From an uncultured Eubacteriales bacterium (GTDB taxonomy: Bacteria; Bacillota; Clostridia; Lachnospirales; Lachnospiraceae), in the NCBI GenBank assembly GCA_949292795.1, contig CASFBR010000003.1, positions 1 to 37,010 of the forward strand: a stretch of 37,010 nucleotides of DNA, given 5' to 3'. Position 1 is the stretch's first letter; each line of letters starts with the position of its first letter. Shown here piece after piece: positions 1 through 37,010 of this stretch. A program made the translations under genes and the position numbers. Below the pieces are notes generated by a model. It was not told the DNA's origin. It was given only the letters and a program-made list of their open reading frames with translations, and did not search any database.

Positions 1-730
1 GCAGCGGCGTGCCGTAGGCTGACGAGTCAGACGGGGCTTCTGCAATATCCGAGAGCAAAAAATCGGAATTTTTCGTCAGATTGATCCATGGCTTTAAGTG
101 ATGCTCAGTGAGAAAGTCAAAAATCGTATCCAGATGGCTGAAATCCAGACGAGTCAGTTCCATAAGTCCGTGCGGAAAAAGCTCAGGGGAGAACATATCC
201 CACATACGGATATACTCAACGCCAAGACTATCTGCCAGCTCTAAAAGCTGTGCCCTCAGATCGGCATGTGAAAGCGGACAGGCACTGCCGACGTTGGCGG
301 CATACAGCCACGATTTTTTATAGGGCCGGGCGTGACTGTCTGAAATTGTCAGTTGGGTCGTCAGGCTGGCCTGACAATCCTCGTTATACTGTGTGCGGTA
401 CGTTTTTCTGTAATCCGATGGGCTGAGCGCGGTACAGCTGCGAAAAATCTTGCTGAATGAGGAACTGTTGGAAAAACCATGCTCCAGCGCGATCTGTGTT
501 AAAGACCGGTCGGTGGCGATCAGGTCTTTTTTTGCGTGTTCAACCCGCAAATGATTGATATAGTCGGAAAAGCTGCACTGGGTCAGTTCAAAAAAATAGC
601 GCGAGTACGTCGCCGGAGACATAAAGTTCTGCCGGGCAATCGTATTTAGATGTAATGGCTGATTATATTGTTCGTTGATCAGATGGATGGAATTTTCCAT
701 GATTTCGGTGATCTGGGTTTTATTTTTCAT
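1..730 (-). CDS. AraC-family regulator with C-terminal GH39-like domain (3' end cut off)
   Basis: Reads leftward off the window edge, so only the first 243 codons are visible. The start is the ATG at 730, preceded by GGAGG at about 737-742. Residues ~10-110 form an AraC/XylS double helix-turn-helix: the first HTH lies near 'LNTIARQNFMSPATYSRYF' and the second near 'SLTQIALEHGFSNSSSFSKI', ending in the usual 'SPSDYRKTYR'. From about residue 120 the sequence resembles the (beta/alpha)8 glycoside-hydrolase-39-like domain found in some Clostridia AraC proteins ('GVEYIRMWDMFS', then 'FDFLTEHHLKPWINL'). Unlike the usual members, no N-terminal cupin sensor precedes the HTH, so ligand sensing, if any, would fall to the GH39-like part. 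It is divergent from the solute-binding protein gene at 1038, a plausible but unproven target. The AraC call is secure; the GH39 call is moderately so. Confidence 0.85.
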   Translation of the reverse strand, partial: MKNKTQITEIMENSIHLINEQYNQPLHLNTIARQNFMSPATYSRYFFELTQCSFSDYINHLRVEHAKKDLIATDRSLTQIALEHGFSNSSSFSKIFRSCTALSPSDYRKTYRTQYNEDCQASLTTQLTISDSHARPYKKSWLYAANVGSACPLSHADLRAQLLELADSLGVEYIRMWDMFSPELFPHGLMELTRLDFSHLDTIFDFLTEHHLKPWINLTKNSDFLLSDIAEAPSDSSAYGTPL

Positions 731-1037
731 GTTCAGTCCTCCAATGGACGCCGGTTTGTACCGCCATGGACTCGGATGCGATGATACCGGCTGTACGGAT
801 AAGGTTGGATTTTGGTACTATTTTACAATATAGTGTTAATGTTGTCAAAGTTATCTGAAACATATATCGGCGAAATACACAATAGTAACAAAAAAATTGA
901 TGAAAAATCCAGAGAAATACCTATAAATGAAATATTTGACAAAAGGAATGGAAGAAAAAGAAAGCATACCGATAAAAAAACGTCTATACTGAATAAGTAA
1001 ATTTTAATCCAGACATTTTTTACAAGGGGGAAAACTT
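731..1037. promoter_or_regulatory. Divergent intergenic region with probable promoter for the solute-binding protein
   Basis: This 307-bp gene-free, AT-rich stretch separates two divergent genes. A TATACT -10 candidate is at 985-990 on the plus strand, with no convincing -35; the AAGGGGG ribosome binding site for the gene at 1038 is at about 1024-1030. A TTGACA at 936-941 lacks a -10 at proper spacing. A 62-codon open frame at 812-1000 has no ribosome binding site and biased low-complexity sequence, so I do not call it. Confidence 0.4.
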
Positions 1038-2657
1038 ATGCTTAAAAAGAAGTTTTTTAGCCTGACAGCCCTGGCACTTTGCGGCGGATTGATGCTTGGC
1101 GCCTGCGGCAACAGTGAAAATTCATCAGCCCAGACACAAGCTCCGGCTTCTGAGGCAGAGGGAGCGGAAAGCAGTGCCGGAAGCGATACAACGGCCGGAA
1201 GCGAAGCTTCAGACAGCTCTTTGGAAAACGCGGCACAGTCCGGTGTGGACTGGGAGGACATGGCAGAGATCGAGCTTTACTATTATGCTTTTGTGGCACC
1301 GCAGGATGTACAGCATGTGGAGGATGCCGTCAATGCCATTACTGAAAAAGAAATCAATACCCATGTAAATATTTCCGTGCTCGACATTAACTCCTATATT
1401 CAGCAGGTCGGCCTGATGATGTCCGGCAATGAGCAGGTGGATTTGATGCTTACAGGCTTTGCCTCCGCATCGTATTCCTCCATGCTTGCACAGAATCAGC
1501 TGATGGATATTTCCGATCTGCTGGAACAGTACGGCCCCAATATTACCGCAACACTCGGCGATATGCTCAAAGCCGGTATGGTCGGCGATGCTGTCTACGG
1601 CGTGCCGTGCTACCGGAATGTTGTATCGTCCAACTATGTTTTTATGCGTAAAGATGTGCTTGAGGACCTTGGTCTTTTGGAAAAGGCCCGCAATATGACA
1701 TCTCTGGACGAATTTGCCGAGATTCTTCAGGCTGTGATGGACAGCGATAAGTGGAATTATCTCTATCCGTACATGTATATGCAGGGCTCCGGCGTGATGC
1801 AGCCCAATGCCAACGTTTCCAACGTTTTTGCAGACGCAGATACATTTGATACTCTTGGCGACACCCTTGGCATTGTGCGTCTTGATGAGAGCGGCAAGGT
1901 ATCTTTGAATATGGCCAGCGAATCGTACAGCCAGGCGGCTGCCAAGATGCGCGAGTGGGATGAAGCCGGCTATATTTATTATGATATGAGCGGTTCCGGC
2001 GGTTCCTGTGAGGATTATGTGAAGCAGGATGCCCTGTTCTCCTTTATATCCCCGGCTGAGTTCGGCGCTGAGACTGCAAAATCTGCGGCAGCAGGTATGG
2101 ATATGGTTGCCGTTAAGATTTATGACGGTGAGGTCAATTCCGAGGCATGTACAAAGTTTGCATACTGTGTACCGACGACGGCGAAGGAGCCGGAAGCTGC
2201 TGTGGCATTTTTGAATCTGGCGATTACCAATGAAGAAATCAACAACCTTTTAGCCTGGGGTGTTGAAGGCACGGATTATGAAGTCGTTGACGGTGTGGCA
2301 AAATATATTGAAGGAAATGAGGAACCGTCGTACCATCTGTTTGATTACAGCGTGCCGAACCAGTTCCTCGTATATCCATGGGACGGCGACCCGGCAGATT
2401 TCAGAGAGCAGTCCGAGGCTGATCTTAAGGCCGCTCCGGTTTCTGCTTATCTTGGCTTCTCCTGTGACCTGACGGATTTTGTCAACGAGACCGCTGCGGT
2501 ATCGAATGTGATCGAGGAGTACCGTGATCAGATCGGAAGCGGACAGGCTTCGGAGGAGGTTTTACAGGAGTATATTGACAAGCTTAATTCGGTCAATGTT
2601 CAGACAATTCTGGATGAATACCAAAGACAGCTTGACGAGTGGCTTGCTGCACAATAA
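1038..2657 (+). CDS. Extracellular solute-binding lipoprotein of an ABC (carbohydrate-type) transporter
   Basis: A 539-residue secreted lipoprotein. Residues 1-23 are a lipoprotein signal (KKK, hydrophobic stretch, lipobox LGAC with the lipidated Cys at 23), followed by a Ser/Ala/Glu-rich linker to about residue 70 that tethers the domain to the membrane. The rest matches family-1 solute-binding proteins. The C-terminal ~140 residues, with 'YLGFSCDL', a run on 'TEAAVSNVIEEY'-like sequence and the ending 'QRQLDEWLAAQ', look like the DUF3502-type tail seen in MsmE/LplA-like Firmicute binding proteins. Role: capturing a sugar or oligosaccharide outside the cell for an ABC importer. No permease or ATPase gene lies beside it, so it is an orphan here, and a terminator follows directly. 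The ligand cannot be told from the sequence. The start ATG has an AAGGGGG site 8 nt upstream. Confidence 0.9.
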   Translation: MLKKKFFSLTALALCGGLMLGACGNSENSSAQTQAPASEAEGAESSAGSDTTAGSEASDSSLENAAQSGVDWEDMAEIELYYYAFVAPQDVQHVEDAVNAITEKEINTHVNISVLDINSYIQQVGLMMSGNEQVDLMLTGFASASYSSMLAQNQLMDISDLLEQYGPNITATLGDMLKAGMVGDAVYGVPCYRNVVSSNYVFMRKDVLEDLGLLEKARNMTSLDEFAEILQAVMDSDKWNYLYPYMYMQGSGVMQPNANVSNVFADADTFDTLGDTLGIVRLDESGKVSLNMASESYSQAAAKMREWDEAGYIYYDMSGSGGSCEDYVKQDALFSFISPAEFGAETAKSAAAGMDMVAVKIYDGEVNSEACTKFAYCVPTTAKEPEAAVAFLNLAITNEEINNLLAWGVEGTDYEVVDGVAKYIEGNEEPSYHLFDYSVPNQFLVYPWDGDPADFREQSEADLKAAPVSAYLGFSCDLTDFVNETAAVSNVIEEYRDQIGSGQASEEVLQEYIDKLNSVNVQTILDEYQRQLDEWLAAQ

Positions 2658-2718
2658 AGCAGCAGCATGCCCGATATGGCGGCAGGTGCGCGCGCAGGCA
2701 GCGCGCCTGCATGAAAAA

Positions 2719-2753
2719 AGCAGGAATTTCCAGTTTGGATTCCTGCTTTTTTT
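2719..2753 (+). terminator. Rho-independent terminator after the solute-binding protein gene
   Basis: Perfect 9-bp stem AGCAGGAAT (2719-2727) / ATTCCTGCT (2739-2747) with an 11-nt loop and a run of seven T (2747-2753). Confidence 0.9.
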
Positions 2754-2824
2754 CTATGCCAAAATCTGCTATACTGTTTTTAGTGCCGGATGACCGGAAA
2801 TGCTGGAAGGGAGGAAGCTGCCGG

Positions 2825-3802
2825 ATGGCGATCAATAAAGCGGTGAAGCTTTTGCTAAAAGCCCTGTCTTATGCCGGTGACAGTGTGGAGATTGAAACAT
2901 CCCGGAGACTGGCAGACTTAAAACGGCTTGATCCGATGCGTATTTTTGTAAAAAAATTAGACCAGAAGATTTATAATAAAGACTATGAGGTGCCTGTGCG
3001 TATTTATTTTCCATCGGAGGCAGCGATGCTTAAAGGCATCGAAACGGCGCATACATGGCCGGTGCTGCTGTTTTTCCACGGCGGCGGCTGGGTGACGGAA
3101 AGCGTGGAAAATTACGACCGGGTGTGCGCTCAGATGGCCCAGTCCACCGGGCATCTGGTCGTTTCTGTTGAGTACCGGCTGGCGCCGGAATATAAATTTC
3201 CCGTGGGGCTTAACGACTGCTATGCAGTGGCCCGGGAACTGTTTCTTAACCGTTTTGTGCTGAATGTGGACCCGGATAAGATCACGATCATCGGGGACAG
3301 TGCCGGAGGAAATCTCACGGCGGCGGTCTGCCTGATGGCCCGTGACCGCGGGGAGTTTTGTCCGAAACGGCAGATTTTGATCTATCCTGCACTCGGCAGT
3401 GATTATACTGAAAATTCGCCCTTTGACTCCGTGCGGGAAAATGGCCGGGATTATCTGCTCACGGCCCGCAAGATCGAGGATTATATGACGTTGTATCAGC
3501 GGGATGCAGACGACCGGAAAAATCCGTACTTTTCACCGCTTGAGGCCAAAGATTTAAGCTGCCTTCCGAGGACGCTCGTGCTCACGGCACAGTTTGACCC
3601 GCTAAGAGATGAAGGAGAAGCCTATGCACGAAGGCTTTTGGAGGCGGGAAATGACGTGACCCTTTACCGTATTGCCGATGCCCTTCACGGTTACTTTGCC
3701 CTTGGCATCCGGCATCTGCATGTTCAGGAGAGCTTTGACCGGATCAATGAATTTCTAAGCTCCGGGGAAGAAACGCTCATATCCGGAGAAAAGGAGGCTT
3801 AA
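2825..3802 (+). CDS. Alpha/beta hydrolase, HSL-type (family IV) esterase/lipase
   Basis: A 325-residue cytoplasmic carboxylesterase of the hormone-sensitive-lipase class. The oxyanion-hole motif HGGGW is at residues 85-89 and the nucleophile elbow GDSAGG at 157-162 (Ser159). The remaining triad is probably Asp258 (in FDPLRDEG) and His288 (in LHGYF). The family motif YRLAPE is at about 117-122. The open frame extends further upstream, but the ATG at 2825 is preferred: it has GGGAGG about 9 nt upstream, lies after the terminator at 2719-2753, and gives the usual family length. It is followed 7 nt later by a membrane-bound acyltransferase-like gene, so the two are probably cotranscribed and act on related ester substrates (inference). 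The natural substrate is unknown. A TATACT at 2770-2775 may be the -10. Confidence 0.9.
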   Translation: MAINKAVKLLLKALSYAGDSVEIETSRRLADLKRLDPMRIFVKKLDQKIYNKDYEVPVRIYFPSEAAMLKGIETAHTWPVLLFFHGGGWVTESVENYDRVCAQMAQSTGHLVVSVEYRLAPEYKFPVGLNDCYAVARELFLNRFVLNVDPDKITIIGDSAGGNLTAAVCLMARDRGEFCPKRQILIYPALGSDYTENSPFDSVRENGRDYLLTARKIEDYMTLYQRDADDRKNPYFSPLEAKDLSCLPRTLVLTAQFDPLRDEGEAYARRLLEAGNDVTLYRIADALHGYFALGIRHLHVQESFDRINEFLSSGEETLISGEKEA

Positions 3803-3809
3803 AAAGCAT

Positions 3810-5624
3810 ATGGAAGAGAAGCGAAGAGCCCGCTGGCGGAAGCTGGACAATGCAGCCCAGGCGTTCCCCGCGGCGACAGATAAGAAAGACACCCGGGTAT
3901 TCCGCTTTTACTGTCAGCTTTGTGAGCCGGTGGATGCCGGCCTTTTGCAGGAGGCACTGGATAAAACAGTGGAAAAATATCCGGTTTTTCAGGCAGTGCT
4001 GCGCAAGGGCCTGTTCTGGTTTTATCTGGAACACAGAGACCTTCGGGCGCTTGCAGCGCCTGAGAAAAAGAAGCCGTGCAGCCGTATTTATGTGCCGGAT
4101 GCCAAGCGGCTTTTGTTTGAAGTCACCTATTATAAAGACCGGATCAACCTGGAAGTTTTTCATGCGCTGACGGACGGTACCGGTGCCATCCGCTTTTTAA
4201 GAGAGCTTGTGAAAAATTACCTGATCCTTGCACATCCCGGAGTGATGCCGGCGGATATTTTACTGTCCGATGAGAATGAGACGCTGACGGATTATGAGGA
4301 GGACAGCTTTTCTCAGTATTATTCGGCCAATCTTCCGCGGGGGGCGAAAAAGGGGCCGCGGGCATTTCAGCTTGCAGGGCCAAAGGTGGAGCGCGGCGAT
4401 CTTGAGATTATGGAGATGGTCGTGCCGGTGTCAGAGCTTTTAAAAAAAGCCAGAGACTATGGCGTATCGCTGACCGTATTTCTGACAAGCATATTTTTGT
4501 GCGCGATCCATGAGGAGATGACCGAGCGGCAGCAGCGCCGGCCGGTGACGCTGATGATCCCGGTAAACCTGCGCAATTATTTTCCCTCAAGCTCTATGAC
4601 AAACTTCTGGGGATGGCTGGAGGCCGGTTATAATTTTAAGGGAGAGACGCCCTTTACAGATGTACTCGCCCATGTAAAGCAATATTTTGAGAAGGAGCTT
4701 GTTAAAGAGCGGGTAGCGATGCGCATGAACGACTATACGCGCCTTGAAAAAAATCCGTTTTTGCGCGCCGTGCCTCTGGAAATAAAAAATCTTTTTTTGC
4801 AGGCCGGGACACGTCTTGGCGCCCGGGGGATCACCGCAATTTTTTCAAATGTGGGCAAGATTAAAATGCCTGACGAATGTACGCCCTATATCCGGCGCTT
4901 CGGCGTGTTTACGAGCACGGATAAAATGCAGCTTTGTGCCTGCTCCTACGGCGATGATCTTGTGCTGGGCTTTTCGTCAAAGCTTGTAAGTACAAATATT
5001 CAGAGAAACTTTCAAAGGCTTTTAAAGGGCGAGGGTATTTCCTGCAAAGTGTCGGAGAATGCCTTTCCTGTACCGCCTGTGTCGGACAATCCCGGTAAAA
5101 AGGCATTTCAGTGGTTTTCGTTTGTATCGGTCGTAGCTGCGGTGATCTGTGTGATGCTCAATCTGATGGTTACCCCAAAGCTGCTCTGGTCGCCCTTTGC
5201 CTGCGGCGGCGTGCTCTGTCTGTGGGTGTGTGCGGCTGTTGGCTATATCAAGCGGCGCAATGTGCTGAAAAATCTCATGTGGCAGCTGGTCATCGCGACG
5301 CTGGCCTGTATCGTCTGGGATGCGCTGACGGGATGGCGCGCCTGGTCTGTGGATTTTGTATTTCCCATCGGGACACTGGCAGTGCTGCTGGCGATGTTTG
5401 TCATTACCCGGGTACGGCGTCTGGAAACGTCGGAATACATGATCTACTTTATGATGGGGGCTGTCCTTGGCCTGATTCCGTTTATTTTATATGCGGCCGG
5501 TGCGCTTCATGTGATTTATCCGTCTATTATCTGCTCCGGAATATGCTTTTTAACATTAGTGCGGCTGCTGATTTTTCGGTTCAGGGACCTGCGCCTGGAG
5601 CTGCGCAAGAAGTTCCGGCTTTAA
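3810..5624 (+). CDS. Condensation/acyltransferase-like protein with C-terminal membrane domain (DUF6320-type)
   Basis: A 604-residue protein. Residues ~1-420 resemble alcohol acetyltransferases and condensation-domain acyltransferases; the HxxxDG catalytic signature appears as HALTDG with His118 and Asp122. Residues ~430-590 hold about six hydrophobic membrane segments, starting 'WFSFVSVVAAVICVMLNLMV', ending in an Arg/Lys-rich tail. This layout matches the proteins annotated DUF6320 that sit beside esterases in Lachnospiraceae. Expected role: transfer of an acyl group to an alcohol or amine at the membrane; neither donor nor acceptor is known. The start ATG has AAAGGAGG about 10 nt upstream and lies 7 nt after the esterase stop, indicating translational coupling. 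The next feature is a 30-bp tandem repeat, not a terminator. Confidence 0.8.
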   Translation: MEEKRRARWRKLDNAAQAFPAATDKKDTRVFRFYCQLCEPVDAGLLQEALDKTVEKYPVFQAVLRKGLFWFYLEHRDLRALAAPEKKKPCSRIYVPDAKRLLFEVTYYKDRINLEVFHALTDGTGAIRFLRELVKNYLILAHPGVMPADILLSDENETLTDYEEDSFSQYYSANLPRGAKKGPRAFQLAGPKVERGDLEIMEMVVPVSELLKKARDYGVSLTVFLTSIFLCAIHEEMTERQQRRPVTLMIPVNLRNYFPSSSMTNFWGWLEAGYNFKGETPFTDVLAHVKQYFEKELVKERVAMRMNDYTRLEKNPFLRAVPLEIKNLFLQAGTRLGARGITAIFSNVGKIKMPDECTPYIRRFGVFTSTDKMQLCACSYGDDLVLGFSSKLVSTNIQRNFQRLLKGEGISCKVSENAFPVPPVSDNPGKKAFQWFSFVSVVAAVICVMLNLMVTPKLLWSPFACGGVLCLWVCAAVGYIKRRNVLKNLMWQLVIATLACIVWDALTGWRAWSVDFVFPIGTLAVLLAMFVITRVRRLETSEYMIYFMMGAVLGLIPFILYAAGALHVIYPSIICSGICFLTLVRLLIFRFRDLRLELRKKFRL

Positions 5625-5634
5625 AATACGATCA

Positions 5635-5694
5635 AAACGAAATGTGCGGGATAATAAAAATGTTAAACGAAATATGCGGGATAATAGAAATGTT
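5635..5694 (+). repeat. Two-copy 30-bp tandem repeat upstream of the Nudix gene
   Basis: Copy 1 is 5635-5664 and copy 2 is 5665-5694, beginning AAACGAAAT(G/A)TGCGGG and ending AAATGTT; they differ at two bases. Each holds a GATAAT hexamer that resembles a -10 box (5650-5655 and 5680-5685). The repeat ends next to AAAGGAGG, the ribosome binding site of the following gene. Confidence 0.9.
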
Positions 5695-5709
5695 AAAGGA
5701 GGCGATGAT

Positions 5710-6162
5710 ATGCGTTTAAGTACGCTGTGCTATCTGGAACAGGACGGGAAGTATCTGATGCTTCACCGTATTTATAAAAAGAATGATGTGAATAAGGAGA
5801 AATGGATCGGCGTCGGCGGTAAGTTTGAGGCCGGGGAGGCGCCTGAGGAATGTCTGATGCGGGAGGTTCTTGAGGAGACCGGCTATCGTCTGAAAAGCTA
5901 CCGTTTTCGCGGCGTTTTAACCTTTATCTGCGACGTCCAGGAGCCGGAATACATTTTTTTATATACTTCCGATGATTTTGAAGGAGAATTAAAGGAATGT
6001 GATGAAGGCGTCCTTCAATGGGTCGATAAGGATGCTGTTTTAGACTTAAATTTATGGGAAGGGGACCGGCGGATGTTTAAGTATCTTAAAGAACGCCGGG
6101 AGCCTTTTTCTCTGAAGCTGGAGTATGAAGGCAATACGCTGAAAAATATTCAGGACTTTTAA
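5710..6162 (+). CDS. Nudix hydrolase (MutT / 8-oxo-dGTP diphosphatase-like)
   Basis: A 150-residue Nudix protein. The Nudix box is complete: Gly37, five residues, Glu43, seven residues, then REVLEETGY at 51-59, which binds Mg2+ and hydrolyses a nucleoside diphosphate linked to X. The short length and the 'CYLEQDGKYLMLHR' start are typical of Firmicute MutT-type 8-oxo-dGTP or related nucleotide sanitation enzymes; the true substrate is not fixed by sequence. The ATG at 5710 has AAAGGAGG about 7 nt upstream. The open frame continues upstream through the 30-bp repeat, which would add two decapeptide repeats, but those upstream ATGs have no ribosome binding site. It is convergent with the flavoprotein gene at 6288. 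Confidence 0.88.
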   Translation: MRLSTLCYLEQDGKYLMLHRIYKKNDVNKEKWIGVGGKFEAGEAPEECLMREVLEETGYRLKSYRFRGVLTFICDVQEPEYIFLYTSDDFEGELKECDEGVLQWVDKDAVLDLNLWEGDRRMFKYLKERREPFSLKLEYEGNTLKNIQDF

Positions 6163-6165
6163 AAT

Positions 6166-6261
6166 GTGCAGGGCCGGGAAAGAATCCTGCTGCGTGCCGG
6201 TGGCACGCGCCCTGCACCGGCCGAATCGGAGCGAAGGCCCGCTGCGCCTGCACAAGCGGGC
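6166..6261. other. Nested GC-rich hairpins between convergent genes
   Basis: An outer 9-bp stem GTGCAGGGC (6166-6174) / GCCCTGCAC (6209-6217) encloses a second perfect hairpin GCGTGCC (6192-6198) / GGCACGC (6202-6208) with a 3-nt loop. A third hairpin GCCCGCT (6237-6243) / AGCGGGC (6255-6261) follows. None has a T-run, so this is at best a bidirectional, factor-assisted terminator or a structured spacer. Confidence 0.5.
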
Positions 6262-6287
6262 ATCCGATCGGCGCACCGGGGAAAACG

Positions 6288-6794
6288 TTAATGCGCTTCC
6301 TTTGGGGAGCGCGCCCGTGTCAGCTCAAGTGCTTCCTTGCCGGTGAGATGGTCGATGGACATTTCAAGCATATAAAAGGCATCCCAGCTGCCGTCGATCT
6401 CCTTTGCCATGGACTGTGCGCTTTCAAAAGGCGCATATTTTTTTGCCAGCTTTTCAATGGCAGCGCGCTTTTTTTCGTGATCGGTTATGATGCTTATGCT
6501 TCCGAAAACAATAACGCTTTTAAAACAGGTCGTATACTTTTGAGGGACGACCTCGTCCGCTGCTATGACACAAAAGGAAGCCTTTGGATTTTGGCGGATG
6601 ACATCCAGCTTGTGTCCGGATACAGCGCAGTGAAAGTAAAGCTGCTTCCCGTCATAGACATAGCTTATGGGAACCGCGTAAGGGTAAGGCTCATCCCCGG
6701 AGAGCGCCAGCACCCCCGAGGAGCCTTGCTCTAATATGTCGGTACACTCGGAAAAGGGAAGCTCCTGACGCTTCCTTCGCATTGGATAAAACAT
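6288..6794 (-). CDS. Pyridoxamine 5'-phosphate oxidase-like FMN-binding split-barrel protein (NimA/YhbP-type)
   Basis: A 168-residue flavin-binding split-barrel protein. It begins 'MRRKRQELPFSECTDIL', the typical start of the NimA-like group in Clostridia, and has 'YPYAVPISYVYDGKQLYFH', 'GHKLDVIRQNPKASFCVI' and a YTT segment in the positions where the family binds FMN. Relatives include nitroimidazole-resistance-type reductases and uncharacterised flavoproteins; true PLP synthesis activity is not implied. The ATG at 6794 has AGGAGGAG about 6 nt upstream; a second Met lies four codons in. It ends convergently with the Nudix gene. The gene upstream of it (small lipoprotein) ends in its own terminator, so this is probably a separate transcript. 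Confidence 0.85.
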   Translation of the reverse strand: MFYPMRRKRQELPFSECTDILEQGSSGVLALSGDEPYPYAVPISYVYDGKQLYFHCAVSGHKLDVIRQNPKASFCVIAADEVVPQKYTTCFKSVIVFGSISIITDHEKKRAAIEKLAKKYAPFESAQSMAKEIDGSWDAFYMLEMSIDHLTGKEALELTRARSPKEAH

Positions 6795-6820
6795 AGGGCT
6801 CTCCTCCTATCTAAATGGAT

Positions 6821-6850
6821 AAAAACCGCAGAGGTCGCCCTCTGCGGTTT
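6821..6850 (-). terminator. Rho-independent terminator of the small lipoprotein gene
   Basis: 11-bp perfect stem AAACCGCAGAG (6823-6833) / CTCTGCGGTTT (6840-6850) with a 6-nt loop; read on the minus strand it ends in TTTTT (6825-6821). It lies 20 nt past the stop of the minus-strand lipoprotein. Confidence 0.9.
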
Positions 6851-6870
6851 GCTGTTTGCCGTATAATCAA

Positions 6871-7110
6871 TTATTCGGCTGTTGTATCTGTTGTTGTGTC
6901 AGCAGCGGCGTCTGTATCTGCAGCAGCGTCTGTGTCAGCGGCAGCATCGCTGTCTGCTGCACCTGTTGTATCATCGGCAGCAGCGGCGTCGCTTTCCTGT
7001 ACAGTCTCTGCGGCGCTTGTGTCTGCTGTGGCCTTGCCGCCGCAGGCGGTCATTGCGCCTAAAGCGAGTACCAGTACGCACATTGCTGCAAATAATCTAA
7101 ATTTTTTCAT
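6871..7110 (-). CDS. Small Ala/Asp/Thr-rich lipoprotein, function unknown
   Basis: A 79-residue protein: signal peptide MKKFRLFAAMCVLVLALGAM followed by the lipobox MTAC, then an almost unstructured acidic tail made of repeats such as AADTDAAADTD. No domain is recognisable. It is expected to be lipidated and anchored on the outside of the membrane. The ATG at 7110 is chosen over a GTG nine bases earlier because AAGGAG ends 8-9 nt before it. The upstream 290 bp hold AT-rich sequence, and a good terminator follows the gene, so it is a single-gene transcript. Similar tiny lipoproteins are common in Lachnospiraceae; I cannot assign a role. Confidence 0.75.
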   Translation of the reverse strand: MKKFRLFAAMCVLVLALGAMTACGGKATADTSAAETVQESDAAAADDTTGAADSDAAADTDAAADTDAAADTTTDTTAE

Positions 7111-7300
7111 TTTTATCACTCCTTATATGATTTTGCAAATATTGGGGTATGTAGGCTGTTCCCTTTTGCAAGTCCTATCATAAAGAAGAAATGTGTCCGT
7201 TTTGTGTCTAAATTATAATAAATTTGTGTATAATCATTACGAGAATCTTACAAAAAACTAAATTGTATAAAAATAAGTACAATTTGCCGTGAGAATATTA

Positions 7301-7348
7301 TCGCTGAAGCGACCGCGCCTGGTGCGGGCGTTCTGCAAGTGGAACGCC
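7301..7348. repeat. Partial copy (one half) of a dispersed intergenic repeat
   Basis: Lies in the 290-bp gap between the small lipoprotein and the MocR gene. The sequence from GCTGAAGCG (7303) through GGTGCGGGC to TGCAAGTGGAAC (to 7345) matches, with scattered changes, the second half of the element at 19443-19562. It contains the dyads TCGCTGAAGCGA (7301-7312) and GGCGTTC (7327-7333) / GAACGCC (7342-7348). The second dyad may also act as a weak 3' end for the minus-strand MocR gene. The remainder of the gap is AT-rich and shows an AATTGTA/TACAATT dyad at 7261-7284. Confidence 0.55.
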
Positions 7349-7401
7349 GTTATGCTTTCACGGAAAACAGTAAAGAAAGCTGCGTTTTATGTGCAAGAAG
7401 G

Positions 7402-8841
7402 TTATTCGTCTATGGCGGCATCCGGTGCACTGTCCGGGAAAAAGCACTTGATAAAACGCGACATCCCGTCTTTAAGCTGGCGGGAGGTCAGACTGGCATA
7501 GCCAAGGATCAGGGTGGCGCCGGTATCCGGAGCCTTTAATGGCGCTGACATATATTCGGAAAGGCCGAACAGGCGGAGCCGGCATTGGCGGGCCTGCCAA
7601 AGAAGCTGCGCTTCGCTGCGGCCGTCCAGAAAGCGGATCAGCAGATGCAGGCCGCTGTTTTCGCCGGAAATGGCAATGAACCGGCGGTAAGGCTCTAACG
7701 CTTTTAAAATATAGTCCCTCTTATTTTTGTAGATCATACGCATCCGGTTGAGATGCCGCTCAAAATGTCCCTGCCGTATAAATTCGGTCATCTGCTTTTG
7801 CTCTGTGCGCGGGACCGTGTTGGAATAGAAGCTGTAATGCTCCCGGTAAATGTCAAGGAGCCGCGGCGGCAGGACAAGATAGCTGATTCGCATGGATGGT
7901 GCGATGGCCTTGGAAAATGTACCAAGATAGATGACCTTCTGCCGGGTATCAATACCCTGGAGACTTGGAATGGGCCGGCCTTTATAGCGAAATTCACTGT
8001 CGTAGTCGTCCTCGATAATATAGCGGTCCTCCCTGGCTGCCGCCCAGGCAAGAATTTCCTGACGCCGTCCGATGGGCATAACGATCCCCATGGGAAAATG
8101 ATGGGACGGCGTGATATAGGCGACGTTGGCCGGGCTTGCGGTAAGACCGTGCATATCCATGCCGTACTTGTCAAGGCCGATCGGGCAGACGTTAAAGCCA
8201 AGATGGGTCAGAATACGCCATGCCTGCATATAGGATGGATTTTCCATGGCAAAAATCGTTGCGGGGCCGAGAATCTGCGCCAGCAGCAAAAGCAGATAAT
8301 CAACGCCGGCGCCGACGATGATCTGTTTGGGCGTGCACACAACGCCCCGGCTTTGATGGAGATAAGCGGCAATGGCTTCGCGAAAATCCAGATCACCCTG
8401 GCGGTGTCCGGATTCAAACAAATGTGTATTGCGCTCGTCATAAAGAATATCCCGCATCGTCTTGCGCCATGTACCATAGGGAAAGTTTTCCAGATCAACA
8501 CCATAAGGGGAAAACTCAAAATCATAGACCGGCTTTGGCGCGGCCGCAGGGGCCGGCTGCTTTTCATAGGGCCCGATGGGCTTTAGGTTGGTCGAGATGT
8601 CACATACAAAATAGCCCCGTTTGGGAATGGATTCAATATATCCTTCATCCACAAGCTGCCCGTAAGCCATATCGATCGTATTCCGGCTGACTAAAAGATG
8701 GGAAGACAGCGCCCGGGTGGAGGGCAGCCTGTCTTTGCAGGCCAGGCGGCCGTTTTCAATTTCATTTCGGATATACCTGTAAATCTGTGTATATACCGGT
8801 ATTTTTGAAGCTGTATCAATATTTGGCGTAATTATAGACAT
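7402..8841 (-). CDS. MocR-type regulator (GntR HTH fused to PLP-dependent aminotransferase domain)
   Basis: A 479-residue DNA-binding protein. Residues ~14-80 are a GntR winged helix ('PVYTQIYRYIRNEIENG', 'LPSTRALSSHLLVSRNTI', 'YIESIPKRGYFV'). A Pro/Ala-rich linker (90-106) leads to a class-I aminotransferase fold with EDDYDSEF at 277-284 and the probable PLP-binding Lys311 in TFSKAIAPSMR. MocR proteins such as PdxR and GabR use PLP, or a PLP adduct, as effector. Targets here are unknown: the divergent neighbour is a VTC-like gene, and the PPOX-like flavoprotein lies nearby. The start at 8841 has AGGAGG 7 nt upstream and gives the standard N-terminus; a longer frame to 8946 lacks one. A promoter is visible upstream at 8968-8996. 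Confidence 0.92.
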   Translation of the reverse strand: MSIITPNIDTASKIPVYTQIYRYIRNEIENGRLACKDRLPSTRALSSHLLVSRNTIDMAYGQLVDEGYIESIPKRGYFVCDISTNLKPIGPYEKQPAPAAAPKPVYDFEFSPYGVDLENFPYGTWRKTMRDILYDERNTHLFESGHRQGDLDFREAIAAYLHQSRGVVCTPKQIIVGAGVDYLLLLLAQILGPATIFAMENPSYMQAWRILTHLGFNVCPIGLDKYGMDMHGLTASPANVAYITPSHHFPMGIVMPIGRRQEILAWAAAREDRYIIEDDYDSEFRYKGRPIPSLQGIDTRQKVIYLGTFSKAIAPSMRISYLVLPPRLLDIYREHYSFYSNTVPRTEQKQMTEFIRQGHFERHLNRMRMIYKNKRDYILKALEPYRRFIAISGENSGLHLLIRFLDGRSEAQLLWQARQCRLRLFGLSEYMSAPLKAPDTGATLILGYASLTSRQLKDGMSRFIKCFFPDSAPDAAIDE

Positions 8842-8967
8842 AGACGCCTCCTGTAAATTTTTGAATGTCCAAAAGCAGCAAATCCGGCAGCTTCTGGATA
8901 TGTGTTTGCCGGGAAAATGCCTGCACAGAATCGTGCTGCGGCACAATAGCAGCTGCCATTGTTATTA

Positions 8968-8996
8968 ATGGTAGCATGTTTAAGAGGTGTATACAA
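8968..8996 (-). promoter_or_regulatory. Probable promoter of the MocR gene
   Basis: On the minus strand TTGTAT (8996-8991), a 17-bp spacer and TACCAT (8973-8968), giving a leader of about 120 nt. It sits in the 279-bp divergent gap (8842-9120). I see no convincing plus-strand -35 for the VTC-like gene, only a TATAAT at 9091-9096. Confidence 0.5.
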
Positions 8997-9120
8997 GAAT
9001 GTTTTCAAAAATGAAAAAAGTATAAACAATTTTGGCCATAAATTAAGAAATATTTCAGTACAAGAACATCATAAGTTCATAGTTGCCGCATATAATAATA
9101 ATCATAGGAGGTATGCAAAA

Positions 9121-9792
9121 ATGAACTATGAAATTTTTTGCGAAGAAAGCAGCGTTATCGGAATTTATGATTATATGATGATAAAAAATAAAATCGAAAA
9201 GAGCAATGGTTACCGGGTGAGCTGTCAGGGACTGGTGCGGGGAATTTATTTTAATCAGGATATTAATTACCTTACAGAACGCGTCGGCGGGGGCAGCGCC
9301 AATACGGACCGGTATTCCATCAATATTTATGATAACGACCCGCAGCATATGGTACTTGATAAAAGGAGCAGCCGCGACGGAACGATTTTCAGGCAGCATA
9401 CATATATTTCTCCGGATCAGTGCGAGCGCATGATCCATAAAGATATAAAGTGGATGGCAGACAGTGAGAATCTTTTGTTCCGCGACCTGTATCTCCAGAT
9501 GACGATCAACCAGAAATGGCCGGGGGTTATTGTGGATTATACGCGTCAGGCTTACCGTCTGGCCGGCGGCGATTTCCTTGTTTTTGATACATCGATTCAG
9601 TCCTCCTACGACATTAAACTGGAGGCCATGAACATTGCCGGTCTGGCCGGGAAAGATTTTCATATGGAAAGCCGGCTGGAACCGGGGAAAGTGGTCATGA
9701 CGTACCGCCAGAGTCTTGGTATGCCAAAAATCCTTGCCGGCCTGATGGACCTTAGCGAAAATTACCGCCTGGCCGGGCATGCAGAGGTATAG
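9121..9792 (+). CDS. VTC/polyphosphate polymerase-domain-like protein, probably degenerate
   Basis: A 223-residue protein whose order of motifs follows the VTC (polyphosphate polymerase) tunnel fold: 'GLVRGIYFNQD' (usual YFD segment), 'RYSINIYDND' and 'MVLDKRS' (usual R-K-R and LE-K strands), 'VIVDYTRQAYR' (the well-kept YxR element), 'FLVFDTSI' (usual RITFD) and 'VVMTYRQSLGMPKIL' (usual EVKY...P). Several basic or acidic tunnel residues of active enzymes are replaced (R of RITFD, E and K of EVK), so catalysis is doubtful. Such proteins normally sit beside DUF4956 or CotH genes; none is here. The ATG at 9121 has AGGAGG about 12 nt upstream; a longer frame to 8959 has no ribosome binding site. 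Family call is moderate. Confidence 0.6.
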   Translation: MNYEIFCEESSVIGIYDYMMIKNKIEKSNGYRVSCQGLVRGIYFNQDINYLTERVGGGSANTDRYSINIYDNDPQHMVLDKRSSRDGTIFRQHTYISPDQCERMIHKDIKWMADSENLLFRDLYLQMTINQKWPGVIVDYTRQAYRLAGGDFLVFDTSIQSSYDIKLEAMNIAGLAGKDFHMESRLEPGKVVMTYRQSLGMPKILAGLMDLSENYRLAGHAEV

Positions 9793-9818
9793 CGGAATCG
9801 GCACCGGTTATTGTTTGA

Positions 9819-9898
9819 GTCTTTAAAAAGACAACTTTCATATTCTGAAAGCAATTTCATTGAAAGAAATTTACCTGACGATTTTGGAGTGCTATAAT
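9819..9898 (+). promoter_or_regulatory. Promoter and dyad operator-like sites of the C-glycoside deglycosidase operon
   Basis: A good promoter, TTTACC (9870-9875), 17-bp spacer, TATAAT (9893-9898), places the transcript start shortly before the AAGGAGG of the first gene. Just upstream are two related dyads, CTTTCA (9835-9840) / TGAAAG (9846-9851) and TTTCA (9855-9859) / TGAAA (9861-9865), and a near-palindrome around GTCTTTAAAAAGAC (from 9819). The dyads abut the -35, as activator or repressor sites do; the binding protein is unknown. Confidence 0.6.
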
Positions 9899-9927
9899 AA
9901 ATTTATCAAAAGAAGGAGGTAAATTTC

Positions 9928-10383
9928 ATGTTTGACCAGTATTTAATCAGAAAAGACAGTCTTTACAACGTTGTAGAAGACGGCAAGGTAACCGGATTTA
10001 AATTTGCAGTCAGAATCGCTGATTACAGAGGCTGCTTCTTATCTCTGCATAACGGCTATTATATTAACTGTGATGGGGTGGAATATCCAAGAGAGCTTCA
10101 GAGATTTGAGATCAACGGCAAAGCTCCGAGAGATTTTGAAGAAATAAAGACCTGTGTATGGGAACACTGGAATTACGATGATGAGGGATGGGTTTACGTT
10201 ACAAAGGAAGGCGGCCTTGCTCCTGGAAAGCATGTGATTGGGCTGCAGCAGTCGATTCTCGCTCAGTATGGCTATATGCCATGGGACGAAGAATGGGTGA
10301 AGAACCCGCCGGTACCTGGCAGCGGCGCAGGCTCCGGAAAGACAGCAGCTATTTGTCAGTTTGAATTGGAACTTCAGGAATAA
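9928..10383 (+). CDS. C-glycoside deglycosidase beta subunit (DUF6379 type), copy 1
   Basis: A 151-residue cytoplasmic beta-rich protein. It matches the small beta subunit (DUF6379) of C-glycoside deglycosidases, known from CarC, DfgB and the Dgp system, which pairs with a TIM-barrel alpha subunit to cleave the C-C bond of 3-keto C-glycosides such as those derived from puerarin or isoorientin. Recognisable stretches are 'NVVEDGKVTGFKFAVRI', 'RGCFLSLHNGYYI', 'CVWEHWNYDDEGW' and 'GLQQSILAQYGYMPWDEEW'. The small subunit supplies part of the active-site entrance in the described complexes. AAGGAGG lies 8-10 nt before the ATG. The gene is 17 nt upstream of its alpha partner, and a 95%-identical copy begins at 11560. 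Exact substrate unknown. Confidence 0.85.
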   Translation: MFDQYLIRKDSLYNVVEDGKVTGFKFAVRIADYRGCFLSLHNGYYINCDGVEYPRELQRFEINGKAPRDFEEIKTCVWEHWNYDDEGWVYVTKEGGLAPGKHVIGLQQSILAQYGYMPWDEEWVKNPPVPGSGAGSGKTAAICQFELELQE

Positions 10384-10400
10384 GGTAAGGAGGATTTGTT

Positions 10401-11456
10401 ATGGGTATCAAAAGAGGCGTATCGCTGTACAGCTATCAGCAGGCACAGTTTTTCAAAAAGATGGACTGGAAGGATATGATCCGCGAGGTTCACGATAACT
10501 TAAAGACCGATGGTATTGAGATCATTGATGAAGCAACGATCCGTGACTATCCGTTCCCGTCTGAACAGTTTATTTATGATTTCAGAGAGTATATGGCACG
10601 CTATAATATGAAGGCTGTGACGATGGATATTTATCTGGATGTTCATCAGTTCCGCGATCATGTTATGAATTACCGCGAGGCCGCAGAGCGCCTGAAAAAT
10701 GATATTCGTCTTGCCGCAAAGCTTGGCTTTGCCAATGTTCGTCCGCTCTGCCTTGTTCCGATTGAGGTTATTGAGATGGCGCTTCCTGTGGCTGAGGAAT
10801 GTAATGTGCGTATGGGTAAAGAAATCCATGCACCTCTGCCGATTTTTAAGGGCAATAAGCAGCAGCCAAAGCATGGTATGGCAGCAGCTTTGGATTTCAG
10901 AATGGCAGAGCAGATTCTTGAGCTTGCAGACAAGACAGGCAGCAAGCATGTCGGTCTTGTACCGGACTTTGGTATTTTCCAGCATCATCCGTCTCAGGTG
11001 GCGATCGACTATGCGAAACGTCATGCGAAAAATCCGGAGGTTATTGACTGGATTCTTGAAAATTCCAAAGATTATACGCTGGATGAAATGCCGGTTGTAC
11101 TTGATGAGAAGTTCCCGAATCACGGACTTGACGCAGGTACAGTAGAGCGCATGAGCCTCCATGAGATGTCCGGAGACCCGGAGGACCTTAAGAAGATTAT
11201 TCCATATATTGTCAGCATGCACGGTAAGTTCTATCAGATGACCGAAATCCCCGGCAAGCCTGGTCAGTATGAAGATAAGTCCATTGATTATGAAACACCG
11301 ATGCGTGTTCTGCGCGAGAATGGCTTTGAGGGCTATATTGATTCCGAATATGAAGGCCAGAGAGATCAGCAGGATATGGGCTATGAAAAGCTTCCTGACG
11401 AAGTGGAGGAGGTTCGCCGCCATCACGAGATGCTCAAACGCCTGAGCGAAGGCTGA
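10401..11456 (+). CDS. C-glycoside deglycosidase alpha subunit (TIM barrel, sugar phosphate isomerase/epimerase-like), copy 1
   Basis: A 351-residue (beta/alpha)8 protein of the xylose-isomerase-like / sugar phosphate isomerase-epimerase superfamily. Its position directly after the DUF6379 gene identifies it as the catalytic alpha subunit of a CarB/DfgA-type C-glycoside deglycosidase. Likely divalent-metal ligands, by position in the barrel, are Glu141 (KEIHAP), Asp189 (LVPDFG), His274 (SMHGKFY) and Glu316 (DSEYEG); His143 is a candidate acid-base residue (inference from the fold). The complex acts on a 3-oxo C-glycoside, releasing the aglycone by a beta-elimination-like C-C cleavage. AAGGAGG lies 9 nt before the ATG. 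Other isomerase-like functions remain possible until tested, but the pairing with DUF6379 is diagnostic. Confidence 0.85.
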   Translation: MGIKRGVSLYSYQQAQFFKKMDWKDMIREVHDNLKTDGIEIIDEATIRDYPFPSEQFIYDFREYMARYNMKAVTMDIYLDVHQFRDHVMNYREAAERLKNDIRLAAKLGFANVRPLCLVPIEVIEMALPVAEECNVRMGKEIHAPLPIFKGNKQQPKHGMAAALDFRMAEQILELADKTGSKHVGLVPDFGIFQHHPSQVAIDYAKRHAKNPEVIDWILENSKDYTLDEMPVVLDEKFPNHGLDAGTVERMSLHEMSGDPEDLKKIIPYIVSMHGKFYQMTEIPGKPGQYEDKSIDYETPMRVLRENGFEGYIDSEYEGQRDQQDMGYEKLPDEVEEVRRHHEMLKRLSEG

Positions 11457-11504
11457 TACATACTTACAGCAGGCAGAAGGATATTTTTGTGGATAAAAAT
11501 ATAT

Positions 11505-11535
11505 AAGGTCAAAGCCTTAAGCGGGCTTTGGCCTT
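11505..11535 (+). other. Stem-loop between the two deglycosidase gene pairs
   Basis: 12-bp stem AAGGTCAAAGCC (11505-11516) / GGCTTTGGCCTT (11524-11535) with one G-T pair and a 7-nt loop, preceded by an AT-only dyad ATATTTTT (11481-11488) / AAAAATAT (11495-11502). There is no T-run after the stem, so it looks like a transcript-stability or processing element, or a leaky attenuator, inside one operon. No promoter is evident in this 103-bp gap. Confidence 0.55.
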
Positions 11536-11559
11536 GATAAAAATAAGGGGGTATTTTTT

Positions 11560-12018
11560 ATGTTTGACCAGTATCTCATCCGAAAGGACAGCCTTCATAA
11601 TGTAGTGGAGGACGGCAAGGTTACGGGGTTTAAATTTGCCGTGCGCATCGCAGATTACAGAGGCTGCTTTTTATCACTGCACAATGGCTACTATATCAAC
11701 TGTGACGGCGTAGAATATCCGAAGGATCTTCAGCGCTTTGAGATCAACGGAAAGCCGCCCAGAACCTTTGACGAGATTAAGACCTGTGTGTGGGAGCACT
11801 GGAATTATGACGATGAAGGATGGGTTTATGTAACCAAAGAAGGCGGACTGGCACCAGGTAAGCATGTAATCGGACTTCAGCAGTCCATTCTCGCACAGTA
11901 CGGCTATATGCCATGGGACGAAGAATGGGTGAAGAATCCGCCGGTACCTGGAAGCGGCGCAGGTTCAGGAAAAACCGCAGTTATTTGCCAGTTTGAGCTG
12001 GAGCTTCAGAACGATTAA
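11560..12018 (+). CDS. C-glycoside deglycosidase beta subunit (DUF6379 type), copy 2
   Basis: A 152-residue paralogue of the protein at 9928. By eye it differs at seven positions in the first 150 residues (13, 55, 56, 66, 69, 71 and 141) and at the C-terminal tip (ND instead of E), so about 95% identity. The synonymous codons differ more than the protein does, which points to purifying selection after an older duplication, or recombination followed by drift. AAGGGGG lies about 10 nt before the ATG. The gene is followed 14 nt later by its own alpha subunit. Function as for copy 1. Confidence 0.85.
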   Translation: MFDQYLIRKDSLHNVVEDGKVTGFKFAVRIADYRGCFLSLHNGYYINCDGVEYPKDLQRFEINGKPPRTFDEIKTCVWEHWNYDDEGWVYVTKEGGLAPGKHVIGLQQSILAQYGYMPWDEEWVKNPPVPGSGAGSGKTAVICQFELELQND

Positions 12019-12032
12019 GGGGGTAATTGATT

Positions 12033-13091
12033 ATGGCCATTAAACGAGGTGTATCATTATATAGTTATCAGCAGGCACAGTTTTTTAAGCAGATGGACTG
12101 GAAGGCTATGATCCGTGAAGTCCGGGAGCATCTTGGAACGGACGGTATTGAGATCATTGACGAGGCGACGATCCGTGATTATCCATTCCCGTCTGAACAG
12201 TTTATTTATGATTTCAGAGAATATATGGCCCGCTATAACATGAAGGCTGTAACCATGGATATTTATATGGATGTTCATCAGTTCCGCGACCATGTGATGA
12301 ATATCCAGGAGGTTGCCGAGCGGCTTAAAAATGATATTCGTCTCGCAGCCAAGCTCGGCTTTGCCAATGTGCGCCCGCTCTGTGCAGTTCCGATTGAGGC
12401 TATTGAGCTTGCTCTGCCGACAGCTGAGAAATATAACGTGCGTATGGGTAAAGAAATTCATGCGCCAATGCCCATCAAACCGAGAAAATATAATGAGGAA
12501 AACCGCGGCATGCGCCGGACGATGGATTTCCGTATGGCTGAGCAGATACTTGAGCTGGCAGACCGTACGGGCAGCAAGCATGTCGGCCTTGTACCGGACT
12601 TTGGTATTTTCCAGCATTCTCCGTCTCAGGTGGCAATCGACTATGCGAAACGTCATGCAAAGAAGCCGGAGGCTGTGGATTTTATCCGTGAAAACTGCAC
12701 CTCCTACACAAAGGATGAGATGGTCAGAGTTGTCAATGAAAAATATCCCGACAGCGGCCTGACTGAAATGACGGTTGAGCAGATGTGGCTGCACCGCTCC
12801 TGCGCAGAACCGGAGGATTTGATCGATATTATCCCGTACATTGTAAGTATGCACGGCAAGTTCTATCAGATGACAGAGATTCCTGGAAAGCCGGGACAGT
12901 ATGAGGATAAGTCCATCGACTATGAAAATCCGATTCGTATTTTGCGTGAGAATGGCTTTGATGGTTATATTGATTCAGAATATGAGGGTCAGAGAAGCCA
13001 GCAGGATATGGGCTATGAGAATCTGCCCAATGAGATCGAAGAGGTTCGCCGTCATCATGAGATGTTAAAACGTCTCAGCGGTGAAGCTTAA
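12033..13091 (+). CDS. C-glycoside deglycosidase alpha subunit (TIM barrel), copy 2
   Basis: A 352-residue paralogue of the alpha subunit at 10401, about 79% identical (72 differences in 351 positions, counted by eye). All presumed metal ligands are kept (the KEIHAP Glu, LVPDFG Asp, SMHGKFY His and DSEYEG Glu). The changes cluster in residues ~146-164 and ~211-262, while residues 41-60, 165-210 and 265-300 are nearly unchanged. Those variable segments are likely loops that shape the substrate pocket (inference). The start is ATG 12033, with GGGGG 9 nt upstream; a TTG two codons earlier is less likely. A strong hairpin follows at 13149-13196, closing the four-gene array. Confidence 0.85.
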   Translation: MAIKRGVSLYSYQQAQFFKQMDWKAMIREVREHLGTDGIEIIDEATIRDYPFPSEQFIYDFREYMARYNMKAVTMDIYMDVHQFRDHVMNIQEVAERLKNDIRLAAKLGFANVRPLCAVPIEAIELALPTAEKYNVRMGKEIHAPMPIKPRKYNEENRGMRRTMDFRMAEQILELADRTGSKHVGLVPDFGIFQHSPSQVAIDYAKRHAKKPEAVDFIRENCTSYTKDEMVRVVNEKYPDSGLTEMTVEQMWLHRSCAEPEDLIDIIPYIVSMHGKFYQMTEIPGKPGQYEDKSIDYENPIRILRENGFDGYIDSEYEGQRSQQDMGYENLPNEIEEVRRHHEMLKRLSGEA

Positions 13092-13148
13092 GCCAGCCTG
13101 GATGCCAAAAAGGCGGCCCTGGCAGAAAAAAACACTAAATGATTATAT

Positions 13149-13196
13149 TATACCCCGGAAATCGCCGGCAGTACATGCGGCGATTTCCGGGGTATA
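13149..13196. terminator. Very strong perfect hairpin after the deglycosidase array
   Basis: A 19-bp perfect stem (13149-13167 / 13178-13196; core CCCCGGAAATCGCCG) with a 10-nt loop. There is no T-run immediately after it on either strand, so it may be a terminator with a poor tail, an mRNA 3' end stabiliser, or the core of a small inserted element. Flanking it is a 10-bp inverted repeat AACACTAAAT (13131-13140) / ATTTAGTGTT (13245-13254). Confidence 0.65.
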
Positions 13197-13229
13197 GTCG
13201 TTTATGGACGGCTGCCCGTGACATAAATG

Positions 13230-13259
13230 TTGCGTCCCACTGTGATTTAGTGTTATACT
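13230..13259 (+). promoter_or_regulatory. Probable promoter of the DUF5717-DUF5716 operon
   Basis: TTGCGT (13230-13235), 18-bp spacer, TATACT (13254-13259). The predicted start leaves a leader of about 80 nt. Confidence 0.55.
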
Positions 13260-13261
13260 AT

Positions 13262-13297
13262 AAAATACAAAATGTGTGAAAAATACAAAATAGGTGA
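13262..13297 (+). repeat. 18-bp tandem repeat in the leader of the DUF5717 gene
   Basis: Two direct copies, AAAATACAAAATGTGTGA (13262-13279) and AAAATACAAAATAGGTGA (13280-13297), just downstream of the -10 box; the core AAATACAAAA recurs a third time near 13313. Repeats at the transcript start can be operator sites or just low-complexity sequence. Confidence 0.75.
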
Positions 13298-13347
13298 CAG
13301 TATATCAGGCATAAATACAAAAAGAAAGAGATTGCAGGTGAGAAGCA

Positions 13348-16300
13348 TTGAAGGAAAAGATTAATTTATTATCCAGGGGAATATTTGAATATGAAAAGCC
13401 GGATATTGTCGTTTCTGAGGAGACGGTAACGATCGAGGCCGAGGCAAAGACCCCGTGTTCCGGTTTTTTTGATGTCAATAGCATCAATGGATTGTCTGTG
13501 CGGGCCATGGTCTTTTCCTCCAATAAGCTGGTGTCGTGCCAGGAGACGATGATCGTAGGAGAAGCCTGCAGGGTCAACTATACGTTTGATCCGAGGACAC
13601 TGGAGCCGGGAGAGACGGTTGAAGGGCATTTCAGTATAATCAGCAACGGCGGTGAGCTTGAAATTCCATTTACCGCGCATGTGTGCATGCCGTTTTGTGA
13701 GACGAGCATCGGCAGGATTAAAGACCTTCATCAGTTTGCCGCTCTGGCCCAGTCCAACTGGCACGAGGCGGTAAAGCTGTTCCGCTCGCCGGATTTTGAG
13801 CGCGTCTTTCTTGTCAATAAAAAACATGCGCATATTTATGAAAATCTGATCCGGTCGCGCAATACGAATCAGGCATTGGAAGAATTTTTGTGTACGATCC
13901 GCCGGAAAAAGCCGGTTTCTATCCGTGTATCTCAGGATGAAATCTATCTTGAAAATGTGACCGACAGCGTAAGCGAACGGCTTGTGATCGAAAAAGACAC
14001 ATGGGGCTATAAAAAGCTAAGTGTCCGGACGGTCGGGGATTTTCTTAAAGTATATAAGCGGGACCTGACAACGGAGGATTTTCTTGGCAGCTATTATGAG
14101 CTGGAATATATGATCTATCCGGAGGCATTCCGCCAGGGGAATAATTACGGAAAGATTATCATTACCACCTTTGATGAGACGATCGAGATACCGGTCAACT
14201 GTATGCAGGAGGATAAAAGCACAAAGAGCAGCCAGCGGCGCTCCATACGCAGCAGCGTTTATGAGATTTTCAATAACTATCTGAAGCTTTCCATGAAGCG
14301 CATGTCCAAAGAAGAGTGGATACGCCAGACGCGGGAGGATGTGGACTGCTGCCGCAATAACAGCAATGAGCTGATTTATGAGCTGATGGAAGCTCATTTT
14401 TCCATCCTTGCCGGGGAAGAGGGCAATGCCCATGAGCTGCTCGATCATAAAAACGGACGTGAAATCCGTCACCAGTCTGTCATCTATTATGGGTATTACT
14501 TATATCTGACAGCGCTTTTGAGAAAGGACGAGGAGTATACCCGCTTTGCCCTGGATAAGCTGGAGTCGGATTACAGCCGGCAGTATGACGACTGGCAGCT
14601 TTTGTGGTTTATTTTTCATATGACCGATAAGCTGTCCGCTCAGAAACGTTTTGCGCTTGTCAAGGAGCAGTTTGCAAAGGGCTGCCGCAGCCCGCTGATG
14701 TATTGGGAGGCGGTGTGCGCGCTTAATGAGGACCCGTCGCTGCTTCGGGAGTTCGGGCGCTTTGAGATTTTGCTTATTGCCTGGGCGTCTCACTGGGGCT
14801 GCTTAAAAAATGACGTTGTGTATCAGTTCGCGGAAATTTGCGTACACAGCCGGGTTTTTGACGAGCTGGCGCTAAAGACGCTCATTGAACTGTGTGAGGT
14901 TTATGAAAAAAAGGAGATTCTCATGGCCGTGTGCAGTATGCTCATCAAGGGCCATAAGACGGATCATGTGTATAACCGCTGGTATGCCCTGGGCATTGAA
15001 TCATCCTTAAAGCTGACAGATATTTATGAGTATTATATGTATTCCCTGGACGAGAGTCAGGCGACAGATTTACCGCTGGGCGTTTTGATCTATTTTAATT
15101 ATGATAATCAGATGTCCGTGGCGAAAAAAGCCTTTATTTATGCCTATGTGGTGAACCACCGGGATACGCTGCCGAAGATTTACCGGGATTATGAAAACAT
15201 TATCAAAGCCTTCACCTACGAGCAGCTTAAAGCCGGATATATCAGCCGCAATATGGTTGTGCTTTACCATCAGTTTGTGACGCTGGAAAAGATGAACACA
15301 AAGACCGCGGGCTTCCTTCCAAAAGTACTGTTTAAATACCAGGTTTTTTGCGACCATCCGGGAATCCGGGGCGTGATCGTCTCACACCGGGAGGTGGAGA
15401 AGGATATGTATTATCCGTTAAATGACGGCGTCGCCTTTGTGGATATTTATATGGATGAATATCAGCTCATATTTGTGGATCATGATGATAACCGCTATAT
15501 TGGCTCCGTAGAATTTACGCTCCGCCGGCTGATGGACGACCCGGGGCTTTTAAAGGAATGTTACCGTATGGACCCTGAGCAGCCGATGATCCTAATGAAC
15601 CGAAGCGAACGTGCCATGAAGTATCAGAAGATGGATGAGGCATCCATAGATATATATAAGCGCACGTTAAGGCTGCCAAATATCCGGAGTGCTTACCAGA
15701 AAAACGTGCTTAAAAATCTGATTGATTTTTACTATGACAATTATGAAGGGGAGACGCTTGAGAAATACCTTTTGCGTCTGGACATCAGCCTGATGGATAC
15801 GGCCGAGCGCGCCCGCATTATTGAATATTATATCCAGCGCGGACTGTATGAAAAGGCACTGGACGCCATAAAAATTTACGGCTATGAAAATATCCAGGAC
15901 AAAAAGCTGATGCGCCTGTGCTCCCGTCTGATCCGAAGCACAGATTATTCACAGAACAGTCTCATAACGCAGATGTCCTATTACGCTTTTTCGTGCGGAA
16001 AGTATGATGATGTGATCCTGGAATATCTGATCAAGTATTATCTTGGCACGACAAAGGATTTATATGCCATCTGGAGAGCGGCCAGAGACTTTGAGGTGAA
16101 TGCATTTATATTGGAGGAACGGCTTCTGTGCCAGATTTTATTTTCAGAGTCTTTTGTCAGCAACGGCCTGGAGATTTTTGCTTCATACTATAAGGCCCGG
16201 CCGGATGCCAGAGTTGTGCGCGCGTTTCTTGCGTTTTACTGCTACCGCTATCTTGTCCGTGAGGAGGAAACGGACCCGGCACTTTTTGGCTATGTGGAGA

Positions 16301-16890
16301 TCGAGCTGGAGCAGCTGGAGCAGGCCCGCGAGGTTTGCGCCCTGGCGCTGCTGAAATATTACGCCGGCTCTGAAAGCGCATTGTCCGGGCATGAGGACTG
16401 GGTCCGGGCACAGCTCGGATGCTTTATGGAAAAAGGTATGATCCTGCCGTTTTTCGCTTCATTTGTTAAGATCGCGAAGCTTCCGGAGGAGCTTTTGGAT
16501 AAGGTCTATGTACAGCATTGTACCAATCCGAAAAATACAGTAACGATCTGTTATGAGTGCCATGAGATCGGACAGCCGTCCGGTTCATATGTGATCGAAG
16601 ATATGACGAATGTTTTTGGCGGAATATTTGTCAAGGCATTTACAATTTTTGCCAATGAGGAAATCTGCTACCACATTACCGAAAAGAACGGTTATGTGGA
16701 ATCAATCACAGACGGACAGACGCTAACGGCCCGGGATACGTCCGGGGCTGCGCCGTCCAACGGCATTAAGTGGGTGAATCAGATGATCACCCAGGCAAAG
16801 GATGACGCGGACATTGCCCTGGAAGAAAGCATGAAAACCTTTGAATCGCTGCGTTATATGTCCAAGCGGCTGTTTACGCTGATACAGTAG
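13348..16890 (+). CDS. Large DUF5717-type protein: Ig-like N-terminus plus helical repeats, function unknown
   Basis: A 1180-residue protein with no signal peptide and no membrane segment, so probably cytoplasmic. Residues ~10-115 are beta-rich and Ig-like ('GEACRVNYTFDPRTLEPGET...PFTAHV'). A second similar beta domain spans about 190-285 and ends 'TTFDETIEIPVNC'. The remaining ~850 residues are mostly alpha-helical, with TPR-like pairs such as 'RGLYEKALDAIKIYGYEN'. It matches the Lachnospiraceae proteins annotated DUF5717, which sit next to DUF5716 proteins as here, 11 nt apart. The start is TTG 13348: AGGTGA lies 6 nt upstream, and an in-frame TGA at 13339 rules out any longer start. I infer a scaffold for the Hsp70-like partner, but the function is not known. 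Confidence 0.85.
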   Translation: MKEKINLLSRGIFEYEKPDIVVSEETVTIEAEAKTPCSGFFDVNSINGLSVRAMVFSSNKLVSCQETMIVGEACRVNYTFDPRTLEPGETVEGHFSIISNGGELEIPFTAHVCMPFCETSIGRIKDLHQFAALAQSNWHEAVKLFRSPDFERVFLVNKKHAHIYENLIRSRNTNQALEEFLCTIRRKKPVSIRVSQDEIYLENVTDSVSERLVIEKDTWGYKKLSVRTVGDFLKVYKRDLTTEDFLGSYYELEYMIYPEAFRQGNNYGKIIITTFDETIEIPVNCMQEDKSTKSSQRRSIRSSVYEIFNNYLKLSMKRMSKEEWIRQTREDVDCCRNNSNELIYELMEAHFSILAGEEGNAHELLDHKNGREIRHQSVIYYGYYLYLTALLRKDEEYTRFALDKLESDYSRQYDDWQLLWFIFHMTDKLSAQKRFALVKEQFAKGCRSPLMYWEAVCALNEDPSLLREFGRFEILLIAWASHWGCLKNDVVYQFAEICVHSRVFDELALKTLIELCEVYEKKEILMAVCSMLIKGHKTDHVYNRWYALGIESSLKLTDIYEYYMYSLDESQATDLPLGVLIYFNYDNQMSVAKKAFIYAYVVNHRDTLPKIYRDYENIIKAFTYEQLKAGYISRNMVVLYHQFVTLEKMNTKTAGFLPKVLFKYQVFCDHPGIRGVIVSHREVEKDMYYPLNDGVAFVDIYMDEYQLIFVDHDDNRYIGSVEFTLRRLMDDPGLLKECYRMDPEQPMILMNRSERAMKYQKMDEASIDIYKRTLRLPNIRSAYQKNVLKNLIDFYYDNYEGETLEKYLLRLDISLMDTAERARIIEYYIQRGLYEKALDAIKIYGYENIQDKKLMRLCSRLIRSTDYSQNSLITQMSYYAFSCGKYDDVILEYLIKYYLGTTKDLYAIWRAARDFEVNAFILEERLLCQILFSESFVSNGLEIFASYYKARPDARVVRAFLAFYCYRYLVREEETDPALFGYVEIELEQLEQAREVCALALLKYYAGSESALSGHEDWVRAQLGCFMEKGMILPFFASFVKIAKLPEELLDKVYVQHCTNPKNTVTICYECHEIGQPSGSYVIEDMTNVFGGIFVKAFTIFANEEICYHITEKNGYVESITDGQTLTARDTSGAAPSNGIKWVNQMITQAKDDADIALEESMKTFESLRYMSKRLFTLIQ

Positions 16891-16901
16891 GAGGTGGGAA
16901 T

Positions 16902-19043
16902 ATGAGTGAAACGGTGACATATTTATGGGTCGGCTACGATCTGGGCAATGCATATTCCCAGATCAGCTGCTATAATGAGAAAAAAAATGAGGTGGACTCC
17001 ATCTGTCTGCCGGGCAAAAAAAATGCTTATGAAATTCCGACCTGCCTGTGCAAAAATAAAAAGGACGGCTCCTGGACCTACGGCGGGGAGGCGCCGGCTG
17101 ATGCCGGTGATGACGTTATTTTTATCCGGGATTTTCTTGTGGATTATGCTTCCGAGCCGGTGTTATCGGCGGGCGGCCAGACATTTTCCAAAAAGGAGCT
17201 CTTATTTGAATTTATCAGCCGCTCTTTGGAGCTGATTAAACGCTACTATCCTCACGGGAAGCCGCAATGGCTGACATTTACGGCACGGGAGTATTCAAAG
17301 GAGCTGATTGCAGACCTGCTGGAATTTGGGCCAAAGCTTGGCATTGAGCCGGGCTGTTTAAAAATCCAGCAGCATGTAGCCAGCTATGAAAGCTACGCGC
17401 TCTGCCAGCCAAAGGAGCTCTGGTCCCATGACGTAGGGCTGTTTGAATACGATGATGAAGGGCTTTCGTACTGCCATCTGTCCATTAACCGCCGACGCTC
17501 GCCTGTTGTCGTAACGCCGGTCAGCCTGGATTTGTCGGCATATCTTGGCGGAGAGGATTATAAGACGCTTGCGCCGCCGGAGCTGGACCGCCGTTTCCTC
17601 GGAGTGATCAAGGAAGTTCTCGGAAAGCGTAATGTTTCGACAATCTATCTCGTGGGGCGCGGCTTTTTGGGAAACTGGATGAACCTCTCCCTAAAGCAGG
17701 TATGCAATAACCGGAAAGGCTTTATCGGCCAGAACCTGTTTGCCAAAGGCGCCTGCTACAATAGTATGCTTGAGGCTACAAAGACAAAAAATCAGAATTT
17801 TATCGCGCTTTGCGATGAGATGGTGCCGGTCAATATTTATCTGGCAGTGACCCGGGGACGGGAAAATCTTAAGATTGATCTGGTAAAAGCCGGATCGGAC
17901 TGGTATAATATCCGGGAAAGCGCCGAGTTTATTTTGGACGGCACCGACACTGTGCCGCTGCATGTGCGGGATTTTGTTACCAGCCAGGAAAAGGTGATTC
18001 CGCTGACGCTTGATAATTTGCCGGACCGGCCGGACCGGACGACGCGCATCCGTATGCATATTGAATTTGAGGATTCCAGAGTCTGCCAGGTAATCATGGA
18101 GGACATGGGATTTGGCTCATTGTATCCGGCAACGGATAAGACATGGAAGATGCGTTTAAATGTCGTTGAGTATGAACCGGCAAAAAACTATGAAAGCTCG
18201 GGCCGGCTTATTTTAAACCGCGAGATTGCCAATCAGGCTCCGTATTATTTTAATGTCAGCGGGATGAAGGTATATTCTGTGGAAGAGCTGTGCTATTATA
18301 TTTACGAAAATATTTATGCGGTGACGCTGGAGACCTTTAATGAGGAGCTGCTGTACTGGCTGGAGAAAGACATGAATGAGCCGGTCCTTGTCAAGGGTAT
18401 TAAAAACCTTATGCGAAGCGGCGGCTCTTTGAAGGATGTTGTGCGCTATCTGATGAATTTTGTCGATTATTATCCGCCGGAGGCGTGCAAAAAGCTTCTG
18501 GCGATCATTGATGATCTGTCACACCAGAATCCCACAGAGGCGAAAAAGCTGTCCGCAGATAACCTTATCCGTTACTGCCGGTATATTGAAGCGATCCGGG
18601 GCTACTGCAATGTTATTTACGATATGGAGCACGGAGCAAAGGACGAGGTGACCCGCGATTTTAAGGGAAATACATGGCACAATCTCGGCGTTGCCTACAC
18701 GCGGGTGATGAATTTTGAATCTGCAAAAGACTGTTTTAAAAAAGCATGGCATCTCAACCAGAATGAGGAGTCTTTAAAATGCCTGCTGTGGACGGCCAAG
18801 CTCCTTGGTGATGAGACGACCTTTTTTGATGCTGTTGAAAACAGCAGTCTTGAGGAGACAGAGGTGGCGCAGCTTGTGGAAGCCTTTGATAAGGTTGAGG
18901 CCGATTCCAAAAGCAGCAAAAACGACCGTATGAAGCTGATTCAGTATATGTATGAGGACACCTCAAGGGAAGGCTTTGCCGCTAAGCGGGACGCGTACCT
19001 TCAGGGACTTAAAGTATGGTATCGGGGAGAAAAATATTCTTGA
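16902..19043 (+). CDS. DUF5716-type Hsp70/actin-fold ATPase-like protein with TPR tail, function unknown
   Basis: A 713-residue protein. Residues 9-20, 'YDLGNAYSQIS', are the phosphate-1 loop of the Hsp70/actin ATPase fold; 'STIYLVGRGFLGNW' near 246-260 fits the later nucleotide-binding loop. The substrate-binding domain of DnaK is absent. Residues ~500-700 are helical, and 590-640 read as a TPR pair ('TWHNLGVAYTRVMNFESAKDCFKKAWHLN' region). It matches the DUF5716 family, found with DUF5717 in Lachnospiraceae. AGGAGG lies 8 nt before the ATG, and the gene follows its partner by 11 nt, so both are made in step. Its stop codon overlaps the -35 box of the valS leader promoter. A chaperone-like or signalling ATPase working with DUF5717 is only an inference. 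Confidence 0.8.
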   Translation: MSETVTYLWVGYDLGNAYSQISCYNEKKNEVDSICLPGKKNAYEIPTCLCKNKKDGSWTYGGEAPADAGDDVIFIRDFLVDYASEPVLSAGGQTFSKKELLFEFISRSLELIKRYYPHGKPQWLTFTAREYSKELIADLLEFGPKLGIEPGCLKIQQHVASYESYALCQPKELWSHDVGLFEYDDEGLSYCHLSINRRRSPVVVTPVSLDLSAYLGGEDYKTLAPPELDRRFLGVIKEVLGKRNVSTIYLVGRGFLGNWMNLSLKQVCNNRKGFIGQNLFAKGACYNSMLEATKTKNQNFIALCDEMVPVNIYLAVTRGRENLKIDLVKAGSDWYNIRESAEFILDGTDTVPLHVRDFVTSQEKVIPLTLDNLPDRPDRTTRIRMHIEFEDSRVCQVIMEDMGFGSLYPATDKTWKMRLNVVEYEPAKNYESSGRLILNREIANQAPYYFNVSGMKVYSVEELCYYIYENIYAVTLETFNEELLYWLEKDMNEPVLVKGIKNLMRSGGSLKDVVRYLMNFVDYYPPEACKKLLAIIDDLSHQNPTEAKKLSADNLIRYCRYIEAIRGYCNVIYDMEHGAKDEVTRDFKGNTWHNLGVAYTRVMNFESAKDCFKKAWHLNQNEESLKCLLWTAKLLGDETTFFDAVENSSLEETEVAQLVEAFDKVEADSKSSKNDRMKLIQYMYEDTSREGFAAKRDAYLQGLKVWYRGEKYS

Positions 19044-19068
19044 CAAACACGGCAATTATCGATAATAT
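19040..19068 (+). promoter_or_regulatory. Promoter of the valS T-box leader
   Basis: Consensus TTGACA (19040-19045) overlapping the stop codon of the upstream gene, 17-bp spacer, TAATAT (19063-19068). Transcription would start near 19075, giving an unusually long leader of about 530 nt. Confidence 0.75.
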
Positions 19069-19195
19069 GATACCAGGGTAGGAAGGCGGTGCTTTTTGTA
19101 AATATGAAGAGTATGGCTGGAGTATCCGGATGCCGCGGTTTGGGCGGCATATGGCCATAAAGGCATATAGATATAAAGTATATGCGAAAAATGTA

Positions 19196-19440
19196 GTGAC
19201 GAAGAGGAGTAAAGATCGGACACTTGTCAGAGAGGAGGGCTCACCGGCTGAAAAGCCCTCTGAAGTTGCAGATTTTGAAGGTAGCTTCCGAACAGTATCG
19301 CCGAACACGCTGTGGTAAGTAGGCGGTAACGGGTCATTCCGTTAACGATGACAAAAGATGTGGAAGGCGCCTTAGCGCCAATCCATAAGTAAAGGTGGTA
19401 CCGCGAGCTTTCGCCCTTTAGAGGGCGGAGGCTCTTTATT
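19196..19440 (+). promoter_or_regulatory. T-box riboswitch (valine tRNA-responsive) controlling valS
   Basis: The conserved T-box AAAGGTGGTACCGCG is at 19391-19405, where the UGG of the antiterminator pairs with the uncharged tRNA acceptor end. Stem I begins near 'GAAGAGGAGTAAAG' (19201) and includes the AGAGAGG...CCGGCTG...CCCTC distal arm (about 19228-19261). The specifier is probably GUA at 19281-19283 (valine), just before GCTTCCGAAC. Stem III is GGCGC/GCGCC near 19365. The terminator stem is GAGC (19405-19408) / GCTC (19431-19434) with inner CGCCCT (19412-19417) / AGGGCG (19422-19427), then TTTATTATT. Uncharged tRNA-Val should favour readthrough into valS. Confidence 0.93.
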
Positions 19441-19442
19441 AT

Positions 19443-19562
19443 TGTACAGGAAAATTCCTATGCAATAATAAAGCTTAAAGCTTCGCCTGGGATGCGCACG
19501 CACGCGATCAGAAAACTGCCGCTGAAGCGGCTGCGTTTGGTGCTTGGGCTTTGCAGGCGGAA
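19443..19562. repeat. Mobile-looking 120-bp intergenic element flanked by an 11-bp direct repeat
   Basis: The stretch lies between the T-box terminator and valS. It is bordered by identical CTCTTTATTAT copies at 19432-19442 and 19563-19573, like a target-site duplication. It has no coding capacity. Internal dyads are AGGAA/TTCCT (19449-19460) and GCCGCTGAAGCGGC (19518-19531). Its first half resembles 25398-25463 (TTGTAYAGGAAA, TTCCTRTGCAATAA, GATGCGCACGC) and its second half resembles 7301-7348. Together these suggest a dispersed MITE-like family. Confidence 0.65.
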
Positions 19563-19605
19563 CTCTTTATTATAATTTTTAAATTCAGAGAAAGGATGCG
19601 TTTTT

Positions 19606-22266
19606 ATGAATCTTGGAAAAACCTATGATCCATCGGCGATCGAGGGGAAAATTTACGAGCGCTGGCTCAATAAAAAATATTTTCATGCAGAGGTGGACCG
19701 CAGTAAAAAACCGTTTACGATCGTGATCCCGCCCCCAAATATTACAGGAAAGCTGCATATGGGCCATGCGCTTGACAATACCCTTCAGGATATTTTGATC
19801 CGCTATAAGCGGATGCAGGGCTATAATGCGCTGTGGCAGCCGGGAACGGATCATGCCAGCATTGCTACGGAGGTAAAGATTATCGAAGCGCTCAAGGCAG
19901 AGGGCATCGATAAGGCAGAGCTTGGCCGCGAAAAGTTTCTTGAGCGGGCATGGCAGTGGAAAGAAGAGTATGGCGGGCGTATCATCAGCCAGCTTAAAAA
20001 GCTTGGCTCCTCCTGCGACTGGGACAGAGAACGCTTTACCATGGACGAGGGCTGTAATAAAGCGGTGGAGGAAGTGTTTGTAAAGCTTTACGAAAAAGGC
20101 TACATTTACAAAGACTACCGTATTGTCAACTGGTGTCCGGTATGTCAGACGACCATTTCGGATGCGGAGGTTGAATATGAAGATCAGGCCGGCCATTTCT
20201 GGCATATTAATTATCCGGTTGTAGGCTCTGATGAGATGGTTGAAATTGCCACGACACGTCCGGAAACAATGCTTGGCGATACCGCAGTGGCCGTTCACCC
20301 GGATGATGAGCGCTATAAGCATCTGATCGGAAAGAGGGTGATCCTTCCGATCGTGAATAAAGAAATTCCAGTGGTGGCAGATGAGTATGTTGATATGGAA
20401 TTTGGCACGGGAGTGGTAAAAATCACACCAGCACACGATCCGAATGACTTTGAAGTGGGGAAACGACACAATCTGGAACAGATCAACGTGATGAATGATG
20501 ACGGTACGATCAACGAAAACGGCGGCAAATATGCGGGTATGGACCGGTATGAGGCGCGTGAGGCGATTGTGGAAGAGCTTAAGCGTCTTGGCCTGCTCGT
20601 GAAGGTCGAAGCTCATGACCATAATGTCGGAACCCATGACCGCTGTAAGACGACCGTAGAGCCGATGATGAAGCTGCAGTGGTTTGTAAAAATGGATGAG
20701 CTGGCAAAGCCGGCGATCGATGCGCTGAAAAACGGCGATCTGAAATTTGTGCCGGAACGTTTTGATAAAACATATCTGAACTGGCTGGAAAATATCCGCG
20801 ACTGGTGTATTTCCCGTCAGCTCTGGTGGGGGCACCGTATTCCGGCTTATTACTGTGATGACTGCGGTGAGATCATTGTGGCCCGCAAGGCGGATGCCCC
20901 TGTAAAATGCCCGAAATGCGGCAGCACGCATATCCATCAGGATGAGGATACGCTGGATACCTGGTTTTCATCGGCATTATGGCCGTTTTCGACACTGGGA
21001 TGGCCGGAGCAGACCGAGGACCTTGACTATTTTTATCCGACCGATGTTCTTGTAACCGGCTATGATATTATTTTCTTCTGGGTGATCCGAATGGTATTTT
21101 CCGGACTGGAGCAGACCGGAAAGGTACCATTTCACACGGTGCTCATCCACGGCCTTGTGCGCGATTCTCAGGGACGCAAGATGAGTAAATCGCTTGGAAA
21201 TGGTATTGACCCTCTGGAGGTCATCGATAAATACGGCGCCGATGCACTGCGTTTTACGTTAGTGACCGGAAATGCGCCGGGCAATGATATGCGCTTTTAC
21301 TGGGAGCGGGTGGAAGCCAGCCGGAATTTTGCCAATAAAGTGTGGAATGCGTCGCGGTTTATGCTGATGAATTTTGAACAGGCTGAAGCTGACGGTATTA
21401 CGACCGATCAGGTTCAGTTATCAGACCTGACACAGGCTGACCGGTGGATTTTGTCAAAAGCCAATACACTGGCTAAAGAGGTTACCGATAATATGGACCG
21501 CTTCGAGCTCGGCATCGCCGTGCAGAAGCTGTATGATTTTATCTGGGAAGAGTTCTGCGACTGGTACATTGAAATGGTGAAGCCACGTCTTTACAATAAT
21601 GAAGATACGACAAAAGCGGCGGCACTGTGGACCTTAAAGACGGTGCTGATCCAGGCTTTAAAGCTGCTGCATCCATACATGCCTTTTATCACAGAAGAAA
21701 TTTTCGGAAACGTTCAGAATGCAAAGGAATCCATTATGATTTCTGCATGGCCGGTATTTAAGCCGGAGTGGCATTTTCCTGAGGAAGAAAATGCTGTGGA
21801 AATGATCAAGTCGGCCGTGCGCGGTATCCGTAATGTGCGCGCGCAGATGCATGTGGCGCCGGGCAAAAAGGCAAAAGTGATCGTTGTCTCGGAAAATCCG
21901 AAAGTGCGCACAGTTTTTGAGACAAGCCGGGTATTTTTTGCAACGCTGGCCGCTGCCAGTGATGTGACCGTGCAGGCCGGAAAAGAAGGTATCGGCGATG
22001 ACGCGGTATCTGCGGTGATCCATGATGCGGTTATTTATATGCCATTTGCCGAGCTTGTGGATATTACAAAGGAGATCGAGCGCCTGACCCGCGAGGAAGA
22101 AAAGCTTACAAAGGAAATTGCCCGTTGCAACGGTATGCTTGGCAATCCAAACTTTGTCAATAAAGCGCCGGAGGCCAAGATTGCTTCCGAGAGGGAAAAG
22201 CTTGAAAAATATACAAATATGATGGCACAGGTTAAAGAACGTCTGTCTGCCTTGAAACAGGCTTAG
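19606..22266 (+). CDS. valS: Valyl-tRNA synthetase
   Basis: An 886-residue class I aminoacyl-tRNA synthetase that joins valine to tRNA-Val in the cytoplasm and edits threonine. The HIGH motif appears as HMGH (51-54) within [13 protein letters not shown]; the KMSKS motif is at 525-529. The editing (CP1) domain spans about 190-350. A zinc-knuckle-like set of cysteines is at 417, 420, 435 and 438. The anticodon-binding domain covers about 610-760, and a C-terminal coiled coil ('[17 protein letters not shown]') ends the protein, as usual for ValS. The length is standard. The start ATG has a modest AAAGGA about 11 nt upstream. The T-box leader and specifier GUA agree with valine. Confidence 0.98.
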
Positions 22267-22283
22267 AAAGCAGACACAAAAAT

Positions 22284-22308
22284 GCTGCCGCCAGACGCTG
22301 GCGGCAGC
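22284..22308 (+). terminator. Hairpin after valS
   Basis: Perfect 11-bp stem GCTGCCGCCAG (22284-22294) / CTGGCGGCAGC (22298-22308) with a 3-nt loop, preceded by an A-run and followed only by TTCC. It could be a weak terminator, or a bidirectional one read through into the YitT gene 30 nt downstream. Confidence 0.55.
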
Positions 22309-22338
22309 TTCCGGCAATGATAAAGGAGATTTGGGGCG

Positions 22339-23199
22339 ATGTTTGGAAAAATCGGACAGATGAAGAAGTGGAAAACATTTTTTTGGCTGACATTCAGTAC
22401 CGTGCTGATGGCTGTCGGCGTCTATTTTTTTAAGTTCCCTAATAATTTTACCTTTGGCGGTGTCACCGGCTTTGCCGTCATTTTTGCCGAGTTTATTCCA
22501 ATGTCCGCCAGCGACATCAGCTTCTGGCTGAACATGATCCTGCTGGCCATTGGGTTTGCTTTTTTCGGCCGTAAGTTTGGCGCAAAAACCGCATACACCT
22601 CCATTTTACTTTCCGTGCTTTTGTCATTGTTTGAGAGGATATATCCGATGAGCCGGCCGTTTACCGATGAACCGATGCTTGAGCTGTGCTTTGCCATTGC
22701 CCTGCCGGCACTGGGCTCAGCGATCCTTTTTAATATCGGGGCATCCAGCGGCGGCACGGATATTCTCGCGATGATCTTTAAACGGTATACGAGCATCAAT
22801 ATCGGCATGGCGCTGCTTGTGACCGATATTGTTGCGGCGGCAGCCACCTGCTTTATTTTTGATATACGCACCGGCCTGTTTGCGTTTCTCGGACTGACCG
22901 TGAAGTCGTTCATGGTGGACGGGATTATTGAAAATATCCATCTGTGCAAGTATTTTACGGTCATTTGCAATGATCCTGAACCGATCTGCCATTTTATTAT
23001 CCATGATCTGAAGCGAAGTGCAACGAAAATTGAAGCAACCGGCGCATTTAGCGGACAGGAAAAGCATATTGTAAATACAGTACTCAGCCGCACCGAGGCT
23101 GTCCGGCTGAGAAACTTTATTCATCAGACCCAGCCCAGCGCCTTTATTCTCATCTCCAATACAAGTGAGATCATTGGAAAGGGCTTCCACAGCATATGA
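22339..23199 (+). CDS. YitT family membrane protein (DUF161 plus DUF2179)
   Basis: A 286-residue integral membrane protein. About five hydrophobic segments cover residues 10-200 ('FFWLTFSTVLMAVGVYFF', 'GFAVIFAEFIPM', 'ALPALGSAILFNIG', 'LVTDIVAAAATCFIF'). The conserved 'NIGASSGGTDILAMI' loop is present, and the C-terminal ~80 residues form the soluble DUF2179 domain ('FTVICNDPEPICHFI...AFILISNTSEIIGKGF'). The family is widespread in Firmicutes; the transported or sensed molecule is unknown. The ATG has AAAGGAGA about 12 nt upstream. The next gene begins 113 nt later. The gap has no clear terminator, only a CAGCTAGCTG palindrome at 23278-23287. Confidence 0.9.
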   Translation: MFGKIGQMKKWKTFFWLTFSTVLMAVGVYFFKFPNNFTFGGVTGFAVIFAEFIPMSASDISFWLNMILLAIGFAFFGRKFGAKTAYTSILLSVLLSLFERIYPMSRPFTDEPMLELCFAIALPALGSAILFNIGASSGGTDILAMIFKRYTSINIGMALLVTDIVAAAATCFIFDIRTGLFAFLGLTVKSFMVDGIIENIHLCKYFTVICNDPEPICHFIIHDLKRSATKIEATGAFSGQEKHIVNTVLSRTEAVRLRNFIHQTQPSAFILISNTSEIIGKGFHSI

Positions 23200-23312
23200 C
23201 CGGCTGCCTGGCTACATGCCCGGATCATATGGAAAACGGGATGGACGGCCTGTTTTGGCTAAAGCGTGGGCAGCGGTCAGCTAGCTGGCAATGAAGAAAG
23301 GATGATGAAAGG

Positions 23313-24065
23313 ATGTCAGATGTATCGGAAATGATGTTTAAGCGAAGAGCCTTCCGGGCTTTATGTGCGGCGCTTGTGCTGATGCTTGGTGTGTGCGCAG
23401 TGACCGGCTGTGCCCGGACAGCTCCGGAAGCGAAGCAAAGCACAGCAGCTTCCGGAGATTTGCTGTCAGATACCGGGGCGCTTCCGCCTGACGGGGACAC
23501 ACAGACAGACCAGGAAGCATCTGCTGCCGGGGACATACAGACAGACCAGACTGCATCTGCTGCGGATCGTAACAAAGAGGCTTCGGACCGTGCAGAAAGC
23601 GATGCTTCCGGAACAGCAGATTCCGGGGGCAGTGTTCAGGACGGACAGACAAAAGCGCCGGATATAGCCGCAGACGACGCAGTAGCAGGCCAGGAAACGG
23701 TGTACCATCTGGAGCTTCTGACGGATAAAGATATGGAAGGCTATGACAGCAGCCGGGTCAAAACGATTACGATCGATCCGGAGGGGGAGAGCCTTGTGTT
23801 CTGGACCGAAAAATCACTGACAGACCTGAAGCTGATCGGTGTCGATTATGACGGTGATCAGTTTATTGAAAAAGAAATTTTTTGCAGCTTCGATACGTTT
23901 ACTGCCGAGGATGCATTGCTGATTATTTGCGAGCTGCCGGAGGCTATGGCCGATCTGAAGCTGACCTTTTATGACGAGCTTGGTCAGCCGGTTGCCCTGT
24001 ATATTACCCGCGACCGTCAGACTCTGGCGCCGGTGATGGCACCGGAAACAGCTGTGCTGTTTTAA
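23313..24065 (+). CDS. Hypothetical lipoprotein with repeat-containing acidic linker
   Basis: A 250-residue predicted lipoprotein: a basic n-region (KRR), a hydrophobic stretch and the lipobox VTGC near residue 33. Residues ~40-125 form a low-complexity linker that includes an in-frame tandem duplication of 12 residues (GDTQTDQEASAA / GDIQTDQTASAA), encoded by a 36-bp repeat at 23493-23528 and 23529-23564. Residues ~130-250 look like a compact beta domain with no motif I recognise. The start at 23313 has GAAAGGA 10 nt upstream; two later Mets (residues 7 and 8) are alternatives. It is followed by AT-rich sequence and a dyad at 24121-24147, so it may be a single-gene unit or follow YitT. Confidence 0.75.
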   Translation: MSDVSEMMFKRRAFRALCAALVLMLGVCAVTGCARTAPEAKQSTAASGDLLSDTGALPPDGDTQTDQEASAAGDIQTDQTASAADRNKEASDRAESDASGTADSGGSVQDGQTKAPDIAADDAVAGQETVYHLELLTDKDMEGYDSSRVKTITIDPEGESLVFWTEKSLTDLKLIGVDYDGDQFIEKEIFCSFDTFTAEDALLIICELPEAMADLKLTFYDELGQPVALYITRDRQTLAPVMAPETAVLF

Positions 24066-24120
24066 ACGATACATCGTAGCCGGTATAAAGCATAACTTTA
24101 TTAAATATTCATAAACAGGG

Positions 24121-24158
24121 ACGGCCGCCTTGAAATCAGGGGGCCGTTCATGTATAAT
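24121..24158 (+). promoter_or_regulatory. Promoter of the YesL-like operon, with dyad across the -35
   Basis: TTGAAA (24130-24135), 17-bp spacer, TATAAT (24153-24158). A dyad ACGGCC (24121-24126) / GGCCGT (24142-24147), with inner CCT/AGG, straddles the -35 and could be an operator or the remnant terminator of the gene before. The promoter rules out translation starts before about 24165. Confidence 0.75.
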
Positions 24159-24227
24159 GGATATGATGTAATCGTTGGGACGATGCGGTTACGCTATGAG
24201 TTTAACAGTAAAGGGGATTTATTGACT

Positions 24228-24881
24228 ATGGGTGGTATTTTCAGCTTGGAAAGTCCGTTGATGCAGGGAATCAGCAAGATTTTGGATTGTATTTTCCTGA
24301 GTATATTGTGGGTTGTATTTTCAATCCCCATCATAACCTTTGGAGCATCCACATCAGCGCTTTACTATACGGCGAATAAGACGATACGCAACAGCCGGGG
24401 CTATGTATGGCAGCAGTTCTGGAAAGGATTTAAATCATCCTTCAAGCAGTCGACGATCCTTTGGATCATCATTGCACTTTTATTGCTTTTGCTTTATAAC
24501 GATGTCCAGATTGTCGGGATTATTGGCGGTGAGGCAGCTTGGGTCTTTGGCGCGAAGGTATTTTTTATCGTTTTTGCCGTTGTCGTGGCGATGGTTGCGC
24601 TGTACATATTTCCATATATTGCCAGATTCTCGGCGCCGTTAAAGAGCGTGGCAAAAAACTGCATTTATATGACAGTACGTCATCTTCCGTGGACTTTTCT
24701 GGCGCTGCTTGTTGTGCTTGGGACGCTGCTGATCATGTATATCTTTCCGATCGCACTGTTCTTTATGCCGACATTGGGTGCGCTTCTTGCAACTCTGATC
24801 TTTGAACGTATTTTCGTCCGCTATATGAGCGAGGAAGATCGTCTCAGAGAGCGCAAGCTTAATGGAAAGGAGTATTTATAA
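24228..24881 (+). CDS. YesL family (DUF624) membrane protein
   Basis: A 217-residue membrane protein. It starts 'MGGIFSLESPLMQGISKILDC', the usual YesL opening, and has about five hydrophobic segments, including 'FLSILWVVFSIPIITFGAS' followed by 'ALYYTANK', 'ILWIIIALLLLLLY' and 'LLIMYIFPIALFFMPTLGALLATL'. YesL proteins often accompany sugar ABC transporters, but their function is unknown, and no such genes are near. The start at 24228 was chosen because the promoter at 24130-24158 and the AAGGGG at about 24210 exclude the longer frame beginning at 24150; the spacing of 12 nt is long. The next small membrane gene starts almost at once, so they are one operon. Confidence 0.85.
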   Translation: MGGIFSLESPLMQGISKILDCIFLSILWVVFSIPIITFGASTSALYYTANKTIRNSRGYVWQQFWKGFKSSFKQSTILWIIIALLLLLLYNDVQIVGIIGGEAAWVFGAKVFFIVFAVVVAMVALYIFPYIARFSAPLKSVAKNCIYMTVRHLPWTFLALLVVLGTLLIMYIFPIALFFMPTLGALLATLIFERIFVRYMSEEDRLRERKLNGKEYL

Positions 24882-24888
24882 TCGGTCT

Positions 24889-25299
24889 ATGAAAGAGAGA
24901 TTGATTCGTTTCATGCAGGGACGCTATGGTCTTGACCGGCTTTCCCAGGTGATGATGCTCGTTGGGCTGGTCATTGTCATTATTGCAGCATTTGTGAGAC
25001 GTCCGGTGATCGTGAGCAATTTGATCTATCTGGTAGGGATCGTGATCGTTGTTCTTGGATATATCCGTGTGTTTTCCCGGAATTATCAGAAGCGTTATGC
25101 TGAAAATCAAAAGTTTCTTAAGCTGACCGGCGGAATACGCCGTCTGTTTGGAAAAGAGAAATATATGATGGAACAGCGAAAAACCTACCGTATCTTTAAA
25201 TGTCCGGGATGTCGGCAGAAAATCCGTATCCCGAAGGGAAAGGGCAGAATAGAGATCAGCTGTCCGAAATGTCATACGAAATTTATAAAGAAAACCTGA
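24889..25299 (+). CDS. Small membrane protein with C-terminal zinc ribbon
   Basis: A 136-residue protein with two adjacent hydrophobic segments ('VMMLVGLVIVIIAAF' and 'LIYLVGIVIVVLGYI'), a basic middle region, and a C-terminal zinc ribbon with CPGC and CPKC pairs about 20 residues apart. Such proteins of unknown function are common in Lachnospiraceae and usually begin 'MKERLIRFMQGRYG', which supports the ATG at 24889. An upstream in-frame ATG at 24862 overlaps the YesL gene, but the only ribosome binding site, AAAGGAG at 24865-24871, lies between the two, so the exact start is uncertain. A strong terminator follows. Confidence 0.65.
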   Translation: MKERLIRFMQGRYGLDRLSQVMMLVGLVIVIIAAFVRRPVIVSNLIYLVGIVIVVLGYIRVFSRNYQKRYAENQKFLKLTGGIRRLFGKEKYMMEQRKTYRIFKCPGCRQKIRIPKGKGRIEISCPKCHTKFIKKT

Positions 25300-25328
25300 T
25301 TAAAAGATACCGGATCAAAACGGTGTCA

Positions 25329-25373
25329 ACAAAAGTCCGGGGCCTGCCGCAAGGCAGGAACCCGGACTTTTGT
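25329..25373 (+). terminator. Strong terminator after the YesL/zinc-ribbon operon
   Basis: 13-bp perfect outer stem ACAAAAGTCCGGG (25329-25341) / CCCGGACTTTTGT (25361-25373), with a nested CCTGCC-GCAA-GGCAGG hairpin (25343-25358) capped by a GNRA-type loop. The stem itself carries the T-run, and it can work in both directions. Confidence 0.9.
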
Positions 25374-25375
25374 CA

Positions 25376-25463
25376 TATAGGAGACGTTGTTCCTTTGTTG
25401 TATAGGAAACGGCGTTCCTGTGCAATAAAAAAGCTCCGCTTAAGATGCGCACGCGCGGGCAGA
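25376..25463. repeat. Partial copy of the dispersed intergenic element with a duplicated end
   Basis: From 25398, TTGTATAGGAAAC, TTCCTGTGCAATAA, AAGCT and GATGCGCACGC match the first half of the element at 19443. The leading 22 bp are themselves duplicated (TATAGGAGACG... at 25376-25397 and TATAGGAAACG... at 25401-25422). The rest of the gap to 25575 shows no other structure apart from the ribosome binding site of the next gene. Confidence 0.55.
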
Positions 25464-25575
25464 CATTTTAACGGGTGAAGGTTCTGGAATACCGCAGGTT
25501 AAGAACCATGCAAAGCAGGATTCATAACAAAACAATGCGGGACATATACTGTGACGAGATAAGGAGGTAGTCAAG

Positions 25576-28281
25576 GTGTATGAAAAACAGACCATCCGGC
25601 AGACCGCCGCGTATTTGAAAACAGATATAAAAAAAGGGTTAAGCGACAGAGAGGCAAAAGAGCGTCTGAATCAATATGGCTATAACGAATTAAAGGATGA
25701 TGACCGAAAGTCTGTTCTGAGGATGGTTTTTGAACAGATGAATGAACCGCTGATCTGGGTGCTGCTTGCGGCGGCAGGAATTTCGCTGTGCCTGCAAGAA
25801 ATCAGCGATGCACTGATCATTCTTGTGGTCGTTGCCATGAATACAGCCGTTGGTGTGATCCAGGAAGGAAAAGCCCAGAAAGCGCTGGAAGCGCTGAAAC
25901 GGCTTCAGAGCCCCCATGCGCTTGTACTTAGGGATGGACATTATCACAAAGTGGAGGCACGGTTTCTTGTGCCGGGAGATGTGGTCAAGGTGATGGCAGG
26001 TGATCAGATACCTGCGGACATCAGGCTTGTGACAACGACCGGTCTAAAGGTGGATGAGTCTGCGCTGACCGGTGAATCCGTGCCTGCGGGAAAGGATGCA
26101 CGTTTTATGCCCGCGGGAGAAACAACAGCCATCGGTGATCAGAAAAATATGACATTCATGTCTACGAGTGCTGCGGCCGGCTGGGGAACAGGCATTGTCG
26201 TTGCGTGCGGAATGGAAACACAGATCGGCAAGATCGCCGGTATGCTTTGTAAGTCGCCGCCCCAGGAAACACCGCTTCAAAAGCGTCTGGCGGATTTGGG
26301 AAAATTTTTAAGCGTGCTTGCCGTCGGCCTGTGTGTGCTTTTGTTTGTGATTGCTGTATTATGGCATAAAAATATCCCGGAAATGCTTATGACCGCTATT
26401 TCACTTGCTGTGGCCGCTGTTCCCGAAGGGCTTCCGGCTATTGTTACGATCGTACTGGCTTTAAGTGTGTCGCGGATGGTTAAGGTCCATGCGATCATTC
26501 GGCGTCTCCCCTGTGTGGAGACATTGGGCGCGGTCAATGTCGTCTGCTCTGACAAGACCGGGACGCTGACTCAGAATCAGATGACCGTGACAAAGCTTTA
26601 TGTGGATCAGGCATTTATGGATGCCCCCTTTGGTGCATCGCCGGGTCTGGAGCTTTTGTGCAGAGGCTTTTTGCTGTGCAATGACTCGGAAATTTCCGGC
26701 AGTGAACGCATTGGCGATCCGACAGAGCTGGCACTGACAGAGCTGGCCGCGGGCTGCGGACAAAAAAAGGTGGAGGCTGAAGCTCAGTATGTGCGTCTGG
26801 GAGAGATACCATTTGATTCAGGAAGAAAAATGATGACAACCCTCCACAAAAATCATGGCCGGTGGATCGCATTTACAAAAGGCTCCTGCGATGTCCTTTT
26901 ATCCCGCTGTACATTTTTATATGCCCATGGTCAGATTAAACCGATGGGACAAAGAGAGCGCCGGCAAATTACCGAAGCGATGGAGCAGATGTCGGCCCAG
27001 GCGCTGAGAGTACTGGCGCTGGCGTTTCGTGAATATGGCCCGGAGGATGTCCCTCTGGCGGGGACGGGGGTTCCTGTGCCAAAGGAAGAACGGCTCGTAT
27101 TTGCCGGCCTGGCTGGGATGATCGATCCGCCCAGACCGATGGTGCGTCAGGCTGTGGAGGAGTTTGCAAAGGCCGGCGTGCGCACCGTGATGATTACCGG
27201 AGATCATGCCGATACAGCGCTGGCAATCGCCAGGCCGCTTGGAATCGCCCGGAGCCGTCAGGAATGTATGACCGGAGCTGCGCTTGACGCGCTTAGTGAT
27301 GAAAAACTGGCAGAGGTGATTGATTCAATCCGTGTATTTGCCAGGGTATCGCCGGAGCATAAGGTGCGGATCGTGCGGGCGCTAAAGGCTCGGGGCAATA
27401 TTGTAGCTATGACCGGGGACGGCGTCAATGACGCGCCGGCGCTCAAAGCCGCAGAGCTTGGTATTGCTAGGGGTAAAAAGGGTCCAGATACTGCGAGAAA
27501 CGCATCGGATATGATTTTGGCGGACGATAATTTTGCCACGATCAAGCATGCGATCGAGGAGGGGCGTGCCATTTACGGCAATATTAAAAAAGCGATCATT
27601 TTTTTATTGTCGTCCAATTTTGGCGAACTGATTACAATGTTTGCAGCTGTGCTTTTAGGTTTTGGAGCACCGCTGAAAGCCAGCCATATTTTATGGATCA
27701 ATCTGATTACCGATTCTTTGCCGGCACTTGCTCTGGGGGTTGATAAAAATGATCCGCGCCAGTTAATGCGCCGGCCGCCGAGAAAAGCGGCGGAGGGATT
27801 ATTTGCCCATGGCGGTATGTTTTGCACGATTTTTTATGGCGCTTTGATCGCCCTGATCAGTTTGACGGCATTCCTTGCGCTTCCGCTGGGATTGCTGCGC
27901 GCGTCCGGGGAAGCGGTGACACTGCGCTCGGTTTCGGCTCTCCTGGAAGATACGGCTGTGCTGACCCGCTGCCAGACCTATGCCTTTACGGTTCTTGGCA
28001 TGTCGCAGCTTTTCCATGCCGTTGGCATGCGCAATGTGGAGCGTTCGGTCTTTCATATGGAGCTGCTGAAAAACCGTCTCATGCTTGTGGCCGCAGGGCT
28101 CGGACTGCTTTTGCAGCTTGCAGTAACGGAAATTGGGGGACTTGTGCGGGCTTTTGGAACCGTGCAGCTTTCTGCCGGTGAGTGGGGGATGCTGCTTGTG
28201 CTCTCATCACTGCCGCTTGTGGCCCATGAACTTCTGCTGATGCGTATGCCCGGCGGGGCAGGCCGAAAAAAAGTGCCGTGA
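25576..28281 (+). CDS. P-type cation-transporting ATPase, Ca2+ (type IIA) class
   Basis: A 901-residue membrane pump. Domains in order: N-terminal cation-ATPase domain (1-70); M1-M2; actuator with LTGES (164-168); M3-M4 with VPEGLP (282-287); phosphorylation site DKTGTLT with Asp326; nucleotide-binding domain; hinge TGDGVNDAP (613-621); and M5-M10. The side chains that hold Ca2+ in SERCA have counterparts: Glu284 (M4), Asn681 and Glu684 (M5), Asn709, Thr712 and Asp713 (M6), so calcium export is the best guess, with Mn2+ possible. The GTG start at 25576 has AAGGAGG 8 nt upstream; no better ATG exists near. It is a single-gene unit between a terminator and a new promoter at 28317. Confidence 0.93.
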   Translation: MYEKQTIRQTAAYLKTDIKKGLSDREAKERLNQYGYNELKDDDRKSVLRMVFEQMNEPLIWVLLAAAGISLCLQEISDALIILVVVAMNTAVGVIQEGKAQKALEALKRLQSPHALVLRDGHYHKVEARFLVPGDVVKVMAGDQIPADIRLVTTTGLKVDESALTGESVPAGKDARFMPAGETTAIGDQKNMTFMSTSAAAGWGTGIVVACGMETQIGKIAGMLCKSPPQETPLQKRLADLGKFLSVLAVGLCVLLFVIAVLWHKNIPEMLMTAISLAVAAVPEGLPAIVTIVLALSVSRMVKVHAIIRRLPCVETLGAVNVVCSDKTGTLTQNQMTVTKLYVDQAFMDAPFGASPGLELLCRGFLLCNDSEISGSERIGDPTELALTELAAGCGQKKVEAEAQYVRLGEIPFDSGRKMMTTLHKNHGRWIAFTKGSCDVLLSRCTFLYAHGQIKPMGQRERRQITEAMEQMSAQALRVLALAFREYGPEDVPLAGTGVPVPKEERLVFAGLAGMIDPPRPMVRQAVEEFAKAGVRTVMITGDHADTALAIARPLGIARSRQECMTGAALDALSDEKLAEVIDSIRVFARVSPEHKVRIVRALKARGNIVAMTGDGVNDAPALKAAELGIARGKKGPDTARNASDMILADDNFATIKHAIEEGRAIYGNIKKAIIFLLSSNFGELITMFAAVLLGFGAPLKASHILWINLITDSLPALALGVDKNDPRQLMRRPPRKAAEGLFAHGGMFCTIFYGALIALISLTAFLALPLGLLRASGEAVTLRSVSALLEDTAVLTRCQTYAFTVLGMSQLFHAVGMRNVERSVFHMELLKNRLMLVAAGLGLLLQLAVTEIGGLVRAFGTVQLSAGEWGMLLVLSSLPLVAHELLLMRMPGGAGRKKVP

Positions 28282-28316
28282 AGCTTTTGGCCTGCAGGAG
28301 CCGCTTGAATTTTTAC

Positions 28317-28346
28317 TTGAAATTATTGGAAAAGACGCGGTACAAT
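28317..28346 (+). promoter_or_regulatory. Promoter of the sugar O-acetyltransferase gene
   Basis: TTGAAA (28317-28322), 18-bp spacer, TACAAT (28341-28346); leader about 85 nt. Confidence 0.65.
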
Positions 28347-28439
28347 AGATTTAATGCGGGACATGTGCAAGATAATCCGGGCTTTGTTATCCCCGGCCGC
28401 ATGACAGAATCGTTATAAAAATGAAATGAGGTACAGAAT

Positions 28440-29060
28440 ATGAAAACAGAACGCGAGAAAATGACCAACGGGGAGATATTTATGACAGGTGCGCCGGAAC
28501 TGATGGAGGATAAGAAGCGGGCACGCACGCTGGCGGCCCGCTATAACGCCACATCAGAGGAAGAACCGCAGCTTCGTCTGGCTTTGCTTAAAGAGCTTTT
28601 TGGCACCTGTGATGATCAGATTTTTATAAAGCCGCCGTTTAAATGTGACTATGGTTATAATATTCATGTAGGAAAGAAGTTTTTTGCCAATTTTGACTGT
28701 GTGATTTTAGACTGTGCGCCGGTATATATCGGGGATAACTGCCTGATGGGGCCAAAAACATGCATTTATGCAGTCAACCATCCGATGACAGCACGGGAGC
28801 GGGCCACGGGAGCAGCCCGGGGCAGCTCGGTGCATATTGGCAATAATGTCTGGTTTGGCGGCAACTGTGTCGTTCTTCCCGGTGTACATATCGGGGACAA
28901 TGCCGTACTTGGAGCCGGCAGCGTTGTGGTCAATGATATTCCCGACAATGCGCTTGCAGTGGGGAATCCTGCCAGAGTCGTCCGCTATATTGATCAGAAT
29001 GAAAAAAATGATTTTTCACGGCTTCTTTTCGGCGATATGCCGGATGCTGATCAGAAATAG
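28440..29060 (+). CDS. Sugar O-acetyltransferase (maltose/galactoside acetyltransferase-like, hexapeptide repeat)
   Basis: A 206-residue cytoplasmic enzyme of the NodL/LacA/Maa group, moving acetyl from acetyl-CoA to a sugar hydroxyl. The N-terminal mac domain is visible as 'MTNGEIFMTGAPELMEDKKRA', followed by 'FGTCDDQIFIKPPFKCDYG', left-handed beta-helix hexapeptides, and the catalytic His114 in AVNHP. The closing 'GNPARVVRYI' is the family signature. The preferred sugar is unknown; these enzymes are thought to detoxify non-metabolised sugars. The ATG at 28440 has GAGG 8 nt upstream; a second Met (residue 8) is the alternative and would give the more usual family start. A terminator follows at 29084. 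Confidence 0.92.
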   Translation: MKTEREKMTNGEIFMTGAPELMEDKKRARTLAARYNATSEEEPQLRLALLKELFGTCDDQIFIKPPFKCDYGYNIHVGKKFFANFDCVILDCAPVYIGDNCLMGPKTCIYAVNHPMTARERATGAARGSSVHIGNNVWFGGNCVVLPGVHIGDNAVLGAGSVVVNDIPDNALAVGNPARVVRYIDQNEKNDFSRLLFGDMPDADQK

Positions 29061-29083
29061 TGTGAAAACAGGAGCTTTTTAAA

Positions 29084-29121
29084 GCAGCCCGGTCAAAATG
29101 CTGGCCGGGCTGCCGTTTTTT
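29084..29121 (+). terminator. Terminator after the acetyltransferase gene
   Basis: 11-bp stem GCAGCCCGGTC (29084-29094) / GGCCGGGCTGC (29103-29113) with one G-T pair, then CG and six T (29116-29121). It lies at the junction with the convergent ferritin-like gene and may serve both. Confidence 0.88.
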
Positions 29122-29130
29122 ATGGAGATG

Positions 29131-30441
29131 TTACAGGCATGGTTTACAATCGGATGTTTTTCCGCAGACGGAGTACTGCGCCGGTGTGTCGGCCGGTATC
29201 CGGGCAAAGAAAGTATTATCACATGTCCGGCAGCTAAGCGGTGCTATGGGAACCGGCGCGGTCTGGCAGCGGTAGTCCTGACCTTTGGCGCAGATATACT
29301 GATCGATGATTTTGTGACTGGCCACAGAGGCTACATCATGGTTGACAATTTGCTGATAAAGGAAAAAGCGGTCTCCGCGGCAAAGCTGATCCAGTGCGAC
29401 CACATCGGATTTTTTCTGTGTGTTTCCGGATGTCTGGGCTAAAATCTGACGGATATACTCCACATTCGGCCCAAGAACAAGGATTTCAGGAAATTCTTTG
29501 CATGGAATAACCTGCTGCCATTCTTTGTGCTCGTATTTGTAAAGAAGGTCCTTGGCTTTATGCAGATGAGCGATTTCCTGTGTCAGACATTCCTCCCAGA
29601 TTTTGCGGATATACGGGTCACATTCCGACTCCATACATGAATAGTACAGATAACATTCGGTGTATTCATGCATCAAAAGGTCCTCAAGCCATGTTACTTT
29701 CGTATCCTTTAAGCTTTCATACTGGCTGACATGCTCTTCCTCGATCATGGCGATTTCCTGATAAAGCCGGCGGCCGATGTCTGATTTACAGTAAAAAGGC
29801 GCGACATTCATATAATAATTCATCGTCTGCTGCTCGGCGGCCGTGATGATATTAATTTGAAGCTGTGTGAGCAGCGGCGTCTTTTTGTTGTCCACATATC
29901 TGAAAATGCTGTCCATAGGGCAGCGGTGCTCGGAGATTGTCGGACGCCCGGGCATGATCTCGGTATATCCGCCTACAAGCTTTTTAGGGTCCTCGCCGTA
30001 TTCCAGGCTAAGAAGATTGGAGTAACGGTAGAGATGATCGAAGTCCTCAAGCAGTGCCAGGTCCATGGCATTTTTGACATCACAGTCTGTTTCACGGCGG
30101 GCCATGGCAGCTGTCAGATCAACGGCGAGCTGTTCATAGCCGATGGTGTGCTCCAGAATGGTTTCATCCCGGGGCTTTAAACAGGAAATGCGTTTTTGCT
30201 GCTGCTGCTCCGTGCGGCGCATCATCGCCAGCTCACGGCGCAGCTCATTGTCCGGGCAGTGTCTGGAAAAATTCCGTGAAAACCACTGAGCCTCAAATTC
30301 AGTTCCATTCATGAGAATGATACGGGTTTTTGTATAAGGGTTTACCGTATTTTTATCATAGGGTCTGGGATACATCGTATTCCAGTCTATAAAAGTCTGC
30401 TCCAGCGGAACTGGCCGCTGGTCAAAGGGATTAAAATGCAT
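29131..30441 (-). CDS. Ferritin-like (di-iron helical bundle) protein with Cys-rich C-terminus, function unknown
   Basis: A 436-residue protein. The helical core (about 100-300) has paired carboxylate/His motifs in the pattern of a ferritin-like di-iron site: Glu132 and His136 (LEDFDH), Glu203 (AAEQQ), Glu234 with His237 (EEEHVSQYE), Glu262 (HEYTE), and Glu289 with His292 (EIAHLH). The N-terminal 90 residues have no recognised domain. The last ~50 residues hold seven cysteines, including CRTC and CKPC, possibly a metal-binding or rubredoxin-like tail. I do not recognise a named family. The ATG at 30441 has AAAGGAGG about 8 nt upstream; a TTG seven codons earlier is less likely. It is divergent from the thioesterase-Fur operon, so control by iron or oxidative stress through that Fur protein is possible but unproven. 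Confidence 0.7.
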   Translation of the reverse strand: MHFNPFDQRPVPLEQTFIDWNTMYPRPYDKNTVNPYTKTRIILMNGTEFEAQWFSRNFSRHCPDNELRRELAMMRRTEQQQQKRISCLKPRDETILEHTIGYEQLAVDLTAAMARRETDCDVKNAMDLALLEDFDHLYRYSNLLSLEYGEDPKKLVGGYTEIMPGRPTISEHRCPMDSIFRYVDNKKTPLLTQLQINIITAAEQQTMNYYMNVAPFYCKSDIGRRLYQEIAMIEEEHVSQYESLKDTKVTWLEDLLMHEYTECYLYYSCMESECDPYIRKIWEECLTQEIAHLHKAKDLLYKYEHKEWQQVIPCKEFPEILVLGPNVEYIRQILAQTSGNTQKKSDVVALDQLCRGDRFFLYQQIVNHDVASVASHKIIDQYICAKGQDYRCQTAPVPIAPLSCRTCDNTFFARIPADTPAQYSVCGKTSDCKPCL

Positions 30442-30517
30442 CTTAAAAGCCTCCTTTCCCAATTAGTATATGCAAATTTTTAAATAAATTGTCCGCCGCT
30501 TTGGTGGATCGCGCAAA

Positions 30518-30547
30518 TTTACAAACATAGCCGTTTTGTGCTATACT
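30518..30547 (+). promoter_or_regulatory. Promoter of the thioesterase-Fur-cyclase operon
   Basis: TTTACA (30518-30523), 18-bp spacer, TATACT (30542-30547). The transcript would start almost at the TAAGGAG site, leaving a very short leader. Confidence 0.65.
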
Positions 30548-30570
30548 AGCCGTAAGGAGTTGATCGGAAC

Positions 30571-31038
30571 ATGAAAGAAATTAAAATTGAGCAGGGCTTT
30601 GCCTATGAACGGAAAGCGTTTTATTATGAGACAGATCAGATGGGTATTGTCCATCATTCCAATTATATACGGTGGATGGAGGAAGCACGCATCGCCTATA
30701 TGGCGCATCTTGGACTGCCATATGCCGCAGTGGAGGCGCGGCAGGTTTTGATTCCGGTGCTCTCGGCTCAGTGTGAGTATAAAAATTATGTCCGCTTTGA
30801 CGAGACTGTGGAGATTTTTCCGGAGGTCACCTATTTTAACGGGATTCGTATGACGATCGAGTATCGTATGCTTGCCCGCGGGAGCGGAAAGCTGTGCGCT
30901 TTGGGAAAAACGACCCATTGCTTTACCTCTCCGAAGATGAAACCGCTGTCCTTAAAAAAATATGCGCCGGATATGTACGCGGTTTTTGCAGGCTGTGTGA
31001 CACCGGGCCAGGAGGAGCGCGATGACCATGGCAGGTGA
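30571..31038 (+). CDS. Acyl-CoA thioesterase of the 4-hydroxybenzoyl-CoA / YbgC hotdog family
   Basis: A 155-residue hotdog-fold enzyme that hydrolyses acyl-CoA or acyl-ACP thioesters. The signature ETDQMGIVHHSNYIRWMEEAR is in place at residues 20-40; Asp22 is the usual catalytic acid, and Glu37 sits on the long helix. 'YKNYVRFDETVEI' and 'YRMLARGSGKLCALGKTTHCF' complete the fold. The physiological substrate is not predictable. TAAGGAG lies about 12 nt before the ATG. Its 3' end overlaps the Fur-family gene by 17 nt, so the two are translated together. Confidence 0.9.
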   Translation: MKEIKIEQGFAYERKAFYYETDQMGIVHHSNYIRWMEEARIAYMAHLGLPYAAVEARQVLIPVLSAQCEYKNYVRFDETVEIFPEVTYFNGIRMTIEYRMLARGSGKLCALGKTTHCFTSPKMKPLSLKKYAPDMYAVFAGCVTPGQEERDDHGR

Positions 31039-31456
31039 AAAATTTCAGCGCAATACCCGTCAGAAGGCAGTGATCCTGGATTATATAAAGGCCTGTGGTG
31101 ACAGCCATATACGGGCTGAGGATATTATTGCCGGACTTGAAGCGATGGGAGAGCCGGTGGGAAAGGCGACGGTCTATCGTTTTTTAAAGGTGCTGGAAAG
31201 CGAAGGGCAGATCCGCCGGTATACGATTTCAGATAAGGTTCCCGCCTGCTACCAGTATGTGGGCGATCAGCCCGGGTGCCGTGAACACTGCCATCTGATG
31301 TGTATCCGCTGCCAGAAGCTGATCCATGTGGACAATCCGTGTATTAAGCAGTTTGTCCGGGAAACGCTGGAAACAGAGGATTTTTTGATCGATGAGAGTA
31401 AAACGGTATTTTACGGCCTTTGCCGGGACTGCCGGAATTTTCTTAAACAGCAGTAG
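31022..31456 (+). CDS. Fur-family metal-responsive repressor
   Basis: A 144-residue winged-helix regulator. The recognition region reads 'GKATVYRFLKVLESEGQIRRY' (48-67), followed by the dimerisation domain. Two Cys pairs, Cys94/Cys97 (CIRC) and Cys134/Cys137 (CRDC), form the structural zinc site, with His89-91 nearby ('EHCHLMC'). Whether it senses iron, zinc or peroxide cannot be fixed from the sequence. It overlaps the thioesterase by 17 nt. AGGAGG is 6 nt before ATG 31022 and 12 nt before a second in-frame ATG at 31028, so the first is preferred. Divergent neighbour: the ferritin-like gene, a natural candidate target. Confidence 0.9.
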   Translation: MTMAGEKFQRNTRQKAVILDYIKACGDSHIRAEDIIAGLEAMGEPVGKATVYRFLKVLESEGQIRRYTISDKVPACYQYVGDQPGCREHCHLMCIRCQKLIHVDNPCIKQFVRETLETEDFLIDESKTVFYGLCRDCRNFLKQQ

Positions 31457-31474
31457 AAGGAGGCGATGTTTGCG

Positions 31475-32113
31475 ATGGATTATATAGATGTGACATATCC
31501 TGTGGACGAAACACTGCGGATTTATCCCGGTGACCCTTTGTATACGGTGAAGCCCTATTTGGCGGTCGCCCGCGGAGATTTGTGCAACGTGGCGGCATTT
31601 TCCATGGGCTGTCATACAGGGACGCATATGGACGCACCGCTGCATTTTGTGGAGGGCGCCGCTTCTGTGGATCAGGTGGATTTAAGCCGGATCAACGGCG
31701 AAGCCCGTGTCATTGAGTACAAGGGCGGCCCGGGCAGCGATATTTCTGTGGATTTTTTAGAAAGCTGCAATATACAGCCCAAAGAGCGGGTGATTTTTAA
31801 AACTTCAAATTCCCGGCGCTTTGGCGGACGGACATTGCTTGACGATTATACGGCCATTGACGAAGCGGCGGCAGACTGGCTGGTAAGGAAGCAGGTAAGC
31901 TGTATCGGTATCGATTATATGACGATCGAACCGGCAAAAAGTACGGACGGCGCGGTACACAGGTGTGTTCTTGGCGCCGGTATTTTAGTGATCGAATCAC
32001 TTGATCTGCGGGAGACGGCGGCCGGCCGGTACCGGCTCGTATGTCTGCCGCTGCGCCTTGCCGGTCTTGACGGAAGTCCGGTGCGGGCGCTGCTTTATCC
32101 ACTGGCGGATTAG
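31475..32113 (+). CDS. Cyclase family protein (kynurenine formamidase-like metal hydrolase)
   Basis: A 212-residue protein of the cyclase / arylformamidase superfamily. The metal motif HxGTHxDxPxHF is complete: His47, His51, Asp53 and His57. 'DVTYPVDETLRIYPGDP' at the start and 'CIGIDYMTIEP' later are family features. Relatives hydrolyse N-formylkynurenine, cyclic imides or isatin-type amides; no tryptophan-catabolic gene is near, so the substrate is open. The start at 31475 is preferred: AGGAGG ends 11 nt before it, but only 2 nt before the upstream ATG at 31466. It lies 18 nt after the Fur gene, so it is probably third in that operon. Confidence 0.87.
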   Translation: MDYIDVTYPVDETLRIYPGDPLYTVKPYLAVARGDLCNVAAFSMGCHTGTHMDAPLHFVEGAASVDQVDLSRINGEARVIEYKGGPGSDISVDFLESCNIQPKERVIFKTSNSRRFGGRTLLDDYTAIDEAAADWLVRKQVSCIGIDYMTIEPAKSTDGAVHRCVLGAGILVIESLDLRETAAGRYRLVCLPLRLAGLDGSPVRALLYPLAD

Positions 32114-32124
32114 GGATTTGATTA

Positions 32125-32153
32125 TTGCAATTTATTTATACTTTCGTTATAAT
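32125..32153 (+). promoter_or_regulatory. Promoter of the aconitase-like hydratase gene
   Basis: TTGCAA (32125-32130), 17-bp spacer, TATAAT (32148-32153); the transcript start is about 40 nt before the ATG, which carries AAGGAGG 8 nt upstream. Confidence 0.8.
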
Positions 32154-32200
32154 AGTAAACAAAAGTTGCATGCTTGTATACAATTTTAAGGAGGTTTCAA

Positions 32201-34489
32201 ATGATAAAGTTATATAATGGCGGTGCCTACCTTGTCAATGGCATGGATATTATTGAGGATGGCCCGGAAGCAGCGGCAGCTATTGCTGCAAAAACCGGAA
32301 GTTCTGTGACAAAGGAAGAAGCTGCACAGCAGACGATTGCCTACGGGATTTTGAAGGAGCATAATACGGCTCCGGATATGAAAAAGCTAAAGATTCGTTT
32401 CGATAAGCTTACGTCCCACGACATTACCTATGTGGGCATTATTCAGACGGCCAGAGCATCCGGACTGGAAAAGTTTCCGATGCCGTATGTCCTGACAAAC
32501 TGCCATAACAGTCTGTGCGCCGTGGGCGGAACGATCAATGAGGATGACCATATGTTCGGACTGACCTGTGCCAAGCGCTATGGCGGTGTTTATGTGCCGC
32601 CTCATCAGGCTGTTATTCACCAGTTTGCCCGTGAGATGCTGGCCGGAGGCGGCAGGATGATCCTTGGCTCAGACAGCCATACCCGCTACGGCGCTCTTGG
32701 AACGATGGCCGTCGGCGAGGGCGGCCCGGAGCTTGTTAAGCAGCTGCTTAACAAAACATATGATATTAATATGCCCGGCGTTGTGGGCGTTTATCTGACC
32801 GGTGCACCGGTGCCTGGCGTTGGCCCTCAGGACGTGGCTTTAGCAATTATCGGCGAGGTTTTTGCTAATGGCTATGTGAATAATAAGGTGATGGAGTTTG
32901 TAGGACCCGGCGTAAAAAACTTAAGTGTGGATTTCCGTATCGGCGTGGATGTTATGACAACAGAGACGACCTGCCTTTCATCCATCTGGAAAACGGATGA
33001 TGCTGTAAAGGAATTTTATGACATTCATTACCGTCCGGAAGATTATAAAGAGCTCAACCCCGGTACGGTAGCTTATTACGACGGAATGATTGAGATCGAT
33101 CTGAGCACGATCCGTCCGATGATCGCGATGCCGTTCCACCCGAGCAATACCTATACGATCGAGGAGCTTAATGCGAATCTGATGGATATTCTTGATGATT
33201 GTGAGAAGAAGGCGCTTGTCAGTCTTGACGGTGCGGTCGATTTTACATTAAAGGATAAAGTGCATAACGGGCGTCTTTATGTTGAGCAGGGTATTATTGC
33301 CGGATGTGCCGGCGGCGGATTTGAAAATATCTGCGATGCTGCCGACATCCTCAAAGGCGCCAGCATTGGCCCGGATGAATTTTCTTTAAGCGTATATCCG
33401 GCAAGTACGCCGATTTATATGGAGCTGGTGAAAAACGGCGCTGTGGCTTCCCTGATGGAGTGCGGCGCAATCGTAAAGACCGCTTTTTGCGGCCCGTGCT
33501 TTGGCGCCGGAGACACGCCTGCTAATAATGGCTTAAGTATCCGTCATTCAACCCGAAACTTCCCGAACCGTGAAGGCTCCAAGCTCCAAAACGGCCAGAT
33601 CGCATCGGTTGCCCTGATGGATGCCCGCTCTATTGCAGCGACAGCGGCAAATAAAGGCTATCTGACAGCGGCAACAGATTTTGATGTGAATTATACAAAG
33701 CCGAAATATTTCTTCGATAAACGGATTTATGATAACCGTGTTTTTGACAGCAAAGGTGTGGCAGATCCGAGTGTGGAGATTAAATTTGGCCCGAATATTA
33801 AGGATTGGCCGGCAATGGAAGCGCTGACGGATCATCTTGTACTTAAGGTTGTGTCTGAAATTCATGACCCTGTTACAACAACGGATGAGTTGATCCCGTC
33901 CGGAGAGACATCCTCTTACCGTTCCAATCCTCTTGGCCTGGCAGAGTTTGCTCTGTCCAGAAAAGACCCGGCGTATGTGGGCCGTGCCAAAGCGGTTCAG
34001 AAAGCGGAAAAAGCGCGGGTAGCCGGAGAAGCGCCGGAGACGGCTTTTGAGGAGATTACACCGGTTCTTGCCGCAATCCGGGCCGCATATCCGGATGTGA
34101 ATATGAAAAATACCGGTATCGGCAGCACGATTTTTGCGGTGAAGCCCGGTGATGGTTCCGCCCGTGAGCAGGCGGCTTCCTGCCAGAAGGTACTTGGCGG
34201 ATGGGCAAATATTGCTAATGAATATGCGACGAAGCGTTACCGTTCCAACCTTATTAACTGGGGAATGCTTCCATTTCTTATCGATGCCGGAGAACTGCCC
34301 TTTAAAAACGGGGATTATCTGTTTATTCCGGGCATCCGCCAGGCTGTGATCGATAAAGTGTCCGAGGTCCGTGCCTTTGTCGTTAGCGGTGACGGCCTGT
34401 CTGAGTTCACGCTGCGTCTTGGCGAGCTCACAGATGATGAACGTGAGATTATTTTAAAAGGCTGCCTGATTAATTATTACCGGGATTAA
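32201..34489 (+). CDS. Aconitase-superfamily hydratase (YbhJ-like)
   Basis: A 762-residue iron-sulfur hydro-lyase relative. The three Fe-S cysteines are Cys369 (AGCAGGG), Cys430 and Cys433 (CGPC). Active-site segments seen include '[20 protein letters not shown]' (from 156) and 'RNFPNREG' (452-459). The C-terminal swivel domain is present, with '[12 protein letters not shown]'-type sequence in its linker. The order and length fit the YbhJ-type group of uncharacterised hydratases rather than AcnA, AcnB or LeuC; the substrate is unknown and the TCA cycle role is doubtful. The ATG at 32201 follows a strong promoter and AAGGAGG; the longer frame from 32174 is excluded because it begins before the ribosome binding site. 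A terminator hairpin follows. Confidence 0.88.
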
Positions 34490-34498
34490 GACCGGTGC

Positions 34499-35311
34499 TC
34501 AATACTGCCCGGATGTTTGTCCGGGCAGTATTTGCGTATGTGCCTTTGGCAAAGCTGCGTCTTTTTCGGCAGGGATGGAAAGTGCGATGAGCACCTGAGC
34601 GGGCAGATAGAAAAACCACATAGCGCCGGTGGCTATGGCCCGGACTGCCGGTGCTGCCAGCATGTGTAAACATACCGGTGCCTGGCTGGTGAGAAAATGC
34701 GCGCTGTTGGCCAAACCGACATTGAGATCGCACAGGCTGTATAGCAGCAGCCCAAGCGCAAAAAGCAGGCGGTCAGGGCTGTGCTTTTTAAAGTAAAGTG
34801 AAAAGGCCCGCGTGGTGTTTGCTGCCAGGATTACAATATAGAAGGCGGCTGCGGCGATCAGAGCCGGGTCTGCCCGGCTGACCGGCCGGAGAAAAAGCAT
34901 AGCCGGAAGCGCTGCAAAGGCACATGCGGTCAGAAAATGTACAAGCTTTTTGGCGGACTGCTGGACGAGCGCATATAAGAGCTGTACGGCCAAAAAGATG
35001 AGAAGCCCCGTAAGATACTGATCTGTAAATAACAGGCAGTAATCGGCAAAAAGGATAAGAAAGGCGCAGATGCTCAGGCAATAATGGCGTTTTTTGGGCG
35101 GCATCTGCGCGCATATATATTGTGTGTAAATAAAGCAGCCGATGATACCGGCATATTTTAAAAAATCCGCCAAGATAAGTGTGTAGGAAAAGCAAAGATC
35201 GAGCAAAAGGTAGGTTGTATAAATGACAGACTCCGGGATAATAAATGCTAAAACATGTGCCCTGCGGCTCCGGGAGATAGCTTTTGAGGATAATTGCTTG
35301 AAATGGTGCAT
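34499..35311 (-). CDS. Integral membrane protein, YhhN/TMEM86-like
   Basis: A 270-residue protein with about eight membrane segments. 'RLLFALGLLLYSLCDLNVGLAN' and the final 'MWFFYLPAQVLIALS' are close to the signature ends of YhhN/TMEM86 (lysoplasmalogenase-like) proteins. Some expected acidic residues are hard to place, so this is a tentative call. The C-terminal tail is polar. The ATG at 35311 has GGAGGTC about 8 nt upstream. It is divergent from the MBL-fold gene across a 160-bp gap, and convergent with the hydratase, whose terminator overlaps its 3' end. Confidence 0.6.
   Translation of the reverse strand: MHHFKQLSSKAISRSRRAHVLAFIIPESVIYTTYLLLDLCFSYTLILADFLKYAGIIGCFIYTQYICAQMPPKKRHYCLSICAFLILFADYCLLFTDQYLTGLLIFLAVQLLYALVQQSAKKLVHFLTACAFAALPAMLFLRPVSRADPALIAAAAFYIVILAANTTRAFSLYFKKHSPDRLLFALGLLLYSLCDLNVGLANSAHFLTSQAPVCLHMLAAPAVRAIATGAMWFFYLPAQVLIALSIPAEKDAALPKAHTQILPGQTSGQY
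34501..34532 (+). terminator. Terminator hairpin of the hydratase gene, lying inside the convergent gene's last codons
   Basis: 12-bp perfect stem AATACTGCCCGG (34501-34512) / CCGGGCAGTATT (34521-34532) with an 8-nt loop. It overlaps the last 11 codons of the minus-strand YhhN-like gene (stop at 34499-34501). Its T-run is poor on both strands. Confidence 0.8.
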
Positions 35312-35472
35312 TTTGACCTCCGTGTAATGCGGTTTTTTGTGATGATTGGGCTAAACGATTGGGTTGGGCATAAGACGGATCGTTACCGGAAAAATGTGTG
35401 GCATCGGGGTTTGATAGAAGTATGTGCCGGGGCGCGTGCGGTTATTCATTGTATAAGAAGGAGATGGCGTTT

Positions 35473-36387
35473 GTGAAGTTGATCACCCTTGTGGAAAATA
35501 AATCCAATTACGAACAGCATCTGGCCGGAGAGCATGGCCTGTCTGTTTATATTGAATATGGCCCGCACAAGCTGCTCCTTGACGCGGGGACAACCGCGCT
35601 GTTTGCTCAAAATGCAAAAAGGCTTCGTGTGGACCTTGGTGCGGTGGATATAGCCGTCCTTTCCCATGCGCATTACGATCATTCCGGCGGGTTTGAGACA
35701 TTTTTCAGAGAGAATACTCATGCCGGACTTTATTTGCAGGCATCCTGCCGGGAGAATTGCTGGCGTATTCCAGGACATCTGAAAAAAGCAGGGGAGCCGG
35801 AGCTTTCAGGGCTTTGTGAAGGGCAGCTTAAGTATATCGGGCTTCCAAAGGGATTTTTAAATACCTGGCAGGAGCGGATCATTTCTGTTGAGGGGGATGT
35901 TCAGCTGGCCCCGGGGATATGGCTGATTGCACACCATACAAAAAGGCTGTGGGAGACTGGCCGTGCCGCAGGGATGTGCCGTCTGGAAGCGGATGGCTAT
36001 TGCTATGACGATTTTTCTCATGAGCAGAGCCTTGTTCTGGAAACACGTCCGGGCCTGTTCGTTTTAAATAGCTGCTGTCACAGCGGGCCGGAGACGGTCA
36101 TCCGTGAGGTGTCGGATCGTCCGTGCTTTTTGGGTAAGCCGGTGTATGCACTGATGGGCGGCTTTCATTTAAAAGATATTCCTGCAGACCGTCAGGGAGA
36201 AATGCGCATAGAACAGCTTGGACAAAGCCTTTTTAATACCGGTGTGCCGCATTTTTATACCGGTCATTGTACCGGGGACTGGGCTTATGACCGTCTGAAG
36301 CATATCCTTGGGGACCGGCTTCATGCTTTAAAAACAGGAACCGTTCTGCAAGCTGAAGAACTGCCGGAAGGCGGCGGGATTCATTGA
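35473..36387 (+). CDS. MBL-fold metallo-hydrolase (DHPPS / MptN-like group)
   Basis: A 304-residue metallo-beta-lactamase-fold protein. The HxHxDH motif is at His65, His67, Asp69 and His70 ('LSHAHYDHSGG'); 'LNSCCHSG' and 'GGFHL' follow, and the closing 'FYTGHCTGDWAYDRLKHILGDR' is typical of the group similar to 7,8-dihydropterin-6-methyl-aminobenzene 5'-phosphate synthase. Members are uncharacterised in Clostridia, so the function is open. The GTG at 35473 is preferred as start: AAGGAG is 9 nt upstream, while the ATG at 35464 directly abuts that site and the frame back to 35398 has none. The stop overlaps a TTGACA (36384-36389). Confidence 0.85.
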   Translation: MKLITLVENKSNYEQHLAGEHGLSVYIEYGPHKLLLDAGTTALFAQNAKRLRVDLGAVDIAVLSHAHYDHSGGFETFFRENTHAGLYLQASCRENCWRIPGHLKKAGEPELSGLCEGQLKYIGLPKGFLNTWQERIISVEGDVQLAPGIWLIAHHTKRLWETGRAAGMCRLEADGYCYDDFSHEQSLVLETRPGLFVLNSCCHSGPETVIREVSDRPCFLGKPVYALMGGFHLKDIPADRQGEMRIEQLGQSLFNTGVPHFYTGHCTGDWAYDRLKHILGDRLHALKTGTVLQAEELPEGGGIH

Positions 36388-36565
36388 CAAAAACGGACAA
36401 AACCTGCGAAAATGAGAGGTATTTCGCTGTTGGAATGTCGCCTGGTTTATGATAAAATAAAATCACAGTGACCGGTAGCTGCCGGCTGCTGTTTGATCGA
36501 CCGTCGTTTAGCAGGTGCGGGCGCGGTGATCATCTGATCATAATCGTGCGACAGGAGGTGAATGG
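36388..36565 (+). other. Leader region of the coiled-coil gene
   Basis: 178 bp without a gene. A TTGACA at 36384-36389 overlaps the previous stop but has only a weak GAAAAT (36408-36413) at 18 bp. A TATGAT at 36448-36453 lacks a good -35. Two TGATCA palindromes sit at 36528-36533 and 36535-36540. AGGAGG at 36553-36558 serves the next gene. Confidence 0.35.
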
Positions 36566-37010
36566 ATGAGCAGCGAAGAAAAGCTGGACCTGATCTTGCT
36601 GGAGATTCGGGGAATGAAGCAGGAAATGTCCGCGATGCGGCAGGATATTGCCGGACTTAAAGCCGATGTAGCCGGACTTAAAGTGGATGTGGCACAGCTG
36701 AAGTCTGATGTGGCAGACCTGAAGCAGCGGACAGCGCGCCTTGAAGCAGATATGGCTGAAGTTAAGAGGGACGTAGCGGAGCTTAAGAGCGATGTAGCAG
36801 AACTTAAGGCCGATATGGTAGAGGTTAAGGGTGATGTAGCGGAGCTTAAGAGCGATGTAGCAGAACTTAAGGCCGATATGGCAGAGGTTAAGGGTGATGT
36901 TGCGGAGCTTAAGAGCGACGTAGCAGAACTTAAGGCCGATATGGTAGAGGTTAAAGGTGATGTTGCGGAGCTTAAGAGCGACGTAGCAGAACTTAAGGCT
37001 GATATAGCAG
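36566..37010 (+). CDS. Heptad-repeat coiled-coil protein (3' end beyond the window)
   Basis: 148 codons are visible, with no stop before the edge. The start ATG at 36566 has AGGAGG 7 nt upstream; an ATG at 36562 is out of frame with the repeats and too close. After a short head ('MSSEEKLDLILLEIRGMKQ') the protein is a continuous coiled coil of heptads of the DVAELKS / DMVEVKG type, with Val/Leu core positions and Asp/Lys/Glu outside. From about residue 70 these form perfect 21-residue repeats. There is no signal peptide, so a cytoplasmic fibrous or tail-like protein is expected. Similar repeat proteins are hypothetical in many Lachnospiraceae. Function unknown. Confidence 0.85.
   Translation, partial: MSSEEKLDLILLEIRGMKQEMSAMRQDIAGLKADVAGLKVDVAQLKSDVADLKQRTARLEADMAEVKRDVAELKSDVAELKADMVEVKGDVAELKSDVAELKADMAEVKGDVAELKSDVAELKADMVEVKGDVAELKSDVAELKADIA
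36773..37010 (+). repeat. 63-bp in-frame tandem repeats
   Basis: Units begin at 36773, 36836, 36899 and 36962 (GTAGCGGAGCTTAAGAGC and variants) and run off the window. Differences between units are a few mainly silent bases, which shows recent expansion by slippage or recombination. Each unit encodes three heptads. Confidence 0.95.

Follow-up and report, generated by a model that had tools for sequence, protein, structure and literature searches.

Two consecutive β-α gene pairs at positions 9928–13091 of a 37,010-nucleotide stretch of DNA (the window) encode, judged from sequence and predicted fold, two enzymes of the C-glycoside deglycosidase (CGD) family. The source genome is that of a gut bacterium of the genus Catenibacillus (Lachnospiraceae). 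According to passages of PMC11170127, few characterised gut bacteria cut the C–C glycosidic bonds of dietary plant compounds. With moderate confidence, we read the array as coding for two metal-dependent CGD-type lyases, which would use effectively one kind of β subunit, differ in the aglycone that their α subunits accept, and depend on a DgpA acting in trans.

Layout of the array and family of its subunits

The array contains four ORFs, all on the + strand, with gaps of 17, 103 and 14 bases between them (α2 being counted from its ATG); the α and β genes adjoin each other in both pairs. The features of the region are as follows:

9835..9851, + strand: inverted repeat (CTTTCA-TATTC-TGAAAG) lying upstream of the promoter-like site; the alignment with the C. 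scindens locus (L044) shows an identical copy there
9870..9898, + strand: promoter-like site, TTTACC-17-TATAAT, its second hexamer preceded by TG; also present ahead of the C. scindens array
9928..10383, + strand: β1, CGD β subunit (PF19906 / DUF6379), 151 aa (Pfam, PDB phmmer, Foldseek)
10401..11456, + strand: α1, CGD α subunit, TIM barrel with four-helix lid, 351 aa (PDB phmmer, AlphaFold2, Foldseek)
11457..11559, + strand: spacer between the units with RNA hairpin (fold z −3.27)
11560..12018, + strand: β2, CGD β subunit, 152 aa (Pfam)
12033..13091, + strand: α2, CGD α subunit, 352 aa from ATG (PF01261, orthologue comparison)
13092..13200, + strand: strong hairpin after α2 (fold z −7.65)

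Read from a TTG, the α2 ORF spans 12027–13091 (354 aa); the ATG at 12033, located behind AAGGGGG, is the likelier start. A single transcript for the array is plausible. The number of promoter-like sites in the region is not in excess (10, compared to 9.6 in shuffles), and 9870–9898 is taken as candidate promoter owing to its conservation and place only; the inverted repeat is a possible operator. The scan of the spacer at 11457–11559 found neither a terminator-like site nor a promoter-like site on the + strand. A terminator between the units was rejected: hairpins occur there, but the scan showed no T-run site resembling a terminator. The hairpin after α2 possibly marks the end of the transcription unit; a terminator-like site followed by Ts was not found in the scan of 13092–13200. 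The array is anchored by C. scindens DSM 106146, which shares the locus together with matching flanking genes.

Both small proteins match PF19906 (CGDB): β1 scored 127.2 bits (E 3.2e-37) and β2 scored 128.9 bits (E 9.5e-38), with a cut-off of 27.6. The best PDB phmmer match of β1 is 9m3a_B (5e-14). The β1 model, predicted for the chain alone, is of modest confidence (pLDDT 72.5); all 17 of its Foldseek matches at E ≤ 0.001 are CGD β chains or CGD fusions. Best matches outside DUF6379, which the initial annotation had named as speaking against its doubled pairing of DUF6379 and TIM-barrel subunits, were thus not seen, and the pairing stands, with a TIM-barrel α adjoining each PF19906 protein.

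The α subunits matched PF01261 with E-values of 8.5e-12 (α1) and 3.9e-13 (α2; 50.1 bits when read from 12027). The PDB and fold searches used α1 as query, to which α2 is 80% identical. All eight PDB sequence matches of α1 at E ≤ 0.1 are CGD chains, the best one being 8qvc_A (3.8e-45). In the AlphaFold2 model of α1 (pLDDT 93.9) the lid is predicted as four helices, and the first 16 Foldseek matches of the model are solved CGDs (α chains or fusions). The last CGD was found at 1.2e-19 and the first non-CGD entry at 1.1e-11, about 8 orders of magnitude away; isomerases and epimerases come below the CGDs. The CGD fold implied in the initial annotation is supported, as the α1 and β1 models both match solved CGDs first. 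In structure alignments, α1 is only 24–32% identical to solved CGDs, and the carrying over of substrates from the Car, Dfg and Dgp systems was rejected on this ground. We infer that both pairs act on C-glycosides, their presumed substrates.

Both α subunits carry E141-x-H143, D189, H274-x-K276 and E316-x-E318 (α1 numbers), so the conserved metal ligands presumed earlier are all found. The positions were assigned from motif order and PDB phmmer alignments; the roles of the residues follow PMC8563793. All seven metal or catalytic positions (E141, D189, H274, K276, E316, H143 and E318) are invariant in 24 of 24 aligned αs, an alignment that holds 9 of the 14 αs visible in the source genome (L010, L021 and three fusions being omitted).

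Divergence of the subunits and history of the duplication

β1 and β2 share 143 of 151 residues (95%), and α1 and α2 share 280 of 351. At the base level the identities are 82.6% and 76.9%, respectively; by sequence comparison, therefore, this is an old duplication, not an assembly echo. Recent duplication or gene conversion was ruled out by the β codons, of which 62 of 143 same-residue ones differ, and by the saturated dS of the paralogues.

In the syntenic C. scindens locus (L044), the gene order is β-α1-α2. Both αs are kept at 92–93% identity (92% for the α2 orthologue), and β2 is absent from the locus; the gap between the two αs is 151 bases in length and its best match to a β has an E-value of 0.26, which is at chance level. 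The next β in that genome is 72% identical and has an α of its own. β1 and β2 are probably interchangeable. Because of their 95% identity and the lack of β2 in C. scindens, one kind of β may serve both αs. Of the two isozymes or mixed complexes suggested in the initial annotation, mixed complexes stay as a possibility, whereas isozymes with a β of their own are weakened by the single C. scindens β for two αs. β swaps between PuCGD and EuCGD, two solved CGDs, gave no complexes (PMC8563793); their βs are far more diverged from each other than β1 and β2 are. In the α and β trees, the nodes that decide the order of the duplication relative to other genera, and between loss and gain of β2, have values of 51–84. 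The grouping of β1, β2 and the C. scindens β against other genera reached 93 with codon positions 1+2 and 68 with protein.

Forty-three α1/α2 differences are fixed in both species (source and C. scindens). Twenty-eight of them fall in 88 of the 351 residues, namely the insertion beside the catalytic His (the loop, 146–169) and the four-helix lid (194–257), so that the αs differ mostly around the predicted mouth of the active site. The loop (24 residues) holds 12 of the differences, the lid (64 residues) 16 and the remaining 263 residues 15. Differences between orthologues number 3, 13 and 35, respectively (loop plus lid versus others, Fisher OR 4.1, p 0.0017). The borders of loop and lid were first drawn after the differences had been seen (OR 4.5) and then reset from PDB-alignment gaps, which gave the OR of 4.1. 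The clustering persists when sites are weighted by their variability in 15 other αs, two of them identical (P 0.00065). Part of it is general clade variability, since loop and lid vary in the whole clade (mean entropy of 1.20 and 1.27, compared to 0.54). The 24 residues of the α2 loop show no change between the species. Against their C. scindens orthologues, α1 and α2 have dN of 0.041 and 0.048 and dS of 1.5 and 2.2 (saturated for α2); as judged from these rates, both are under purifying selection. α2 is probably the derived copy. In relative-rate tests its longer branch is significant with 4 of 11 outgroups, and 2 of 11 point in the opposite direction, not significantly; the 11 come from the 15 outgroup αs of that alignment, with G292 (a duplicate), G300, L051 and G250 omitted.

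Probable oxidoreductase partner, proposed mechanism and alternatives

The array itself contains no oxidoreductase, so by the known pathway it cannot act alone on a C-glycoside. None of the 12 GFO_IDH_MocA matches in the source genome lies on a contig carrying any of its 16 CGD βs. One oxidoreductase of the genome (C85) scored 557 bits to DgpA 7xr9 (residues 1–345 of 351 searched). In the genomes of four relatives, a pair of this kind has an oxidoreductase next to it to which C85 is 65–73% identical, and C85 is conserved at 90–94% in the other three Catenibacillus genomes examined. This DgpA orthologue is likely the 3-oxidising partner of the array, and C85 offers a testable one.

In the proposed mechanism, a DgpA-type oxidoreductase whose gene lies elsewhere in the genome would oxidise the sugar of the glycoside at C3, and the 3-oxo-glycoside would bind at the α/β interface. 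A Mn-type ion (E141, D189, H274, K276, E316), together with H143 as the base and E318, would drive β-elimination, which would release the aglycone. Since most of the divergence between the αs lies in the lid and in the insertion that follows the catalytic EIH motif, the α1 and α2 complexes most likely accept different aglycones. More tentatively, we propose a combinatorial CGD: one conserved β with two αs whose loop and lid diverged for different aglycones, arranged as β-α-α in C. scindens and as β-α-β-α here, in a 16-CGD genome fed by oxidoreductases in trans. With near-identical βs, two αs, and two-thirds of the 43 fixed differences in active-site loop and lid, the locus is a natural experiment on aglycone choice.

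We think it rather unlikely that these CGD-fold lyases naturally act on 3-oxo O-glycosides, or on some other 3-oxo sugar, in place of C-glycosides. Passages of PMC10628242 describe a CGD-type enzyme that eliminates both 3-keto O- and C-glucosides, C-cleavage needing finely tuned aglycone contacts; O-glycosides are also oxidised by a DgpA-family enzyme (excerpt of PMC11239390), and the array clade is remote from the solved CGDs. However, C-deglycosylation is an established trait of the genus (PMC11170127, in part), and lid removal abolished C–C cleavage in PuCGD (PMC8563793), while a four-helix lid is predicted here. That the duplication only raises enzyme dose, with α1 equal to α2 in function, we regard as improbable. 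The β proteins are near-identical, and one conserved promoter-like site precedes both units, as a dose effect would have it; the concentration of fixed α differences in loop and lid goes beyond the orthologue and variability controls, and the unchanged α2 loop also argues against it.

We give very little credence to the αs being ordinary sugar isomerases or epimerases with an accessory protein. Although PF01261 is a general xylose-isomerase-like family and such enzymes follow next after CGDs in the structure ranking, the wide E-value gap before the first of the other entries, the PF19906 partner of each α, and the kept ligand lysine and E-x-E motif all speak for CGDs. Least probable is a decaying or non-functional α2/β2: the derived character of α2 and the missing C. 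scindens β2 would agree with decay, but the frames are intact, the ligands are kept, and α2 combines its low dN with saturated dS against its orthologue.

Comparison with known systems

Like the array pairs, PuCGD (DgpB-DgpC of strain PUE, a gut Firmicutes system; PDB 7bvr, 7exz, 7drd, 7xrf) has a TIM-barrel α with lid, a small β, a Mn site and a catalytic His. It is 25–27% identical to α1 in structure alignment. Different from the array, its genes share an operon with dgpA (passages of PMC11170127). EuCGD (DfgA-DfgB of Eubacterium cellulosolvens; PDB 7bvs, 7dre) is likewise a two-subunit CGD with a metal site; it has no lid (PMC8563793) and its α is of 290 aa, in which the array αs differ. 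The window pairs are not DfgA, since a close DfgA relative (510 bits, covering 290 of 290 residues) sits separately at C26 of the source genome. The Deinococcus aerius CGD (PDB 8qvc, 8umc) is the best match of α1 in both sequence (3.8e-45) and structure (TM 0.81, query length), with 32% identity; going by alignment gaps, it is 16 residues short in the insertion that follows EIHAP. The O-glycoside β-eliminase AtOGE shares the Mn site and the β-elimination of 3-keto-glycosides likewise proposed here; by its description in passages of PMC10628242, it is unrelated in sequence.

CAKRHR01 sp934339005, a Catenibacillus relative, has dfgAB-like genes and an additional dfgA copy (PMC12101588, in part), so unequal α and β numbers have been noted before; its genes are dispersed, not in a tandem array, and β sharing does not appear in the available passages. 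Tandem arrangement is not unique to this locus either, as 4 of 13 other loci with window-type pairs adjoin a second CGD (L047, L054, L067 and L068; L069, the same as L050, was left out of the count), and CGD arrays are present in other genera too.

The kind of enzyme is already known from the genus, which has published isolates that cleave C-glucosides, and dgpBC clusters (Goris and Braune 2024; passages of PMC11170127). The clusters of C. scindens and C. decagia are the closest parallel: as here, there are several CGD clusters, with dgpA apart from dgpBC. The word 'tandem' is absent from that text, the body of its Table 2 aside. It reports four dgpBC in C. scindens and six in C. decagia, whereas we counted 14 PF19906 genes in the C. 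scindens genome and 16 CGD β genes in the source genome, two of them in the array and the most among the genomes sampled; this suggests that the published counts for the genus, which relied on an identity threshold, underestimate these enzymes.

Gene content and structural assignment of the array

The window carries four ORFs in the order β1-α1-β2-α2, all on the plus strand and exactly where the initial annotation had claimed a doubled array (9928–13091):

9928–10383, plus strand: β1, ORF; Pfam CGDB
10401–11456, plus strand: α1, ORF; Pfam AP_endonuc_2 TIM barrel
11560–12018, plus strand: β2, ORF; Pfam CGDB
12033–13091, plus strand: α2, ORF; Pfam AP_endonuc_2 TIM barrel

The claimed pairing of DUF6379 beta and TIM-barrel alpha subunits is borne out by these matches. 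CGDB ('C-glycoside deglycosidase beta subunit') was matched with 127.2 bits by β1 and 128.9 bits by β2, the cut-off being 27.6 bits. Searched by sequence against the PDB, β1 gave nine matches at E≤1; eight of them are C-glycoside deglycosidase (CGD) chains, and the top one is a DUF6379 chain (5e-14). For α1, all eight matches at E≤0.1 are CGD chains, led by 8qvc_A (3.8e-45).

The α1 model, built from a 24-row alignment, has a mean pLDDT of 93.9. In a Foldseek search with this model, solved CGDs take the first 16 places (E 7.8e-29 to 1.2e-19), ahead of the first non-CGD match, a xylose-isomerase-like protein at 1.1e-11. Helices are predicted at residues 199–208, 212–224, 230–237 and 245–251, which agrees with the four-helix lid described in PMC8563793 for PuCGD (DgpB-DgpC) and AgCGD2. 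The β1 model is weaker (pLDDT 72.5), as may be expected because the chain was folded without its partner. Best matches outside DUF6379 would speak against the assignment of the small proteins; for β1, each of the 17 Foldseek matches with E≤0.001 is either a CGD beta chain or a CGD fusion.

According to the same paper (PMC8563793), the Mn ligands of AgCGD2 are E147, D179, H269, K271 and E305, and the catalytic residues are H149 and E307. By motif order, their α1 counterparts are E141, D189, H274, K276 and E316 for Mn, and H143 and E318 for catalysis. As had been claimed for the metal ligands, conservation is strict: all seven residues are also present in α2 and invariant across 24 aligned alphas, an alignment that includes seven further paralogues of the source genome beside α1 and α2 and leaves five of its alphas outside.

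Divergence of the two units and the C. scindens locus

The closest named relative of α1 belongs to Catenibacillus scindens DSM 106146, whose two alphas stand at 93% to α1 and 92% to α2. The C. scindens genes run from a MocR-like regulator and a VTC-like gene through beta, α1 and α2 to an FMN-reductase-like gene and DUF5717; the window has the same flanks around β1-α1-β2-α2, without the FMN-reductase gene. The C. scindens VTC-like gene has no Pfam match at 0.001 and takes its name from the window gene, which it resembles. The window gene itself (9121–9792), directly upstream of the array, matches the VTC domain weakly (PF09359, 22.0 bits against a cut-off of 23), and its position is conserved in C. 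scindens. FMN_red-type flavoproteins occur near CGD loci at L071:3192–4331 (minus strand) and L050:12005–12964; the C. scindens one sits between α2 and DUF5717 and is missing from that place in the window.

The C. scindens beta is at 99% to β1. A search for a beta remnant in the 151 bases between the C. scindens alphas gave no tblastn match and blastn matches at chance level only (best E 0.26). Elsewhere in the C. scindens genome, the beta that comes closest, at 72%, is paired with an alpha of its own; C. scindens α2 is therefore without a cognate neighbour except the single beta. This arrangement hints that one beta serves two alphas. Paralogous alphas have a dN of 0.147, compared to 0.041 and 0.048 for orthologues, with dS at or beyond saturation; the α1/α2 split is therefore older than the two species. 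The bases of β1 differ from β2 (17.4%) slightly more than from the C. scindens beta (13.7%), which leans towards a loss of β2 in C. scindens, but the trees conflict on the order of the beta duplication.

The two species agree on one residue in α1 and on a different one in α2 at 43 positions. With borders set from PDB alignment gaps, 12 of these fixed differences lie in the 24-residue loop directly after EIHAP (146–169), 16 in the 64-residue lid (194–257) and 15 in the other 263 residues, whereas the 51 orthologue differences are distributed as 3, 13 and 35 (Fisher odds ratio 4.1, p 0.0017). When the differences were placed according to how variable each site is in 15 other alphas, among which two are identical, the probability of at least 28 of 43 in loop and lid was 0.00065, and that of a 20-residue stretch as dense as 145–164 was 0.0017. 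The α2 loop has no change between the source species and C. scindens. In relative-rate tests, the α2 branch is longer with A. ruminis, G366, G324 and L048 as outgroups (chi2 7.7, 8.6, 4.6 and 11.3, respectively); the other 7 of 11 outgroups gave no significant result, Lapin and L049 leaning the opposite way. Of the 151 positions in the betas, 8 distinguish β1 from β2, all outside the conserved segment 107–137. The pattern of substitutions in the alphas hints that specificity has changed mainly through one loop and the lid.

Candidate expression signals and a proposed partner oxidoreductase

A promoter-like site (TTTACC-17-TATAAT) with an upstream inverted repeat is conserved in C. scindens; a promoter scan found no plus-strand promoter-like site between α1 and β2. 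The hairpin between the units has a z of −3.3 in the window and −3.1 in C. scindens, and a stronger one follows α2 (z −7.7). Transcription of the array as one transcript is plausible.

Regulators of ~800 aa that combine a helix-turn-helix of the AraC type with a GH39 glycosidase-like domain adjoin CGD genes, both in the source genome (L013:5588–8035, L015:4315–6771, L019:1737–4016 and L021:3738–6158) and in relatives (loci L045, L049, L050 and L068); a partial ORF at 1–730 of the window (minus strand) is similar to them. Nine of the 19 GH39 matches of the source genome, two of the 19 being under the cut-off and the AraC part being checked in some only, are on CGD contigs, which make up ~16% of bases (binomial P 0.0013). 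These regulators may be glycoside sensors.

None of the 12 GFO_IDH_MocA matches of the source genome is on a CGD contig. Among the 13 other loci that have a pair of the window type (L045–L054, L067, L068 and L070), nine have a Gfo/Idh/MocA-like gene near the pair, recognized by Pfam in L045, L046, L047 and L050 and by similarity in L052, L054, L067, L068 and L070. In L052, L054, L067 and L068, this gene adjoins the pair and is 65–73% identical to C85:57288–58412 of the source genome. The C85 product (residues 1–345 of 351 searched) scored 557 bits against 7xr9, the DgpA of strain PUE, the oxidoreductase making the 3-oxo-glycoside; the C85 product is conserved at 90–94% across the three further Catenibacillus genomes examined. 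The C85 oxidoreductase would make the 3-oxo substrate in trans.

CGD content of the genome and comparison with known systems

The source genome is a draft of 2.89 Mb in 171 contigs (95% complete, 3.3% contamination). It has 16 PF19906 (DUF6379) genes above cut-off: the tandem two, nine in further alpha-beta pairs, three in fusions with an alpha and two located at the end of a contig, so that their alpha would fall past the edge. C. scindens has 14, and the next-largest counts in the family sample are 8 and 6. With the source genome included, 26 of 299 genomes in the family sample and 4 of 398 in the phylum sample have a PF19906 match. Some CGD genes may lie on foreign contigs of the draft; contamination is unlikely to account for the full number, because C. 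scindens also has a high one. Goris and Braune counted 4 in C. scindens at a threshold of 33% identity and 80% coverage, as given in PMC11170127; structure alignment puts the identity of α1-type chains to DgpC and DfgA at 25–27%, so this threshold would probably miss them.

Source contigs C26 (L010) and C130 (L011) encode close relatives, full-length in both cases, of DfgA from E. cellulosolvens (510 bits) and DgpC1 from P581a (377 bits), respectively. Natural alpha-beta fusions occur on C136, C19 and C163 (L016, L018 and L019), and a beta-alpha fusion at L054:7441–8928. Genome G300 has three PF19906 genes, at least two of them near a DgpA-like gene.

Locus L054 (genome G110) holds an oxidoreductase, a beta-alpha pair, a fused CGD and another beta-alpha pair, packed as tightly as the window array, and in L047, L067 and L068 two pairs flank an oxidoreductase; CGD arrays therefore recur in the family. 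An additional dfgA copy is mentioned for a related genus in PMC12101588. The open-access literature searched, which for PMC11170127 excludes the body of Table 2, describes neither a beta shared between alphas nor such a tandem. PMC11170127 reports that isolates of Catenibacillus, which carry several dgpBC clusters with dgpA located elsewhere, can cleave the C-glucosides of flavones and xanthones; its text names no DgpBC for C. faecigallinarum. The doubled CGD array of the window is real, intact and conserved, and its genus was already known for such chemistry. Ordinary in kind, it is of moderate interest for its hints of beta sharing and of a localized specificity change; compared to the other arrays, it stands out by its near-identical betas and by the beta-alpha-alpha form in C. 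scindens.
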